From contig OY288107.1 of NCBI GenBank assembly GCA_958431225.1, forward strand, positions 1,205,501-1,269,500: 64,000 bases of DNA, written 5' to 3'. Origin of the DNA: an uncultured Alphaproteobacteria bacterium. GTDB taxonomy: Bacteria; Pseudomonadota; Alphaproteobacteria; Puniceispirillales; UBA1172. Shown piece after piece: positions 1 to 64,000 of this stretch. The translations under genes and the position numbers were made by a program. Under the pieces are notes generated by a model. It had not been told where the DNA came from, did no database searches, and was given only the letters and a program-made list of their open reading frames with translations. Position 1 is the stretch's first letter; each line of letters opens with the position of its first letter.

Positions 1-488
1 CCATAACAACATCAGCACAAAACCAAACGATTTTATCGTATATTCAAAAAGGTCAGGAGGAGGGCGCTCAACTTAGTTTTGGTTGCGGTGCTGTGAAAAC
101 GGATGCTGGTCAATTTGTGGGTCCGGTCATTTTTGAAAATGTTACGCCCGAAATGGAAATTTACAAAGATGAAATTTTTGGACCCGTCCTATGTGTTACG
201 CCGTTTGATGATGTTGATGAAGCAATCGCTATGGCGAATGATACGAAATATGGTTTAGCGGCGTCGGTATGGAGCAAAGATATAGAGAAAGTGTTGCGCG
301 TCTCGCGGCGCGTGCAGGCTGGACGTTTTTGGGTGAATACAACGCTTGCTGGCGGTCCTGAACTGCCTCTTGGGGGGTTTAAGCAATCGGGTTGGGGGCG
401 CGAGGCTGGGAAATATGGCGTTGAAGAATACACGCAGATTAAATCAGTGCATATAGCGACCGAAACAAGAGAGCATTGGATTCCGTGA
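1..488 (+). CDS. Aldehyde dehydrogenase, C-terminal part
   Basis: This is the C-terminal third of an NAD(P)-dependent aldehyde dehydrogenase, a family that oxidises aldehydes to acids in the cytoplasm. The reading frame is open from base 3 at the window edge, so the gene starts upstream, and the catalytic cysteine lies outside the window. Family motifs present are EIFGPVLCV and the late LPLGGFKQSGWGREAG block. The stop (486-488) overlaps a GTG start of the GMC oxidoreductase, so the two are translationally coupled and may act in sequence (alcohol to aldehyde to acid, as in choline to betaine). The substrate cannot be told from this fragment. Confidence 0.93.
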   Translation, partial: ITTSAQNQTILSYIQKGQEEGAQLSFGCGAVKTDAGQFVGPVIFENVTPEMEIYKDEIFGPVLCVTPFDDVDEAIAMANDTKYGLAASVWSKDIEKVLRVSRRVQAGRFWVNTTLAGGPELPLGGFKQSGWGREAGKYGVEEYTQIKSVHIATETREHWIP

Positions 489-2089
489 AATCTCAATCGG
501 CTTATGATTATATTATTATAGGGGCAGGCTCATCGGGCTGTGTCCTTGCGCATCGCTTAACCGAAAACGCAAACATTCGGGTATTATTGTTAGAAGCAGG
601 GGGAAAAGATTCGCATCCCTACATACACATGCCCGTGGGATTTTCCAAATTAACGGCAGGTCCGAGGACTTGGGGGTTTCATACCGTTCCGCAAAAATAT
701 GCAAATAATCGTGAGATTCCTTATGCCCAAGGCAAGGTGCTTGGGGGCAGTTCTTCAATCAATGCCGAGATTTTTACGCGCGGCACTCCAGCAGATTACG
801 ACAGGTGGGCGGCAGAAGAAGGTGCTGAAGGGTGGTCTTTCAAAGACGTCCAAAAATACTTTATCAAATCCGAAGGAAACACGATTTTGAGTGGCGATTG
901 GCATGGTAGCACAGGACCCTTGGGCGTTTCCAATTTACAACATCCCCAAGAGATGACCCAAGCCTTTGTGCGCGCGTGTCAAGAGCTTGGTTTGCCCTAT
1001 AACCCAGATTTTAATGGCGCGACGCAAGAGGGATGCGGGTTTTATCAAGTGACGGTCAAAAACGCGCGGCGTTGCTCAACTGCTGTTGGTTATTTGCGCC
1101 CGGCAATGGGCAGGGGTAATTTAACGGTGGAAACCAATGTTATGGTCACGCGCATAGTGGTGCAATCGGGACGTGCTGTAGCCGTTGAATATGCACAGAA
1201 TGGCAGTATGCGCCGTGCTGATGCGGAATCAGAGGTGCTATTAACCGCCGGCGCGATAGGCGCACCTAAACTTTTGATGCTTTCAGGCATTGGAGATGCG
1301 GAACATTTAAGAAAAATCGGCGTTGATGTTGTGCATCATTTGCCCGGGGTAGGACAAAATTTGCAAGACCATTTCGGCGTAGATATCGTGGCAGAATTGA
1401 ATGGTCATTATAGTTTAGATAAATACAATAAATTGCATTGGATGCTATGGGCAGGGGCGCAATATGTGCTGTTCAAATCAGGACCGGTTACATCAAATGT
1501 CGTTGAAGGTGGCGCGTTCTGGTATGCTGATAAATCGGCTACGCGTCCTGACCTGCAATTTCATTTTCTTGCGGGTGCTGGCGCCGAAGCAGGCGTGCCA
1601 AGCGTTCCTAAAGGTGCCAGCGGTATCACGCTCAATTCATATACATTGCGACCAAAAGCAAGAGGCAGTGTCAAATTGCGCTCAACAAATCCATTGGATG
1701 CACCCTTAGTAGATCCCAATTTCCTTGGTCATCCCGACGATCTCAAAACATCGGTGGAAGGCATAAAACTATCCGTAGAAATGTTTCATCAAAAAAGCCT
1801 GCAAAAATATATTCGGGAAATGAGATTTCCAAACCGCGCGGTTAAATCTCAGTCAGATTATGAAAATTATGCGCGTCAATATGGGCGCACCTCGTATCAT
1901 CCGACTTGCACGTGCAAAATGGGGGTTGATGAAATGGCGGTTGTTGATGCCAATTTGCGGGTGCATGGTATTGATGGGTTGCGAATCTGTGATAGTTCAA
2001 TCATGCCGAGCCTAATAGGTTCAAACACAAACGCCCCCACCATCATGATCGGCGAGAAAGCAGCTGATTTAATACGCGCAAACCATTAG
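485..2089 (+). CDS. GMC-family FAD oxidoreductase (choline dehydrogenase-like)
   Basis: A flavin-dependent alcohol dehydrogenase or oxidase of the glucose-methanol-choline family, 534 residues. The N-terminal dinucleotide fold reads IIIGAGSSGCVLAHRL, followed by the acidic end of the second strand in LLLEAGG. The GMC signature region GKVLGGSSSINAE binds FAD. Near the C-terminus are YHPTCTCKMG, holding the catalytic histidine, and GSNTNAPTIMIGEKAA. The GTG at 485 overlaps the stop of the upstream aldehyde dehydrogenase gene by GTGA; a TTG at 476 in the same frame is the alternative start. Pairing with an aldehyde dehydrogenase resembles betA/betB, but this branch of the family acts on many alcohols and sugars, so the substrate is open. 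Confidence 0.92.
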   Translation: MKSQSAYDYIIIGAGSSGCVLAHRLTENANIRVLLLEAGGKDSHPYIHMPVGFSKLTAGPRTWGFHTVPQKYANNREIPYAQGKVLGGSSSINAEIFTRGTPADYDRWAAEEGAEGWSFKDVQKYFIKSEGNTILSGDWHGSTGPLGVSNLQHPQEMTQAFVRACQELGLPYNPDFNGATQEGCGFYQVTVKNARRCSTAVGYLRPAMGRGNLTVETNVMVTRIVVQSGRAVAVEYAQNGSMRRADAESEVLLTAGAIGAPKLLMLSGIGDAEHLRKIGVDVVHHLPGVGQNLQDHFGVDIVAELNGHYSLDKYNKLHWMLWAGAQYVLFKSGPVTSNVVEGGAFWYADKSATRPDLQFHFLAGAGAEAGVPSVPKGASGITLNSYTLRPKARGSVKLRSTNPLDAPLVDPNFLGHPDDLKTSVEGIKLSVEMFHQKSLQKYIREMRFPNRAVKSQSDYENYARQYGRTSYHPTCTCKMGVDEMAVVDANLRVHGIDGLRICDSSIMPSLIGSNTNAPTIMIGEKAADLIRANH

Positions 2090-2143
2090 TCCCAATCAAA
2101 TGACCTATAAAATGCCCGTTCTGCATAAATTTTAATCGGACAC

Positions 2144-2173
2144 TTGACTTGCTTGCGTGGCGATTGCTATAAA
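2144..2173 (+). promoter_or_regulatory. Probable sigma70-type promoter of the CoA-transferase operon
   Basis: TTGACT (2144-2149) and TATAAA (2168-2173) are separated by 18 bp and lie about 40 bp before the first gene of the five-gene operon. The -10 box runs directly into the inverted repeat at 2174-2187, the usual place for a repressor site. Confidence 0.5.
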
Positions 2174-2187
2174 TAACTAGGCAGTTA
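2174..2187. promoter_or_regulatory. Inverted-repeat operator candidate, copy 1
   Basis: TAACTAGGCAGTTA has perfect 5-bp arms (TAACT/AGTTA) around AGGC. It starts right after the -10 box. A near-identical block (TAACTAGGTAGT) lies at 11344-11355 in front of the sugar importer operon, which suggests one regulator for both. The dimensions would suit a TetR, MarR or GntR dimer; no regulator gene lies nearby. Confidence 0.45.
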
Positions 2188-2214
2188 CTTAACTTATACG
2201 ACTGGATTGTGAAA

Positions 2215-3792
2215 ATGTCAAAGGTAAAATCAGCTGAAGAAGCTGTGCGGTTAATTGCGGATAATGCGGTGATTGCCGTTAATTCTTCAAGCGGTCTATG
2301 TTGCCCTGATACTGTGTTGCAAGCACTGGGGGCGCGATTTGATGCGGAAAAGCACCCAAAAAATATCACTTCAATTCATCCGATTGCTGCGGGTGATATG
2401 TTTGGCTCTCCGGGCACGGAGCATATTGCCAAGCCGGGTATGCTCGCCAAAATCATAGGCGGTTCTTATATTTCGGGTCCGACCAAGGCTGACCCGCCTA
2501 AAATTTGGCAAATGATATCGGCTAATCAGTTGGCAGCGTACAATGTTCCATCAGGGATTGTCTTTGATATGTTGCGCGAAGGTGCCGCCAAACGCCCCGG
2601 GGTTTTTACTAAAGTGGGTTTGGAAACATTTGTCGACCCGCGCTTGGAAGGCTGTGCAATGAATGAAATGGCGCGCCAAGACCCCATCGTTCGGGTTGAG
2701 AATTTTGAAGATGAGGAATGGCTTTTCTTTAAGTCGTTAATCCCGAATGTCAGCATTATCCGTGGGTCAGTTGCTGATGCGCGTGGCAATTTAAATTTCG
2801 GTCAAGAAGGGGCTTATTTGGGTGCCATGGAGATGGCACTGGCGGCGCGCAATAATGGCGGCCTAGTCATTGCGCAAGTGCGGCGCATTGCAAAAAATGG
2901 CACGATTCGTCCGCACGATGTTCACGTGCCCGGGATTCTTGTAGATGTGATTGTTGAAGCCCCTGATATGTTGCAAACAACAGCAACGCCTTATGACCCG
3001 GCTATTTCTGGGGAGTTGATACGCCCATTGGAAAGTTTCACGCCCCAAGAATTTAACGTCAGCAAAGTCATCGCCCGCAGGGTCGCCCAAGAATTGAGGC
3101 GTGGTTGGGCGGTAAATATCGGCTTTGGTATTTCGGCTAATGTTCCAAGAATTTTGTTAGAGGAAGGGTGTCACGGTGCTGTGACTTGGGTGATTGAACA
3201 GGGTGCTGTCGGGGGAATTCCTCTGCTTGATTTTAAGTTTGGATGCGCGGCAAATGCCGAAGCTTTTGTCGCCTCTCCGCATCAGTTCAGTTATTTTCAA
3301 TCCGCCGGCTTTGACGCATCGCTATTATCATTTTTAGAAGTCGGGCGAGACGGCTCGGTCAATGTTTCCAGATTATCCGCCGTGCCGCATCGCACTGCCG
3401 GGGCGGGCGGTTTTGTTGATATCACCTCGCGCGCACGAAAAATTGTTTTCTTGGGTAATTTCAATGCCGGCGCAAAAATGCGTATTGAAAAAGGGCGCCT
3501 AGTCATTGACCAAGAGGGCAAAATCGCCAAATTTGTTGAGCAAGTGGATCAGGTATCATTTTCCGGCGCACGGGCTTTCCGCCAAAATCAAGATATTACC
3601 TATGTTACCGAAAGATGCGTGATAAAATTAGTGGAAGGGCGCTTGATGCTCACAGAAATCGCCCCGGGCATAGATGTGCAGAATGACATTCTCCAACGCG
3701 CAGATAGCGAAATCCAAGTATCTTCTGATTTAAAAGAGATGGAATCGGCTCTATTTATGGATCAGAAAATGAATTTAGAGTTAAAATCATGA
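2215..3792 (+). CDS. Acyl-CoA:acetate/3-ketoacid CoA-transferase family protein
   Basis: A fused-subunit CoA-transferase (family I; propionate CoA-transferase/YdiF group), 525 residues, which moves CoA between carboxylic acids through a glutamyl-CoA thioester. The N-terminal half has the DNAVIAVNSSSG and GMLAKIIGGSYISGP glycine-rich regions. The sequence WVIEQGAVGGIP, with Glu at about residue 328, sits at the position and context of the family's catalytic glutamate. ATG 2215 is preferred over GTG 2209. First gene of an operon with enoyl-CoA hydratase, SDR, DUF993 and a TIM-barrel gene, so it probably activates a carboxylic acid for beta-oxidation-like steps. The acid is unknown. Confidence 0.88.
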   Translation: MSKVKSAEEAVRLIADNAVIAVNSSSGLCCPDTVLQALGARFDAEKHPKNITSIHPIAAGDMFGSPGTEHIAKPGMLAKIIGGSYISGPTKADPPKIWQMISANQLAAYNVPSGIVFDMLREGAAKRPGVFTKVGLETFVDPRLEGCAMNEMARQDPIVRVENFEDEEWLFFKSLIPNVSIIRGSVADARGNLNFGQEGAYLGAMEMALAARNNGGLVIAQVRRIAKNGTIRPHDVHVPGILVDVIVEAPDMLQTTATPYDPAISGELIRPLESFTPQEFNVSKVIARRVAQELRRGWAVNIGFGISANVPRILLEEGCHGAVTWVIEQGAVGGIPLLDFKFGCAANAEAFVASPHQFSYFQSAGFDASLLSFLEVGRDGSVNVSRLSAVPHRTAGAGGFVDITSRARKIVFLGNFNAGAKMRIEKGRLVIDQEGKIAKFVEQVDQVSFSGARAFRQNQDITYVTERCVIKLVEGRLMLTEIAPGIDVQNDILQRADSEIQVSSDLKEMESALFMDQKMNLELKS

Positions 3793-4577
3793 TGCCTCAA
3801 TACACAAGATTTTCAATTTCAACTGATAAACGCGTCGCCGTGATAAAGATGATGCGCCCTGAAAAGAAGAACGCATTAGATTCGATCATGATTTCTGAAC
3901 TGCATGATATTTGTCGCCATCTTAACCGCGACGATAATATCGGGGTGGCTATATTAACGGGCACAGGCAATATCTTCTCTGCCGGTGGAGATATAAGCGA
4001 TTGGGGGAATTTATCACCGGATGCATTTGCAAATTCTTGGCTACGCGAAGGAAACGCCGGTTTTGATGCGCTCGCACGTTTGCGCCAACCGCTGATTGCG
4101 GTTCTTAATGGTCTCACTTTGGGGGGCGGTTTAGAACTCGCCGCCTGTGCCGATTATCGGATTGGGGAAGATGCGTGTAAAATTGGTCTGCCAGAAACGA
4201 CATTAGGCGTTGTTGCGGGTTGGTCTGGCACCCAAAGATTAAGCCGACGCTTTGGCGCGCAACTCGTGCGTAGAATGGCAATATTCGGTGAAGTTTTTTC
4301 TGCCGGCGACGCGTTAAGTTTAGGACTCATTGACCAGTTAGAAAAAGAAGGGGCGGGTTTGACGACCGCGCTAGCCTTGGCGCATAGCGTGTTAGAAAAG
4401 AGTAGCCTAGCAACCCAAGTTACAAAAATGATGCTTAACGCGGCTGAAGGCGAAGGAAGCGATCATGCCGTTGATATGCTTGCGGGACGGCTTGTTGCGT
4501 CAGGCGATGATATCAAAGAAGGGCTAAAAGCATTCGCAGAAAAACGCGCGCCCAACTATTCGGACAGCGCGGAATAA
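3789..4577 (+). CDS. Enoyl-CoA hydratase/isomerase family protein
   Basis: A crotonase-fold protein of 262 residues, the usual family length. The oxyanion-hole regions are visible as GNIFSAGGDISDWG and GLTLGGGLELAACADYRIG, followed by LPETTLGVVAGWSGTQRLSRRFG-type sequence that carries the second acidic position of hydratases. It starts on ATG at 3789, overlapping the CoA-transferase stop by 4 bp (ATGA), so translation is coupled. It likely hydrates or isomerises the CoA ester formed by its neighbour; crotonases are diverse, so another reaction is possible. Confidence 0.9.
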   Translation: MMPQYTRFSISTDKRVAVIKMMRPEKKNALDSIMISELHDICRHLNRDDNIGVAILTGTGNIFSAGGDISDWGNLSPDAFANSWLREGNAGFDALARLRQPLIAVLNGLTLGGGLELAACADYRIGEDACKIGLPETTLGVVAGWSGTQRLSRRFGAQLVRRMAIFGEVFSAGDALSLGLIDQLEKEGAGLTTALALAHSVLEKSSLATQVTKMMLNAAEGEGSDHAVDMLAGRLVASGDDIKEGLKAFAEKRAPNYSDSAE

Positions 4578-4589
4578 TGGGGCGGTATC

Positions 4590-5363
4590 ATGAGCAATAA
4601 ACCAGTCGCTTTAATTACCGGATCAAGTAGAGGCATTGGGCTAGGCATTGCTTGCGCACTAGCACGTAAAGGGTTTTCCATCGCATTAAATGCACCAGTT
4701 TTAGACGCAGAACTTGAAGCGGCACTGCGCCGCGTCAAAGAATTTGGCGTCCCGGTCATGGCGGCAGTTTTTGATGTTACGGATATTGCCCGCCACGCGA
4801 CGATTCTATCGGATATTGAATCTGAACTCGGGGGCCTGACGACCTTGGTGAATAATGCCGGCGTTGGGGTTCTAGAAAGGGGCGACCCCCTAGACGTAAC
4901 CCCTGAGAGTTTTGATAGATGTATGGATGTTAATGCGAAAGCAGTGTTTTTTCTATCGCAAGCATTTGCAAAACGCCTTTTAAGGCGCAAGCGTCAAGCC
5001 GATATTTTTCATTCACTTATAACGGTGACGTCTTCCAATGCGGTGGCGGTGGCGGTGCCGCGTTCGGAATACTGCGCGTCCAAAGCGGCGGCGGCGATGA
5101 TTTCAAAAACATTCGCTGTCCGCTTAGGCAATGAAGGCATACATGTCTATGACATCCAGCCCGGTTTCATTGACACAGACATGACCGCCCCGGTCATCAA
5201 GCAATACGAGGCGCGCGCCAAAGATGGCTTAACAGTCCTGCCAAGAATAGGCACAACAGAAGATATGGGCAGGATTGTCAGCGCGTTAGCATCAGGTGAT
5301 TTACCATACACAACTGGACAAGTAATTTCGGCAGATGCCGGATTGCTCATTCCGCGATATTGA
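4590..5363 (+). CDS. Short-chain dehydrogenase/reductase
   Basis: A classical SDR of 257 residues. Cofactor motif TGSSRGIGLGIA at the N-terminus, NNAG in the middle, catalytic serine in VTSSNAV, and the YCASK catalytic Tyr/Lys pair; then the IQPGFIDTDMT segment typical of ketoacyl reductase-like members and the C-terminal TGQVISADAGLLIPRY. Thirteen bases separate it from the hydratase. In this operon it could oxidise a 3-hydroxyacyl-CoA or a sugar hydroxyl; the sequence does not decide which. Confidence 0.9.
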   Translation: MSNKPVALITGSSRGIGLGIACALARKGFSIALNAPVLDAELEAALRRVKEFGVPVMAAVFDVTDIARHATILSDIESELGGLTTLVNNAGVGVLERGDPLDVTPESFDRCMDVNAKAVFFLSQAFAKRLLRRKRQADIFHSLITVTSSNAVAVAVPRSEYCASKAAAAMISKTFAVRLGNEGIHVYDIQPGFIDTDMTAPVIKQYEARAKDGLTVLPRIGTTEDMGRIVSALASGDLPYTTGQVISADAGLLIPRY

Positions 5364-5372
5364 GGAACGGCT

Positions 5373-6524
5373 ATGGAACTATTGCTTCCCAACAATGAGG
5401 GCGTGCTATCTATGTATCAAATGGTCGGCCAACCATTGGCTGAACAACCCATGCCCAAAAATCCGAGCAGAATCATATATTCGGCGGCGCATGTAGTCGC
5501 TGACCCGTTTGCGCAAGGCGACCCGCATGGTAAAGCGTGCATAGATTGGGAAGATACTTTGAAATTTCGGCACTATCTTGCGGGATTGGGGCTGGGCATC
5601 GCCGAGGCTATGGATACAGCACAAAGAGGCATGGGATTAGATTGGGCAGGCGCGTTAGAATTAATCAAACAAACCCGCACAGAACTGCCAGAGGCTAAGG
5701 TCGCCAACGGCGTTGGCACAGACCATCTAGCCCCCACGCAAGCAACATCAATTCATGAGGTCGTCTCGGCATATATGGAACAGCTGGAAAGCGTCCAAGC
5801 TTTAGATGCGCGTGTGATTCTGATGGCGAGCCGTGCTTTAGCAAAGGTTGGAAATTCGCCCCGCGACTATGTGGAAGTGTATAAAATAATTTTATCAAAT
5901 TGCGACCATCCAGTGATTTTGCATTGGCTAGGTGAAATGTTTGACCCGCAACTAGCGGGATATTGGGGTGCGGATAATTTTGAAGATGCGTTAGAAGTTG
6001 TTTTAGAAATTATTGCCAATAATATTGAAAAAATTGATGGCATTAAAATATCACTATTAGATAAAGAAAAAGAAATAACAATGCGTCGGCGCTTGCCCGA
6101 TAGCGTGCGGATGTACACTGGCGATGATTTTAATTATCCCGAACTCATAGAGGGTGATGAATTCGGTTTTTCCCATGCCTTGCTGGGTATCTTTGATCCG
6201 CTTGCTGGCATCGTTGCGCGGGCAATCAATCAACTAGAGCAAGGCGATTTAACCGCGTACCGAGCAACATTTGACCCCACAATACCCTTGGCAAGACACA
6301 TTTTCCGCGCCCCGACCCAATACTACAAAACAGGGGTTGTCTTCTTAGCGTGGCTAAATGGATTTCAAAATCACTTCATCATGTTAAACGGCGCACAATC
6401 GGCACGTTCATTGCATGATTTGGTTGAAACATTTAGATTAGCCGATGCAGCAGGTGTGTTGCGTGACCCTGAGCACGCAAAATTTAAGATGCAACACCTA
6501 TTAAATATGTATGGTTTGACTTAA
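5373..6524 (+). CDS. DUF993-family protein (dihydrodipicolinate synthase superfamily TIM barrel)
   Basis: A 383-residue protein that I recognise as the DUF993 family, distant relatives of the DHDPS/N-acetylneuraminate lyase class I aldolases. The visible support is the LNGFQNHFIMLNGAQSARS C-terminal region, the middle segment SNCDHPVILHWLGEMFDP, and DGIKISLLD, whose lysine is placed like the Schiff-base lysine of the superfamily. Function is not established. By analogy it may carry out a carbon-carbon cleavage or dehydration on a keto-sugar-type substrate. Nine bases after the SDR; its stop overlaps the next start (TAATG). Confidence 0.75.
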   Translation: MELLLPNNEGVLSMYQMVGQPLAEQPMPKNPSRIIYSAAHVVADPFAQGDPHGKACIDWEDTLKFRHYLAGLGLGIAEAMDTAQRGMGLDWAGALELIKQTRTELPEAKVANGVGTDHLAPTQATSIHEVVSAYMEQLESVQALDARVILMASRALAKVGNSPRDYVEVYKIILSNCDHPVILHWLGEMFDPQLAGYWGADNFEDALEVVLEIIANNIEKIDGIKISLLDKEKEITMRRRLPDSVRMYTGDDFNYPELIEGDEFGFSHALLGIFDPLAGIVARAINQLEQGDLTAYRATFDPTIPLARHIFRAPTQYYKTGVVFLAWLNGFQNHFIMLNGAQSARSLHDLVETFRLADAAGVLRDPEHAKFKMQHLLNMYGLT

Positions 6525-7369
6525 TGCGTAATTTTCAAAACGATACTAAAGCGCTTGCTTTGAACACTGCTACGCTCGGTCATAATTTACCGGGATATGG
6601 TGCGGGGTGGGAGGCTGAAAAACTAGTCGATGCGTGCGCCGAACGTGGCTTTGGTGGCATCACTTTTTGGAGCCAAGAATTGCAAACACGCGCGCATGCC
6701 ATTGGCAATTACACAAGGTCAGCAGGTTTAGATGTTTGCGGTCTTTGCCGCACTCCATACCTGACTGGGAGCGACGCTGGCTCAGATGATGCTGTTTTGC
6801 AAAGCATTGAACTCGCGGCAGAATTGGGGGCGGATGTGCTGACCATTGTGACCGGCGGCACGCATCCCGGCACAAAGGGGCTGGTTGATAGCCAAAACCA
6901 TCTAGCTGAACGGCTTCAAAACATTGCACCGATTGCCGAACAGCATGGGGTGAAATTAGCCCTAGAACCACTAAACCCAATGTTTGGTGGCAATAGGACG
7001 TGTCTGATGACAGTAGAGGATGCGCTAAATATCTGTAAGAAAGTGGGTTCAGAAAACCTCGGAATAGCGATAGATGTTTATCATGTTTGGTGGGATACAA
7101 GGCTAGGCGAGACGCTCCAAAATATACCGCCCACGCAAATTTTCGGTTATCATCTGTGTGATTGGTTAGAAAACACAACGGATATGCTACTTGATCGTGG
7201 GATGATGGGCGATGGTGTGGCTGATTTGCTAGCAATCAGGCGCATGGTTGAAATGGCGGGCTATCAAGGTTACTGCGAGGTAGAAATTTTCTCAGAGCGA
7301 CATTGGTGGCGCGAAGATCCAAATTTGGTTTTAGATACCATCGTTGAACGCTATAGAAACTATTGTTGA
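6524..7369 (+). CDS. Sugar phosphate isomerase/epimerase-like TIM-barrel protein
   Basis: A 281-residue protein of the xylose isomerase-like TIM-barrel (AP endonuclease 2) superfamily. Putative metal ligands sit at the usual strand ends: Glu in LALEPLNPM, Asp/His in IAIDVYHVWWD, His in FGYHLCDWL and Glu in CEVEIFSE. Such enzymes isomerise, epimerise or eliminate keto-sugars and related polyols. It overlaps the DUF993 stop by 1 bp and is last in the operon. Its presence with DUF993 suggests that the pathway handles a sugar-derived compound rather than a plain fatty acid. Confidence 0.85.
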   Translation: MRNFQNDTKALALNTATLGHNLPGYGAGWEAEKLVDACAERGFGGITFWSQELQTRAHAIGNYTRSAGLDVCGLCRTPYLTGSDAGSDDAVLQSIELAAELGADVLTIVTGGTHPGTKGLVDSQNHLAERLQNIAPIAEQHGVKLALEPLNPMFGGNRTCLMTVEDALNICKKVGSENLGIAIDVYHVWWDTRLGETLQNIPPTQIFGYHLCDWLENTTDMLLDRGMMGDGVADLLAIRRMVEMAGYQGYCEVEIFSERHWWREDPNLVLDTIVERYRNYC

Positions 7370-7524
7370 AGCTTCCTCGCTGGTAAATTCATTGCTTGGG
7401 GCAAGCCAATCAATCCAGAATCAGGTTTCGCATCGTGGAGCGAAAGTAGGAAATTGACCATATCTCTGGTTAGGCGTTTTTTAATATCCTCGCATAATTT
7501 TATGTAGGCATTCAACAGCTTTGG
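7360..7524 (-). pseudogene. Possible 3' remnant of an AbiEii-like nucleotidyltransferase gene
   Basis: An open minus-strand frame of about 54 codons without a good start runs from after a TAG (7525-7527) to a TAG at 7360-7362. It contains MVNFLLSLHDAKPDSG and GLPQAMNLPARKL. From memory this resembles the C-terminal tail of AbiEii/AbiGii-type nucleotidyltransferase toxins (FLLSLxDxEPD...GLPxAxxLPA). The rest of such a gene is absent, and the fragment's end overlaps the TIM-barrel gene. If right, it is debris of a toxin-antitoxin locus between the operon and the GH31 gene. Weak evidence: a short match by eye. Confidence 0.3.
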
Positions 7525-7528
7525 CTAA

Positions 7529-10500
7529 TTAAGCTGGCTTAGTGGTATCAATAGCATCGCTACAAGTAATGACTATCTTGATGCCGCTGTCCCCATCATC
7601 GGTAGGCATATCATGTACGAGCACCCAAACAGACCCAGAATTCTGATCAAGCCAGTATAAATCGGCATCTTGCTTCTTAAAGAAATCAAATTTGTCCGTA
7701 GCCGTTACACTCTGGGCAGGATTATTGTTTACCGTCACTCCTGTGACCGTCCCAACAGAGCGCATACGCAGATAGACCTTTCCTTTATAGTCATAATTCT
7801 TGTCCTTGTAGTCATAGTATAATTTGTATGTCGCTGACTTTGGATCAGGACTGCTTCCATCGGCATTGGCTAATTTCAAAACAGCATACTGACCCGAATC
7901 CTTTAAACCACCATCATCAAGATACACCACGCCATCCCCAACGGAACCCGTGGTCTCGCGCGAGAAAATGTCAAACACCAAAGGATCATCATCGGTATAT
8001 GCAGATATTGCTTTGACACTATTATCATAACTGTATCGCGTTGGAATTTTTGAACCTTTTCGTATGAGAACATACATCGTTCCCTGATGGATGTTTATAA
8101 GGTCCTCGTCAGCCCCGCCCTTCATATATGTTTCAAATTTTATATCATCTGAAAACGGCGTATAGCCGAACCAATCTGCCCCGCTGGGCAAATGGACGGA
8201 CTTATTTGTGTCACCTTCATTGATGATTGGCGCGGGCATAATCTCGTTATTGTTACCAAGAAAGAATTGGCTATTTAACCAAGGCTTAGTGTCCAAATCG
8301 TCAACCGTTAGATTGCTCAAATCTAGAAGCGAACGGATCATCGGTGTGCCTTCTGTAGCATATACCCAAGCCGCCGTATAAAGGACTTCTTGCCACCGAT
8401 AACGCATCTTAACAGCCGCCCCCATAGCCTCGGTGTAAGTCATATCTGTGTCTGCAATGATTGTTTTATTATAATAGTCACCATAGAGTTCTTGATATTG
8501 TTTGCCATGACCTTTGGGTTGCCACTTAGTCGGATCGTCTGAAGTTGATGGATCTTTTTCAATCCAGCGGTCATAGTGATCACGAAACCACGGCAATAGG
8601 CATCCAGCCTGCACAAAACGTGCCAAAAGTTCTGCCGATGGAAAAGATCCTGGTCCAGGGGCTGGACCCGCCGAATCTGCTTGTGCAAATCCGCCAGTTT
8701 CAGGGCCTCCTTCGCCAAAACCCGCCACCGATGAATCGCCTTGTGCAAATCCGCCAATATCTGCTCCAACCATTGACATGCCGGACATATTCATGCTGAT
8801 AATCATTGGAATCATCAATTTTAGATATGGCCAACTTGATTGGTTATCGCCCATCCACATGCCACCAAAATGCTGAGAGCCAATTTGCCCCCCACGACCA
8901 ATAATATAACTGCGCTTGCGATTTCTTGCATCAGCATTCTTTAGAATGCCCTCATTATAGGTCGCCCAACAAAGAAGGTAGGCATGTTGATTGCGAACAT
9001 GATTAAAGGTATTTTGAAGAAGGGGATTTTGAGGAGTAGTTCCATAGCGAGGATCAGATAGATATACTTGCATATGATACGAGCGCCAATTGAAATTTGA
9101 ACCAATAGCGGGATCTGTTCTCGCTCCGTCAGCGTCGTAAGTGGAGTCGTCAATTTTGTTACCTCTAGTGTGGGTTTGCATAGACGGGGTGGTCATATCT
9201 TGCCAGACGAAATCTAACCCTTCTGTAAACAAGTCGTGATAATTTCCTCCCCACCATTCAGCCGTCGACATCGTTTGGTCTGTTTTTGGCCTTATCCAAT
9301 CAGGGAAAATGGCGGTGATATTAGCACTTTGGCCGTAAGAAAGTTGGGCACAATAAGCATCGGAGGGACCAAAGCCATCGTTATTAAAGTCTTTGCCATC
9401 AGCCGCCGTGTTATTGACATAGGCTTTGTTTTTTTTGATGCCTGCATACGCTGGATAATCATCACCATCTGAATCTTTAATAAAACAGGTGATATTGGTT
9501 TGGGTCACTAATCCATTTTGGTGGGCCCATTTAAAAATACTATCGCCGTCTTTATCTGCGCCAATACGGAAGCGATCATTAATCGTGAACACCTTGTAAG
9601 TGTCTTGCACATCAACATCAACCGCGAATCCTTCAAGGGGAATCTTGGCGTCTTTATATCCCTCCATGATATCCTCAAAAAAAATGTCGTTGTTGTTAGA
9701 CGGGAATTTTTTGTTGTCATAATCCTCCCTACGAATACCAGATGCGCCATAAACACCTTGAAAAAAGCCGAGAGCATATTTTGGGGGAAGCGCAGCATGG
9801 GAAACGGCTTTGCCCGCACTGTCTCTCTGGGCGCAAAGATAGGACAAGCCCTTAACCGTACTATCGACCGATGCAAGATCATCACCACCAATGGCATAAA
9901 AGTCTATCTGACCAGACTGCGCGCCTAAATAAAACGTTTCGGCATTACCAACATCAGGACCAAATGCCGTATCGCCTGTATTAGTATAAGTCTGTGATTG
10001 GTTGTTGAGGAAAAACCCGCAAGCCACCTGCTGATCCGACCCACGATTTCTACTAGAAATAATCCATGGGGCTGAAAAATACATCGGATAATAATAGTCG
10101 GGTATTTGACGCGCAGGGTCCGAAGACTTATAAGCTGTTGGAAGCAATTCATCATGATGATAGAGGATTTGGTCATAATTAAAATTTGTCATTGAAAGAC
10201 CTGTCTTGTTAAGGACATAATCACCATCCTTGCCGCCAGAGTTAACATTAACTTGGCCTTGTCCATAAAACCTTTCCAAGGCACCGGGATGATCTTTGTC
10301 ATTCTTGAACGCTAAAGCAAAAGCGCGCCCATAAGCCCTGTCAACAAAAGTAATGGCTAAAGAATGTCCATTTGAATCTTGTGCGCTTGCGTGCACGACA
10401 GTTTGCGTGTCTGCTACTCTAGCCACTATGTTGAACGACTCATCAATAGAAACTTCCAAATTCTTGGTTCTCAGCGTAATGGATTTCTTATCGCTACCGA

Positions 10501-10900
10501 GAGTAAAAACATCCGCTGGCGCACTTTCTTGATTAATTTCATAGGTTTTTATCGCAGCAAGATTGGCTTCTGTGATAGGGCCAAAAGTATAGTCAATTGG
10601 TGAAATCTTATGATTGTGAGGACCTTCGGCAGGATTGTAACGAATTCTATATATATTGTGCGTATACGAAACACATTGAATTATAAGAGCACCTGGACTT
10701 CCGACGTGCTTCACATCTCTATGATATACTGCGGCATCAAAGGTTGCTACCCAACTGTTATCTTTATCCACAGTTATACCGTAGTTTCCCCCAACATAAA
10801 ACCAGTTCGTCTTACTTAACGGGGTAAATTTGTCTACGGGAATGTAGCTGTAAATCTCTGGGGCCGTATCTTGGTCGGTAGTAATTTCATTCGGTGACAT
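7529..10900 (-). CDS. GH31 alpha-1,4-glucan lyase-like protein
   Basis: A 1123-residue GH31 protein. The sequence follows the algal/fungal alpha-1,4-glucan lyases (which release 1,5-anhydro-D-fructose from starch or glycogen by elimination) closely along its length: TPLSKTNWF near the N-terminus, LGFFQGVYG, EGFAVDVDVQD, LVTQTNITCFI, GLDFVWQDMTTPSM, HFGGMWMGDN, VQAGCLLPWFRDHYDRW, MRYRWQEVLYTA. The catalytic nucleophile is Asp568 in WQDMT, where the lyases also have WQDMT and hydrolases usually have an M-N/W-E type ending. Asp685 in MGDN is the second catalytic position. There is no signal peptide, so it should act in the cytosol, for instance on glycogen. Residues about 712-752 form a Gly/Ala/Pro-rich loop not expected in the family. 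The Shine-Dalgarno GGAGAG precedes the ATG. The alternative is an atypical alpha-glucosidase. Confidence 0.85.
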   Translation of the reverse strand: MSPNEITTDQDTAPEIYSYIPVDKFTPLSKTNWFYVGGNYGITVDKDNSWVATFDAAVYHRDVKHVGSPGALIIQCVSYTHNIYRIRYNPAEGPHNHKISPIDYTFGPITEANLAAIKTYEINQESAPADVFTLGSDKKSITLRTKNLEVSIDESFNIVARVADTQTVVHASAQDSNGHSLAITFVDRAYGRAFALAFKNDKDHPGALERFYGQGQVNVNSGGKDGDYVLNKTGLSMTNFNYDQILYHHDELLPTAYKSSDPARQIPDYYYPMYFSAPWIISSRNRGSDQQVACGFFLNNQSQTYTNTGDTAFGPDVGNAETFYLGAQSGQIDFYAIGGDDLASVDSTVKGLSYLCAQRDSAGKAVSHAALPPKYALGFFQGVYGASGIRREDYDNKKFPSNNNDIFFEDIMEGYKDAKIPLEGFAVDVDVQDTYKVFTINDRFRIGADKDGDSIFKWAHQNGLVTQTNITCFIKDSDGDDYPAYAGIKKNKAYVNNTAADGKDFNNDGFGPSDAYCAQLSYGQSANITAIFPDWIRPKTDQTMSTAEWWGGNYHDLFTEGLDFVWQDMTTPSMQTHTRGNKIDDSTYDADGARTDPAIGSNFNWRSYHMQVYLSDPRYGTTPQNPLLQNTFNHVRNQHAYLLCWATYNEGILKNADARNRKRSYIIGRGGQIGSQHFGGMWMGDNQSSWPYLKLMIPMIISMNMSGMSMVGADIGGFAQGDSSVAGFGEGGPETGGFAQADSAGPAPGPGSFPSAELLARFVQAGCLLPWFRDHYDRWIEKDPSTSDDPTKWQPKGHGKQYQELYGDYYNKTIIADTDMTYTEAMGAAVKMRYRWQEVLYTAAWVYATEGTPMIRSLLDLSNLTVDDLDTKPWLNSQFFLGNNNEIMPAPIINEGDTNKSVHLPSGADWFGYTPFSDDIKFETYMKGGADEDLINIHQGTMYVLIRKGSKIPTRYSYDNSVKAISAYTDDDPLVFDIFSRETTGSVGDGVVYLDDGGLKDSGQYAVLKLANADGSSPDPKSATYKLYYDYKDKNYDYKGKVYLRMRSVGTVTGVTVNNNPAQSVTATDKFDFFKKQDADLYWLDQNSGSVWVLVHDMPTDDGDSGIKIVITCSDAIDTTKPA

Positions 10901-11229
10901 GATTATCTCTCCATTAGTTGTTTTTTATCATATTACGTAATCATTTAGTGACGCTATTGCGCCAAACAAAACATACGCAGTAATTTCAAAGGATAACTTT
11001 TAAATACGAACAATGCAACCAGAATTATTTCTGAATTTTCACAATTCATGGCGGCTGCCTTGGTGGCGCGCGCCATCATAGCCTCAAGTTGGTCTGATGA
11101 TAAAGTCAGGATGGCGTTTTGCGCGCAAATTTGATGGTCAACAAGCCAAGCCAACATGTAGTACTTCTGGGGGTGTTTTTAGGGGTGTTTGTTATCATCA
11201 TCACATTATAATCCAGCCAAACCCAAATA

Positions 11230-11263
11230 ATACTTTACACATGCTAAAGAATATGTGTAGTAT
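11230..11263. repeat. Imperfect inverted repeat
   Basis: ATACT-TT-ACACAT (11230-11242) pairs with ATGTGTAGTAT (11253-11263): an 11-bp stem with a two-base bulge and a 10-nt loop. It has no U-tract, so it is not a standard terminator. It may be an operator or a structured leader. Confidence 0.35.
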
Positions 11264-11343
11264 CATACTCTCCATTTCTAAATATCTTCAAAAAAAATGC
11301 AAATAATATGATTTTATGACTTGACAGAAGAGTTTTATGTAAG

Positions 11344-11355
11344 TAACTAGGTAGT
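11344..11355. promoter_or_regulatory. Inverted-repeat operator candidate, copy 2, with upstream TTGACA
   Basis: TAACTAGGTAGT, with perfect ACTA/TAGT arms around GG, shares 11 of 12 bases with copy 1 at 2174. TTGACA lies at 11321-11326, and 17 bp downstream the -10 position falls on the repeat itself, so a bound protein would block polymerase. Confidence 0.45.
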
Positions 11356-11372
11356 GCATTAAAGGGCGTAAT

Positions 11373-11386
11373 TGTAAGCGCTCATC
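11373..11386. promoter_or_regulatory. LacI-family-like operator candidate
   Basis: TGTAAGCGCTCAT has the central AGCGCT palindrome (11377-11382) with partial symmetry outward, like operators of LacI-family sugar regulators. It lies 24-37 bp before the binding-protein start. No LacI gene is in the window. Confidence 0.3.
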
Positions 11387-11409
11387 AACCTATTAATAGG
11401 AGGAAGACA

Positions 11410-12657
11410 ATGAAGTTAACGAAAATACTTGCAGCATCCGTTGCATTGACAATCTCGGCAACATCGCTTGCCAAAGCCGAACCCCAAGCCGAAGTCCTGC
11501 ATTGGTGGACATCGGGCGGTGAGGCGAAATCCGTTGCCGTGTTGCAAAAAGAGTTCAACGCACGTGGCGGCACTTGGACAGATATGCCCGTAGCCGGTGG
11601 CGGCGGGGATGCCGCTAGGACAGCGCTACGGGCGCGCGTGTTGTCGGGCAATGCGCCTACAGCCGTTCAGATCAAAGGTCTAGTGATTCAAGAATGGTAT
11701 GAAGAAGGCGCATTGGCAGATATCTCTGACGTTGCCAATGAGCATAATTGGGGCGATGTATTGCCCGCCGAAGTTGCGCGTCACATGAAATGCGATGATA
11801 TATGGTGCGCGGCACCGGTGAATATCCACCGCGTGGATTGGATTTGGGCAAATGCGAAAGTTCTCGCTGAGAACGGCATTTCTATGCCAACAACGTGGGA
11901 TGAGTTCAACGCCGCCGCCAAAAAACTGCAAGCGGCAGGGGTGATTCCTTTGGCGCATGGCGGTCAAGCTTGGCAAGAAGCGACGATGTTTGAGGCGGTT
12001 GCCCTCGGCGTTGGCGGTCCAGAATTCTACCAAAAGGCGCTCGTTGAATTGGATCCAGCGGCGTTAACGTCAAACACGATGGTTAAGGTCTTTGATCAGA
12101 TGCGCACCTTGCGCGGCTTTGTTGATGATAATTTCTCTGGTCGTGATTGGAATCTTGCCACGGCAATGGTGATAAACGGCGAAGCAGGTTTTCAGATTAT
12201 GGGCGATTGGGCGAAAGGCGAGTTCCTTGCCGCCAATAAACGTCCCGGCATTGATTTCCTCTGTGCGTCAGTGCCCGGCGAAGGCTTTATCTACAATGTT
12301 GACAGTTTTGCAATGTTCAAGGTTGACGGCCGCGATAAACAAGAAGGTCAGAAACTTTTGGCTGAGTTGATTGTTGGTCCAAGCTTTCAAAAAGCATTCA
12401 ACCTAAATAAAGGCTCAATTCCTGCTCGTGTGGATGTGCCATTGGATGATTTTGACCAATGCGCGCATCTTTCCGCAGAAGATATGGCGGCCAGTGCTAA
12501 AGTGGAGGCATTAGTGCCATCATACGCCCATGGCATGGCGATTCGTAGTGTGCAGTCCGGTGCTATTACCGATGTTGTGACCGCGCATTTCAATTCCGAT
12601 ATGTCATCGGCTGATGCTGTGCAAATGCTTGCAAAGGCGGTTGCTAATAGCCTTTAA
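11410..12657 (+). CDS. Sugar ABC transporter substrate-binding protein
   Basis: A family 1 extracellular solute-binding protein of 415 residues. A signal peptide covers roughly residues 1-23 (MKLTKILAASVALTISA then an AKA-type cleavage site). The mature start (EVLHWWTSGGEAKSVAVLQ, then VAGGGGDAARTALRARVLSG) closely follows the GtsA-like glucose/mannose binding proteins of Proteobacteria. A strong Shine-Dalgarno AGGAGGA lies 6 bp before the ATG. First gene of an importer operon ending in glucokinase, which supports glucose or a glucose-like sugar as ligand. The hairpin after the gene should raise its expression over the permeases. Confidence 0.92.
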   Translation: MKLTKILAASVALTISATSLAKAEPQAEVLHWWTSGGEAKSVAVLQKEFNARGGTWTDMPVAGGGGDAARTALRARVLSGNAPTAVQIKGLVIQEWYEEGALADISDVANEHNWGDVLPAEVARHMKCDDIWCAAPVNIHRVDWIWANAKVLAENGISMPTTWDEFNAAAKKLQAAGVIPLAHGGQAWQEATMFEAVALGVGGPEFYQKALVELDPAALTSNTMVKVFDQMRTLRGFVDDNFSGRDWNLATAMVINGEAGFQIMGDWAKGEFLAANKRPGIDFLCASVPGEGFIYNVDSFAMFKVDGRDKQEGQKLLAELIVGPSFQKAFNLNKGSIPARVDVPLDDFDQCAHLSAEDMAASAKVEALVPSYAHGMAIRSVQSGAITDVVTAHFNSDMSSADAVQMLAKAVANSL

Positions 12658-12666
12658 CATAAATGC

Positions 12667-12701
12667 CCTGCCCATCTATCAAAGGTGGGCAGGATATTTT
12701 T
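12667..12701 (+). terminator. Intercistronic hairpin after the binding-protein gene
   Basis: CCTGCCCATC (12667-12676) pairs with GGTGGGCAGG (12684-12693), ten pairs including one G-U, with a 7-nt loop, followed by ATATTTTTA. It sits between the binding-protein stop and the first permease. Such structures commonly stabilise the 5' mRNA or partly terminate, so that more binding protein than permease is made. Confidence 0.65.
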
Positions 12702-12716
12702 ATAGGGTCAAAACAG

Positions 12717-13586
12717 ATGGAGTGGTTAGAAAAACACGTACCGAAACTGGTTCTTGCCCCTTCATTTGCTTTGAGTTTGGTTTTTGTCTATGGGTTTATC
12801 GGCTGGACGGCGTGGATTTCCTTCACAAAATCTAGGTTATTGCCCCGCTATGATATTGTCGGCACAATTCAGTATGAACGCCTATTTGATGCGCCGAGAT
12901 GGGATACGGCACTAACCAATCTGTTTGTCTTTGGTTTCCTATTCATCGTCATTTCCATGGCGCTAGGGCTGTTGTTAGCCATTTTCCTTGACCAGAAAAT
13001 CCGCACCGAGGGCGTCATCCGCACCATCTATCTCTACCCGATGGCATTGTCGTTGATTGTGACCGGAACGGCGTGGAAATGGATGCTCAACCCGGGGCTA
13101 GGTTTAGAGGCAATGGTGCGAGGCTGGGGGTGGGAGAGTTTTACCTTTAACTGGCTCATTGACCCCGATAAAGCCATTTACACGGTGGTTATCGCCGGGG
13201 TCTGGCAAGCCTCGGGCTTTGTCATGGCATTGTTTTTGGCAGGGTTGCGCTCGGTTGACCAAGAAATTATCCGCGCGGCGCAAGTTGATGGTATCCCCAC
13301 TTGGCGCATTTATGCGTCTGTTATCATCCCATCCATGGCGGCGATTTTTTTATCGGCGTTCATTGTGTTGGCGCATTTAGCCATCAAAAGTTTTGATCTT
13401 GTCATTGCCTTGACCGGGGGCGGGCCCGGCTATGCCACCGATTTACCCGCAACATATATGTACGCAATGGCATTTTCACGAGGCGATATCGGGCAGGCGG
13501 CGAGTTCCGCCATGGTTATGATGCTGGTGGTGTTTGCTATTGTTGTTCCCTATCTCTATTCCGAATTGCGAGCGCGCAATGACTAA
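12717..13586 (+). CDS. Sugar ABC transporter permease (MalF-like)
   Basis: A binding-protein-dependent inner-membrane permease, 289 residues, with about six membrane segments and the cytoplasmic EAA loop as EIIRAAQVDGIPTWRIYASV, which contacts the ATPase. An in-frame ATG at 12663 would place the translation start inside the hairpin, so the ATG at 12717 (MEWLEKHVPK) is preferred. It overlaps the next permease by 8 bp. Partner of the binding protein and ATPase in this operon. Confidence 0.9.
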   Translation: MEWLEKHVPKLVLAPSFALSLVFVYGFIGWTAWISFTKSRLLPRYDIVGTIQYERLFDAPRWDTALTNLFVFGFLFIVISMALGLLLAIFLDQKIRTEGVIRTIYLYPMALSLIVTGTAWKWMLNPGLGLEAMVRGWGWESFTFNWLIDPDKAIYTVVIAGVWQASGFVMALFLAGLRSVDQEIIRAAQVDGIPTWRIYASVIIPSMAAIFLSAFIVLAHLAIKSFDLVIALTGGGPGYATDLPATYMYAMAFSRGDIGQAASSAMVMMLVVFAIVVPYLYSELRARND

Positions 13587-14463
13587 TCCTGCGCTTCAAA
13601 TACAGACTCGGTTTAGTAAAATTGTTCTGCGCTTTGTTTTATATGCGTTGCTATGTCTTTTTGCGATTTATTATCTGTTGCCACTATTTGTGATGATAAC
13701 AACATCCCTCAAAAGCCTGGATGAAATTCGCGGCGGTTCACTGATTGCCCTGCCAAGTCAGGTGACTTTTGAGCCATGGCGCACGGCGTGGTCTGGGGCA
13801 TGCACAGGAATTCAATGTGAAGGATTAAGACCCTATTTCTGGAATACGATTCTAATCACTGTGCCTGCCGTGTTCATCTCAACACTGATAGGGGCGTTAA
13901 ATGGCTATGTGGTGGCGCAATGGCGTTTTAAGGGCGCGAATATCATCTTTGCGCTGATTTTGTTTGGTTGCTTTATTCCGTTTCAGGTGGTGTTATTGCC
14001 GATGGCACGGCTTTTGGGATTGCTGGGATTAGCCGGGTCTATTCAAGGCTTGATTTTCGTGCATGTCATTTACGGCATCGGTTTCACCACGCTATTTTTC
14101 CGCAATTTTTATGTCACCATCCCCGCCGAGTTGGTCAAAGCGGCAAAGGTTGATGGCGCGAATTTCTTCCGCATTTTTATGACGATTTTCCTCCCCCTAT
14201 CCCTGCCCATCATAGTGGTGACGGTGATTTGGCAATTCACGCAAATTTGGAATGATTTCCTGTTCGGCGTGTCGTTTTCGCAAGGGGGAACACAGCCCAT
14301 AACGGTGGCGTTGAATAATATCGTCAATTCCACCACTGGCGTCAAAGAATATAATGTTGATATGGCGGCGGCGATTATTGCGGCACTTCCGACTTTGTTG
14401 GTATATGTTGTTGCGGGGAAATATTTTATTCGTGGTCTAACGGCTGGTTCAGTAAAGGGGTGA
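13579..14463 (+). CDS. Sugar ABC transporter permease (MalG-like)
   Basis: The second permease of the importer, 294 residues, with six likely membrane helices. The EAA motif reads ELVKAAKVDGANFFRIFMTI. I chose the ATG at 13579 (MTNPALQ), which overlaps the preceding stop; an earlier ATG at 13534 would embed 45 more bases in the upstream gene. The C-terminal YFIRGLTAGSVKG is typical of MalG-type permeases. Confidence 0.9.
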   Translation: MTNPALQIQTRFSKIVLRFVLYALLCLFAIYYLLPLFVMITTSLKSLDEIRGGSLIALPSQVTFEPWRTAWSGACTGIQCEGLRPYFWNTILITVPAVFISTLIGALNGYVVAQWRFKGANIIFALILFGCFIPFQVVLLPMARLLGLLGLAGSIQGLIFVHVIYGIGFTTLFFRNFYVTIPAELVKAAKVDGANFFRIFMTIFLPLSLPIIVVTVIWQFTQIWNDFLFGVSFSQGGTQPITVALNNIVNSTTGVKEYNVDMAAAIIAALPTLLVYVVAGKYFIRGLTAGSVKG

Positions 14464-14466
14464 AAA

Positions 14467-15567
14467 ATGTCGGCTATTCTTGAAATCAATCATCTATGCA
14501 AAGATTTTGGTGCGTTGAATATCTTAAATGATGTCAATGTTTCCATTGATGCGGGCGATTTTTTAGTGTTGGTAGGCCCTTCCGGTTGCGGTAAATCCAC
14601 TTTGCTGAATTGCATCGCCGGGCTTGAGCCGATTACTAGCGGTTCCATCGCCATTGACGGCAGGGATATGACGCATATCAGCCCCAAAGACCGCGATATT
14701 GCCATGGTGTTCCAATCCTACGCCCTCTACCCGACCATGAGTGTCGCGCGCAACATCACTTTTGGCATGAAAGTGCGGGGGGTGGCGAAAGCGGTGCAGA
14801 TGCAAAAACTAGCCACCGTCGCCAAACAATTACAGATTGAAAATTTACTAGCACGGCGCCCGGGACAACTATCAGGCGGACAGAGGCAACGTGTTGCCAT
14901 GGGACGGGCATTGGTGCGCGAGCCGAAATTGTTTTTGTTTGATGAGCCTTTATCAAATTTAGATGCAAAATTGCGCGTGGAAATGCGGACAGAAATTAAA
15001 AAACTGCACCAAAATCTAGGCGCATCAATGGTCTATGTAACCCACGACCAAATTGAAGCCATGACGTTGGCAACAAAAATAGTCGTGCTAAATGGCGGTG
15101 TCGTGCAACAGATTGGCACGCCTGCGGAAATTTATACAAAACCAGCCAATGTTTTTGTTGCCGATTTTATGGGGTCGCCCGCCATGAATTTAATCCCGGC
15201 GCACGTCAAAATGGACGGCAAAAAAGGCGCAAGCCTGACGATAAAACGTGGCACCGGCAAACCGCTAATCCTGCACGATAAACACGCCCCCAAACTACCA
15301 AAGAAAATCATTTTAGGCTTGCGCCCAGAGGATATAGGTGATGCGAAATTGCGGAACAGCAAGAAGCTACAATCATCGCTTTGCAAGGTTGATGTGGTTG
15401 AACCTGCCGGGGCGGATACTTATGTTTTGCTAAATCTAGGCGGTAGCACGGTCACCGCACGCCTAGAAGCAGAAACCAAAGCGGCGGCAGGGGGCGCAAT
15501 GGAATTCGCCTTCAATATGGCAAAAGCGTCCTATTTTGATGCAGAAACCGGACAGCGATTGAATTGA
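14467..15567 (+). CDS. Sugar ABC transporter ATP-binding protein (MalK/UgpC-like)
   Basis: The 366-residue ATPase of the importer. Walker A GPSGCGKST at about residues 37-45, Q-loop QSYALYP, signature LSGGQRQRVAMGRALV near residue 135, Walker B LFLFDEPLSNLDAKLR near 156, and the switch histidine in VTHDQIEAMTLA. The C-terminal about 130 residues form the OB-fold regulatory domain (LGLRPEDIG). It follows the permease by 3 bp and overlaps or abuts the glucokinase start. Confidence 0.93.
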   Translation: MSAILEINHLCKDFGALNILNDVNVSIDAGDFLVLVGPSGCGKSTLLNCIAGLEPITSGSIAIDGRDMTHISPKDRDIAMVFQSYALYPTMSVARNITFGMKVRGVAKAVQMQKLATVAKQLQIENLLARRPGQLSGGQRQRVAMGRALVREPKLFLFDEPLSNLDAKLRVEMRTEIKKLHQNLGASMVYVTHDQIEAMTLATKIVVLNGGVVQQIGTPAEIYTKPANVFVADFMGSPAMNLIPAHVKMDGKKGASLTIKRGTGKPLILHDKHAPKLPKKIILGLRPEDIGDAKLRNSKKLQSSLCKVDVVEPAGADTYVLLNLGGSTVTARLEAETKAAAGGAMEFAFNMAKASYFDAETGQRLN

Positions 15568-15569
15568 AA

Positions 15570-16526
15570 ATGAGCATGATCGTCTCAGATGTTGGCGGCA
15601 CAAATATCCGCTTTGCCCGCACCAAAGATTACGCAAGCCCGCTAACGGATTTTGTCAATATGAAATGCGCCGATTTCCAAACGATTGAAGACGCGTTTTC
15701 TGCGTATCTAGGGGCGCAAGACACCATTGAGGCGGTAGCGCTTGCCGTGGCGGGACCAGTCAATGACGACCGCATCAGCATCACCAATAATGACTGGCAA
15801 TTCAGCAAAACGGCTTTACAAAAAACCCTAGGCGCCAAGCGATTCCTAGTGCTGAACGATTTCACCGCCCAAGCCCTAGCCCAAATTGACCCGCACCAAA
15901 ACGAAGTGATCCTATCGGGGCAGTCAGATGATAGCGCGCCGTTATTGGTGATAGGTCCCGGCACAGGTTTAGGCGTATCGGCACTAATCCCATCCCCATC
16001 AGGACACATCCCCCTAGAAGGCGAGGGCGGACACGTCAGCTTCTCCCCACGCTCAGACAAAGAAATCGCGCTATTGAAATTTACGCAAAAAACGCACGAC
16101 CACATAACAGCCGAACATTTTGTCAGTGGGGCGGGGCTTGAAAATATCTACAGATTTTTAGCGGATTCTTCTGGTGTTAAGCCGTCACTTACAACGCCGG
16201 AAATTGGCGCTCAAGCCATTGCAAGTGCTGGTATTTGCCGCGATGCCGCGATTATGCTGTTGGAAATTCTGGCAACCATCATCGTCAATAATGTTCTGAC
16301 CATCGGGGCATGGCGCGGTGTGGTTATAGCGGGCGGGGTTGTGCCGCAATTGGCGCCGCTAATACCCCAGAGCGATTTTGCGAATCGCATTCACGCGATT
16401 GGCGTAGCATCACATTTAACCCAACATTTGCCAGTCTGGCTATCAACCGACCCCCATACCGGATTGCAGGGCGCACTCGCGGGGCTTAGTTCAACGCATC
16501 TGCAACCACGTATTTTACACGCGTAA
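15570..16526 (+). CDS. glk: Glucokinase
   Basis: An ATP-dependent glucokinase of the E. coli Glk type, 318 residues, which phosphorylates glucose to glucose 6-phosphate in the cytoplasm. Visible motifs are VSDVGGTNIRFA (phosphate 1), LNDFTAQA (catalytic Asp region), IGPGTGLGVSAL and EGEGGHVSFSP. ATG 15570 lies 3 bp after the ATPase stop; a TTG at 15564 is in frame and overlaps it. Its place at the end of the importer operon says that the imported sugar is, or yields, glucose. Confidence 0.9.
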   Translation: MSMIVSDVGGTNIRFARTKDYASPLTDFVNMKCADFQTIEDAFSAYLGAQDTIEAVALAVAGPVNDDRISITNNDWQFSKTALQKTLGAKRFLVLNDFTAQALAQIDPHQNEVILSGQSDDSAPLLVIGPGTGLGVSALIPSPSGHIPLEGEGGHVSFSPRSDKEIALLKFTQKTHDHITAEHFVSGAGLENIYRFLADSSGVKPSLTTPEIGAQAIASAGICRDAAIMLLEILATIIVNNVLTIGAWRGVVIAGGVVPQLAPLIPQSDFANRIHAIGVASHLTQHLPVWLSTDPHTGLQGALAGLSSTHLQPRILHA

Positions 16527-16566
16527 AGAAAATGGACAGCCAAGCGGTGTTGGCGGTCATGAGCTT

Positions 16567-17733
16567 TCATGGCAGTTTTCGTTGTAGAAACGCTAACATT
16601 CCACCAAGTAAAAGAATCACAACGCCCCCAAGCAATCCGGTGCTTAGACTGCCTGTATAGTCGGACATCCACCCTGCCGCTACGGGTCCAATCGTCTGTC
16701 CGATAGCGAATAATATGGTGTAGAGCGCAATGGCAGGTGCCCACTGCACTGAGGGCAGATTATGCCGCGAAAACGCCGTGATGGCGGATGGTGCGATAAA
16801 GAAGGAAATGCCGAACAGAAACGCCGAGACTAAAATCATGCCAACCCCCGCCTCCGTTATCAGCGGCAAAATCGCCGCAAATGCGGTTGCCATCGTCGCC
16901 ACGGCAAGCGGCACACCATTCTTGTGTTTTGCTAAAAGTCCGCGCCACAGAAAGGCACTTAAAATAACCCCCACACCGAGAATCGACCATTTCGTGGATA
17001 TCAAAAGCGGTGTTCCTCCGGCATCGCGCACCCATTGGACAATAAAGGTCAAATAGATCACATACCCCCAGCCAAAGAAAAAATACCCCGCCAAAGAGGG
17101 AAGCATCTGCACAATAGGCAGGCGTTCGCGCGCCCCGCCTTGCTTGGGGGCGGCAGGTGCGGGCGCGTGCCTTGCGGGATACCAACAAAACCCCGTAAAT
17201 AGCAACCCCACCACCCCGAGCGCAATCCAAGCCAGCCACCAAGCACCGACACCAAAAAATAAGAACAGCGGCGGTATGGTCAGGGCAGAAAGCAAAATAC
17301 CAACCCCGCCACCGGCGAAATAGAGCGTGATGCCTAGTGCGTTGCGCTTGCTGTCATGGGAAAAATGCGCCGCCACCAGCGCCGCCCCGGCAATAAATAC
17401 CATAGCTCCACTAATACCCGAGATGAGCCGCAGAAACGACAGCATCACTAAATCTATGGTGAAACCCGAAGCAAGAAGCGCAAGCGAAGTGATAGCCATC
17501 CCCCAAACAAAAGTTGCAGTGGGGCGCAAACGCCCGCCAAGCGCAAAAATGGCGACCGCACCCACAAGATAGCCAATGGCATTCGCGGTATTAATCCACC
17601 CCGCCACGGTATAAGACAGCGCGAGGTCATCGCGCATGGCGGGTAGTATCAGCCCATAGGCAAAGCGCGCCAATCCATTACTAACCGCCGGTCCCAAAGA
17701 TAAGGCAAGTATCGTCAACCACGCATGACGCAA
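16567..17733 (-). CDS. YbfB/YjiJ-family MFS transporter
   Basis: A 12-helix major facilitator, about 388 residues. The N-terminal ALSLGPAVSNGLARFAYGL-type segment is the hallmark of the YbfB/YjiJ group; substrate unknown. The TTG at 17733 follows the Shine-Dalgarno-like GGGGAGG by 5 bp and gives a normal N-terminus (LRHAWLTI); ATG 17772 and GTG 17784 are in-frame alternatives. It converges on glk and shows no functional tie to it. Confidence 0.85.
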   Translation of the reverse strand: MRHAWLTILALSLGPAVSNGLARFAYGLILPAMRDDLALSYTVAGWINTANAIGYLVGAVAIFALGGRLRPTATFVWGMAITSLALLASGFTIDLVMLSFLRLISGISGAMVFIAGAALVAAHFSHDSKRNALGITLYFAGGGVGILLSALTIPPLFLFFGVGAWWLAWIALGVVGLLFTGFCWYPARHAPAPAAPKQGGARERLPIVQMLPSLAGYFFFGWGYVIYLTFIVQWVRDAGGTPLLISTKWSILGVGVILSAFLWRGLLAKHKNGVPLAVATMATAFAAILPLITEAGVGMILVSAFLFGISFFIAPSAITAFSRHNLPSVQWAPAIALYTILFAIGQTIGPVAAGWMSDYTGSLSTGLLGGVVILLLGGMLAFLQRKLP

Positions 17734-17830
17734 TGCAGCCTCCCCTTGTTGTAAGAGCCGTGATGAACGCATTCTGCAACGCACATTCTAAACTGGGATG
17801 GCAACCTAAAGCAACAAATCATTCGGTGCG

Positions 17831-17946
17831 CCACGGAACGCCGTGGAGCGCCACCGAACGCGGTGGGGCGGTTTTTTGGTGCTTGTGTTGGGGGCAGGCG
17901 CACCACGGAACGCCGTGGAGCGAATTTTTGGTGCTTGTGTTGGGGG
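17831..17946. repeat. Direct repeats carrying three AACG-loop hairpins
   Basis: Three perfect 6-bp hairpins, all with an AACG loop: CCACGG/CCGTGG at 17831-17846, CCACCG/CGGTGG at 17851-17866, and CCACGG/CCGTGG at 17903-17918. The middle copy has a compensated base-pair swap. A TTTTT-rich run and GGTGCTTGTGTTGGGGG follow hairpins two and three (17878-17894 and 17930-17946), making a 52-bp direct repeat. Hairpin two with its T-run could work as a terminator. Confidence 0.7.
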
Positions 17947-18170
17947 TTGGCGTATAATGGGGAGCGGATTTTGCGGGGTTTTGTGCGGGTTTTTACCTAA
18001 TTCTTCTGTATAGTATGTTTTTTTGTTTTTTTTATTGACTAGTGGCTTTTTTTAGGCGAAACTGGTGGCGATTTTGGAATTTTTCGGTGTGCGCCTATGG
18101 TTTAGGCGTGCGCTGGGCGCAACGAAACTGGGGCAAACGAGCGAAAAGCACGAAGCGGAGGACTATACTT
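17947..18170 (+). promoter_or_regulatory. Leader region of the RTX-like gene
   Basis: A TATAAT hexamer lies at 17953-17958 just after the last direct repeat, without a clear -35 box. T-rich tracts follow (about 18018-18034), and the Shine-Dalgarno GGAGGA (18157-18162) lies 8 bp before the ATG at 18171. An in-frame GTG at 18042 has no ribosome site. Confidence 0.4.
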
Positions 18171-21100
18171 ATGGCTAAAGTTTTTTACGTTGATTGGGCG
18201 CGGAGCATTCACGGGGTTGCTCCTGATTTTGGTGAGGAGCATTTTGTTGATCCTAACACCGCCACCGACGCACAGCTAGCGGCGGCGCGCACGGCGTTTG
18301 AGGAGGCGGTTCGCACATCAATTTTATCGTCTTCGCATGTAACATATAAATACTACCTTGATTCGCGGGCTGGTCCCGGTGTTGATCCGAGCACGCTTGA
18401 TCCGCGCCATGATACATTTGTCGTTGTCGGGCATGAGCATCGTAATGACTACATTGATCTCAGCGCACCGCTTGCCGATGACGATGTGATGATGTTTAAT
18501 GAAAATGATGTGGAAATCCCTGACGCCCCCGCCAGCCCCAGTAGCACCCGCACAGACAGGATAGCGGGTAGCACCACGGACTATATTGTATCGGGCACTT
18601 TTGATGGTAATGCGTATTCTTACACATTCACATTTGATGTGGCGACACGGCAATATATTATCACCAACACGGCAACGGGGCATGTTATTGATTCGACCCC
18701 TGACCGCATCCAATACACGCTTACCGCAGATGGTAAGGTGCTTGATGCGAATGGCACTGAAGTCGATGCCCAAGTGCATTATACGCATTTTGTTACGCAT
18801 CTGGCGCTGGAAAATGATGGCACGCCTATCATCATTGATTTTGTTGATGGGGCGTTGCCGGCGTATGCGGATATTGCGGTGGCGTTGATTGAAGGCTTGG
18901 CGGGTCGCCCGACGACATCTTATCCCCCGGCGACATCTTTTGCGGTAGAACGTTTTGTTGGTGATGCAGGTAGCGGTTTCACTATCAGAGGTCATCTTTC
19001 TATTGATATTCGGTTCACTGGGATATTTGATGCTGATTCGGGGACCTATACGATTACGGACGCTAATGGTGATAGTGTTGCCACCCCAACAAACCCCCGC
19101 ACCATTAGTGATGACACCTACACATACACATTATATGGGATTACTGACGGTGCTGGTGCGGAGGTTGATTACCCACTCAATCCCGTGGCGATTAGCACCA
19201 CGGATTTTGATGCCAAAACTAGCACCACGACCATACCCAATAATGGTAAGCCTATCAACTTTGGTGTGGATATTTCCGGCGGCAATGCGCCAGCTTATGC
19301 CGGCATTGCCATCGCGTTGATTCAAGGGTTAAGCGGTAGCACGGCGACTGCATACTCGGTGACAGGAATCGCCGGCCAAAACCCCGATGACCCTCTAGGT
19401 TTCCGCATCACCGACAATACTAATACCATCCTATTTGAAGCCACCGCCACCGCCCAGACGCTTCCGCTTTCACCTCAACAAACCCAATATATTGGTTTTG
19501 TTTATGTATTAGGCGACAGCGACCCGGTGCGGGGTGATGGGGTAGATCCTGACGCTGCGGAAACTATCCGTGCGGTTATCCCCATTCTCCCTGATGGCAC
19601 ATTGGCGGAGCGTGTTGCGCTTCCGCTTCCGGTTGGCGATGCTGTCGGTGATAAATTTGGTGGCGGTGCTAGGCACGTATCGGGTAGCAAGATTGAAGGG
19701 CGTGGCGGCAATGATGACATCACCGGCACCGATGGTGCTGATACGATTTATGGCGATTTTGAAGGCGTTGCAGAAGCTGCGGGAGATGGCAATGATTATA
19801 TCCGTGGGCTAGGCGGCGATGATGAAATCTATGGCGGCTCTCAGGGGGATTACATTTTCGGCGGTGATGGCGATGATACCATTGATGCGGGTAATGGCTA
19901 TGACTATGTTGAGGGCGGTGATGGCGATGATACCATTATTGGCGGTAATGGTGAGGATATCATTGATGGCGGTGATGGCGATGATAACATCAATGCCGGC
20001 AATGGCAGAGATAGAGTTTTCGGCGGTGATGGCGATGACTATATTCAAGGCGGTAATCATGATGATGCGGATGATATAATCTATGGCGAGGCTGGCGATG
20101 ATGAAATTTATGTTGATGGTGGCGGTAATAATCACCTATATGGCGGCACCGGCGATGATATCATTCGTGGTGGCTTCCACAGTGATGAAATTCGTGGTGG
20201 GCTTGGCAATGACCGCATTATCTTGTCACGCACGAACACTGGCGTTGCTGATGAGGTTTGGGGTAATGGCATCAAGGCGAGTTATTATACCACCACGCCT
20301 GGCTCCGGTGTTCTTCGTCTTGGGAAAAATGAGTATTCAGCGAAAGAACTGCCAGCCCGTATACTGACGACAACAATGCAAACTTTTTATGGCACAGATG
20401 GCGAATCGCATGAAATAGCGTCTGTTTTCAACCGATATCCCGCCGACCTATACAGCCAAGAGCAAATTGATGCACTGACCGAATATTGGCAGTCGGAAAG
20501 CGATGTTGATACCTTTGTGTTGGCTTTTGATTTTACAAGGCAAAACACACCACACCGGATGGTGATTAAAGATTTTGACCCGACGGATATATTGGAATTT
20601 GACGGCGACCTCGCTGATTTGGGCTTTGCCACCCCTGACGGCAATTTCTACACTACCGATTATGACCCCACCGTAGCATATAACACGAACACCCCAAGCC
20701 AAGATTTGCGGGTAACGGTGGATGGGCTAGACGGAGATACGCACTATGTAGAAATAGAATATCCCGTACCCCACATACATATTAGCCACGCTTTTGGGAT
20801 ATCGGTATTGGATGTTAGCAAAATTACTGCAACGACTACCCCAGAAAGCGCGATTTTGCGCCAAGATGATGATGACGGCATATACTACCGCGATGTCATC
20901 AATATAGATGAATATGTGTATGACCCGAATCTAGTGCCAATAAGCGCCAAGTCGGCGTTTAGCGATGACCCCAATTACCTAGATTTACGCACACCAACCG
21001 AAGTAGATTTAGGTAATAGCAAGACCGCCTATATCTATGGCTTTGGCGGTGCGGCACAGCCGCGTTACACGGATGTTGCCGTGGCGGCGATTAAAGCCGA

Positions 21101-24100
21101 ATTGCTAAGCACCAACTACAGCGAATTCCATGTGGTGCGCGATGATAGTCTTGGTAATAATTGGAAAGTCATAGCCTCTGCATCCACCGAAGAATTAAGC
21201 ACTGGGTATAACACACCAATCATCACCACCCTGCTGACTGGCACGACTACTAATACTGGCATAACATGGTCAATCACCGACATTGACGGCGATGCGGTCA
21301 CAACCCCCACCAACCCCGCTGATATACCCCGTTCAAGCGGCGATTTCGTGAAACTAACCAGCAATGCGGATTGGACAATCGGGCATTGGGAGTTCGTGAA
21401 TCAATATTTCGCTACGCTTGACGAGGTAAGACAAGCATATCAAGAACAATCCCGCACCCAACTGCTCACAACCATCAAAATAGATGCCGATGATGTTAGC
21501 GGGCTTGCACAAACATACGATATTATTAGGCATAGCGGACAGCCAGTCCCAGACCTTACCCTCACCGCCATTACGGTCGCAGATTATAATGCGGGGCTTA
21601 CCCATAATGGAAAGGATATCACCATTGACGCATTTGATGGAACAACCCTGCCAGCATATACCGATACGGCGGTGGCGATGGTTAAGGCACTAACCGCACC
21701 CGCCGCGACTTCATTCACCATAACAGCAATCGCCCAAGCCAATGGCGCCGAAGGTTTCCGAATCAGCAACCAAGACGGCAAAGTTCTCGTCACAGCGACC
21801 GCCAGCTATACCGATAACAGCGATCTTGATTTGGATATTTTTGAATGGGTTGAATACGACCTTAATAATGGCGATAAAATCCTTGAATTATGGCTGAAAG
21901 ATAGATACGCCTTGGATTACGAAACCGACAATGATTATTCGGTTGGTATAGAACTGACGCGGGGCGCCGATACCATTACCGACACGATTGAAATCAATGT
22001 CAATGACCTCAAGGAAACCAGCGATATCCTCGCCGCGCGCACGCAGATTATTTTGAGCGAAGACGAATTTAACCTGCAAAGCGAAGTCGGATACACCGTC
22101 GCCCGCAAACTCGCAGATATCACCCATCTAGGTGCGGAACTCCAACCCGGACACGAATATATGGTCGGCAATGAAGAACTATTTGAAATCAAACAAAATA
22201 GAGATGGCGATTATGAATTATGGCTCAAAGGCGGGGTGCTCACCGCATCCATCGCCAGCCACGATAGCTCCGTCTATGTCGGCGAACATGTCACCGGAAA
22301 ACCCGGGGATTTGCCAGATTATGCCGATGTCGCCGTCTATCTGATTAAATCAGAATTGGTGGAAGGGCAGACAGGATTTAACGCAAAATCATACCATGTT
22401 GAGACAACAGCCGATGGATTCGTCATCACTAACGCCCGCGGCGATGCTCTATTCACCGGCACCGAAAGCGGCGCAACATACACCGTGATTAGAAATGCTG
22501 ACAATTCAGCAGTGGATATCACCTCCGCCACCATTCCCACAATCACCCACGCCGATGGCGAAGCAGGACCAATCAATATAGAAGTGGATGAAACCACCGG
22601 CAGACCCCTACCCAACGCAAAACTCCTCCATTCATACGAAATAGATTTTGAACAGGAGGTCGGGGAAATAGCATACGATATTAATAGACATTTCGGCGAG
22701 CCAGTAGACGTTAGCAACCCCGATGCTATTACTTTTGCCGATTTTGAAATGGATACTTCTGATGGGAGACCTATTCGCCTTGGAGCAGTAAATGGGGTGA
22801 TACCAGATGACGAAGCCCTTACCCTTGCCGTGGCGTTGATTAACTCAGAACTAGTAACGGATACTTCGTTAGATACGGAAACGCACTTCATTGTGACGAT
22901 TAACGATGTTGATGGTGGCATCAGTGGTGGCACTGATGGTAAAGATTTTTTGGTGCAAACCTCGGATACAGTTGTTCATCTAAATGCGCGATACGATTCA
23001 GCGACAAGCACTTACAATGTGACTGAAGGGGCAGGCATTCCAGTCACTCCCACCAACCCCGCCTCTATCACTTTTGCCGATTTTGTCATACCCAATGGCA
23101 ACAAACCTATCAGCGTTGCTACACTAGCCGCGGATGGAACCCTGCCAGATTATGTTGATACGGCGGTAGCGGTGATTAAAGAGCTAAGCGCGCCCAATAC
23201 GGGTTCATTCACAATAACAGGAATCCCCCAACAAAATGGACCCGATGGCTTCACAATCACCAACGATCTAGGCAAGACCCTAGTCACAGCGACCGCCAGA
23301 CAAATCACCGAAACCAAAACCATCACACTCCCCACCGAACAGTCAACACTAGACCACACGCGCGTGGCGGAAATTGAATATGATGATGGCGGTGCCACCA
23401 CCGCCTTTGACGGCAAAACATACATAGCCAGCGATAGTTTCAGCGTAACCGCACGCGATTTTACCGATGGGAGCGATGTTGAAGTTATCGGCTATGAAAC
23501 CGTCATGGTGCCTCGCGCTGTGCCAGTGTTTAGTGGAGATGGCAAGGTTATCAAGTCTTGGCAAGTCGTTATGACGGAAGCCCTACGCCCAGTCTATGAC
23601 AAATCAACCGGCAATGATGTCATCAATGGCGATAGCGGGGACAATGTCATAAACGGCAAAAGCGGCAATGATCTCATTTACGGACGCGAAGGCGACGATA
23701 CCATTGATGGCGGTAAAGGCAATGATGTGATTCACGGGCATGACGGCGACGACACCATCTATGGCGGCGACCTCCACGATTTCATACGCGGCAACAAAGG
23801 CAACGATATCCTAGACGGCGGCAAAGGACGCGATGTGCTGATGGGCGGTGAGGGGAGCGACCAACTCTTTGGCGGCGACGCCGGGCTAAATCTTGATGTC
23901 TTAACAGGCGGTGAAGGCAACGATTATTTCTATCTTGACGCCAACCATATCTCATCCGCCGGCATGGCAGTCGTCACCGATTTTTCCAGAACAGACGGCG
24001 ACAAAATCCGCATCAATGTAGATGACCCAAGCGCACGGGCATTCACCGATAGCGGCGACGGCTCCGTAGCCGCAGCACTGGAGGCAGCAGGGAATTTTAT

Positions 24101-24371
24101 TTTCAGAACCGTTGAAAATTGGGAAGAATCCGTGTCAGAGGGCGCGAATATTGTACATAAAGGACAGACCCATTTTAGAAGCGCGCATACCGAATTTTAC
24201 AACTTTAATGACGGCAACCCCTATGTCAGCTCCACCAATGACGAAAACATAGCCGATACCATCATCTATTACGGCAACGGACAGAAAATCGCCATGGTGC
24301 TAGAAGATTTTGACGATCCTTTGACAGGGCTATATTTCGAAACCCCGGGCAATTTCTTTGATTTCGTCTAA
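18171..24371 (+). CDS. Giant RTX-type calcium-binding protein
   Basis: A 2066-residue protein, predicted to leave the cell by type I secretion. Two blocks of GGxGxDxxx nonapeptides form calcium-binding beta-rolls, at about residues 509-685 (for example GGDGDDTIDAGNGYD) and 1811-1923 (GGKGNDVIHGHDGDD). It has no N-terminal signal peptide and ends in a non-polar LYFETPGNFFDFV tail, as type I substrates do. Between and before the blocks are about seven degenerate copies of a module with the core LP-x-YADxAVALIK, near residues 217, 358, 953, 1147, 1365, 1531 and 1642. Several are linked to a TPTNP motif. No catalytic domain is recognised, so an adhesin or surface-layer role is the best guess. No secretion genes lie nearby. 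Confidence 0.85.
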   Translation: MAKVFYVDWARSIHGVAPDFGEEHFVDPNTATDAQLAAARTAFEEAVRTSILSSSHVTYKYYLDSRAGPGVDPSTLDPRHDTFVVVGHEHRNDYIDLSAPLADDDVMMFNENDVEIPDAPASPSSTRTDRIAGSTTDYIVSGTFDGNAYSYTFTFDVATRQYIITNTATGHVIDSTPDRIQYTLTADGKVLDANGTEVDAQVHYTHFVTHLALENDGTPIIIDFVDGALPAYADIAVALIEGLAGRPTTSYPPATSFAVERFVGDAGSGFTIRGHLSIDIRFTGIFDADSGTYTITDANGDSVATPTNPRTISDDTYTYTLYGITDGAGAEVDYPLNPVAISTTDFDAKTSTTTIPNNGKPINFGVDISGGNAPAYAGIAIALIQGLSGSTATAYSVTGIAGQNPDDPLGFRITDNTNTILFEATATAQTLPLSPQQTQYIGFVYVLGDSDPVRGDGVDPDAAETIRAVIPILPDGTLAERVALPLPVGDAVGDKFGGGARHVSGSKIEGRGGNDDITGTDGADTIYGDFEGVAEAAGDGNDYIRGLGGDDEIYGGSQGDYIFGGDGDDTIDAGNGYDYVEGGDGDDTIIGGNGEDIIDGGDGDDNINAGNGRDRVFGGDGDDYIQGGNHDDADDIIYGEAGDDEIYVDGGGNNHLYGGTGDDIIRGGFHSDEIRGGLGNDRIILSRTNTGVADEVWGNGIKASYYTTTPGSGVLRLGKNEYSAKELPARILTTTMQTFYGTDGESHEIASVFNRYPADLYSQEQIDALTEYWQSESDVDTFVLAFDFTRQNTPHRMVIKDFDPTDILEFDGDLADLGFATPDGNFYTTDYDPTVAYNTNTPSQDLRVTVDGLDGDTHYVEIEYPVPHIHISHAFGISVLDVSKITATTTPESAILRQDDDDGIYYRDVINIDEYVYDPNLVPISAKSAFSDDPNYLDLRTPTEVDLGNSKTAYIYGFGGAAQPRYTDVAVAAIKAELLSTNYSEFHVVRDDSLGNNWKVIASASTEELSTGYNTPIITTLLTGTTTNTGITWSITDIDGDAVTTPTNPADIPRSSGDFVKLTSNADWTIGHWEFVNQYFATLDEVRQAYQEQSRTQLLTTIKIDADDVSGLAQTYDIIRHSGQPVPDLTLTAITVADYNAGLTHNGKDITIDAFDGTTLPAYTDTAVAMVKALTAPAATSFTITAIAQANGAEGFRISNQDGKVLVTATASYTDNSDLDLDIFEWVEYDLNNGDKILELWLKDRYALDYETDNDYSVGIELTRGADTITDTIEINVNDLKETSDILAARTQIILSEDEFNLQSEVGYTVARKLADITHLGAELQPGHEYMVGNEELFEIKQNRDGDYELWLKGGVLTASIASHDSSVYVGEHVTGKPGDLPDYADVAVYLIKSELVEGQTGFNAKSYHVETTADGFVITNARGDALFTGTESGATYTVIRNADNSAVDITSATIPTITHADGEAGPINIEVDETTGRPLPNAKLLHSYEIDFEQEVGEIAYDINRHFGEPVDVSNPDAITFADFEMDTSDGRPIRLGAVNGVIPDDEALTLAVALINSELVTDTSLDTETHFIVTINDVDGGISGGTDGKDFLVQTSDTVVHLNARYDSATSTYNVTEGAGIPVTPTNPASITFADFVIPNGNKPISVATLAADGTLPDYVDTAVAVIKELSAPNTGSFTITGIPQQNGPDGFTITNDLGKTLVTATARQITETKTITLPTEQSTLDHTRVAEIEYDDGGATTAFDGKTYIASDSFSVTARDFTDGSDVEVIGYETVMVPRAVPVFSGDGKVIKSWQVVMTEALRPVYDKSTGNDVINGDSGDNVINGKSGNDLIYGREGDDTIDGGKGNDVIHGHDGDDTIYGGDLHDFIRGNKGNDILDGGKGRDVLMGGEGSDQLFGGDAGLNLDVLTGGEGNDYFYLDANHISSAGMAVVTDFSRTDGDKIRINVDDPSARAFTDSGDGSVAAALEAAGNFIFRTVENWEESVSEGANIVHKGQTHFRSAHTEFYNFNDGNPYVSSTNDENIADTIIYYGNGQKIAMVLEDFDDPLTGLYFETPGNFFDFV

Positions 24372-24416
24372 AAGGCGGGGCGGGGCGGCGCGTGTGGGGC
24401 GTGTGGGGCGGCGGTT

Positions 24417-25448
24417 TTAGCCGAGCGTTTTTTCCAGCATTGCGAGCCAGTTATCCGCACAGATTCGCGCAATCAACGCATCATCATACCCATGCCCCCG
24501 CAATGCCGTAACCAGTTTCGGCAAATGCGCCGCCGAATCAAACCCCGCCGCCATCTCCGCCCCATCAAAATCCGAGCCCAAAGCCACCCCGCTTTCGCCT
24601 AGCCGTTCCAACAGATAATCAATATGCCGCACCAGAATTTCAAGGGGCGTATTCGCATCCCGCCGCCCATCTGCGCGCAAAAACCCAACGGCAAAATTAA
24701 CCCCAACCAACCCCCCGGATTCGGCAATCGCATCAAGCTGACGGTCAGTCAAATTACGCGAAGACGCACAAAGCGCATGCACATTAGAATGCGTCGCCAC
24801 CAAAGGCGCGCTACTCAGTTTGGCAATATCCCAAAACCCCGCCTCATTGATATGCGAAAGGTCAATCATCACCCCTTTAGCATTACACGCCCGCACCAAA
24901 TCGCGCCCCGCCCCGGTCAAGCCGCCGCCAATATCCGGCGATGACGGAAAGCGAAACGGCACCCCACAAGCAAACGCATTATCCCGCGACCAAACCACAC
25001 CCAAAGACCGCACCCCCCGCGCATATAAATCATCAAAATTACGCAAATCAGCTTTGATAGTTTCCGCACCCTCAATATGCAACATCATAGCCAGCGCGCC
25101 CGCATCCACCGCCGCCCGAATCGCGCCAGTGTCGCGGCAAATGCGAATCTTATCAGGGTGATTTTGCGCCATCGCCTCGGCAATCGCCAACATCGCTTGC
25201 GTAGCATGATGCGCCACATCAAACCCCACCGGCTCCGTGTTAAAAATACTCCCCCCCGCCAGCGCCGGCGGCGGCGTGAACATAGCAAACAACCCCCCAA
25301 CCATGCCGCCAGCCCGCGCGCGCGGCAAATCAATCTGCCCCCCCGAATCACCAGTAGCCCCGCCAGCAATAAAACTAGCCCCCGCATCATCCCCAGCCCG
25401 CCACAACCGCAACAACGCATCATTATGCCCATCAAAAATAGCCGTCAT
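24417..25448 (-). CDS. Membrane dipeptidase family (peptidase M19)
   Basis: A 343-residue zinc dipeptidase of the renal dipeptidase family. Ligand motifs: DGHNDALLR at the N-terminus (HxD), LHIEGAE (bridging Glu), DLSHINEAGFWDI and ATHSNVHALC (His ligands), then GSDFDGA. It has no signal peptide. It overlaps the GH84 gene by 4 bp within a peptidoglycan-recycling cluster, where it could cleave dipeptides (including D-amino acid-containing ones) released from muropeptides. M19 enzymes have broad specificity. Confidence 0.88.
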   Translation of the reverse strand: MTAIFDGHNDALLRLWRAGDDAGASFIAGGATGDSGGQIDLPRARAGGMVGGLFAMFTPPPALAGGSIFNTEPVGFDVAHHATQAMLAIAEAMAQNHPDKIRICRDTGAIRAAVDAGALAMMLHIEGAETIKADLRNFDDLYARGVRSLGVVWSRDNAFACGVPFRFPSSPDIGGGLTGAGRDLVRACNAKGVMIDLSHINEAGFWDIAKLSSAPLVATHSNVHALCASSRNLTDRQLDAIAESGGLVGVNFAVGFLRADGRRDANTPLEILVRHIDYLLERLGESGVALGSDFDGAEMAAGFDSAAHLPKLVTALRGHGYDDALIARICADNWLAMLEKTLG

Positions 25449-26569
25449 TTCCGCCCTCCTTTTTGTATCAGGGCGCGCAGATAGGGGGGCAGGATTTTGG
25501 CTTGGCGCAACGCATCCGCCTCACCCCGAAGCATCAACAAATCCCCCCGCAACCCCATCAAATAAGGATACCACTCGCGCGCCAAAGGCGATTTCCACCG
25601 CCACAACAAAACGTCTAATGCGGTGAGCATTGCTTCAATAATGGCGTCCGTATCAGGCGGGGGGGCGGTTGCATCGGCAGAGGTGGCAGGATGCCAAAAA
25701 CAATTTTTTACTAAATCAAATTGCGGCGGCACCCCATGCGCGCGCAACACCGCCTCATACCGCGCCAAATCCGCCCCGGCATCCATCACCCCCAATAACA
25801 ATAAATCCGTCTCAATCATCCCCGTAGGATTCAACATCACCCCCCCGCAATTTTCAAGATTCGCGCGCCCTTCCCAAGCCCCAACAAAAAGCCGTCTTGG
25901 GCAATAATCATTAGCATAAAAATTATCCCAAACAACCACCGCATCAGAAGCAAACCCCGCCCGCACCAAAGCACTAGAAGCCAAATCAATTTCACGTGAA
26001 ACAATATTTTCCCCGCAATAAAAAACACCACCACCCTTATAGGCATCAACAAAACCGCGCAGATAATCAGGACTTTCCACCGCCAATTCATCCGCATAAA
26101 CGCGCGGCACCACCATAACCTCCCGCCCCAACCGCGCCGCTAGATTATGCGCAATCCGCCCATGCGCCGCCCCCTCATCCGCATCATTTTCCCCATCATT
26201 TTCAGGGGGCGGAATGTCATCCAACAGCAGGCACGGAACAACATGCGCCTCCCCCGCCAGCGCGCCCAATTTCCCCGCCAAAATATCCAAATCGCTTTCC
26301 CCAGAAGAATCAAAAGAAAAATCCAACCCCGGCGCCAACCCAGCAATGATACGAACCCTGTGGGCTTTGGCGGTATTGGTGAAAGTGCGCCAATTTTTCA
26401 ACCAATCCTGCGGGTAATCCGCGCGCCAGTGCAAGCGATGATATGGGTCATCTTTCGGGGCGTAAAAATAGGCGTTCATGCCGAGTTCCTGCAACCGCGC
26501 CAAAATCCGCGCGCGGTCATCAAACCCCAATAAACGCCCATAATAACCTTCAATATATCCCGTCAGCAT
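25445..26569 (-). CDS. GH84 beta-N-acetylglucosaminidase (O-GlcNAcase-like)
   Basis: A 374-residue protein matching the GH84 catalytic domain: YIEGYYGRLLGFDDR, NAYFYAPKDDPYHRLHWRADY, LAPGLDFSF, LLLDDIPP with the catalytic Asp pair, and VVWDNFYANDYCPRRLFVG, each lining up with human O-GlcNAcase. These enzymes use substrate-assisted catalysis through the N-acetyl group. It lacks a signal peptide and the eukaryotic extra domains, so it is cytosolic. Placed 3 bp after anmK, it may cleave GlcNAc from GlcNAc-anhydroMurNAc, the role usually filled by NagZ (GH3). That role is inference from context. Confidence 0.88.
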   Translation of the reverse strand: MLTGYIEGYYGRLLGFDDRARILARLQELGMNAYFYAPKDDPYHRLHWRADYPQDWLKNWRTFTNTAKAHRVRIIAGLAPGLDFSFDSSGESDLDILAGKLGALAGEAHVVPCLLLDDIPPPENDGENDADEGAAHGRIAHNLAARLGREVMVVPRVYADELAVESPDYLRGFVDAYKGGGVFYCGENIVSREIDLASSALVRAGFASDAVVVWDNFYANDYCPRRLFVGAWEGRANLENCGGVMLNPTGMIETDLLLLGVMDAGADLARYEAVLRAHGVPPQFDLVKNCFWHPATSADATAPPPDTDAIIEAMLTALDVLLWRWKSPLAREWYPYLMGLRGDLLMLRGEADALRQAKILPPYLRALIQKGGRK

Positions 26570-26572
26570 TTT

Positions 26573-27691
26573 TTACGCTCCTTTCGGATAAGCCATGCGC
26601 CCACCACCGCGCGGCGCATCAACGCCGGTGGTGGTTGGCAATGTCAATATCTTACCATAAAAAACCCGCACGCCAAGAAACGCCATCATCTCCGCCTCAA
26701 TAAAATCGCCGTCAAGCACATCAAGGCGTAGCGGACAATCAATATGATACTTAATGCGCTTGACCAGATGCGTGTTGCGCGCCCCGCCCCCCCAGATGAC
26801 CAGCTCGCGCGGGGGTTGCGGCAAGCGGGCTAGCGCATCGCGCAAGGTGATGGCACTAACCTCCGCCAGACTCGCCAGCGCATCCTCTAGGGGGAGGCGC
26901 GCCAATTTTTCCGGCATCAACATATTTTCCACTTCAAGGCGGTCAAGCGATTTCGGCGGCGGCAACGCATACCATTCATGCGCCAAAACCGCATCCAAAT
27001 ATTCGGTGTTAATGCGCCCACTTGCCGCCAATGCGCCATCGCGGTCAAAATCCGCCCCCCCATGCGTTTGCATGAGCCTATCCATCATGGCATTGCCGGG
27101 CCCGCTATCACAGCCGATAAGCGTATCCGCCCCATCGGTGCCAATAAAAGTCATGTTGGTGATGCCGCCGATATTGGCAATAGCTAGGGGCGGGTTGAAG
27201 CCGATATGCTGCATCAGCGCGCGGTGAAAAATCGGTGCCAAAGGCGCGCCCTCACCGCCATGCGCAAGATCGTTTTGGCGGAATTGATGCGCCACCGGCA
27301 GGTTGGTTTGCTCAGCGAGACTTTGCGCGCATCCCAACTGCACCGAATATTTTTGGCGCGGGGCATGCAACACCGTCTGCCCATGAAAGCCGATGAGATC
27401 AATTTTTTCGCCGTATGCGCTTAACATTTCCAGCACTAATTCCGTATGGCGCGCGGCGATGCGGCTTTCAAGACCGGCGCGGAAATCGGCATCTTCTAGG
27501 CGTTCAGGGTGGCGCATCACCGCAAAAATATCGCGGCGCGTGGTGTCATCCCATTTATGGCTGCGATGGATATTTTCGCGCGTAAGCGTCTCGCCATCGG
27601 TTTTGATAATCGCACCATCAATGGCATCAACACTAGTGCCAGACATGAGTCCAATAGCGGTCAGGGTGTTTTGCGTTGTCGGTTTTGTCAT
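26573..27691 (-). CDS. anmK: Anhydro-N-acetylmuramic acid kinase
   Basis: AnmK converts 1,6-anhydro-MurNAc to MurNAc 6-phosphate with ATP during cell-wall recycling. Motifs: GLMSGTSVDAIDGA (ATP/phosphate loop), GFHGQTVLHAP, GCDSGPGNAMMD and WGGGARNTHL. The ATG at 27691 (MTKPTTQ) gives 372 residues, the normal length; an upstream ATG at 27730 adds 13 residues of non-family sequence. The product is the substrate of the divergent murQ. Confidence 0.92.
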   Translation of the reverse strand: MTKPTTQNTLTAIGLMSGTSVDAIDGAIIKTDGETLTRENIHRSHKWDDTTRRDIFAVMRHPERLEDADFRAGLESRIAARHTELVLEMLSAYGEKIDLIGFHGQTVLHAPRQKYSVQLGCAQSLAEQTNLPVAHQFRQNDLAHGGEGAPLAPIFHRALMQHIGFNPPLAIANIGGITNMTFIGTDGADTLIGCDSGPGNAMMDRLMQTHGGADFDRDGALAASGRINTEYLDAVLAHEWYALPPPKSLDRLEVENMLMPEKLARLPLEDALASLAEVSAITLRDALARLPQPPRELVIWGGGARNTHLVKRIKYHIDCPLRLDVLDGDFIEAEMMAFLGVRVFYGKILTLPTTTGVDAPRGGGRMAYPKGA

Positions 27692-27739
27692 GGGTCTTGC
27701 GGGGTTGTGATATGCGGTTGTGCGTGGCATGATAGCACA

Positions 27740-28540
27740 ATGAGCGAGAAATTACCTAACCCATCTACCCCCCCATCTACGGAAGATGTGCCGCGTGCGG
27801 AAATTTGGCTTGATGCGCTTGATGATGCGGCGGCATTGCGGGTGATGTTGGCGAGTCAAGGCGCGGCGGCAGGGGCGGTGGAATCTGCGTTGGATGCTAT
27901 TGGTGCGGGGGTTGCGGCGGTGGCGGCACGGCTTGCGGGCAGCGCAAATGGGCGGCTGATTTATGCGGGGGCTGGGACTTCGGCGCGGATTGGTGTGCAG
28001 GATGGGGTGGAATTGCCGCCGACTTTTGGCTGGGATGCGGCGCGTTTAGGCTATCTCATCGCCGGCGGTGCCGGGGCGTTGATGCAGGCGGTGGAAGGGG
28101 CGGAAGATAATGCGGATGCCGCCGCGCGTGATGTTGCCGCGTTGGGGGTGCATGCGGATGATGTCGTTATCGGCATCGCCGCTAGCGGGCGCACGCCTTA
28201 TACGATTGGTGTGCTTACGGCGGCGCGGGGGGCGGGGGCTTTGACGATTGGCATGGCGAATAATCGTGCGACGCCTTTATTGGCGGCGGCAGAGGTGGCG
28301 ATTTTGCTGGAAACTGGCGGCGAGGTGTTGGCGGGTTCAACGCGCCTCAAAGCGGCAACGGCGCAGAAAATTGCCATCAATATGCTTTCCACTTTGGTGA
28401 TGACGCGGTTGGGGCGGGTGCAGAATGGGCTGATGGTAGCGATGCGCCCTAGCAATGCCAAACTCAAAGCGCGTAAGTCGCATATTGATAGGTTACTTGG
28501 GGGCGGGGGCGGGAATATGGCGGGTGGCGCGGATGGTTAG
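27740..28540 (+). CDS. murQ: N-acetylmuramic acid 6-phosphate etherase
   Basis: MurQ removes the lactyl ether from MurNAc 6-phosphate to give GlcNAc 6-phosphate. The SIS domain shows IYAGAGTSARIGVQ, the catalytic glutamate in VELPPTFGW, GIAASGRTPYT and RLGRVQNGLMVAMRPSNAKL. At 266 residues it is about 30 short of typical MurQ and lacks the C-terminal helical tail, ending in a Gly-rich segment. Its last 48 bp overlap the 3' end of ampG on the other strand. ATG 27740 is the first start that fits the family; an earlier frame would run back into anmK. Confidence 0.9.
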   Translation: MSEKLPNPSTPPSTEDVPRAEIWLDALDDAAALRVMLASQGAAAGAVESALDAIGAGVAAVAARLAGSANGRLIYAGAGTSARIGVQDGVELPPTFGWDAARLGYLIAGGAGALMQAVEGAEDNADAAARDVAALGVHADDVVIGIAASGRTPYTIGVLTAARGAGALTIGMANNRATPLLAAAEVAILLETGGEVLAGSTRLKAATAQKIAINMLSTLVMTRLGRVQNGLMVAMRPSNAKLKARKSHIDRLLGGGGGNMAGGADG

Positions 28541-30013
28541 GTAGATGACCGGCACACCCAACAGCGCGGTGATGGTGAAAAACCACGAATAGCCGACGCC
28601 TTCGACAATGCTCCCCCCATAGCCGCCTAGGGCTTTGGGGAATAGCGTCATGATTGAAGTGAAAATCGCAAACTGCACGGCGGTGAAAGACGTGTTGGTG
28701 AGGCTCGACAGAAAGGCGATAAAACCCGCCGTGGCAAACCCTGCTGCCAGATTATCGGCACTCACCACCAGATACATCATATTGAGTTCCGCACCAATTT
28801 GCGCCAACATGACGAAAAGCAGATTGGTTAGTGCCGACAGCACCGCCCCCCAAAATAACACCGCCATAACACCAATTCTGGTAATAAGAATGCCCCCAAA
28901 AAACCCGCCAGCGATGCTGATGGCAACGCCGTAGGTTTTGACGGCGGTGGCGATTTGCTCTTTGGTGAAACCTAAATCTTGATAAAAAAGATTGGACATA
29001 ACCCCCAACACAATATCAGAAATACGATAAAGCCCAATCAGGCACAGCAACAACCACGCCGCCCCCATGCCATAACGCCCGAACAAATCGCGCACCGGCG
29101 TCACCCATAAATCTGCGACGCTACGTTCGGCATTGAAAATATAACGCGCACCAAAAAAACCTAGCCCCAATGCTATAATGAGAGCCAAAATCAGGCGTAG
29201 TGCCGTGCCTAAAACCGCGACAATATAGCCGTCAATGGCAAGGTAGGTTTGCACCGATGCGATGACCCCGCCCATGAATCTATAGCACAGCACGAAACCG
29301 ATGATGCTGATCAAAAAAACGCCTATCAATTTGAGATTATCCATGCGCGTTCGTGTGTGTTGGCTGGTGTCGGTGGATGCTGGCTCGCTTGCCAATAAAG
29401 TTGCCAAGACGCCAATCCCCATCAATCCTGCCATCATCCTATAGGCGTTTGACCAAGCCTGATAATGATAATTATCAATGCTTGAGCCGTAATAGGCGGC
29501 GAGGTAAAGCGCACCCGCCCCGGCGACAATCAAGCCGATGCGATACCCCGCCACATAAAGCGATGATAGGATGCCTTGCCATTCAGGCGGGGCGCATTCT
29601 ATGCGGAAAGTATCTATACAAATATCTTGGGTCGCCGAGGCAAAACCCAACATCACCGCCGCCCATGCCATCAGCACCAATGCGCCGCTGTCCGCGCTCG
29701 GATCTATGCTCGCCATTAGTAAAATCGCGCCGATGGTTAGCAGTTGTGCCAGCAGCAGCCAGCTCCGCCGCCGTCCTAATAACCGCCGCAGAATCGGCAC
29801 GGGCAGTTGGTCAATTAGGGGTGCCCAGACGAATTTGAACGAATAGCCTAGTGCCGCCCAGCTAAACATGGTCACTGCGGATTTATTAACCCCTGCCTCA
29901 TTGAGCCATAGCGACAGGGACGAAAAAATGAGCAATATCGGCAAGCCTGCGGAAAACCCTAACAAAAATATCAGCCCGGCATTTTTATACATTATATAAT
30001 TAGCGCGCGTCAT
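28493..30013 (-). CDS. ampG: AmpG-family muropeptide permease
   Basis: An MFS-type inner-membrane transporter, 506 residues with about 12-14 helices, expected to import GlcNAc-anhydroMurNAc peptides. AmpG-like features are LGFSAGLPILLIFSSLSLWLNE at the N-terminus, then LGYSFKFVWAPLIDQ, LGRRRSWLLLAQ and FASATQDICIDTFRIE. ATG 30013 overlaps the NlpC/P60 stop (TGATG). It joins the recycling genes on both sides. Confidence 0.9.
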   Translation of the reverse strand: MTRANYIMYKNAGLIFLLGFSAGLPILLIFSSLSLWLNEAGVNKSAVTMFSWAALGYSFKFVWAPLIDQLPVPILRRLLGRRRSWLLLAQLLTIGAILLMASIDPSADSGALVLMAWAAVMLGFASATQDICIDTFRIECAPPEWQGILSSLYVAGYRIGLIVAGAGALYLAAYYGSSIDNYHYQAWSNAYRMMAGLMGIGVLATLLASEPASTDTSQHTRTRMDNLKLIGVFLISIIGFVLCYRFMGGVIASVQTYLAIDGYIVAVLGTALRLILALIIALGLGFFGARYIFNAERSVADLWVTPVRDLFGRYGMGAAWLLLCLIGLYRISDIVLGVMSNLFYQDLGFTKEQIATAVKTYGVAISIAGGFFGGILITRIGVMAVLFWGAVLSALTNLLFVMLAQIGAELNMMYLVVSADNLAAGFATAGFIAFLSSLTNTSFTAVQFAIFTSIMTLFPKALGGYGGSIVEGVGYSWFFTITALLGVPVIYLTIRATRHIPAPAPK

Positions 30014-30825
30014 CAAGCACCTGCCATTCTTGCCATGCGTGTGATGGCGCCTTCGGTTTTTTGGATACGTGTGCGCGCATCGCTAAGCGCCTCGCTTGCT
30101 ACCATGCCGTGCCAGGCATTTGCATGGAGTAGGCGTTCTGCATCCTGCATGATGCCGACATGCCCGCGCCAGAAAATTAAATCCCCGCGTTTTAACGCCG
30201 CGCCCTCGGGTAGGGTTGCGCCGAGGGTGCGGAATTGGTCGCCGCTATTGCGTGGTGCCGTCATCCCTCCCGCCATCAATGCCAGCTGCACCAGTGCCGA
30301 GCAATCCATGCCGATACTATCACGCCCCCCCCAACGATACGGCACGCCTAAAAATTGTTCGGCGCATTGCACCCAATCGGCAAATTGTGCATCAAGGGGG
30401 GCATCAAGCGGGGCGGTGTGGCGTGCCGGGATATAGCCCCTGCCGCCACCTACATTCCCATTCCCATCCCCATTCCCATCCCTATTCCCAAGCGCGATTT
30501 CTGCGACGCCATCCGCCGTCCCCGCCACTGCGACTAGCGCACCGAAGGGTAAATAGCCTAGGTTTGGCGTTTTGATATCCTTGCCACTAGTGATGAGGGC
30601 GCGCACGACATTGATGCGGTGGGTTGGCTTTGGCAGCTGCCCCAAAGTACATTTTTCCAGCCATGCTTCGTAGCCATCGGTTTCAAGACGCGCCCGCACC
30701 CAATCGCCTTTTTCTTCTAAAATTGATACTTCCTCGCCGAATAGCGCCTCGGTTTCAAGTCCGCTTTGGTGGCTTGGTTTGGTGCGCATCGGGGCGGCGG
30801 GGCGGATGATTTGATAGCTAGTCAT
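30013..30825 (-). CDS. NlpC/P60 family cell-wall peptidase with SH3 domain
   Basis: A 270-residue endopeptidase-like protein. An N-terminal bacterial SH3 domain (about residues 10-60, MRTKPSHQSG...GDWVRARL) precedes a C-terminal NlpC/P60 domain with catalytic Cys in GMDCSALVQLAL, His in RGHVGIM and the third residue in LHANAWHGM. No signal peptide is visible, so it probably trims imported muropeptides between gamma-D-Glu and the diamino acid. A linker at about residues 112-128 (NRDGNGDGNGN) is encoded by a hexanucleotide repeat. The ATG at 30825 overlaps the amidase stop by 4 bp. Confidence 0.88.
   Translation of the reverse strand: MTSYQIIRPAAPMRTKPSHQSGLETEALFGEEVSILEEKGDWVRARLETDGYEAWLEKCTLGQLPKPTHRINVVRALITSGKDIKTPNLGYLPFGALVAVAGTADGVAEIALGNRDGNGDGNGNVGGGRGYIPARHTAPLDAPLDAQFADWVQCAEQFLGVPYRWGGRDSIGMDCSALVQLALMAGGMTAPRNSGDQFRTLGATLPEGAALKRGDLIFWRGHVGIMQDAERLLHANAWHGMVASEALSDARTRIQKTEGAITRMARMAGA
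30454..30489. repeat. Hexanucleotide repeat in the NlpC/P60 gene
   Basis: Six near-identical units of ATTCCC/ATCCCC (plus strand) in tandem encode the Asn/Gly/Asp-rich linker. Units are multiples of three, so slippage would change linker length without breaking the frame. Confidence 0.75.
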
Positions 30826-31229
30826 GGCGTAATCCCCCGCGCCACGCACCATGCGGCGACATCAAAATTGGGGCAGGTTTTTTCGGTATTATCAAAATCG
30901 CAATGCCCGCAAATTTTCGCGCGGGGGTAGCGGGCGTGCCAATCGCGCAATAGGTTTTCTAGCGTTGCCATCTGTGCGTCCGCGAAACTTTCACGCCCAA
31001 TTAAACAGACGCCTAGGCTTTCTTCGTTGTGGTCATAGACATGCGCGCCGACCCAATAATGCGGGCGTCCGGGTTCTAATGTGCCGTCCTGACAAATCAC
31101 CGCATGATAGCCGATGCCGTGCCAGCCAAAACCTAAATGCATGGCGTGGATATCCGTGGCGGTCAAATCAGCATCTGTGTCCGAACAATGGACGACGAGA
31201 TAGCGAATCTTTTGCGGGTCTAACAGCAT
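30822..31229 (-). CDS. N-acetylmuramoyl-L-alanine amidase (T7 lysozyme/AmpD type)
   Basis: A 135-residue zinc amidase that cuts the bond between MurNAc and L-Ala. Ligand positions: His in YLVVHCSDTD, and His and Cys in CGHCDFDNTEKTCPNFD, the same arrangement as phage T7 lysozyme; GIGYHAVICQDG is the fold's middle motif. No signal peptide. It leads the amidase, NlpC/P60, ampG operon, so a cytosolic recycling role like AmpD is likely, possibly with phage ancestry. Confidence 0.9.
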   Translation of the reverse strand: MLLDPQKIRYLVVHCSDTDADLTATDIHAMHLGFGWHGIGYHAVICQDGTLEPGRPHYWVGAHVYDHNEESLGVCLIGRESFADAQMATLENLLRDWHARYPRAKICGHCDFDNTEKTCPNFDVAAWCVARGITP

Positions 31230-31294
31230 GATTTAATCCATAAGAGGCGGCGGTTGTTGCGTCTTCCCCCCTAATATAATACTCTAATATAACC

Positions 31295-31300
31295 TATAAT
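31295..31300 (+). promoter_or_regulatory. -10 element candidate upstream of the HAD gene
   Basis: A perfect TATAAT lies about 40 bp before the HAD start in the short divergent gap after the amidase gene; similar AATATAAT and TAATAT runs lie at 31273-31290. No matching -35 box is clear. Confidence 0.3.
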
Positions 31301-31336
31301 GGTTAGGTTTCGCAATGTTATGTTTTGGGGGGTGTT

Positions 31337-32008
31337 TTGGCGGCGGTTTTATCCAAATTTCCTGATGCGGTTTTGTTTGATATGGATGGGCTATTGATTG
31401 ATAGCGAGCGTGTTTCGGCGGCGACGTATCGGCAGGTCTGTGCGCGTTATGATGCGGCAAGTGCTAGTGATGCCTACGCGCAATTAATCGGGCGCGACCA
31501 AGATGAACAGCGCGAAATTTTTGAGGAGATTCTACCGCCCCACGTGGATTTAGCGCGGTTTGATGCCGCATGGCGCGCGGCGTTTTGGGATGCTTTGGCG
31601 GATGAGGTGCCGTTAAAACCTGATGCCGATGCGCTTTGTCGGTGGCTCAACGGGCGGGGGGTGGCTTTGGTGGTGGCGACTTCAACCCTGACCGAAAAGG
31701 CGGAAGCGCTTTTACAACGTGCGGGGCTTTTGGCGTATTTTTGCGGGGTGGTTGGGGGCGACCAAGTGGCGCGAGGGAAACCGGCGCCGGATTTATATTT
31801 GGCGGCGGCGGCGGCGGCGGGGGTTCTGCCAAGCGATGCGCTGGCTTTTGAAGATACGACCCAAGGCGTGATGGCGGCAAGCGCGGCGGGGGTGGCAGTG
31901 GTGCAGATTCCTGATGTGATGCCGGCGGATGCGGAAAGTCGCCGTGCGGCACTTTTGGTGGCGGACAGCCTTGGCGATGCCGCCGCGCATCTGGGTTGGC
32001 AGATTTAG
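31337..32008 (+). CDS. HAD-superfamily hydrolase (beta-phosphoglucomutase/phosphatase type)
   Basis: A 223-residue HAD subfamily I protein: nucleophile motif LFDMDGLLIDSE, motif II in VVATSTLTEK, lysine in GKPAPDLYLAAAAAAGV, and acidic motif FEDTTQGVMAA. Substrates of this group are phosphosugars or related phosphate esters. No ATG fits; TTG 31337 follows a G-rich ribosome-site-like run and TTG 31325 is the alternative. Its TAG shares bases with the stop of soxG on the opposite strand. Confidence 0.85.
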   Translation: MAAVLSKFPDAVLFDMDGLLIDSERVSAATYRQVCARYDAASASDAYAQLIGRDQDEQREIFEEILPPHVDLARFDAAWRAAFWDALADEVPLKPDADALCRWLNGRGVALVVATSTLTEKAEALLQRAGLLAYFCGVVGGDQVARGKPAPDLYLAAAAAAGVLPSDALAFEDTTQGVMAASAAGVAVVQIPDVMPADAESRRAALLVADSLGDAAAHLGWQI

Positions 32009-32565
32009 GGATTTTTGATAATTGCGCCGATGCTGTGGGCGCAGCTTGCGGCGGAGGAATGCGGGGTTAGTAGGACGAAATGGTCGGTGCGGGCGGGGAG
32101 GCGCATGATGATGGTGCTGATATGGTCAATGGCGGTGCGGGCTACCGATAAGGGCGGGAAGGTGGCGGCCCCCGTGTCTATGGCGCATAGGCGTTCTAGG
32201 ATGGGCGCGCAAGTTTTGCCGCTTATTTCTAAACGCGCCCAAGCGTCGCTTTGGTCGGTGATGCTGGCGCTGGTGCTACAATGTTTTTGGGCGGTGGCGA
32301 TGAGGGTTTCGGGCGCGGTTTTTTGGCAGATGAAGACCTGGTCGCGGGCGGCGGCGATGATATGTCCGTTGGCGATTTCTACCGCGCGTGTGGGGGCGGG
32401 GAGGCTGGCATGAAAACCGCTATTGATGTCGGCGTTGAGGCGTGTTTGCATGCCTTTGCGCGTGGCTAACGATGCGATGGCGTAGCCACCTACATAGAGG
32501 CATTTTATGCCATTCGCATTGATGGCGAAGCCGTCTAGGGGGGATGATGGTTTCAATTTAACCAT
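32005..32565 (-). CDS. soxG: Sarcosine oxidase gamma subunit
   Basis: The 186-residue gamma subunit of heterotetrameric sarcosine oxidase, recognised by position at the end of soxBDAG and by the family-like C-terminal half (RTAIDHISTIIMRL). It starts on ATG 32565 (MVKLKPSSPL), overlapping the soxA stop by 8 bp. A longer in-frame reading into soxA is a shadow. Gamma subunits are poorly conserved, so the call leans on context. Confidence 0.82.
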   Translation of the reverse strand: MVKLKPSSPLDGFAINANGIKCLYVGGYAIASLATRKGMQTRLNADINSGFHASLPAPTRAVEIANGHIIAAARDQVFICQKTAPETLIATAQKHCSTSASITDQSDAWARLEISGKTCAPILERLCAIDTGAATFPPLSVARTAIDHISTIIMRLPARTDHFVLLTPHSSAASCAHSIGAIIKNP

Positions 32566-35530
32566 GGAGCCTGCTCCCTTCGGGGTCAAAGAAATGCGGG
32601 CTAGTGAGGCGGACGCGGATGTCTTGTGCGCGCAACGGGTCATAGGCGCGCATTTCTTCGCCGTGGCGTTGGTCGCCTGCCTCAACGAAAGCCAGCGCGA
32701 TGGATGAACCCAACATGGGCGAATAGGCAACCGAACTCACCCAACCCGCATCGTCTTTTGCACTATTGCCACTATTGATGGGGAGGATATGTGCGCCGGC
32801 ACCGATGCTGTCCCCGATGCTGTTTGGGCGGTCTAGGGGGATTAGCCCGACCAAGCGCACGCCATCCGTGCGGGTTAATTCGTGGCGGCTTGCCATGGCT
32901 TTGCCGATATAGTCTTTGTTGCTTGCTAACATGCGCCCTAGCCCTAGATGGTGCGCTGAGGTCTGTCCGTTTAGTTCATTCCCTGCCGGGTGTCCTTTTT
33001 CAATACGCATGACGCCAAGGGCTTCAACGCCGTAGGGGGTGATGCCGTCTGGCTTGCCTAGTTCCATCAAATGACGGATGAGCGCATCGCCATAATTTCG
33101 GGCTACTGCTAACTCATACGCCAGCTCCCCCGAAAATGAAATGCGGAATAGGCGGGCGGGGATGCCGCCGCAGATGCTGATTTCGGCGCATCCCATGAAG
33201 GGCATGGCGTCGTTGGTGATGGCGGTGCTGTCATCAATAATCCGCGTCAATAAACGCCGTGCGTTCGGGCCGGCTATGGCGTATTGGGCGTATTGGTCGG
33301 TGGTGGAGATCAGCTGCACGTCTAAATCGGGGCGGAGGCATTGGCGGCAGAATTCTAAATGCCGAAAGACGCTAACCGCATTGGCGGTGGTGGTGGTCAT
33401 GATGTAGTGGGTGTCGCTCATGCGCGCGGTGGTGCCGTCATCCATGACAAAGCCATCATCGCGCAACATCAACCCATAGCGCACTTTGCCCACGGGCAAT
33501 TTGGCAAAAGCATTGGCATAGACGAAATTGATAAATTGCGTGGCATCGCGCCCTTGAATGTCAATTTTTCCTAGCGTGGAAACATCGCAGACGCCTACCG
33601 CCGCGCGCGTGGCGATGACTTCGCGGTCAACCGATTGGCGCCAGTGGGTCTCGTGTTTGTGGGGATACCATTCGGCACGGAGCCATGCGCCAGCTTCAAC
33701 GAAACTTGCGCCTCTGCCCGCTGCCCAGCGATGCGATGGGGTTAGGCGGGTCGGGCGGAAATGCCGCCCCCGATGCCGTCCAGCAAATGCCCCAATCGGC
33801 ACCGGCGTATAGGGGGGGCGGAACATGGTGGTGCCAGTTTCAGGGATGGTTTTTCCCGATGCCTCCGCCAGCAATGCCAAGCCGATGAGGTTGGACGATC
33901 TACCTTGGTCGGTCGCCATGCCGAGGGTGGTGTAGCGTTTGAGATGTTCCACCGAACTATAGCCTTCTTGATGGGCTTGTGCGATGTCTTTGGCGGTGAC
34001 GTCGTTTTGCAGATCAACGAATTGGCGGTTTTTGCCGCCTTTCATGCTCCATAATGGTTTTATGGTGTAGGGGCGGTTTTCTGCTGTTGGGGTCGCGGAT
34101 TTAGGCGGGGTTTTGCCTAGTGTTTTGATGGCGGTGGTGGCGGCTTGGGTGGCGCTATTGAGGCAGGCTTGGGTAGACATATCGCCGCGCACCGCCCCTG
34201 CTAGTAGCATGCCTTGGGGCAGTTGGTTTGGGGGGAGGAACGCCGCTAGATTTGCATCCCAGATAGGTCTGCCACGCTGATGGCAGGTGAGTTGTAGATT
34301 TGGCGACCAGCCCCCGGCAACAGCTAGACAATCCGTAGGGATGCGCGCCCCCGATTGTAAGGTGATGGATTTGATGCGTTTGCGTCCGCTTGTGCCGACA
34401 ATCTGCCCTTGGGGGATGAGGCGCACCGATTTGGGTAGGCGGTGGTGGCTCTCTGCGCGCCCGCGACTATCAATCACCGCATCCACATTGACCCCCTTGG
34501 CGTGGAGGGCGATGGCGCTATCAATACCGCTATCATTGTTGGTCATGAGCGTGATGCGCTTGCCGGTGGCGACGCCGAAACGTTGGGCATAGGCAAGGGA
34601 TGCACTTGCTAACATAATGCCCGGGCGGTCATTATCGCTGAAGGCAATCGGGCGTTCACTCGCACCGCTTGCTAGAATCGCGCTTTTTGCCATGATTTTC
34701 CACATAATTTGACGCACCCCTTGTGGCTGTGCTTCAGGGGGGAGGTGGTCGCGCCGCCGTTCTAACGCCCCGTAAATGCCGTGGTCGTAAGTGCCAAAAA
34801 TTGTGGTGCGCGGCATCAGGGTGACGTTATCCATGGACGCCAATTCGGCTAGCGTGGTTTGGAGCCACTCTTTGTAGGATTTGCCGTCAATCTCGCCTTG
34901 GGTCGTGAGCAACTGTCCGCCGAAATGAAAATCCTCATCGGCGATAATGACTTTTAGTTTTGCCCGCCCCGCCAATAGCCCCGCACGCAATCCCGCTACC
35001 CCGCCGCCGATTACTAGCACATCCGTATGGCGATGCCCTTTATCGTAGTGGCTTGGGTCGTCTAGTCCTGAAAGCGCGCCCAATCCGGCGGCACGGCGAA
35101 TCATGGGTTCGTAAAATTTCTCCCAAAAAGAGGCGGGCCACATGAAGGTTTTGTAATAAAACCCTGCCCCCAAAAATGGCGCGAGGAAATCATTGAACGC
35201 CAATAAATCAAAACCTAAACTGCCGAGATGGTTTTGGCTATGACAGACCATGCCGTTATAGAGTTCGGCGGTGGTGGCTAGGCTGTTGGGGTTTTGGTGT
35301 GCGCCGGTGCCTATGGTTATCAGGGCGTTGGGTTCGGCAGAATTGGCGGTGAAAATCCCGCGCGGGCGGTGGTATTTGAATGACCGCCCCACCAAATGTA
35401 TATCATTGGCAAGCAAAGCCGATGCCAACGTATCGCCAGCGAAACCAGCATATTTGCGTCCGTTAAAGGTGAAATCTAGCGGGCGTTTGCGGTCAATCAT
35501 CCCGCCTTTTATGCGCATATTTTTTTTCAT
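32558..35530 (-). CDS. soxA: Sarcosine oxidase alpha subunit
   Basis: A 990-residue alpha subunit. The N-terminal part (DRKRPLDFTFNGRKYAGFAGDTLASALLA type) is ferredoxin-like, then an NAD/FAD dinucleotide fold (VLVIGGGVAGLRAGL), and the last about 380 residues are a GCV_T-like folate-binding domain that captures formaldehyde as methylene-THF. The enzyme demethylates sarcosine to glycine. ATG 35530 overlaps the soxD stop (ATGA); a frame extension to 35623 runs into soxD and is rejected. Confidence 0.93.
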   Translation of the reverse strand: MKKNMRIKGGMIDRKRPLDFTFNGRKYAGFAGDTLASALLANDIHLVGRSFKYHRPRGIFTANSAEPNALITIGTGAHQNPNSLATTAELYNGMVCHSQNHLGSLGFDLLAFNDFLAPFLGAGFYYKTFMWPASFWEKFYEPMIRRAAGLGALSGLDDPSHYDKGHRHTDVLVIGGGVAGLRAGLLAGRAKLKVIIADEDFHFGGQLLTTQGEIDGKSYKEWLQTTLAELASMDNVTLMPRTTIFGTYDHGIYGALERRRDHLPPEAQPQGVRQIMWKIMAKSAILASGASERPIAFSDNDRPGIMLASASLAYAQRFGVATGKRITLMTNNDSGIDSAIALHAKGVNVDAVIDSRGRAESHHRLPKSVRLIPQGQIVGTSGRKRIKSITLQSGARIPTDCLAVAGGWSPNLQLTCHQRGRPIWDANLAAFLPPNQLPQGMLLAGAVRGDMSTQACLNSATQAATTAIKTLGKTPPKSATPTAENRPYTIKPLWSMKGGKNRQFVDLQNDVTAKDIAQAHQEGYSSVEHLKRYTTLGMATDQGRSSNLIGLALLAEASGKTIPETGTTMFRPPYTPVPIGAFAGRHRGRHFRPTRLTPSHRWAAGRGASFVEAGAWLRAEWYPHKHETHWRQSVDREVIATRAAVGVCDVSTLGKIDIQGRDATQFINFVYANAFAKLPVGKVRYGLMLRDDGFVMDDGTTARMSDTHYIMTTTTANAVSVFRHLEFCRQCLRPDLDVQLISTTDQYAQYAIAGPNARRLLTRIIDDSTAITNDAMPFMGCAEISICGGIPARLFRISFSGELAYELAVARNYGDALIRHLMELGKPDGITPYGVEALGVMRIEKGHPAGNELNGQTSAHHLGLGRMLASNKDYIGKAMASRHELTRTDGVRLVGLIPLDRPNSIGDSIGAGAHILPINSGNSAKDDAGWVSSVAYSPMLGSSIALAFVEAGDQRHGEEMRAYDPLRAQDIRVRLTSPHFFDPEGSRLHG

Positions 35531-35781
35531 GTTTTGCGCGCCAATTCTACTTTGGTGATTTCGTGGGTGGCAGTATTGCGGGTTATGACCAACCATGAAC
35601 GGTCGCCTTGTTCGTGAAACCATAGCTCGCGGTGTAAGCCATCGGGGTTGTCGCGCAGATGGATATAGTCGTGATAGGCGTCAATGTCATCGCTGTTCGG
35701 GCGCATGAGCAGGCTAGCATCGCCTAGATAGGTGAATTCAGAAGCATCGCGGGGGCCTAGTAAAGGGTGGTTGATAATCAT
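35527..35781 (-). CDS. soxD: Sarcosine oxidase delta subunit, zinc-site variant
   Basis: An 84-residue delta subunit (GPRDASEFTYLGDASL, then HRELWFHEQGDRSWL). Canonical delta subunits bind zinc with three Cys and one His (CPNC near the start, HxxGC later). Here the first pair reads HPLL and the last is HEQGD, so all three cysteines are missing and only the second-site His remains. It lies 11 bp after soxB and overlaps soxA by 4 bp. Confidence 0.88.
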   Translation of the reverse strand: MIINHPLLGPRDASEFTYLGDASLLMRPNSDDIDAYHDYIHLRDNPDGLHRELWFHEQGDRSWLVITRNTATHEITKVELARKT

Positions 35782-35792
35782 AGTCCTGTTCC

Positions 35793-37043
35793 TTAATGCA
35801 GATTGGCTTGCGCCCCGGCGCCTTTTTCGTCAATCACCGCCCCGGTCTTAAAGCGGTCAAGGCGGTAAGCGCGCGCGACCGCATGCGCCTCATCGGTGGC
35901 GAGAAGATGCGCAAAACACCACCCCGATGCCGGCGTTGCCTTAAAGCCGCCATAGCACCAACCGCCATTGAAATAAAGCCCCGTAATCGGCGTCCTATCA
36001 ATGAAGGGCGAGCCATCCATAGACATATCCATCAACCCCCCCCACATCCGCAACAGCCGTGCCTTGCCAATCATCGGCATCAGCGCCATACCGCCTTCGG
36101 TGACGTGTTCAACCACCGGCAGATTGCCCCTTTGCGCATAACTGTTATAGCCGTCAATATCGCCGCCAAAAACCAACCCGCCCTTGTCGGATTGGCTGAT
36201 ATAGAAATGCCCGGCGCCATAGGTGATGACTTGGGGGAGGATCGGTTTTAGACCTTCGGAAACGAATGCCTGCAACACATGGCTTTCAATGGGGAGGCGC
36301 AAGCCGGCCTTTGCCATGACGCGCCCGCTTGACCCGGCGACCGCGACGCCGACCTTATTGGCAAGGATTTTGCCTTTGGTGGTTTCCACGCCGTTACAGC
36401 ACCCGTTTTTGATGATGAAATCGGTGACTTCGCAATTTTGAATGATATCGACGCCGAGCCTATCTGCCCCCCGCGCATAGCCCCACGCTACCGCATCATG
36501 GCGCACGGTGCCGCCACGTTTCTGCAACAACGCGCCTTTGAGGGGGAAACGCGCATTGTCAAAATTGAGAAACGGACAAAGTTTCCGTAATGCCGCCGCA
36601 TCCAATAATTCCGCATCCGCCCCGTGCAGAATCATACTATTGCCCCGCCGTGCCGCCGCATCGCGCTCATTATCCGAATGAAACAGATTGAGAATCCCCC
36701 GCTGCGACACCATGGCATTAAAATTGATGTCCTGTTCCAGCCCTTCCCATAATTTGAGCGACAATTCATAAAAACCTTCATTGCCCGGCAGTAGATAGTT
36801 GGAACGAATAATCGTCGTATTGCGCCCAACATTGCCCCCACCAATCCAACCTTTTTCCAGAACGGCGATATTGGTGATGCCATATTGCGAAGCCAGATAA
36901 TAAGCCGTCGCCAAACCATGCCCGCCACCGCCAACAATAATCATATCATAAGATTTTTGAGGCACAGGCGCCCGCCAAGCCCGAACCCAACCGCGCCCCC
37001 CGCGAAAGCCTTGTTGTAAAATTGACCAAATAGAATAGTGCAT
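35793..37043 (-). CDS. soxB: Sarcosine oxidase beta subunit
   Basis: A 416-residue FAD/FMN-binding beta subunit. DMIIVGGGGHGLATAYYLA is the FAD fold, LEKGWIGGGNVGRNTTIIRS follows, and the covalent FMN histidine is conserved in VRHDAVAWGYARGAD at about residue 182. The C-terminal NGGWCYGGFKATPASG completes the family pattern. ATG 37043 has a Shine-Dalgarno GGAGG upstream; a TTG at 37049 is the alternative. First gene of soxBDAG, divergent from the aldolase gene. Confidence 0.93.
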   Translation of the reverse strand: MHYSIWSILQQGFRGGRGWVRAWRAPVPQKSYDMIIVGGGGHGLATAYYLASQYGITNIAVLEKGWIGGGNVGRNTTIIRSNYLLPGNEGFYELSLKLWEGLEQDINFNAMVSQRGILNLFHSDNERDAAARRGNSMILHGADAELLDAAALRKLCPFLNFDNARFPLKGALLQKRGGTVRHDAVAWGYARGADRLGVDIIQNCEVTDFIIKNGCCNGVETTKGKILANKVGVAVAGSSGRVMAKAGLRLPIESHVLQAFVSEGLKPILPQVITYGAGHFYISQSDKGGLVFGGDIDGYNSYAQRGNLPVVEHVTEGGMALMPMIGKARLLRMWGGLMDMSMDGSPFIDRTPITGLYFNGGWCYGGFKATPASGWCFAHLLATDEAHAVARAYRLDRFKTGAVIDEKGAGAQANLH

Positions 37044-37111
37044 CGTCAATCCTGCCTCCCCCGCAAGTTTTATACCGCGCCCTTAAATATCGCAATAGAT
37101 TCGTTTTATTT

Positions 37112-37141
37112 TTTTGACATACGCGCAATCTGTTGTCAAAA
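37112..37141. promoter_or_regulatory. Inverted repeat in the soxB/aldolase divergent region
   Basis: TTTTGACA (37112-37119) and TGTCAAAA (37134-37141) are perfect 8-bp arms with centres 22 bp apart, about two helical turns. The left arm includes a TTGACA -35-like hexamer for the aldolase gene. Well placed to bind a regulator controlling either or both directions. Confidence 0.45.
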
Positions 37142-37170
37142 TGCTTTGATCGTAAAATTGGGAGGTCATA

Positions 37171-37929
37171 ATGGCACTTGCAGAAATAAAACCCGCCAAC
37201 ATAGACCACTACGAAGCACGGGTGCAGTTAGCGGCGGCGTTTCGTTGGGCGGTGCGGCTCAATTTGCATGAGGCGGTAGCGAATCATTTCTCGCTGGCGG
37301 TGAGCCGTGATGGCTGTCAATTCCTCATCAATCCGAATCAGCGTCATTTTGCGCGCATTAAGGCGAGCGACCTATTGCTTTTGGATAGCAACCATCCGCC
37401 TGCCGCCGATGATGCCGATGCGCCTGACCCTACGGCTTGGGGGCTACATGGGGCGATGCACCGCCTTTGTCCGCATGCGCGTTGTGTGCTACACGTGCAT
37501 TCCATTTATGCCACGGTGCTGGCGTCGCTCAAAGATAGTCGGCTGCTGCCCATAGACCAAAATACGGCAATTTTTTATGACCGCTATGTCATTGACGAAA
37601 ATTATGGCGGGCTGGCTTTTGAAGAAGAAGGCGCGCGCTGTGCCGCTATGTTCACTGACCCGAAAAAACAGGTGATGATTATGGGCAATCATGGGGTGTT
37701 GGTTTTGGGAGATTCCGTGGCGGATGCGTTTAATCGGCTTTATTATTTTGAACGTGCGGCGGAAACCTACATCAAAGCCCTGCAAACGGGCCAAGAATTG
37801 CGGGTGTTGCCTGATGCGCTCGCGCATAAAGTCGCCGATGAAATTGACAACTACCCCAGCCAAGCACAAAAGCATTTTGATGAGCTGATGGCGATTCTTG
37901 ACGATGAGCGCACGGATTACCGCGATTAA
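37171..37929 (+). CDS. Class II aldolase/adducin family protein
   Basis: A 252-residue zinc-dependent aldolase-fold protein. Features: NHFSLAVS, WGLHGAMHRLCPHARCVLHVHS with the His-x-His metal pair, and MGNHGVLVLGDSVADAFNRLYYFERAAETYI with the third His. The Shine-Dalgarno GGGAGG lies before the ATG. This group contains sugar-phosphate aldolases and many uncharacterised bacterial members; the substrate is unknown. Confidence 0.88.
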   Translation: MALAEIKPANIDHYEARVQLAAAFRWAVRLNLHEAVANHFSLAVSRDGCQFLINPNQRHFARIKASDLLLLDSNHPPAADDADAPDPTAWGLHGAMHRLCPHARCVLHVHSIYATVLASLKDSRLLPIDQNTAIFYDRYVIDENYGGLAFEEEGARCAAMFTDPKKQVMIMGNHGVLVLGDSVADAFNRLYYFERAAETYIKALQTGQELRVLPDALAHKVADEIDNYPSQAQKHFDELMAILDDERTDYRD

Positions 37930-37977
37930 ATATAGCGGGAAAAACCATCCATACCGCTAACAGAGAAAGCCAGAGAT

Positions 37978-38892
37978 ATGGATTTAAAAGCGATTCTGGA
38001 TATCTACCAATCCTTGCGCCCGATTATGCCTCGCCATCGTGCCGGGGCGGGGGTGCGGGGGGGGCGGTTGCGTGATGTGATTGGGGAATTTGACGCGCTG
38101 TTTTTGGATGGTTATGGGGTGCTGAATCGTGGGGGGGATGCGGTCGCGGGGGCGGCGGCATTGTTGGAAATGGCGGAATCTCGGGATATGCCGGTGCTGG
38201 TGGTGACCAATGGGGCGAGCAATGATGAGGCGGTTATCGGCAATAAATATGCAGGGATGGGTTTGCCCATCACCCCCGCACAAGTGGTGTCTAGCCGTTC
38301 GGTGCTGACGCATTGGCTCGTGCATCAGCGTCCGCAATCTTGGCGGCGGTTGGGGGTGGCGGATAGCGGCGTGGCGGATGTGGTGGTGGCGGGGTTGGAA
38401 CAGCTGCGCCTTGATGCGGCAAGCCGTGCGGATTGGGGGCGGTGCGATGCGATTGCGTTGATGGGGGCGAGTCAGTGGGATGCGGATTGGCACGCGCGTT
38501 TGGCGGAGGTGGCGGCGGCGGGCTGTCCGATTCTGATTGCTAATCCTGATGTTGCGGCGCCGCAACCTAGCCATTTTAGCTGTGAGCCCGGGCAGATAGG
38601 CTGGCGATTACTGCACGAGAATCGGGCGGAAGTGCATTGGTTCGGCAAACCGCATGCGGCGCATTTTGAACTGGCGGTAGAACGTTTTAAGGCGCAATAT
38701 GGGCGTGAAATTTCTGACCGCCGCCGCATTGCTATGGTCGGCGATAGTCTGCATACGGATATTTTGGGCGGGGCGGCGGCAGGGTTTTCCACGGTGTTGG
38801 TGACCGGGGAGGGGCTGTTTAGTAATGGCGGGGCGGATGCGGCGCTTGCCGCCACCGGGCTGATGCCCGATATAATTGTTGAGCGAATCTAG
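37978..38892 (+). CDS. HAD class IIA phosphatase (NagD/TIGR01459-like)
   Basis: A 304-residue HAD class IIA hydrolase. LFLDGYGVLNRG holds the first motif (DxY rather than DxD), VVTNGASND is motif II, GKPHAAHFELAVERF carries the lysine, and MVGDSLHTDILGGAAAGFSTVLV is the acidic motif. The length and DGYGVL variant fit the TIGR01459 group of alphaproteobacteria. Physiological substrate unknown. It is followed closely by folB. Confidence 0.85.
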   Translation: MDLKAILDIYQSLRPIMPRHRAGAGVRGGRLRDVIGEFDALFLDGYGVLNRGGDAVAGAAALLEMAESRDMPVLVVTNGASNDEAVIGNKYAGMGLPITPAQVVSSRSVLTHWLVHQRPQSWRRLGVADSGVADVVVAGLEQLRLDAASRADWGRCDAIALMGASQWDADWHARLAEVAAAGCPILIANPDVAAPQPSHFSCEPGQIGWRLLHENRAEVHWFGKPHAAHFELAVERFKAQYGREISDRRRIAMVGDSLHTDILGGAAAGFSTVLVTGEGLFSNGGADAALAATGLMPDIIVERI

Positions 38893-38901
38893 GAGGGGGT
38901 G

Positions 38902-39276
38902 ATGCAGGTTAGGGCGCGCGCATTGATGTTTTCGGGGCTTGAGGTGATGGCTTCCATCGGCTTTCATGCGCATGAAAAAACAGCACGGCAACGGGTGCGG
39001 ATTGATGTGAAATTGGTGCTAGATGCCCGGGGCGCACCCGCGTATGATGATGTGGCGGAATGTTTGGATTATGATGTGGTGCGCCAAGGGATTATGGCAC
39101 TGGCAACGGCACAGCATTACAATCTACAGGAAATTTTGGCACGGCGCATTGCCGATTATGTTTTGGATTTTGACGAAGTTATTGCCGCCGAAATTACCAC
39201 CGCCAAGCCCGATGCTTACCCCGATTGCGATGCGGTTTCTTATCATCTAGCGGTGGGGCGGGATGTTCCCTCATGA
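38902..39276 (+). CDS. folB: Dihydroneopterin aldolase
   Basis: FolB cleaves 7,8-dihydroneopterin in folate biosynthesis. The 124-residue protein shows FSGLEVMASIGFHAHEKTARQRVRIDV and the late HYNLQEILARRIADYV helix with ITTAKPDAYPDCDAV-type ending. The Shine-Dalgarno AGGAGG at 38891 favours the ATG at 38902; a GTG lies one codon earlier. Confidence 0.85.
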   Translation: MQVRARALMFSGLEVMASIGFHAHEKTARQRVRIDVKLVLDARGAPAYDDVAECLDYDVVRQGIMALATAQHYNLQEILARRIADYVLDFDEVIAAEITTAKPDAYPDCDAVSYHLAVGRDVPS

Positions 39277-39282
39277 TGACCC

Positions 39283-40071
39283 CTAAAATTGGTCTTTACC
39301 TTGGCGGAGTTGGGTGAAAACCTCTATCGGTGTTCCCGTGCAGTTTAAGGCACTGGCTAAATCCGCATCATCGGCGTTCAAAAATGGATTGGTGGCTTTC
39401 TCATCGCCTAAACGCACGGGTAGCGTGGCTTCGCCTTTTTGCGTTAATGCGTCAATTTCCGCTAGCCGTGCCGCTAAGGCGGGTGGATTCCAGCCTAGAT
39501 GTTTCACATAGCGGGCGTTGTTTGCGGTGTATTCATGCCCGCAGGCGATTAGCGTGTCATCGGGCAGTGCGCGTAATGTTTTTAGCGATTCCCACATTTC
39601 TTGCATACTGCCTTCAAAAACCCGCCCGCATCCTAGGGCGAATAAGGTGTCGCCGACAAAGGCGATGCCGTGTGTGCCTAAACAATCGGGGAGGTAGAAT
39701 GCTACATGACCGCTAGTATGTCCCGGGGTGGCGATGACTTCTGCGGTGTAATCGGCTATGCTGATGCGGTCGCCGGCTTTGACGGCGTGGGTGATGTTGC
39801 TGATGCGGGCGGATTCGCTGGCGGGGGCGGTGAGGGGGATGTTGAAACGCGCCATCAACGCCGCATTGCCATTGATATGGTCGCCGTGATGGTGGGTGTT
39901 GATGATCTCGGTGGGGGTGCGATTGTGTGCGTCAAGCCACGCTAGCACGGGTTCGGGGTCGCCGGGGTCAATCACCGCGAGGCTTTGGCTGGACGGATTG
40001 TGCAATAACCAGATATAATTGTCATCCAGTGCCGAAATGCGAATCAGTTGTTTTGGTAAAAGGGCAAGCAT
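39283..40071 (-). CDS. gloB: Hydroxyacylglutathione hydrolase (glyoxalase II)
   Basis: A 262-residue metallo-beta-lactamase-fold thioesterase that hydrolyses S-lactoylglutathione. Motifs: NTHHHGDHINGN (metal site), TPGHTSGHVAFY, FVGDTLFALGCGRVFEGS and CGHEYTANNARY, plus the C-terminal glutathione-binding helices. The ATG at 40071 gives the normal N-terminus (LIRISALDDNYIWLL); the frame extends upstream into non-family sequence. Confidence 0.93.
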   Translation of the reverse strand: MLALLPKQLIRISALDDNYIWLLHNPSSQSLAVIDPGDPEPVLAWLDAHNRTPTEIINTHHHGDHINGNAALMARFNIPLTAPASESARISNITHAVKAGDRISIADYTAEVIATPGHTSGHVAFYLPDCLGTHGIAFVGDTLFALGCGRVFEGSMQEMWESLKTLRALPDDTLIACGHEYTANNARYVKHLGWNPPALAARLAEIDALTQKGEATLPVRLGDEKATNPFLNADDADLASALNCTGTPIEVFTQLRQGKDQF

Positions 40072-40106
40072 AATCACAGCATAGCGAATCAGGATAAAAA
40101 AGCAAC

Positions 40107-40859
40107 ATGGATAAAAAAACCGCCAACGCATTAGCCGAATTTTACGCATCGCCCATGGGGAAGATGGTGCGGCGGTTGATTCTGCGGCGTTTGGCATCGC
40201 TTTACCCGCCTAATCCTAGCCTCAGCAATGACACGCGGATTTCTGCGGGGATAGGATATGCGCGTCCCTATATGCCGTTTCTGGCACGGCACTTTTCGCG
40301 GCAGATTTTGTTGCAATTTGGCGGTGATGTTGCGCGCGCTTGGCCTGAGAGCAAGGCATCGCGTTTGGCGGCGGTCAATGAAGCTGCTCTACCGCTTTTG
40401 GCTTCAAGTTTGGAGCATGTGTTGCTCGTGCATGGGCTTGAAGTGGCGGCGGCGCCTAGTGATTTGCTCGATGAGATTTGGCGCCTGTTAAAAGGCGGTG
40501 GGCGGTTGAGCCTTGTGGTGCCGCATCGGCGTTCGCGTTGGGCGAGCCGTGAGCATACGCCGTTTGGACAAGGGCAACCTTTTAGCCCGAAACAAGTGCG
40601 CCAATTATTAGAATCGCAAGGGTTTCATGTGCATGTGATACACCGCGCCCTCGCGCTCCCCCCCTATACCCCGCCATTTTACACGCGCTTTGCCCCCCTC
40701 ACCGAGCGCATTTCGTATCGGTTTGGCGGGGTTCTGGTTGTCGAAGCCGAAAAAATGCTCTATGCCGTAAGACCGCTTGCTGATAAAGCATGGAACCGGT
40801 CAAGGCGGGGGGCAAAGCGGGGGGCAAGGCGTCCCGCTAGTGCCTATGGGGAATCGTGA
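40107..40859 (+). CDS. Methyltransferase-domain protein (gloB-linked)
   Basis: A 250-residue class I SAM-methyltransferase-like protein of the type often found divergent from gloB in alphaproteobacteria. The SAM motif I is weak; the recognisable parts are LLVHGLEVAAAPSDLLDEIWRLLKGGGRLSLVVPHRRS and FGQGQPFSPKQVRQLLESQGF. The poor glycine loop may mean altered activity. The last 30 residues are basic. Five bases separate it from the chorismate mutase gene. Confidence 0.75.
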   Translation: MDKKTANALAEFYASPMGKMVRRLILRRLASLYPPNPSLSNDTRISAGIGYARPYMPFLARHFSRQILLQFGGDVARAWPESKASRLAAVNEAALPLLASSLEHVLLVHGLEVAAAPSDLLDEIWRLLKGGGRLSLVVPHRRSRWASREHTPFGQGQPFSPKQVRQLLESQGFHVHVIHRALALPPYTPPFYTRFAPLTERISYRFGGVLVVEAEKMLYAVRPLADKAWNRSRRGAKRGARRPASAYGES

Positions 40860-40863
40860 GAAG

Positions 40864-41568
40864 ATGAGCAAAATATCAAAAACCAAATTGGACGCATTGC
40901 GCGGCGAGATTGATGAATTTGACCGCCAATTATTGGCTGTGTTGGAATCGCGGCTGGCTTTGGCGGCGTCGGTGGCGGCGAGCAAGGGCGATGCCCCGCA
41001 TTTCCGCCCGGGACGCGAGGCGATGATTCTCAACCAATTAGCCGCCGAATCTAGCCTTGATGCGGGGCTGATTGAAGGTATTTGGCGGCAGATTCTATCG
41101 GCGAGCCTGACCCGCCAAAGCCGCTTACGTTTGGTGATGTGCGCCGGCGATAGCGATTTGATGCCGATGATTCGCTGGCGTTTTGGGCTAGGGGCAGATG
41201 TTAAGGCGGTAGCAAGCCATGAAGATGTGCTCGAATCACTGCGCGCGGGTGCTGGCGATTTGGCGATTTTACCCCATTGGGATAAAGCCCCGTGGCAGGT
41301 GGAATGGATGCGGCTGTTGCGCGGCACGACAAGGGTGTGGCTGGCATCGGTGGCGCCGTTCTTTACGAATATGGGGGCGGATGCGGGGGCGGATGTGGGC
41401 ATCGTGCCTATCGCATTATTTACCACCGCCCCCCCCGATGTGTCTGATTTTGATTGGACGCTCATCTGGCAAGATGGCAGATATGTGGAACAGCAAGGAC
41501 GCCACCTACAAGCCCCGCAAGCCGTCGGGGTCTTTCAAAAAGCCCCGATTTCGGACATAAAGGCATAA
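40864..41568 (+). CDS. Chorismate mutase (AroQ) with C-terminal extension
   Basis: A 234-residue protein. Residues about 5-85 form an AroQ-type mutase (LDALRGEIDEFDRQLLAVLESRLALAASVAASK, then FRPGREAMIL) that turns chorismate into prephenate. The C-terminal about 145 residues are not a full prephenate dehydratase and resemble a degenerate periplasmic-binding-like half (LRAGAGDLAILPHWD). It starts at ATG 40864; upstream in-frame codons overlap the preceding gene. hisC and tyrA follow, so it feeds tyrosine/phenylalanine synthesis. Confidence 0.85.
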   Translation: MSKISKTKLDALRGEIDEFDRQLLAVLESRLALAASVAASKGDAPHFRPGREAMILNQLAAESSLDAGLIEGIWRQILSASLTRQSRLRLVMCAGDSDLMPMIRWRFGLGADVKAVASHEDVLESLRAGAGDLAILPHWDKAPWQVEWMRLLRGTTRVWLASVAPFFTNMGADAGADVGIVPIALFTTAPPDVSDFDWTLIWQDGRYVEQQGRHLQAPQAVGVFQKAPISDIKA

Positions 41569-42659
41569 TGATGTGCGTGAAACCAAAAGCGGCACTGGCA
41601 GGGCTGGAAACCTATACGCCCGATGTTGCCAAAGCAAGCGACGGCGCCCCGATTCGCCTTTCGGTCAATGAGGGGGCGTTGGGGGCATCGCCTAAAGCGG
41701 TGGCGGCTTTGGGTGCTATGGGGGGCGCGATGGGCGCACAGCTTCACCGCTATCCCGAGCAGATTGATGGTGCGTTGGTGGCGGCGATTGCCGCATATTC
41801 GGGGTGCGATGCGGCGCGGATTCTGCCGTCCAATGGTTCGGATGAGTTGATTGGGCTTTTGGCTACCGCCTATTGCGATGCGGGGGATGAGGCGATTATT
41901 ACGCAATATGGGTTTCTGGTATTTCGCCAAGCGATTACGATTGCGGGGGGGGTGGCAGTGGTTGCGGAAGATGACGGGCTGACGGCTTCGGTGGAGGCGA
42001 TTTTGGCTTCTATCACCCCGCGCACAAAATTGATTTTTTTGGCGAACCCGAATAACCCCACTGGCACCATGCTGGGGCGGGGGGAAGTGGAACGCCTTAT
42101 CGCGCATGTGCCGAAACATGTGGTGATTGTTTTGGATGCTGCCTATGCGGAATATGTGGAAGATGCTGATTATACCGCCGGGGCGGATTTGGTTGACCGC
42201 CATGAAAATGTGGTGATGTTGCGGACATTTTCAAAATTATTTGGGCTGGCGCAGTTGCGGTTGGGCTGGGGGTATTTCCCGCCGCATATCTATGCGACTA
42301 TCGCCGCCATTCGCGGGGCGTTTAGTGTCAATGGCGCGGCGGCAGTGGCAGGGGCGGCGGCGTTGGCGGATGCGGAATTTTATCAACGTGCGCTAAATCA
42401 TAACCGCCAATGGATGCCAAAGATTCAAGCCTCAATCCGTCAGGCAGGCTTTATGCCTTTGCCGAGCGTGGCGAATTTTTTCCTGATTCGCTTCGCCGAT
42501 GATAAAGCCGCCGCCAAAGCGCATGCGTTTTTAGCCGCGCGCGGGATTTTATTACGCAAAATGCGCCCCTATGGTCTAGCCGATTGTTTGCGCATGTCTA
42601 TCGGCACCGATGCGGAAATGGAAGCGGTTAGCGCGGCGTTTAAGGATTTGGAATTATGA
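41568..42659 (+). CDS. hisC: Histidinol-phosphate/aromatic aminotransferase
   Basis: A 363-residue PLP aminotransferase of the HisC group: NPNNPTGTMLGRGE, LDAAYAEYVE, and the PLP lysine in RTFSKLFGLAQLRLGWGY. HisC-type enzymes next to tyrA often transaminate aromatic precursors as well as histidinol phosphate. The first of two adjacent ATGs (41568) overlaps the mutase stop by one base. Confidence 0.9.
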   Translation: MMCVKPKAALAGLETYTPDVAKASDGAPIRLSVNEGALGASPKAVAALGAMGGAMGAQLHRYPEQIDGALVAAIAAYSGCDAARILPSNGSDELIGLLATAYCDAGDEAIITQYGFLVFRQAITIAGGVAVVAEDDGLTASVEAILASITPRTKLIFLANPNNPTGTMLGRGEVERLIAHVPKHVVIVLDAAYAEYVEDADYTAGADLVDRHENVVMLRTFSKLFGLAQLRLGWGYFPPHIYATIAAIRGAFSVNGAAAVAGAAALADAEFYQRALNHNRQWMPKIQASIRQAGFMPLPSVANFFLIRFADDKAAAKAHAFLAARGILLRKMRPYGLADCLRMSIGTDAEMEAVSAAFKDLEL

Positions 42660-43537
42660 GCCATTATTCTAAAATTGCCGTCATCGGTTTGGGGCTGGTC
42701 GGCTCATCCTTGGCGCGGGTGATTAAGGCGCGCGGGCTGGCGGGGCATCTGGTGCTTTATGACAACAACCCCGCCACGCGCACCAAAGCACAAGAATTAA
42801 AACTCGGCGATGTGGTGGCGGCTGATTTGGCATCGGCGGTGGCGGATGCGGATTTGGTGGTGCTGGCTATCCCGGTGGGGGCGATGGGGGCGGTGGCGGC
42901 GGAACTCGCCCCGCATCTCAAAAAAGGCGCGGTGCTGACCGATACGGGTTCTACCAAGACTTCGGTGGTGCGCGATATTGCCCCGCATCTGCCCGAATCC
43001 GTGGTGCTTATCCCATCGCATCCGGTTGCTGGCACCGAATATTCAGGTCCCGAATCGGGGTTTGTGAGCCTCTTCCATGACCGCTATTGGATCATGATTC
43101 CCGATTATGCGGATGACGCATCGCTCGCGCGATTCCGTGCCTTTATTGAGGCGACGGGGGCGGTGGTGGAGGTGATGGATTGTGCTTACCATGATAAAGT
43201 ATTGGCGCTGACCTCGCACCTGCCGCATCTGATTGCCTATACGATTGTTGGCACGGCGTTTGATTTGGAACAAGATTTACAAAATGATGTGATTCGCTTT
43301 TCGGCTTCGGGGTTTCGGGATTTTACGCGCATCGCTGCCTCTGACCCGGTGATGTGGCGCGATGTTTTTGTCAATAATGGCGAAGCGGTTTTAGAAATGT
43401 TGCAGCGATTCAATGAAGACTTATCGTATCTGCAACGGGCAATTCGCTATGGCGAAAGCGACAAGCTAGAAACATTATTCACCCGCACCCGCGACATTCG
43501 CGCGCGCATCAAAGACGCCGGGCAGTTGGACGATTAA
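42656..43537 (+). CDS. tyrA: Prephenate/cyclohexadienyl dehydrogenase
   Basis: A 293-residue NAD-dependent dehydrogenase for tyrosine synthesis: VIGLGLVGSSLARVI (NAD fold), LTDTGSTKTSVV, IPSHPVAGTEYSGPESG and HDKVLALTSHLPHLIAY. It overlaps hisC by 4 bp (ATGA) and shares its TAA bases with the stop of the convergent ydcF-like gene. Confidence 0.93.
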   Translation: MSHYSKIAVIGLGLVGSSLARVIKARGLAGHLVLYDNNPATRTKAQELKLGDVVAADLASAVADADLVVLAIPVGAMGAVAAELAPHLKKGAVLTDTGSTKTSVVRDIAPHLPESVVLIPSHPVAGTEYSGPESGFVSLFHDRYWIMIPDYADDASLARFRAFIEATGAVVEVMDCAYHDKVLALTSHLPHLIAYTIVGTAFDLEQDLQNDVIRFSASGFRDFTRIAASDPVMWRDVFVNNGEAVLEMLQRFNEDLSYLQRAIRYGESDKLETLFTRTRDIRARIKDAGQLDD

Positions 43538-44130
43538 ATCAGACGGCTCAACAGATATTTAACATATTCTCGGGCAAGCATGGCGGTGGTTGCCGGGTGC
43601 CGCCACCAATCTTTTAGGCGCGCCCCACTCGGCACGGCATGGGGGATGATGGTGGCATCTTTGATGCGCGCACGAAAATCATTGAGACTGCGGGGGATGT
43701 GATAATCCGCCGTCACTAGCACCAAATAGGTGTAGCCGTATTGCTCCGCCCAGATTCTAGCTTCGAGCGCATTGCCGCGGGTGTTTTCTGCCGCCGCCCC
43801 TAAATCAACACAGCACGCGATTATCTGATTGAGGCGCGTGGGGGGGATGGCACCGAACGGCACTAGGCGTGCAATATCCCCCTTGGATACGCCCTTGCCG
43901 ATGCCCGAAATCAATAAGCGTTGCCCCACGCCCGCCGCCAATAAATGCAAGCCGGTGCTGACACGCTTATCGCCGCCGGTGGCAACGACAATGCCGGTTG
44001 CATGGGCGGGTGATGTGATGGGGGTGTTTGTGTTGAGGCGTTGGACTTGATGGACGAAATGCTGTAAGCCGATGACGAATACCGCCACCAATAGCACCCC
44101 CAACTGCACGCTTTTCCATAGCCCCGACAT
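43534..44130 (-). CDS. YdcF/DUF218 family membrane-anchored protein
   Basis: A 198-residue protein with one N-terminal membrane helix (residues about 8-24) and a DUF218 domain: VVATGGDKRVSTGLHLLAAG, LISGIG, ENTRGNALEARIWAEQYGY and LVTADYHIPRSL. SanA/YdcF/ElyC relatives influence envelope integrity; the activity is unknown. Eight bases after lysA. Confidence 0.85.
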   Translation of the reverse strand: MSGLWKSVQLGVLLVAVFVIGLQHFVHQVQRLNTNTPITSPAHATGIVVATGGDKRVSTGLHLLAAGVGQRLLISGIGKGVSKGDIARLVPFGAIPPTRLNQIIACCVDLGAAAENTRGNALEARIWAEQYGYTYLVLVTADYHIPRSLNDFRARIKDATIIPHAVPSGARLKDWWRHPATTAMLAREYVKYLLSRLI

Positions 44131-44138
44131 AGTGGCTC

Positions 44139-45431
44139 CTATGTTTCATCACGCAATGCAGGGGGGATAATATCTGCCCCCAATAAATCATCTAGTGTTT
44201 GCGGTTTTGAGATGCGGTGGGCGGCGCCATCAAGCACCAGCACCTCCGCCGCCATGACCCGCGAATTGTAATTTGACCGCATCACCGCACTATACGCCCC
44301 CGCCGAACGCACCGCCAGCACGTCGCCTGTTTCTAAAGCGGGCATGGGGCGGGCTAGTCCTAGATAGTCGCCGGTCTCGCAAATGGGCCCGACAATATCG
44401 GCGGGGGGGAGGGTGTCGGCATCATCTACGGATTCTCGCACCGGTTCAATGCGGTGATAGGCTTCGTAAAGCGTCGGGCGGATGAGGTCATTCATGGCGG
44501 CGTCAATGATGATGAAACGTTTATCCACGCCTTCCTTTGTATGGATAACGCGCGCCAATAAACACCCCGCCTCTGCCACCAAAACCCGCCCGGGTTCAAT
44601 GGCTAGTTGGTAGGGGCTATCGGCAAAAATCTGCGTAATTGCCCCCGCGAATGTTTTGAGGTCGGCGGTGGTGCCATCGTTGTAATTGACGCCGATGCCG
44701 CCGCCTAAATCTAGTTTTGGCACTTCATACCCCGCCTCACGCAACGCATCGGCAAACCCGCGCATTTTCTGCCAGGCTTCAGCGAAATCATCCATCTCCA
44801 TAATTTGCGAGCCGATATGCACGGCTAATCCGGCGGGTTGGATAGTGCCGCTTTCTGCCATTGTTTTGTAGAGCGTTGCGGCTTCGTCAAGGGGGATGCC
44901 GAATTTGGTTTGGTGACTGCCGGTGGAAAGTTTGGCGTGTCCGCCGGCTTGGCTGTCGGGGTTGATGCGGAGGGCGACGGCGGGGCGGGCACCCATTTCG
45001 CTGGCGAGGGCGATGAGGCGTTTGACCTCGGGCGCGGATTCGGCGTTAATCTGCCCGATATTGTTTGCGATGGCTTCGCGCAATTCGGCATCGGTTTTGC
45101 CAATGCCCGAAAATACCATCTGTGCCGGGGTGAAACCTGCCGCACATGCGCGCGCATATTCGCCTGCCGACACCAAATCCACATGCACGCCAAGCCGTTG
45201 CATCAAACGCAATACTGCCAAATTGGAATTGGCTTTGACGGCGTAATGAATTTTTGGTTTGGGTTCGGTGAGGGCGGCGGTGAGATTCTGCACGGCTTGG
45301 GTGATGGCGGCGGCGGAATAGACATAACATGGCGTGCCGAAATTGTCGGCAATGTCGCACAAAGCAACCCCATCAACATAGAGTTGATTATCTTGGCGAT
45401 GGAATCCGATGGCGGGTTTAGGTCTAGTCAT
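44139..45431 (-). CDS. lysA: Diaminopimelate decarboxylase
   Basis: LysA decarboxylates meso-diaminopimelate to lysine. The 430-residue PLP barrel shows YAVKANSNLAVLRLMQRLGVHVDLVSAGE (Lys-PLP), HIGSQIME, LGGGIGVNY, IEPGRVLVAEAG and ICETGDYLG with the catalytic Cys. The ATG at 45431 follows the lptM stop by 5 bp; upstream in-frame sequence overlaps lptM and is rejected. Confidence 0.94.
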   Translation of the reverse strand: MTRPKPAIGFHRQDNQLYVDGVALCDIADNFGTPCYVYSAAAITQAVQNLTAALTEPKPKIHYAVKANSNLAVLRLMQRLGVHVDLVSAGEYARACAAGFTPAQMVFSGIGKTDAELREAIANNIGQINAESAPEVKRLIALASEMGARPAVALRINPDSQAGGHAKLSTGSHQTKFGIPLDEAATLYKTMAESGTIQPAGLAVHIGSQIMEMDDFAEAWQKMRGFADALREAGYEVPKLDLGGGIGVNYNDGTTADLKTFAGAITQIFADSPYQLAIEPGRVLVAEAGCLLARVIHTKEGVDKRFIIIDAAMNDLIRPTLYEAYHRIEPVRESVDDADTLPPADIVGPICETGDYLGLARPMPALETGDVLAVRSAGAYSAVMRSNYNSRVMAAEVLVLDGAAHRISKPQTLDDLLGADIIPPALRDET

Positions 45432-45436
45432 GGGGT

Positions 45437-45559
45437 CTAACTCTGTTGCGTGTTGGCGGGGATTTCGGAGGGGCGGTAGGGGTCGCCTTTGATGCCACAC
45501 GCCCCGATAGCGCACACCACCACCACCAACACAACAATCCGCGACAATAATGACCGCAT
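45437..45559 (-). CDS. lptM: Small LPS-transport lipoprotein LptM (YifL-like)
   Basis: A 40-residue lipoprotein. A hydrophobic N-terminus (SRIVVLVVVVCAI) leads to the lipobox AIGAC, followed by GIKGDPYRPSE, the signature of LptM/YifL. In E. coli LptM helps the outer-membrane LPS translocon LptD mature. Its place between argH and lysA is the usual alphaproteobacterial order. Short, but the lipobox and post-lipobox GxKGDP make it convincing. Confidence 0.88.
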   Translation of the reverse strand: MRSLLSRIVVLVVVVCAIGACGIKGDPYRPSEIPANTQQS

Positions 45560-45561
45560 GT

Positions 45562-46980
45562 TTATGCTCCTTTTTTATTGATGAACCGCTTGCGCGCGGA
45601 TGCTATGGCGGCTTTGACTTGCGCGGGGGCGGTGCCGCCGAAACTTTGGCGCGCTGCCAGCGATGTTGCAGGATTGAGCGCATCAAGGGCATCGGCGCGT
45701 AGGGCGCTATGCACCGATTGCAAATCCGTAAGGGTCAAGGCGTCAAGGCGCACGCCCCTTGATTCGGCTAATGCCACCACTTGTCCGGTGATGTGGTGGG
45801 CTTCACGGAAAGGCAGGTTTAGATTTGCGACAAGCCAATCGGCTAGGTCGGTGGCGGTGGCATAGCCGGCATTCAACGCTTCTGCCATTATTTCGGGGAA
45901 CACGTGCATATCGCGCAACATCCCTTCCATCACCGCCAGTGCCATGTTGAGATGGTCGCTGGCATCAAAAATCGGCTCTTTGTCTTCTTGTAAATCTTTG
46001 CCGTAACTCATCGGCAGGGCTTTGACGATGCCGAGAAGCGTGATGAGCGCGCCGGTGATGCGCGCCGGTTTTGCCCGCACCAATTCGGCGGCGTCGGGGT
46101 TGCGCTTTTGCGGCATAATAGATGAGCCTGTGGAAAACGCATCGGATAGGCGGATAAAGCCGAAACGCTCCGATGACCATAGGATCAGCTCCTCTGCTAG
46201 CCGTGATAGATGCGTCGCGGTAATCGCGGCGGCGGCTAGATATTCCATGGCAAAATCGCGCGCCGATACCGCATCCATGGAATTCGCCATCGGGGCATCA
46301 AAGCCTAATTTTTTGGCGGTGGAATCGCGGTCAATGGGGAAGGGCGTACCTGCCAATGCCGCCGCCCCCAAAGGCGATTCATTCATGCGCGCCCGTGCAT
46401 CGGTAAAACGTGTGCGGTCGCGCCCAAACATTTCCACATACGCCATGAGGTGATGGGCGAAACTCACCGGCTGTGCGGTCTGTAGATGCGTCATTCCCGG
46501 CATCAGTGTTTTGGTATGTTGTGCGGCTTGGGTTAGGAGCGCGTCCTGTAATGCCATCAGCGCACGGTCAATTTCGCCGCATTGCCCCCGCACCCATAGG
46601 CGCAAATCGGTCGCCACTTGGTCATTGCGCGAACGTGCGGTATGGAGGCGTCCCGCCGCCGCGCCAATCAATTCCTTGAGGCGCGATTCTATATTCATGT
46701 GGATGTCTTCCAAGGTTTTGGAAAATTGGAATTTTCCTGCCGTGATTTCCGCACGGATAGTTTCCAAGCCTTTACAGATGGCTTTGGCATCGGCTTTGCT
46801 GATGATGCCTTGTGCGCCTAGCATTTCGGCGTGGGCTTGTGAGGCGGTGATGTCCTCATGGTAAAGCCGTTTATCGAAATCAATGGAAGCATTGACTTCA
46901 ACCATCAGCGCATCGGGCTGTGCCGCAAAGCGTCCGCCCCATATCGTATGGGTGGTTTTTTTTTGGGGTTTTTTTGTCAT
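45562..46980 (-). CDS. argH: Argininosuccinate lyase
   Basis: ArgH splits argininosuccinate into arginine and fumarate. 472 residues with [46 protein letters not shown] and the fumarase-superfamily signature [12 protein letters not shown] with the catalytic serine. The N-terminus is Lys/Thr-rich. Two bases from lptM. Confidence 0.95.
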
Positions 46981-47023
46981 ATATTTCTAGTCGCGCCCCC
47001 TAGTTGCGCCCCCCATCCACACC

Positions 47024-47956
47024 TTAACCGAGTTTCCCATCCAATTCGGGAATCGCATCAAAGAGATCTGCCACTAGCCCGTAATCTGCCACTTGGAAAA
47101 TCGGGGCTTCTTCGTCTTTGTTGATGGCGACGATGACCTTGCTATCTTTCATGCCGGCGAGGTGCTGAATCGCCCCTGAAATGCCGACCGCGATATAGAG
47201 GTCGGGGGCGACGACTTTGCCCGTCTGTCCGACTTGGTATTCGTTGGGAACGAAACCGGCATCTACGGCGGCACGTGATGCGCCTACGGCGGCGTTGAGT
47301 TTATCGGCGATTTTTTCCAACATAGCGAAATTCGCCCCATCCTGCATGCCGCGTCCGCCTGAAACAACAATTTTTGCCGAGGTCAATTCGGGGCGGTCGG
47401 ATGAGGATAGCTCGGACTTAACAAAATTGGATTTTTTGGCATCGCCGGTGGCATCAATTTTGCTGACGCTGGCACTGCCTCCTGATTCGGCGGCAGGCTC
47501 AAAAGCGGTGGTGCGGATGGTGATGACTTTTACCGCCTCCCCCGATTGCACGGTGGCGAGGGCGTTGCCCGCATAAATTGGACGTTGGAACGTATCGGGG
47601 CTATCCACGCGGATAATGTCGGAGATTTGCGCAACGTCCAGTTTCGCCGCCACCCCCGGCAGAATGTTTTTGCCGTAAGTGGTCGCCGGGGCAAGAATAT
47701 GCGTGTAATCCCCCGCTAGATTGGCAATTAGCGGCACTAGATTTTCCGCCACCCCATTGGCGTATTCAGGGGCATCGGCGTGGAACACCGCTTTGACGCC
47801 AGCGATTTTGGCGGCGGCGTCGGCGGCTTTATCGGCATTATGCCCGGCGACTAGCACCGTGACATCGCCGCCGATTTGCACCCCTGCCGTTATCGTGTGC
47901 AGGGTCGGGGCTTGGATTTCATTGTGGTTATGTTCAGCAATAACAAGAATAGACAT
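47024..47956 (-). CDS. etfA: Electron transfer flavoprotein alpha subunit
   Basis: A 310-residue FAD-binding ETF subunit that carries electrons from acyl-CoA and methylamine-type dehydrogenases to ETF-quinone oxidoreductase. The C-terminal FAD motif is intact: [13 protein letters not shown], then [22 protein letters not shown] and [19 protein letters not shown]. Twelve bases after etfB. It could serve the CoA-ester pathways elsewhere in the genome. Confidence 0.95.
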
Positions 47957-47968
47957 AGGTACTCTCCC

Positions 47969-48718
47969 CTAAATGACTTTGGCTTCGTTTTTGAGTTTAT
48001 CCACGAGCGTATCCACCGAATCAACGATGATTCCAGCTTCGCGCGCGGGGGGTTCTTCCACTTTCAGCGTCTTGAGGCGTTGCCCCGCATCCACCCCCAA
48101 TTCATCAAGGCTCAACGCATCAATCGGCTTTTTCTTCGCCTTCATAATGTTGGGGAGCGAGGCGTAGCGTGGCTCATTGAGGCGCAAATCCACGGTGACC
48201 ACCGCCGGCATGGGGCAGGTGATATGTTCAAGCCCACTATCCACCTCGCGGATGATGTTGAGTTTATCGCCAGCAATTTCCACACCCGAGGCAAAGGTCG
48301 CTTGCGGGTAATCCAGCAAGGTTGCTAGCATCTGTCCGGTTTGGTTGCTGTCATCATCAATGGCTTGCTTGCCCATGAGAATCAGCCCCGGGCTTTCCTT
48401 TTCCACCACGGCTTTGATGATTTTGGCGATGGCTAGGGGTTCGGTGTCGTGGGATGCTTCTACATGGATGCCGCGATCGGCCCCCATGGCTAGTGCCGTG
48501 CGGATGGTTTCTTGGGCTTGGGGCGCGCCGATGGATAGGGCGATGACCTCATCCGCCGCCCCCGATTCTTTGAAGCGGATGGCTTGTTCTACGGCAATCT
48601 CATCAAAGGGATTCATTGCCATTTTGACATTCGCCAATTCCACCCCCGATTGGTCGGGCTTGACGCGGACTTTGACGTTGTAGTCAATCACTCTTTTTAC
48701 GGCTACGAGTATTTTCAT
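47969..48718 (-). CDS. etfB: Electron transfer flavoprotein beta subunit
   Basis: The 249-residue partner of Etf[20 protein letters not shown] is the usual start, with a Shine-Dalgarno GGAGA before ATG 48718; an in-frame extension upstream overlaps the adenosyltransferase gene. [16 protein letters not shown] and [18 protein letters not shown] (the AMP-binding and recognition regions) are present. Confidence 0.95.
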
Positions 48719-48731
48719 GTTGGTTTCTCCA

Positions 48732-49298
48732 TTAACTATTGGCGGCGGGTTCCCATAATATATCGCCATCATGCTGTAAATTGATGGCGCGCGCCATCAC
48801 AAATAAATGATCCGATAGACGATTGATATAGTGCATCGCAGGTTCCCCGACATTTTCTTCATGTGCAAGGCGTGTCATATCACGTTCAGCGCGCCTTGTC
48901 ATCGTCCGTGCGAGATGAATATACGCCCCTGCCACCGACCCCCCGGGCAGGACGAAAGAATTGAGGGGTTTTAGGCGGGCGTTCATCGCATCAATCTCGC
49001 TTTCTAGGCGCGCTACTTGGGTTTCGGTGATGCGGAGGGCTTTGGTATCGCCTGATGGGGTGGCTAAATCCGCGCCTAAATCAAATAGGTCGTTTTGAAT
49101 GCGCACCAGCATTTGATGGAAATCTTGTTCCGCCAATTCTGCCGTGTAAAGCCGACAAATGCCGAGCATGGCATTGGCTTCATCCACCGAACCGAAAGCC
49201 GTTGGACGCAAAGCGTGTTTTGCCACGCGCACGCCACCCACGAGGCTAGTGTCGCCCTTATCGCCCGTGCGCGTATAGATTTTGTTCAGTTTGACCAT
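48732..49298 (-). CDS. Cob(I)alamin adenosyltransferase (PduO type)
   Basis: A 188-residue ATP:cob(I)alamin adenosyltransferase that makes adenosylcobalamin. [15 protein letters not shown] binds [14 protein letters not shown] and [14 protein letters not shown] are the other family motifs. Start ATG 49298 follows AAAGG. It implies B12-dependent enzymes outside the window, such as methylmalonyl-CoA mutase. Confidence 0.93.
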
Positions 49299-49300
49299 AT

Positions 49301-49501
49301 CTAACCTTTTGTCAAAAGCAGGATGACGACAAAAATTGCCACAGCGATGGCTTGCAACAGCACCCGCCACCGCATGAATTGTTGCGAGCGATTGCCCCCG
49401 ACACCATCACGCCCCCGTGCCATACGCAACAACCCACCGAATAGCACGAACACTACCGCGAATAGGGCAAGAATCAAGGGAATATAGATGAGGCTATTCA
49501 T
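49301..49501 (-). CDS. Twin-transmembrane (HIG1-like) small protein
   Basis: A 66-residue protein with two hydrophobic helices (about 4-25 and 46-64) joined by a basic loop ending SQQFMRWRVLLQ, the HIG1-type pattern. Such proteins sit beside the PduO-type adenosyltransferase and etf genes in alphaproteobacteria; function unknown. Two bases separate it from each neighbour. Confidence 0.8.
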   Translation of the reverse strand: MNSLIYIPLILALFAVVFVLFGGLLRMARGRDGVGGNRSQQFMRWRVLLQAIAVAIFVVILLLTKG

Positions 49502-49503
49502 AA

Positions 49504-50391
49504 TTATGCGAAATCGGCTGGCAGGTCAAAATGGCGGCGGCGGCTGGCGGCGAGTAGGGTGTTGCGTAGGAGGCAAGCAATCGTCATCGGACCTACCCCG
49601 CCGGGAACTGGGGTGATGGCGGCGGCGTGAGGGGCTATGGCATCAAAATCCACATCGCCGACGAGGCGTGTTTTGCCGTTATTGGTGTTTATGCGGTTGA
49701 TGCCGACATCAATCACCACCGCCCCGGGCTTCACCCAATCGCCTTTAACCATCTGTGGGCGCCCCACTGCGGCGACCACAATATCGGCACTGCGCGCGAT
49801 GGCGGGTAGGTCTTTACTGCGCGAATGGGCGATGGTGGTGGTGCAGTTTTCGGCGAGGAGTAATTGTGCCATCGGCTTGCCGACTATATTTGACCGCCCG
49901 ATAATGACGGCATTGAGCCCGCTTAAATCGCCGAGCGTGTCTTTGAGCAGCATCAAACTGCCAAACGGCGTGCAAGGCACTAAGGACGGCAACCCCGCCC
50001 CTAACCGCCCGACATTGACCACATGGAAGCCATCCACATCTTTTTCGGGGTTGATGGCGTTGATGACGGCATCGGCGTCAATCTGTGGGGGGAGGGGCAG
50101 TTGCACCAAAATACCATCCACGCCATCATCGTTGTTGAGGCGGGTGATGAGGTCTAGCAATTCCTCTTGGTTCGTGGTGGCGGGGAGGCGGTGTTCTATG
50201 GATTTCATGCCGCAAGCTTCGGTGGTGCGGATTTTGTTGCGGACATAGACTTCGCTAGCCGCATCTTCGCCCACGAGAACCACCGCTAAAGCCGGCGGGG
50301 TGATGCTAGTGTCCAAGCCTTGCACTACCTCAGCCAAGCGCGCCGTCAGTTTCGCGGCAAAGGCTTTTCCATCAATGATTTTAGCACCCAT
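49504..50391 (-). CDS. folD: Bifunctional methylene-THF dehydrogenase/cyclohydrolase
   Basis: FolD interconverts methylene- and formyl-THF. 295 residues: [14 protein letters not shown] with the catalytic lysine, [38 protein letters not shown] and [15 protein letters not shown]. It could process methylene-THF produced by the sarcosine oxidase encoded in this window. Confidence 0.95.
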
Positions 50392-50409
50392 AATTTTCCT
50401 CCGACATGA

Positions 50410-50736
50410 TCAAAACGGGCTGGCGAGCAGAATAATGGCATCTTTTAATAAAGGCGCAACAAAAAACTGCGCCAATAGCAACCCCGCCAAAGGCGATAAA
50501 TCAATCCCCCCTAGATCAGGCAAAAACCGATCCTGCAAACGGCGAAATGGCGCGAGAATCGGGTCGTGGAAATTCTGCAAGGCGCGCAAAAACATCCGCA
50601 CCAAAGGCTGATACGGATTGATGATGCTAAAAGCAATCAACCACGTCATAACAATATACGCCACCAACGTCCAAACATAGAGCGTCAGCAATACATCAAC
50701 TAAGCGCAACAGCGCGATGAAAATATATGTGTCCAT
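50410..50736 (-). CDS. YggT family membrane protein
   Basis: A 108-residue protein with two membrane regions (about 5-30 and 75-100) and the central NPYQPLVRMFLRALQNFHDPILAPFRR-type segment repeated in this family. ATG 50736 has the Shine-Dalgarno AGGTGG. Function unclear; often linked to division or osmotic stress genes. Confidence 0.85.
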   Translation of the reverse strand: MDTYIFIALLRLVDVLLTLYVWTLVAYIVMTWLIAFSIINPYQPLVRMFLRALQNFHDPILAPFRRLQDRFLPDLGGIDLSPLAGLLLAQFFVAPLLKDAIILLASPF

Positions 50737-50817
50737 TTGTGCCACCTGAAATTTGCGCAATCCTAAAGGATTTTGGGGGCGGTCTCAAGATGGTGTTTTT
50801 TTAATGGGGAGAAAATC

Positions 50818-50901
50818 ACGCCCCTCACCGAGAAAGTTAGGGAGGAGGTTGGTGAGGGGCGTGGGAAAAGGGGTTATTTTAGGAGGAGGAAAACCCCTTT
50901 T
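50818..50901. terminator. Tandem hairpins between DUF1127 and yggT genes
   Basis: Hairpin 1 pairs ACGCCCCTCACC (50818-50829) with GGTGAGGGGCGT (50851-50862). Hairpin 2 pairs AAAAGGGGTT (50866-50875) with AACCCCTTTT (50892-50901). Hairpin 2 is A/T-flanked on both sides and could terminate in either direction; for the minus-strand DUF1127 gene it lies just downstream of the stop. Confidence 0.6.
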
Positions 50902-50929
50902 CATTCTGGAAATCGGGCAGGAAACTGGA

Positions 50930-51130
50930 TTAGGCGGCGCTTTGTAGGTTGTTATCTACGATTTGGCGCGCGCGGTCTTGAATCTGCCAACGGCTTAGCC
51001 CGATATCTTCCAGCGTGCGATTGTCTAAACGCTCAAGCGTGGAAGCGATGCGGCGGATGCGCATACGGCGGTTGATGGCACGCAAACCAGAAAAGCGGTT
51101 TGCAGATTTGATAATTGATGGAATGGTCAT
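50930..51130 (-). CDS. DUF1127 small basic protein
   Basis: A 66-residue Arg-rich protein with the DUF1127 signature LERLDNRTLEDIGLSRWQI. Members of this family in alphaproteobacteria have been linked to phosphate and carbon metabolism and to RNA turnover. ATG 51130 has the Shine-Dalgarno GAGG (from CTGAGGAGCC). It is monocistronic, with the hairpins as its terminator. Confidence 0.85.
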   Translation of the reverse strand: MTIPSIIKSANRFSGLRAINRRMRIRRIASTLERLDNRTLEDIGLSRWQIQDRARQIVDNNLQSAA

Positions 51131-51370
51131 ATTGCGGCTCCTCAGTGAAGGCAAGTGATTGCGGTTGATTTCATACGCATGATATACGCCTCTAACGCGC
51201 GCTTGTTAAGGGGTAAAATCGCATAAAAAAAGGCGGTTTTTGGGCGTGGAAATTTCCCGAATCAAACCTACCCTTTTTGGCTAATAAAATATCAATTTCG
51301 TGCTGTTTTTTAGACTAAACATGACTTATTTAGCGTTTTGATGCGTCATTCTGCCACATCCCCTACATAT

Positions 51371-51799
51371 TCATAAATGGTCAGGTCCGAAACTATGGGG
51401 CAGTAATTCGTCCAAAGTGAAGCGCGCGCGCAAGCTTTTCGAATCAGCAATGAGAATCGGTGTGTCCGAGGCGGCGAATTCGCGGATGCGCTGACGGCAA
51501 CCGCCACATGGTGTGCAGAGGGGCGTGCAGAGCATATCCCCGCCCCCTGCCTTATCCCCCGCCACACCCCCGGCAATGGCGATGGCGGTGATGCGTTTGC
51601 CGCCTCCTAGAATCATTGCCGTTATCGCCGCCGCCTCGGCGCAACTGCCTTGGGGGTAGGCGGCGTTTTCTACATTGGCGCCGCGATGGATTTGTCCGCG
51701 CTCATCATAAAGTGCCGCGCCCACGGCGAAGCGACTATACGGCGCATAGGCAGCATCCATGGCGGCAATGGCGGCGGCGATTAGGGCGGTTTCATCCAT
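51371..51799 (-). CDS. cdd: Cytidine deaminase
   Basis: A 142-residue zinc deaminase converting (deoxy)cytidine to (deoxy)uridine. VENAAYPQGSCAEAAAI holds the first zinc Cys and catalytic Glu; PCGGCRQRIREFA holds the other two Cys. It is the last gene of the nucleoside operon, 2 bp after the permease. Confidence 0.95.
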   Translation of the reverse strand: MDETALIAAAIAAMDAAYAPYSRFAVGAALYDERGQIHRGANVENAAYPQGSCAEAAAITAMILGGGKRITAIAIAGGVAGDKAGGGDMLCTPLCTPCGGCRQRIREFAASDTPILIADSKSLRARFTLDELLPHSFGPDHL

Positions 51800-51801
51800 A
51801 T

Positions 51802-52776
51802 TCAGCGTTCCTTTATATAGGCTTGCCCGATGGCGCCGGGCGGGGTGGCTCGTCCTATAAAACCTGCTAATAGAATCACTGTCAATACATAAGGCAGTGC
51901 CAGAATCAAATCCGTAGGGATGGCACCTAGCCCGATGATTTCCACGCCTTGCAGACGTGCGGCGATGGCTTCAAGAAAGCCGAACATCAAACACGCAAAC
52001 AAGGCGGGAAGCGGGCGCCAATGCCCGAAAATCATCGCCGCTAATGCGATATAGCCCTTGCCGGCGGTCATCTCGCGGACGAATCCAGCCCCATGCGCAA
52101 CCGACAAATACGCCCCGGCAATGCCGCACAACACGCCGGCGATTAACACGGCTTGATAGCGTATGCGCACGACGCTGACGCCGGCGGTATCCACGGCTTC
52201 GGGTTTCTCGCCGGCGGCACGGAGGCGCAAGCCGAAACTCGTGCGGTAAAGCACAAAGCCCGTCACTGCCACCGCCAACAGAGCCAGCCACACCAACAGA
52301 TTATGCCCGGAAATCACCTCCGCATAAATCGTGCCGATGATGGGAATTGCGCGCGCGCTTTCGGCAAAGGGTAGGGTGATGTCGCTAAAACGGGCTTGTG
52401 CGGTGAGGTAGGGGGTCTGCCCGCCTTGGGCAAACAGCGCGATGCCAAGGGTGATGGTTAAACCCGATGCCAGAATGTTAATCGCCAACCCCGAAATCAC
52501 CTGATTGCCGCGATGGGTGATGGAGGCAAACCCATGCAGGAGGCTGAACAGCATGGACGTTAAAATCGCCGTAGATAATGCCAAAAACGGCGCGCCATAA
52601 AGCGCGGCAACACTGGCGGCGGCGAAGGCACTCAATAACATTTTGCCCTCAAGCGCAATATCAATAATGCCCGCACGTTCGGAAAATATCCCCGCCATCG
52701 CGCATAGAATCAGCGGCGTCGCCACGCGCAAAGTTGCATCCAAAACTAGCAGGGATTGAAGCCAAAGCTCAGCCAT
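51802..52776 (-). CDS. Nucleoside ABC transporter permease 2
   Basis: A 324-residue membrane permease of the BmpA-type nucleoside importers (NupQ/YufQ-like), with about eight helices and the motif AGIIDIALEGKMLLSAFAA near residue 35. It overlaps the first permease gene by 8 bp. It works with permease 1, the ATPase and the BMP binding protein. Confidence 0.9.
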   Translation of the reverse strand: MAELWLQSLLVLDATLRVATPLILCAMAGIFSERAGIIDIALEGKMLLSAFAAASVAALYGAPFLALSTAILTSMLFSLLHGFASITHRGNQVISGLAINILASGLTITLGIALFAQGGQTPYLTAQARFSDITLPFAESARAIPIIGTIYAEVISGHNLLVWLALLAVAVTGFVLYRTSFGLRLRAAGEKPEAVDTAGVSVVRIRYQAVLIAGVLCGIAGAYLSVAHGAGFVREMTAGKGYIALAAMIFGHWRPLPALFACLMFGFLEAIAARLQGVEIIGLGAIPTDLILALPYVLTVILLAGFIGRATPPGAIGQAYIKER

Positions 52777-53884
52777 GCGGTGCCTCCCCTTTACGGCTTT
52801 TGATGTAATAATAAAACCGTTCCATCATGGGATGAAACATCAATGCCAATGCGCCTGAAAATAAAATGATTAAACCTTGAATCATCAGCACCATCTCGCG
52901 GGTGATGGTTTGGAATTCAAAATCAATTTCCGCCCCGCCTTGATAGAGCGCACCGAACAAAAGACTCGCCAGCAAAATGCCGAAAGGATGGTTGCGCCCC
53001 ATCAACGCCACCGCAATCCCCGTAAAGCCATAGCCGGCAGTAAAATTCAAAACCACCCGCCCCTGCACCCCCAAAATTTCGTTGGTCGCCATCAGCCCGG
53101 CTAACCCGCCCGAGATTGCCATGGTGATGATGATGGTTTTTTGCGGGTTATAGCCGGCGTAAATCGCCGCTTTCTCGCTATGCCCGGTGGCGCGGATGAT
53201 ATAGCCGAGCCGCGTCCGCCAGATGAGCACCCAGACGCCAATCAACGCGGCAATCCCAATAAAGAACGACAGATTCAACGGCGAGCGCGCCATCGGAATT
53301 CCCAGCGCCCCGGCTATGTGATGGATTTGTGCTAGATGTACGCCCTCGGCAAAACGGCTCGTTTCCGGCGACATCTGCCCCGGTGCCATCAACATCCCTG
53401 CCAACAGCCACACCATAATAGAGGCAGCGATGAAATTAAACATGATGGTGGTGATGACGATATGGCTCCCGCGTTTGGCTTGGAGCCAGCCGGGGATGCT
53501 CCCCCAAGCCGCCCCAAACCCCGCCGCTATCGGCACAGCCAGCATCACCACCAATAAAGGCGGCAGAACCCCACCAAGCCCCAACGCCACAAACCCAATA
53601 CCCAGCCCGCCCATCAACGCCTGTCCCTCACCGCCGATATTGAACAGCATAGCATGAAACGCCACCGCCACGGCGAGACCAGTGAAAATAAAATTGGTGG
53701 TATAAAAGAGCGTATAACCAAGCGCGCCTTTATAGATAAACGCGCCCTTGACCATCACCGCCAACACACGAAAAGGATTCTCGCCAATCGCCGCAATAAT
53801 CAACCCCGCCACAAAAAACGCCGCCAGAATATTGATAATCGGCATGACAAAAATATCCATCCATGAAGGCAGAGGCAACCGCAT
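52769..53884 (-). CDS. Nucleoside ABC transporter permease 1
   Basis: A 371-residue permease (NupP/YufP-like) with the family motif FNIGGEGQALMGGLG and GSHIVITTIMFNFIA. ATG 53884 lies at TGATG, overlapping the stop of the 13-codon leader. Before the island inserted, the same TGATG was the end of the ATPase gene. A GTG three bases upstream is the other possible start. The ATG at 53884 sits inside the left 19-bp repeat. Confidence 0.9.
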   Translation of the reverse strand: MRLPLPSWMDIFVMPIINILAAFFVAGLIIAAIGENPFRVLAVMVKGAFIYKGALGYTLFYTTNFIFTGLAVAVAFHAMLFNIGGEGQALMGGLGIGFVALGLGGVLPPLLVVMLAVPIAAGFGAAWGSIPGWLQAKRGSHIVITTIMFNFIAASIMVWLLAGMLMAPGQMSPETSRFAEGVHLAQIHHIAGALGIPMARSPLNLSFFIGIAALIGVWVLIWRTRLGYIIRATGHSEKAAIYAGYNPQKTIIITMAISGGLAGLMATNEILGVQGRVVLNFTAGYGFTGIAVALMGRNHPFGILLASLLFGALYQGGAEIDFEFQTITREMVLMIQGLIILFSGALALMFHPMMERFYYYIKSRKGEAPHG

Positions 53885-53901
53885 CACGCCACCCCTGCCA
53901 T
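53883..53901. repeat. 19-bp direct repeat, left copy
   Basis: ATCACGCCACCCCTGCCAT, identical to 54870-54888. It contains the permease start codon. Flanking bases differ at both ends, so the repeat is exactly 19 bp. Confidence 0.9.
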
Positions 53902-53925
53902 GTGATTTAGGAGTAGTTTTGTCAT
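53884..53925 (-). CDS. 13-codon leader ORF at the island end
   Basis: MTKLLLNHMAGVA: ATG at 53925, stop TGA at 53886-53884, overlapping the permease ATG as TGATG. A Shine-Dalgarno GAGG lies 8 bp upstream (53934-53937). The last five codons come from the 19-bp repeat and equal the C-terminus of the ATPase (MAGVA). It looks like a coupling leader that keeps the downstream permease translated despite the insertion. Translation is not proven. Confidence 0.5.
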   Translation of the reverse strand: MTKLLLNHMAGVA

Positions 53926-53957
53926 AGAAATTTCCTCGTGGTGCATAAACTGAAGCG

Positions 53958-53986
53958 ATTTTAAGGGGATTTGGGTTTTAATGCAA
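53958..53986 (-). promoter_or_regulatory. Possible outward promoter toward the permease genes
   Basis: On the minus strand TTGCAT (53986-53981) and TAAAAT (53963-53958) are 17 bp apart and lie upstream of the 13-codon leader. The -35 box is weak. If active, it would drive the two permeases and cdd from inside the island. Confidence 0.35.
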
Positions 53987-54006
53987 ATTGTTCGTTTTGT
54001 AGTTGC

Positions 54007-54034
54007 TTGACTTTAACTGATACTTTCGTATAAT
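54007..54034 (+). promoter_or_regulatory. Promoter of the island genes
   Basis: TTGACT (54007-54012), 16-bp spacer, TATAAT (54029-54034), about 35 bp before the first island gene. A strong sigma70-type match. Confidence 0.65.
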
Positions 54035-54068
54035 TGGGGGTTCGCTTATTTAATTTAAGGGGACAAAA

Positions 54069-54461
54069 ATGGAAAACGCTTGGAATAATTTTAGCGAAGA
54101 AAATCTACTCGAGAGTAGAAAACAAATTCTAATTCAAGTTAAGGGGCATCCAGAGCGAACGTTGGCATTGCGACTTGGTCTGAAAGCAAAAAATAAAAAA
54201 GTTGAAGTGAAATTGATCCAGCCACTTGGGAAAAAGTTATTTCGAATTAATTTTGTAGATTACGCAATCTTTGGCAAAGTTGTGTTGATGTATGACCCAA
54301 AAAATAAAATATACTATGCCAAAACTTTCTATAATTTGAGAAGCAATTGGTTTCTTACAGTAAAAAAAGCGACAGGCTTCGATGAATCTTACATAAAAAA
54401 CAATATGGAACTATCTTTGGAACAACTTGTAGATTGTCATCAAAAAATTGCGGGTTATTGA
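54069..54461 (+). CDS. Island gene 1, unknown 130-residue protein
   Basis: Not recognised. A basic, lysine-rich protein of 130 residues with a Shine-Dalgarno AAGGGG before the ATG. Hydrophobic strands alternate with charged ones (VEVKLIQPLGKKLFRINFV, then VVLMYDPKNKIYYAKTFYN), suggesting a small alpha/beta fold without membrane helices. AT-rich codons unlike all neighbours point to horizontal origin. First gene of the island, 41 bp before gene 2. A defence, toxin-antitoxin or nucleic-acid-binding role is possible but unsupported. Confidence 0.7.
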   Translation: MENAWNNFSEENLLESRKQILIQVKGHPERTLALRLGLKAKNKKVEVKLIQPLGKKLFRINFVDYAIFGKVVLMYDPKNKIYYAKTFYNLRSNWFLTVKKATGFDESYIKNNMELSLEQLVDCHQKIAGY

Positions 54462-54502
54462 CCAGAAGCAATTGCTTTGTTTTTAACTGAAGGGAGGCGA
54501 AC

Positions 54503-54754
54503 ATGGGCGGAGAGAAAATAAAAGAGGATGAGAAAGAGTGGAATTGCTTTGGATTGCTAAGCGATGTTTGTATTAAAGGTCACCGTATTGTTATCACAAA
54601 TGATAATAATAAAAAAAGAACGATGAGCAAAAAAGGGTTTTCACCAGAGCATTGGAAAAAGGTGAAGGATAAGGTGACTAAATTTAAAGATAGGTGTGTT
54701 AAAGTAGAAACAACCACAAAAATGGTCTCTGGATCATCAGGAGATGGCGATTAG
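54503..54754 (+). CDS. Island gene 2, unknown 83-residue protein with possible read-through
   Basis: Not recognised. A Lys/Glu-rich 83-residue protein (KKGFSPEHWKKVKDKVTKFKDRC) with a good Shine-Dalgarno GGGAGG. After the TAG stop (54752-54754) the same frame stays open for 31 codons to a TGA at 54848-54850. That extension ends CDSESCDGESCDC, an acidic Cys-rich tail encoded by three 15-bp near-repeats. Either the TAG is a recent nonsense mutation in a 115-codon gene, or it is read through, or the tail is chance. AT-rich like gene 1. Confidence 0.6.
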   Translation: MGGEKIKEDEKEWNCFGLLSDVCIKGHRIVITNDNNKKRTMSKKGFSPEHWKKVKDKVTKFKDRCVKVETTTKMVSGSSGDGD

Positions 54755-54869
54755 TCAGCAGAAGATCCCTTTTGGCCATCAAAAGACTGGTTTAGTGATA
54801 TTGAGTTATGCGACAGTGAATCGTGCGACGGTGAATCATGCGATTGCTGAATGAGTGTAGAGCCGTTTT

Positions 54870-54888
54870 ATCACGCCACCCCTGCCAT
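54870..54888. repeat. 19-bp direct repeat, right copy
   Basis: Identical to 53883-53901. It contains the last codons and stop of the ABC ATPase gene (minus strand ATGGCAGGGGTGGCGTGAT). Confidence 0.9.
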
Positions 54889-56427
54889 TAATAAACCGAT
54901 TTTTTGTAGATTGGTTTTGGTGCGTGATTCTATGCCCATGACGCGGCCTTCTGCCATGACCATGATGCGGTCGGATAGGCTCATGATTTCGTCTAGTTCT
55001 ACCGATACTAGAATAATCGCCGCCCCCCTATCGCGCATGGTGATTAGTTGTTGGTGGATGAAGGCGATGGCGCCTATATCTACCCCCCTTGTTGGTTGCC
55101 CTACTAATAGCACATCCCCGGCACCTGACATTTCGCGTGCTAACACTAATTTTTGTTGATTGCCTCCGGAAAATTGGCTGGATATTAGGTCGGGATTTGG
55201 GGGGCGCACGTCAAATTCTTTCATTAAATTCGCGCAATTTTGGCGCATGATTTTGGGTGTTAGTACGCCGTTATTACACGCTAGATTTTCATAGCCTAGC
55301 ATGGCGTTTTCGGCGGCGCTGAATGGTAGGATTATGCCGGCGGCGTGGCGGTCTTCGGGTGTGTGGGCGACGCCTAGTTTTTTTATGTCTTTGGGGGTGG
55401 CGGGGTTTTTTGCGTTTATGATGTGATTGTGGTAGCGGATTGAGCCGCCACTTGGGGGGCGGATGCCTGCTAATAATTCTAGCAATTCTGATTGTCCGTT
55501 TCCTGCTACCCCGGCTACGCCTAGAATTTCGCCCGCATGCACGGAAAAATTGGTGGGGGCTAATAGGGGTTTGTCGCCTTCGCCTTTAAGCGTGAGGTCT
55601 TTGACTTCTACCACTGCCGCGCCTTTATCCGTGCGATGCCAGCGCGATTCTACCAATACTTCGCGCCCCACCATAATCTGTGCTAGTTGCGGGGGGGAGG
55701 TTTTTTTTGTGTCTAAATCCGCCACCATTGCCCCGGCGCGCATCACCGAAACGCGGTCGGTTATCGCCATGATCTCGCGCAATTTATGGGTGATGAGCAA
55801 GATGGTTACGCCCTGTTTTTTGAGCGTGCGGAGAATGTCAAATAACTGATGGGTCTCTTGGGGGGTTAGTACGCCGGTGGGTTCGTCTAGGATGAGGATG
55901 CTGGCTTGGCGGTAGAGGGCTTTCAAAATTTCAACCTTTTGTTGCAGGCTCACCGGCAGCGCCCCCGCCTTGGCATCAAGGTCAAGTGCTAAGCCTAATT
56001 GTGCGGCTAAACCCGTGAGGGTTTTTCGGGCTTCTGCTGTATGGGCGCGCAGATTCTGCCCGCCCTCTGCCCCTAGAATGACATTTTCAAGCACCGAGAA
56101 ATTTGGCACGAGCATAAAATGTTGATGCACCATGCCGATGCCCATAGCGATAGCGTCCGCTGTGCTTTTGCTGTTAAAACGCTTGCCGTTGATGTTGATG
56201 CACCCGCTATCGGCGGTATAAAAGCCGTAAAGGATGGACATGAGCGTGGATTTGCCCGCCCCATTTTCGCCGACAATGCCGTGAATTTCCCCCGCGCGAA
56301 TCGCTAAATCCACGTCCTTATTGGCTTGCACCAAGCCGAAACGTTTATTGATTCCCGCCATGGTGACGGCAAAATTCTTGCCAGAATTCGTGCGGGGTTT
56401 AGATGCTGTTTTTGCCGTCATTGCCAC
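54871..56427 (-). CDS. Nucleoside ABC transporter ATP-binding protein (two ABC domains)
   Basis: A 518-residue double ATPase (NupO/YufO-like). Domain 1: Walker A GENGAGKST at about residues 55-63, and Walker B ILILDEPTGVLTPQE, with a degenerate signature. Domain 2: SGGNQQKLVLAREMSGAGDVLLVGQPTRGVD, where Walker A is replaced (GVAGNGQSELL), as is usual for this family's second half. The C-terminal MAGVA is encoded by the right 19-bp repeat. Between the BMP gene and the island. Confidence 0.93.
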   Translation of the reverse strand: MAMTAKTASKPRTNSGKNFAVTMAGINKRFGLVQANKDVDLAIRAGEIHGIVGENGAGKSTLMSILYGFYTADSGCININGKRFNSKSTADAIAMGIGMVHQHFMLVPNFSVLENVILGAEGGQNLRAHTAEARKTLTGLAAQLGLALDLDAKAGALPVSLQQKVEILKALYRQASILILDEPTGVLTPQETHQLFDILRTLKKQGVTILLITHKLREIMAITDRVSVMRAGAMVADLDTKKTSPPQLAQIMVGREVLVESRWHRTDKGAAVVEVKDLTLKGEGDKPLLAPTNFSVHAGEILGVAGVAGNGQSELLELLAGIRPPSGGSIRYHNHIINAKNPATPKDIKKLGVAHTPEDRHAAGIILPFSAAENAMLGYENLACNNGVLTPKIMRQNCANLMKEFDVRPPNPDLISSQFSGGNQQKLVLAREMSGAGDVLLVGQPTRGVDIGAIAFIHQQLITMRDRGAAIILVSVELDEIMSLSDRIMVMAEGRVMGIESRTKTNLQKIGLLMAGVA

Positions 56428-56443
56428 GCTCCCCCTGTTTCGG

Positions 56444-57457
56444 CTAATAGGGGCAGGCGGAATCGCTTTCGTAGTTATGGACTTTGATTTTGCCGGCGAT
56501 AATGTCGCGGCGGGCTGCCTCCACCGCCGCTTTCATTTCGGGCGTGATGAGGTGCGCGTTGTGGCTATCCAACGCCCAATCAACCCCGCCTTCTGCCAGC
56601 CCCAAACTCTGCACCCCTGCCGTGAAACGTCCCTCTTTGGCATCCATAAAGGTGTCATAGGCGGCGACATCTACGCGTTTCAACATGGACGTCAGCACCG
56701 AACCCGGGGCGATGCCGTTCTGGTTTGAATCCACGCCGATGGATAATTTCCCCGCATCCGATGCCGCTTGGATGACGCCGATGCCGGTGTTGCCGGCGGC
56801 TTGATAGACGACATCGGCACCGCGGTCAATTTGGCTTTGGGTCAGTTCCCTGCCTTTAGCCGGGTCGTTCCACGCCGCACCGGTGGTGCCGGTCATATTT
56901 TGATAAACGGCGATATCGGGATTGACCGATTTCGCCCCGCCCACATAACCGCAAGCAAATTTGCGAATCAGCGCAATATCCATGCCGCCAACAAAACCGA
57001 CTTTGCCCGTCTGAGTGGCATGCGCGGCGGCGATGCCGACTAAATAGCTGCCCTCATGTTCTTTGAACGCGTATTGGCGTAAATTCGGGGCGTCTAGCCA
57101 CGATACGTCAATGATGGAAAACTGCACTTCGGGATGGTCTTTGGCGACGGCGGCGATGGCATCGGCTTGGGCGAATCCTACACCTAGCACGACGGTGGCC
57201 CCACGTGCTATCATACGGCGCATGGCTTGTTCGCGTTGGGTTTCGTTGGTGACTTCAAATTCCATCACCTTGATGCCGGTTTCGGCGGTGAATCTCTGCA
57301 CGCCATCCCAAACGCCTTGGTTGAATGATTTGTCAAATTTCCCGCCTAGATCGTAAATCACCGCAGGTTTGATTTCATCGGCATAAGCATTACACGCACC
57401 AACAATCAGCATCAGCAACACTAGCATCGTGCGTTGAAAAAAAGCAAAAAAAGTCAT
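56444..57457 (-). CDS. BMP-family nucleoside-binding protein
   Basis: A 337-residue periplasmic binding protein for purine or pyrimidine nucleosides: signal peptide of about 27 residues, then VIYDLGGKFDKSFNQGVWDG, VGFVGGMDIALIRKFACGYVGG and YQAAGNTGIGVIQAA, all BMP-family blocks. VGAC in the signal peptide is lipobox-like, so it could be a lipoprotein; AYA-DE is the alternative cleavage. It precedes the ATPase gene by 16 bp. Confidence 0.93.
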   Translation of the reverse strand: MTFFAFFQRTMLVLLMLIVGACNAYADEIKPAVIYDLGGKFDKSFNQGVWDGVQRFTAETGIKVMEFEVTNETQREQAMRRMIARGATVVLGVGFAQADAIAAVAKDHPEVQFSIIDVSWLDAPNLRQYAFKEHEGSYLVGIAAAHATQTGKVGFVGGMDIALIRKFACGYVGGAKSVNPDIAVYQNMTGTTGAAWNDPAKGRELTQSQIDRGADVVYQAAGNTGIGVIQAASDAGKLSIGVDSNQNGIAPGSVLTSMLKRVDVAAYDTFMDAKEGRFTAGVQSLGLAEGGVDWALDSHNAHLITPEMKAAVEAARRDIIAGKIKVHNYESDSACPY

Positions 57458-57485
57458 AAGATTCCTCCAGTTTCAAGTGGCAGTT

Positions 57486-58328
57486 TCAAGTGGTTTGTTT
57501 TAAGCCAATTTCACCCAGCCGTTGTTGCAAAAACATATCCGCCGTAAAGCCTTGGCTTAATTCGACCTCGGGGCGGGGGTGCAGAAACATCGGCATGGAA
57601 TAGCGCGAGGTATTTGCGCCCGCATCAGGGTTAATGACGCGATGTTTGGTGGAAGGGTAAAAATCATCGGTTGCTAGCGCCAGCATATCGCCATTATTGA
57701 CGGTAATCATCCCAGCATCACAGCTTATAGCGTGCCAGTTGCCGGCGCGATCCATGGCTTCTAATCCCGGCTTTGACCCTGCTAATAATAAGGTGATGAG
57801 GTTAATGTCCTCATGCGCGGCGGCACGAGTCGCGCCTTGTTCAACTATAGATTCAAGGGGCGGGTAGTGCAGAATGCGGAAAAGGCTCTGTTGGCTATCC
57901 CGCATCATCTCGGCGAGGGGTTGGCTCAATTTGGTTTTTTGGGCATCGGGCAGGGCATCATCTAGCCAGCCTAGTAATGTAATGCCCAGATTTAATAAAT
58001 CAGTATAAAGCGCGCGGGTGATGTCCTCTAATTGCGGCGGGATTTGCCCCCATGGATAGACGTGGTAAAATTCCTTTAAGTCTTTGGCGATGGCGTCTTT
58101 GGCGTGTTCGGACTTAAAAGGGAAATAGCCGTCTTGGGTTTTGGGGTCGCGGAGCCAGTCTGTTTTATCACTGCCAGCAAAAAATTCCCCCCAAGCCTGA
58201 TATGATTCGTCAATGCGCGCGGGTGTGATGGGATGGTTGGTGAGAATGGCAAAGCCGGTCTCATGTAGTGAGGTGGTGAGATTCCCTGCCGCATCACTGG
58301 CTTGATAATCAACGAGCTGGACTTTCAT
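57486..58328 (-). CDS. 2-oxoglutarate/Fe(II)-dependent oxygenase (isopenicillin N synthase family)
   Basis: A 280-residue oxygenase. The iron triad is HED in AAAHEDINLITLLLAG and the distal His in YPSTKHRVINP; the 2OG-binding Arg is in SRYSMPMFLHPRPE. The N-terminal DIOX_N region is typical (GFAILTNHPI). It lies inside a nucleoside uptake and salvage operon, between nucleoside hydrolase and the binding protein. It may therefore hydroxylate a nucleoside or a base, as thymine 7-hydroxylase and fungal deoxyuridine hydroxylases do. The substrate is inference from context. Confidence 0.88.
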   Translation of the reverse strand: MKVQLVDYQASDAAGNLTTSLHETGFAILTNHPITPARIDESYQAWGEFFAGSDKTDWLRDPKTQDGYFPFKSEHAKDAIAKDLKEFYHVYPWGQIPPQLEDITRALYTDLLNLGITLLGWLDDALPDAQKTKLSQPLAEMMRDSQQSLFRILHYPPLESIVEQGATRAAAHEDINLITLLLAGSKPGLEAMDRAGNWHAISCDAGMITVNNGDMLALATDDFYPSTKHRVINPDAGANTSRYSMPMFLHPRPEVELSQGFTADMFLQQRLGEIGLKQTT

Positions 58329-58347
58329 GGTGCTGTCGCCTCCTAAT

Positions 58348-59286
58348 TTATTGCGCGCCCATTATTGTGTCGCATTTGGCAGAGATGTCTAGGAAAATTT
58401 TTCGGATGGCATCGCTATCGGCAGTTTTGGCGACATTTACTGGCGGTCGGTTGGTGCTATGTATAGTGTCGCCGATGCGTTCGCCTTGGGTGATGACTTC
58501 TAGGGGGATAGGCTCATAGCCGAAACATTCGGGGTTGGTGATGCTGACGATGGCGGTGGGGTCGTGCATGATGCAGAGTTCCTTGCCGATGACGCTGTGA
58601 TAGAATTTGATGTAGAATATGGATATGCGATTGAGGAAACCGCCGATAATGGGGGCGCACTCCCCTAATGCGCGGAAATCTTCGGGGGTGCAGGCGATGT
58701 CGGTGGTGATGTCTAGCCCGATGAGGTCAATTTGCCAATCCCCTGCGAACACTTTATCGGCTGCGTGGGGGTCGTTCCATATATTGGCTTCGGCGTGGGG
58801 GGTGACGTTGCCCGGCGCATCCACCGCCCCGCCCATGATGACCAATTTTTTGACATGTTGGGTGATGTCGGGGTCGTAGGCGAGCAATTTAGCGATATTG
58901 GTGAGGGGTCCGATGGGGACGAGAATCACTTCGCCTGAATGCGCGCGAATTGTCTCGGACAAAAATATATGTGCCGGGCGGGGGTCGGGTGTTGCGCTTG
59001 GTGTCGGGGCGGGGAGGTCGCCTAGCCCCTCATCGCCATGCACGAAATGCGAAGGCGGGTTGGGGGTGATGGTTAGGGGCGTCGGTGCGCCTTGGCTCAC
59101 GGGGATGTTTCGTTTTGCTTGTTCTAGCAGAAATAGGGCGTTGCGGGTGGCTTGCTCCACGAACACATTGCCGAAAATGGTGGTCAAGCCGATGAGTTCA
59201 AGTGCGGGATGCGCCAAAGCATAGTGAATCGCCATAGCGTCATCAATGCCCGGGTCGGTATCAATAATCAGTTTTTGTTTGGTCAT
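58348..59286 (-). CDS. Nucleoside hydrolase
   Basis: A 312-residue inosine/uridine-preferring nucleoside N-ribohydrolase: the calcium-binding DTDPGIDDAMAIHYALAH at the N-terminus, HGDEGLGDLPAP, VIMGGAVDAPGNVTPHAEANIWNDPHAAD and HDPTAIVSI with the late Asp. It yields a base and ribose; the next gene's kinase would phosphorylate the ribose. Overlaps the kinase gene by 4 bp. Confidence 0.95.
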   Translation of the reverse strand: MTKQKLIIDTDPGIDDAMAIHYALAHPALELIGLTTIFGNVFVEQATRNALFLLEQAKRNIPVSQGAPTPLTITPNPPSHFVHGDEGLGDLPAPTPSATPDPRPAHIFLSETIRAHSGEVILVPIGPLTNIAKLLAYDPDITQHVKKLVIMGGAVDAPGNVTPHAEANIWNDPHAADKVFAGDWQIDLIGLDITTDIACTPEDFRALGECAPIIGGFLNRISIFYIKFYHSVIGKELCIMHDPTAIVSITNPECFGYEPIPLEVITQGERIGDTIHSTNRPPVNVAKTADSDAIRKIFLDISAKCDTIMGAQ

Positions 59287-60149
59287 GTTAGTTCTCGCAC
59301 CTCGTTAAGGGTTGGGATGGCGGCGGACGCACCTAGACGGCTGACTTGGATGGAAGCGGCGGCGGCGGCTAGGCGCATGGCTTCGGCTATTTCCGCCCCG
59401 TTGTCAAGCCCCGCCAACACATAGCCTAAATATGTATCCCCCGCCCCGGTCGTATCCACCACCTCAGCAGGGATGGCGGGGGTGTGGAGGCGGGTGCCGT
59501 CCTTGCCAAAATAATCCGCCCCAGCACCGCCACGCGTGATGATGAGATGCGGGATGGCTAGGGTTTCGGGGGCGGTGCCGATAGCCCTAGTCAATGCTTC
59601 GGCTTCAATAGCGTTGATGATGAGCAAATCCACGAGGGGCAGTAATTCCGCCACCACCTCCGCCACGAAAGGCGCGGCGCTATAACAAATCTGCATCCCG
59701 CGTGTTTTGGCTTTGGTGAGAAAATCGGCGGTTAAATTAGTCTCATTCTGCGCCAAAGCCCAATCCCCCGCCGCCGCATCGGTGAGAAACGGCGCTATCA
59801 TATCATCAGGCAAAGCCCCATTACTAAGGGGCGCAAGGATGATTTGATTCTCCCCCGCCTCATCCACGGCAACAATGGCATGACCGCTAGGCACATCGCC
59901 CAGAATCACCGCACTAACATCCACCCCAGCCTCCACCATAGGCGCCAGCCAAGCCTCATCATGACGATGCAACATCCCCCCATGAAACACCCGCCCACCA
60001 CCCCGCGCAATAGCAATAGACTGATTAGCCCCCTTACCGCCAAGCCCCGCCTCAAAATGCGTAGCCCCCAGCGTTTCGCCAGCGCGCACTAAATGCGGCA
60101 GGCGGTAGATGTAATCAATGTTGATAGAACCGAGATTGAAAATCGTCAT
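59283..60149 (-). CDS. Ribokinase-like PfkB-family kinase
   Basis: A 288-residue PfkB carbohydrate kinase: LGSINIDYIYRLPHLVRAGET, the signature LGGKGANQSIAIARGGG, and the ATP/catalytic motif VDTTGAGDTYLGYVLAGLDNG with the base Asp. First gene of the operon and overlapping nucleoside hydrolase, so ribose released from nucleosides is the probable substrate. Confidence 0.93.
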   Translation of the reverse strand: MTIFNLGSINIDYIYRLPHLVRAGETLGATHFEAGLGGKGANQSIAIARGGGRVFHGGMLHRHDEAWLAPMVEAGVDVSAVILGDVPSGHAIVAVDEAGENQIILAPLSNGALPDDMIAPFLTDAAAGDWALAQNETNLTADFLTKAKTRGMQICYSAAPFVAEVVAELLPLVDLLIINAIEAEALTRAIGTAPETLAIPHLIITRGGAGADYFGKDGTRLHTPAIPAEVVDTTGAGDTYLGYVLAGLDNGAEIAEAMRLAAAAASIQVSRLGASAAIPTLNEVRELT

Positions 60150-60235
60150 GTGCTTTCCTTTGGGGGGGGCTTTCCTTTTGCGTTAAGATAGGCTAAATAT
60201 GCGGTGGGCGATAGTTAAAAAATATGGGGGTTGTT

Positions 60236-60919
60236 ATGGGTAGTGAAACGAGTAAGACTAATGCGCTGCGGGTGGCGGGGTTTTTTGATACTTATCTTAC
60301 GGGGCGGGTTTTGGATATTGGTGCTGGGGGTGACCCGGTGATTCCGAGTGCGGAAATTTTTGACCAAGCTGAGGGCGATGCCAATCACATTTTGGATTAC
60401 CTCAAGCCCGAACAATATGACAGCGTGTTGTCTAGCCATTGCCTTGAACACATGCACGAACCCCGCCAAGCGCTCAAGGATTGGTGGGCGTTGGTTAAGC
60501 CCGGGGGTTTCCTCATCACCATCGTTCCCCATGAGGATTTGTACGAGCAATTTTGCTGGCCGTCTATTTTCAATCATGACCACAAAGCGACATTTCGTTT
60601 AGGGGGTGCGGGGTCATGGTCGCCGGTGTCTATTGATATTCTGGCGGAAATGCAGGCGCTCCCCCACAGCAAATTCATATCCAAGCGCATTTACGATGAG
60701 GGCTATGATTACGATTTGCAATTCCCCCAAGGACAAAAACCCAAAAACCACCGCGCCTTTTGGAACAGGCAATTATCCAGCATCGCAAGGCGCATACCGA
60801 ATCGCCATCTACGCAAAAAATTCCTAGCGTTCCAATTAAGGCGCGGCTACCCCATAGACCAAACCGCAAAACACGGCGCGCTGGCACAGATTGAGGTTAT
60901 TGTGCAGAAAGAGGGTTGA
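60236..60919 (+). CDS. Class I SAM-dependent methyltransferase
   Basis: A 227-residue methyltransferase: motif I RVLDIGAGGDPVIPSA, then SSHCLEHMHEPRQALKDWW and LVKPGGFLITIVPHEDLYEQ. Start at ATG 60236; an ATG at 60224 is in frame. It precedes two glycosyltransferase genes closely, so it may methylate a surface sugar. Confidence 0.88.
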   Translation: MGSETSKTNALRVAGFFDTYLTGRVLDIGAGGDPVIPSAEIFDQAEGDANHILDYLKPEQYDSVLSSHCLEHMHEPRQALKDWWALVKPGGFLITIVPHEDLYEQFCWPSIFNHDHKATFRLGGAGSWSPVSIDILAEMQALPHSKFISKRIYDEGYDYDLQFPQGQKPKNHRAFWNRQLSSIARRIPNRHLRKKFLAFQLRRGYPIDQTAKHGALAQIEVIVQKEG

Positions 60920-60925
60920 GGGGCA

Positions 60926-61978
60926 ATGCCAGCAAAATCATCGCAGAAAGCAAAGGTGCTGATTGTTTATCCGGTGGTCGGCATTGGCGACCTCATTTGG
61001 GTCAAGCCGTGGATTGATGAGGCGGTGCGCCAATTCAATGCGATTTTGATGGTGAGACCAGCCGTGCAAGGGCAGGTGATTTTTCAAGAGCATAAAGAGC
61101 TTGATGTGCGGCTTTTGCATCGTTCGCAAAGGGGGCATGAAAACTATCAGAAAGGGCGTCATGATGGGGTGATGGGATTCTTTCGTTTGGTGCATGACAT
61201 GCGCCAAATGCAGGTAGAACAGGTATGGGTGTTGCATCGTAGTTGGCGTTATGCGGGTGCGGCGATGTTGGCGGGGATTAAGAAACGTTTTGGCTATGGG
61301 CGCGGTAAGCAAAAGTTATTTTTAACTGCGCCTTCCCCATTGCCCCCAGACAAGCGCAGGCGTCACCCCCGCGAGGTGGTGGCTATGACGATGGCGGCAC
61401 GAGGGGTATTTCCCAAAGATACGCATCCGCGTCTTGCCGCCCTCCCCGCCCAACTGCGTCAAGCCAAAGCCCTCCTGCCGCCGAAAAAGCCTGTCATTAT
61501 TATGGGGGTGGGATGCTCGTGGCGCAATCAGGACGAACGCCGTTGGGACGCAAAATATTTTGCCGAAGTAGTGCGCTGGATGATTGCACATTATCCCCAA
61601 ACACATATTGTCCTCTGTGGCAGTGGTGAGGAAAAATCTGTCGGCGCAGAAATTTTAACCCATTTAGGCACGCACCCCTCCCAAGTGCAGTTGATTTTTG
61701 ACCAGCCTTTAGGTGTAGCAATCGGTCTTTGTCAATGTGCGCGGCTTTATATTGGCAATGATACTGGGCTTTTGAATATCGCCGCTGCTAGTGGGGCGCG
61801 GGTGATTCGGATATTGGCGAGCAAAAAATTCCTCGTGCTGGATTCGGAATTGATTGAAACGGTCGGGTTTGAAAATGCCAGCGACAACATCAATGATATC
61901 ACGCCAGAACAAGTCATCGCGGCGGTGCGTCCGCATTTAGACGCTATGACAAAGGCGGGGGCAAAGGCGGGGCGGTAA
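60926..61978 (+). CDS. Glycosyltransferase family 9 (heptosyltransferase-like)
   Basis: A 350-residue GT9 protein, the family of LPS heptosyltransferases acting at the inner face of the cytoplasmic membrane. VYPVVGIGDLIWVKPWI at the N-terminus, IIMGVGCSWRNQDERRW (nucleotide-sugar region), and LYIGNDTGLLNIAAASGARVI, the GT9 hallmark near the C-terminus. Six bases after the methyltransferase. Confidence 0.9.
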   Translation: MPAKSSQKAKVLIVYPVVGIGDLIWVKPWIDEAVRQFNAILMVRPAVQGQVIFQEHKELDVRLLHRSQRGHENYQKGRHDGVMGFFRLVHDMRQMQVEQVWVLHRSWRYAGAAMLAGIKKRFGYGRGKQKLFLTAPSPLPPDKRRRHPREVVAMTMAARGVFPKDTHPRLAALPAQLRQAKALLPPKKPVIIMGVGCSWRNQDERRWDAKYFAEVVRWMIAHYPQTHIVLCGSGEEKSVGAEILTHLGTHPSQVQLIFDQPLGVAIGLCQCARLYIGNDTGLLNIAAASGARVIRILASKKFLVLDSELIETVGFENASDNINDITPEQVIAAVRPHLDAMTKAGAKAGR

Positions 61979-61980
61979 AT

Positions 61981-62748
61981 ATGCAGGACGTTTTCATCAT
62001 ATCCCCCAAAACCGCTAGCGAACGGCGACGGATGCTGACGGAACGCTTTGCCGCGATTGGCTGTCGTGTGAATTTTATTGATGCGGCGATGGGGGATGCT
62101 TTGACCGATGCCGATAAACGCCCCTTTTTGGAATCAAAGGCGCAGAATTATGCGCGCTATGCGCATCGTGATACCGCTATTGGTGCGTCCATAAGCCATT
62201 TCAAAATTTGGCAGATGATTGCCGATGGTGCGGCAGAATACGGCTTTATTTTTGAAGATGACGCGATACCTATTGCTGAAGCCACTGACGTGGAGCAGGT
62301 TATGTCAAAACTGGGCAAATTAAGTGGGCGTATTGATGTCGTTTCGTTATTTGATAGCCACCGCCACCGCCCTCATGTGCCGATTCATAGATTGGATGCA
62401 AAATTTCAGTTGTCGGTGGTTAGATATAATGCGCATGGCGGGGTGGCGTATATGATTAGCAAAGCGGCGGCGCAAAAATTACTCAATGACCGCTATCGCT
62501 ATGTATTAGGCGTTGACCGCGCCATGTATAATTGGGGGTTGAATGGGTGCGATGTATTGCATCTTGACCCGCCGCTTTTTATTGAGGACGGGCGCGCATC
62601 CACAGTGACGCTGAGCGCACGTGCGCGTTGGGCAAATGATCGTTGGCATCATAAATTGGCGCGGAAATGGTGGATTCTTTATTCCTCTTTAGCCAAACGA
62701 TTGCGCTTGCTGTTTCATACGCGGCGGATGCGGGCGCGCTTTGATTAA
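61981..62748 (+). CDS. Glycosyltransferase family 25 (LPS biosynthesis)
   Basis: A 255-residue GT25 protein: FIISPKTASERRRMLTERFAAIG at the start, GASISHFKIWQMIADGAAEYG, FIFEDDAIP (the acidic metal motif) and GGVAYMISKAAAQKLL. These enzymes add galactose or glucose to lipooligosaccharide. Two bases after the GT9 gene; its TAA overlaps the stop of the convergent gene. Confidence 0.9.
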   Translation: MQDVFIISPKTASERRRMLTERFAAIGCRVNFIDAAMGDALTDADKRPFLESKAQNYARYAHRDTAIGASISHFKIWQMIADGAAEYGFIFEDDAIPIAEATDVEQVMSKLGKLSGRIDVVSLFDSHRHRPHVPIHRLDAKFQLSVVRYNAHGGVAYMISKAAAQKLLNDRYRYVLGVDRAMYNWGLNGCDVLHLDPPLFIEDGRASTVTLSARARWANDRWHHKLARKWWILYSSLAKRLRLLFHTRRMRARFD

Positions 62749-63368
62749 CCCCCGCACCAATCGGCATACGCTTCATCATGCGCGAGCCGTTCGCGTAATT
62801 CGCGTCTTATGCCTATCCAGCGTAGGTGTATGGAGTTGCGCATGATTTCTTCGTCTTGGGTTTTGAATTCATCTACCACTGGTGCCCATTGCATGAAGGC
62901 GTCGGATGAGCTGGCGAAAAAGCCGTCTCCGCTGGCGTGTTCGGTGAATCTAGCGACCCTTGCGCGGGATTTTAGGCGGTTTTCTGCTTTGTGGAATATG
63001 TTCTCGTCTACGTCTTGTTGTTCCACCCGTGCCAAAATGCGTCCGCCTAGATGTTTTGCCATTTTTACGCAATCGGTATGGCTGGCGTGTTTTGAGGCTT
63101 GGAATTGGGCGGCGGCGAATAGGGTTAAATCTGCCACTGATGCGGCGTAAATATGCCAACGTGCTATGGCTAGGGATGTCAAAAATGCCTCATTTTCAAA
63201 CATTTTTACAAAGGATGTCCCCGCCCGTGCCTTCACATACGTATAAAGCGTCACTTGGCTGACAAAGGCAGCATTTTCCTCAATAAACACCTCCAATGCG
63301 GCGATTGAGGCGATTTTGGGCGGTTTTTGCAAACCAATAATACGCAATATCTTGTTGAAAGAAAACAT
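62745..63368 (-). CDS. Unrecognised alpha-helical protein, 207 residues
   Basis: Not assigned with confidence. Predominantly helical, without membrane spans or signal peptide. Notable segments are LEVFIEENAAFVSQVTLYTY, LGGRILARVEQQDVDENIF and a Trp-rich end (WIGIRRELRERLAHDEAYADW). A conserved protein annotated as 'esterase' occurs beside DUF4212/symporter pairs in some alphaproteobacteria, and this may be it; no catalytic motif is visible. It diverges from the symporter genes. Confidence 0.65.
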   Translation of the reverse strand: MFSFNKILRIIGLQKPPKIASIAALEVFIEENAAFVSQVTLYTYVKARAGTSFVKMFENEAFLTSLAIARWHIYAASVADLTLFAAAQFQASKHASHTDCVKMAKHLGGRILARVEQQDVDENIFHKAENRLKSRARVARFTEHASGDGFFASSSDAFMQWAPVVDEFKTQDEEIMRNSIHLRWIGIRRELRERLAHDEAYADWCGG

Positions 63369-63554
63369 TTTTTCACCATATATGGAATATTTTTACAAAT
63401 TTTGTTGGAAAAAATAACAAAATCCTGATAAAAATGCTATACTAGTTGCGAAGATAATTTTCAAAAGGGGTATTTCTGGCGAGAATTATCAGCAAAAGGC
63501 GGGTATTATGCCCGTTCGTATTGATCCAATGTATTCTGAAGGAGGATATGGATT

Positions 63555-63806
63555 ATGGCTACTAAATCAGATCAACTCCAGCACTGGGAGGCGACTAAGC
63601 GGTTGACGCTTATCACGCTCATCATCTGGGCCGTTGTTTCATTCGGCATAAATTGGTTCGGGAGCGCATTGAATAGTGCGGCTTTTCCCGGGGCGTATTT
63701 TATGGCAGGCGCAGGCTCACAGCTCATTTTTGTGATTCTTGTGTTCTGGTTCGCCGCGCGTCAAAATCGTGTTGACGAGCTATATGGCATGAGCGAAGGA
63801 GACTAG
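63555..63806 (+). CDS. DUF4212 symporter small subunit
   Basis: An 83-residue protein with two membrane helices (about 17-38 and 48-70), of the DUF4212 family, which accompanies sodium:solute symporters of the acetate/pyruvate type. HWEATKRLTLITLIIWAVVSF and FWFAARQNRVDELYG fit the family. The Shine-Dalgarno GGAGGA is 8 bp upstream; a TATACT hexamer lies at 63438. Two bases before the large subunit. Confidence 0.9.
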   Translation: MATKSDQLQHWEATKRLTLITLIIWAVVSFGINWFGSALNSAAFPGAYFMAGAGSQLIFVILVFWFAARQNRVDELYGMSEGD

Positions 63807-63808
63807 TT

Positions 63809-64000
63809 ATGAAACTTGAAGGTGGATTTATTAATAATCTCGGCAAAGTCTATGGGGTTTATACGTTAGGTTTCCTCGGCTTTGTCATCTTGATGGCGAT
63901 CCTTGAAGCCATGGGTGTTCCTAACACCTATATTGGCTGGATGTTCGTTGCTTTCACGGTTTTAATCTACGCGCTCATCGGCGTTTTGTCGCGGACGATG
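63809..64000 (+). CDS. Sodium:solute symporter large subunit, 5' end
   Basis: The first 64 codons of a membrane protein that runs off the window: GGFINNLGKVYGVYTLGFLGFVILMAILE, then a second helix. Position after DUF4212 and the two N-terminal helices identify it as the SSS-family partner; substrate unknown. Confidence 0.85.
   Translation, partial: MKLEGGFINNLGKVYGVYTLGFLGFVILMAILEAMGVPNTYIGWMFVAFTVLIYALIGVLSRTM

What the first reader, a model, noticed from the sequence alone, without database searches (positions are those of the whole stretch)
53883..54888. AT-rich 1-kb insertion in a nucleoside ABC operon, flanked by an exact 19-bp direct repeat
ATCACGCCACCCCTGCCAT occurs at 53883-53901 and 54870-54888. 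Deleting one copy with the 968 bp between them recreates a TGATG overlap of ATPase stop and permease start, the ancestral operon. The island carries two unknown genes and its own promoter. It encodes no recombinase. That combination (long exact duplication, tiny cargo, no enzyme) does not match common insertion sequences. It may be an undescribed non-autonomous mobile unit or a minimal integrative cassette.
Basis: partly seen in the sequence, partly recalled or inferred. Interest (0 to 1): 0.72.

Follow-up and report, generated by a model that had tools for sequence, protein, structure and literature searches.

The report
Orphan two-gene insertion splitting ABC operon
A 1-kb stretch of foreign-looking DNA with two small unknown genes was inserted, once and apparently recently, between two overlapping transporter genes, copying 19 bases of the target so that both host genes still work; it is a real insertion of an ordinary kind, with no sign of being an active new mobile element.

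Summary
ATCACGCCACCCCTGCCAT lies at 53883-53901 and 54870-54888, exact and nowhere else in the 2.33-Mb genome, enclosing 968 bp at 36% GC against 52% around it. In all 18 other genomes where the gene pair was found, including six of the same genus, ATPase and permease are adjacent with no insert; within the family they overlap as TGATG or TAATG, the junction obtained here by removing one repeat and the island. So this is a derived, single-lineage insertion with a 19-bp target duplication. The duplication carries the ATPase stop, the permease ribosome-binding site and nearly all of its start codon, which is what both genes need to survive. Both cargo proteins are orphans: no match in family libraries, phages, plasmids, viral contigs or the alphaproteobacterial genomes searched. 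Against an undescribed mobile unit: single copy, no terminal inverted repeats, no attC, no recombinase, no other occupied or repeated site, no comparable island in a 464-kb sample. Best reading: a one-off illegitimate insertion of AT-rich, probably phage- or plasmid-derived DNA, kept because the duplication makes it nearly neutral. Short segments flanked by direct repeats under 30 bp are an ordinary class of bacterial variable segment. The mechanism remains inferred.

The parts
53883..53901 (-). Permease-side copy of the 19-bp direct repeat; on the - strand ATGGCAGGGGTGGCGTGAT, carrying the GGGG ribosome-binding site and the first two bases of the permease ATG (53884-53882)
54870..54888 (-). 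ATPase-side copy of the repeat: last five ATPase codons (MAGVA), stop codon TGA, and T
53902..54869 (.). Inserted island, 968 bp, 36% GC
   Evidence: absent from all 18 relatives that have the gene pair
54007..54034 (+). Sigma-70-like promoter TTGACT-16-TATAAT (11 of 12) for the island genes; consensus match only
54069..54461 (+). Gene 1, 130-aa orphan protein; the ORF is as long as or longer than the longest in 99% of shuffled islands; GC by codon position 43/27/30%
   Evidence: no relatives
54503..54754 (+). Gene 2, 83-aa orphan protein ending in TAG; low-confidence beta-beta-beta-alpha core in a single-sequence model
   Evidence: no relatives
54755..54850 (+). Open continuation of the gene 2 frame after the TAG (31 codons, then TGA); possible ancestral C-terminus lost to a nonsense mutation, or chance
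   Evidence: open in 8% of shuffles
53884..53946 (-). 20-aa leader ORF at the island edge (ATG 53946; inner ATG 53925 with AGGA ribosome-binding site, MTKLLLNHMAGVA) that runs through the repeat and overlaps the permease start as TGATG
52769..53884 (-). Host permease gene (Pfam BPD_transp_2), downstream of the insertion
54871..56427 (-). Host ABC ATPase gene (two ABC_tran domains), upstream of the insertion; its 3' end is intact

Best explanation
A single, lineage-specific illegitimate insertion of about 1 kb of AT-rich foreign DNA, probably phage or plasmid derived, at the overlapping stop/start junction of a sugar/nucleoside-type ABC ATPase and its permease, with duplication of 19 bp of target. 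Shown: the insertion, the empty ancestral site, the exact duplication, the orphan cargo, single copy. Inferred: a staggered break or template switch was filled in so that 19 bp were copied on both sides. The insertion survived because the duplicated stretch contains the last ATPase codons and stop as well as the permease ribosome-binding site and the AT of its start codon, so neither gene was damaged. The length of the repeat then reflects a selection filter on the host genes rather than the signature of an enzyme. At the permease side the island adds a ribosome-binding site and short reading frame ending in the TGATG overlap, which would keep the permease translationally coupled. The island genes are transcribed from their own promoter in the opposite direction and are best regarded as passenger or phage-interaction genes; gene 2 may already be truncated.
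For: Empty junction in six same-genus, four same-family and eight further same-order genomes. Exact repeat found nowhere else in the genome. Single copy, no homologous DNA in the genome. No relatives of gene 1 in 136 order and 385 class genomes, or of gene 2 in 136 order genomes. No terminal inverted repeats, attC or recombinase. In 464 kb of the genome no other exact repeat of 15 bp or more encloses a low-GC segment of this kind; the others lie in repetitive or paralogous genes. A leader ORF with ribosome-binding site is rare by chance, 0.3-0.8% (post hoc). Published precedent: 10-18% of small variable segments are flanked by direct repeats, mostly under 30 bp, attributed to illegitimate recombination (PMC2884548).
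Against: A perfect 19-bp duplication is long for an event without an enzyme, and the mechanism was not tested. Both cargo genes have their own promoter and look intact enough to be a unit, which a random fragment need not be. The host encodes several tyrosine recombinases that could act in trans. Strains of the same species could not be compared.
Confidence: 0.6

Rival explanations
1. Site-specific integration: the 19 bp is an att core at the 3' end of the ATPase gene, and the island is a minimal element moved by a tyrosine recombinase or phage integrase acting in trans, so that attL and attR restore the target gene.
For: The insertion restores the 3' end of a conserved gene and is flanked by one perfect direct repeat, as att sites are. 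The genome has nine tyrosine-recombinase matches. A recombinase-less island with direct repeats has been reported to excise in E. coli (PMC3191183, PMC5426353).
Against: No second element or repeat copy in the genome. The junction is empty in every other species, so it is no integration hotspot. No inverted-repeat arms at the island ends.
Confidence: 0.15
2. Decayed remnant: a larger element such as a prophage, plasmid or IS integrated here and lost its recombinase by internal deletion, leaving two cargo genes between the original end repeats.
For: AT-rich orphan genes with a strong promoter suit phage or plasmid cargo; gene 2 has an in-frame TAG followed by 31 open codons, as if truncated.
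Against: No recognisable phage, plasmid or IS protein fragment; no terminal inverted repeats; no longer relative at the site in any species.
Confidence: 0.15
3. Undescribed non-autonomous mobile unit: the island moves as a defined unit and makes 19-bp target duplications.
For: Exact ends, exact duplication, compact cargo with its own promoter.
Against: One copy, no homologue in any searched collection, no conserved ends.
Confidence: 0.07

Closest known systems
Small variable segments (microdiversity loci) flanked by short direct repeats, Touzain et al. 2010 (PMC2884548)
   Same: Short segment absent from relatives, matching no known mobile element, flanked by a direct repeat under 30 bp, genes at the boundary kept
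   Different: Those were defined among strains of one species, with many of the repeat cases read as possible deletions; here the comparison is between species and the outgroups show an insertion
Insertion with long target duplication (Nobusato et al. 2000, described in PMC3031569 and PMC1643837)
   Same: Insertion of a small gene unit with a direct duplication of target sequence, seen by comparison with a related genome
   Different: Frequently restriction-modification genes with long and variable duplications; here orphan cargo without restriction-modification matches and 19 bp
H47 genomic island of E. coli (PMC3191183, PMC5426353)
   Same: Small island between direct repeats that encodes no recombinase
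   Different: 13 kb with long imperfect repeats (146/8 bp, 77% identity), excision detected by PCR; no excision evidence here

Membership tests
Small variable segment with flanking short direct repeats | Segment absent from related genomes with conserved flanks | tested here: met
Small variable segment with flanking short direct repeats | Direct repeat of at least 5 and mostly under 30 bp at the borders | tested here: met
   19 bp
Small variable segment with flanking short direct repeats | Variable among strains of one species | not testable with these tools
   one genome per species is held
Insertion with long target duplication | Target sequence present once in the empty site and twice around the insert | tested here: met
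Insertion with long target duplication | Restriction-modification cargo (frequent association) | tested here: inconclusive
   no family match of any kind for either protein
Insertion sequence or MITE | Terminal inverted repeats | tested here: not met
Insertion sequence or MITE | Transposase, or several copies per genome | tested here: not met
Integrative element with att sites | Own integrase | tested here: not met
Integrative element with att sites | Excision between the repeats | not testable with these tools
   needs cells or sequencing reads
Integron gene cassette | attC site with RYYYAAC/GTTRRRY cores | tested here: not met
Toxin-antitoxin or defence pair | Match to a known family | tested here: inconclusive
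   no match in PADLOC, Pfam or NCBIfam

The most novel reading that the evidence does not exclude
A minimal two-gene cassette without a recombinase that is integrated precisely, with a fixed 19-bp duplication, by host or phage machinery acting in trans, and that carries its own ribosome-binding site and leader at one end so that it can land inside overlapping operon genes without polar damage.
Probability: 0.06. Interest if true: 0.6.

Novelty: new member of a known kind. Interest (0 to 1): 0.22.

Why it matters
It is a clean example of how foreign genes can enter the middle of a tightly overlapping operon without breaking it: the duplicated bases are those that both neighbouring genes need. 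If more cases with such end structures were found, the leader at the island edge would point to a real unit; as it stands it mainly shows that short-repeat insertions need no dedicated element.

Tried and rejected
Weak matches of gene 1 in two order relatives were rejected: one reads through six stop codons across a region of ordinary conserved genes, the other lies inside a conserved 238-aa gene. Weak gene 2 matches (E 0.02-0.09) lie mostly in long unrelated frames. Structure models without alignments: gene 1 is unusable (pLDDT 39.5); gene 2 has a tentative beta-beta-beta-alpha core (pLDDT about 67-73 over residues 21-60), and the fold searches gave nothing significant (no Foldseek E below 0.2, best VIA Z 4.6). 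Other repeat-flanked low-GC candidates in the 464-kb sample were paralogous or repetitive genes. Rfam gave no credible RNA and ARAGORN no tRNA. Integron cassette rejected for lack of attC cores. The whole genome was not available as a file, so the search for sister islands was made on about 20% of it.

Full report
Check of the observation. The sequence ATCACGCCACCCCTGCCAT occurs exactly at 53883-53901 and 54870-54888. With up to three mismatches there is no third match in the window and shuffles never give two; no other exact copy exists in the 2,325,691-base genome. Identity stops at 19 bp on both sides. The interval of 968 bp is 36.0% GC against 52% for the window and for a 464-kb sample of the genome. 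It is the lowest-GC stretch of the window.

Ancestral state. The permease was searched in 30 relatives; it was found in 18 of them, and in every one the ATPase gene lies directly upstream. In the six genomes of the same genus and in four of the same family the stop of the ATPase and the start of the permease overlap as TGATG or TAATG after a conserved block that encodes MAGV; in the more distant ones the genes are separated by no more than roughly a hundred bases. Joining the two flanks of the window gives ATGGCAGGGGTGGCGTGATGCGG, the same kind of junction. No relative carries an insert. Outgroups being empty, the event is an insertion in this lineage and not a deletion elsewhere.

What the repeat contains. 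On the coding (minus) strand it reads ATG GCA GGG GTG GCG TGA T. It holds the last five ATPase codons, the stop, the GGGG ribosome-binding site and the first two bases of the permease ATG. An insertion at this overlap without duplication would either cut the end of the ATPase or separate the permease from its ribosome-binding site. A duplication of about this length leaves both intact. I infer that selection on the host genes, as much as any enzyme, sets the length that we see. This is an argument from the sequence, not a test.

The island edge. Next to the permease the island has, on the minus strand, GAGGAAATTTCT ATG ACA AAA CTA CTC CTA AAT CAC, followed in frame by the repeat up to TGATG: a short frame MTKLLLNHMAGVA with its own ribosome-binding site, ending in the permease start. 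A frame of this kind with a ribosome-binding site arises in 0.25% of shuffled edges and at 0.8% of positions slid through the island; the test was made after seeing it. It could be an adaptation that keeps the permease translationally coupled, or the start of a donor gene that was divergent from gene 1.

The cargo. Gene 1 (130 aa) is as long as or longer than the longest ORF in 99% of shuffled islands and has a coding-like GC pattern over the codon positions; gene 2 (83 aa) is less certain by length. A promoter-like site matching 11 of 12 lies about 35 bases ahead of gene 1. Neither protein matches Pfam, NCBIfam, PHROGs, PADLOC or PDB sequences credibly, nor phage or plasmid records, viral contigs or genome contigs. 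Gene 1 has no credible relative in 136 genomes of the order or 385 of the class, gene 2 none in 136 of the order. Gene 2 stops at TAG, after which its frame is open for 31 codons ending in a cysteine-rich acidic tail; 8% of shuffles do as well, so a truncated gene is possible but unproven.

Mobile element tests. There are no terminal inverted repeats and no attC cores, no recombinase, no second copy of the island or of either gene in the genome, and no other insertion at the junction in any relative. Nine tyrosine-recombinase matches exist in the genome, so action in trans cannot be excluded. In 464 kb (the window plus 20 stretches of 20 kb) no other exact repeat of 15 bp or more encloses a low-GC unique segment; the candidates were repetitive or paralogous genes.

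Comparison with the known. Touzain et al. (PMC2884548) found that 10-18% of small variable segments are flanked by direct repeats, most of them under 30 bp, and suggest illegitimate recombination for a large fraction of such diversity. Nobusato et al. (cited in PMC3031569 and PMC1643837) described insertion with long target duplication, frequently of restriction-modification genes. The H47 island (PMC3191183, PMC5426353) is a recombinase-less island between direct repeats with PCR-detected excision. The present case falls within this range. The finding is real and well described, but the step to an undescribed mobile unit is not supported.

Limits. One genome per species is held, so polymorphism within the species was not seen. 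Metagenomes could not be scanned. The insertion mechanism and the function of the two proteins are inferred.

Noticed in passing
L067:10192-13569 (genome G000:C1 about 196.2-199.6 kb): A 1125-aa Cas13a (NCBIfam cas13A_C2c2, E 8e-209; PADLOC Cas13a, E 7e-199) next to a CRISPR-like array of at least 11 units with a period of 66 bases at L067:9394-10155: a type VI-A system outside the window.
   Followed up: partly
L067:6777-9376 and L068:8683-11256: A pair of adjacent tyrosine recombinase genes beside the Cas13a locus is present twice, 94% identical over 2.6 kb, with further partial copies and repeated neighbours; possibly a multi-recombinase mobile element.
   Followed up: partly
L040:3929-6775: Two adjacent AT-rich paralogous genes with pentapeptide-like repeats (434 and 508 aa) next to a recombinase and a 4045-aa RTX-like repeat protein.
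   Followed up: no
window 7529-10900: A 1123-aa protein on the minus strand, apparently a glycoside hydrolase of alpha-glucosidase type judged by eye, AT-richer at its 5' end than its surroundings.
   Followed up: no
L046:8356-17207: Many dispersed copies of GC-rich palindromic repeats (ATGGGGGCAAGCCCCCA, CGCGGCGGGGCGTTCCCCGCT), resembling a REP-like intergenic repeat family.
   Followed up: no
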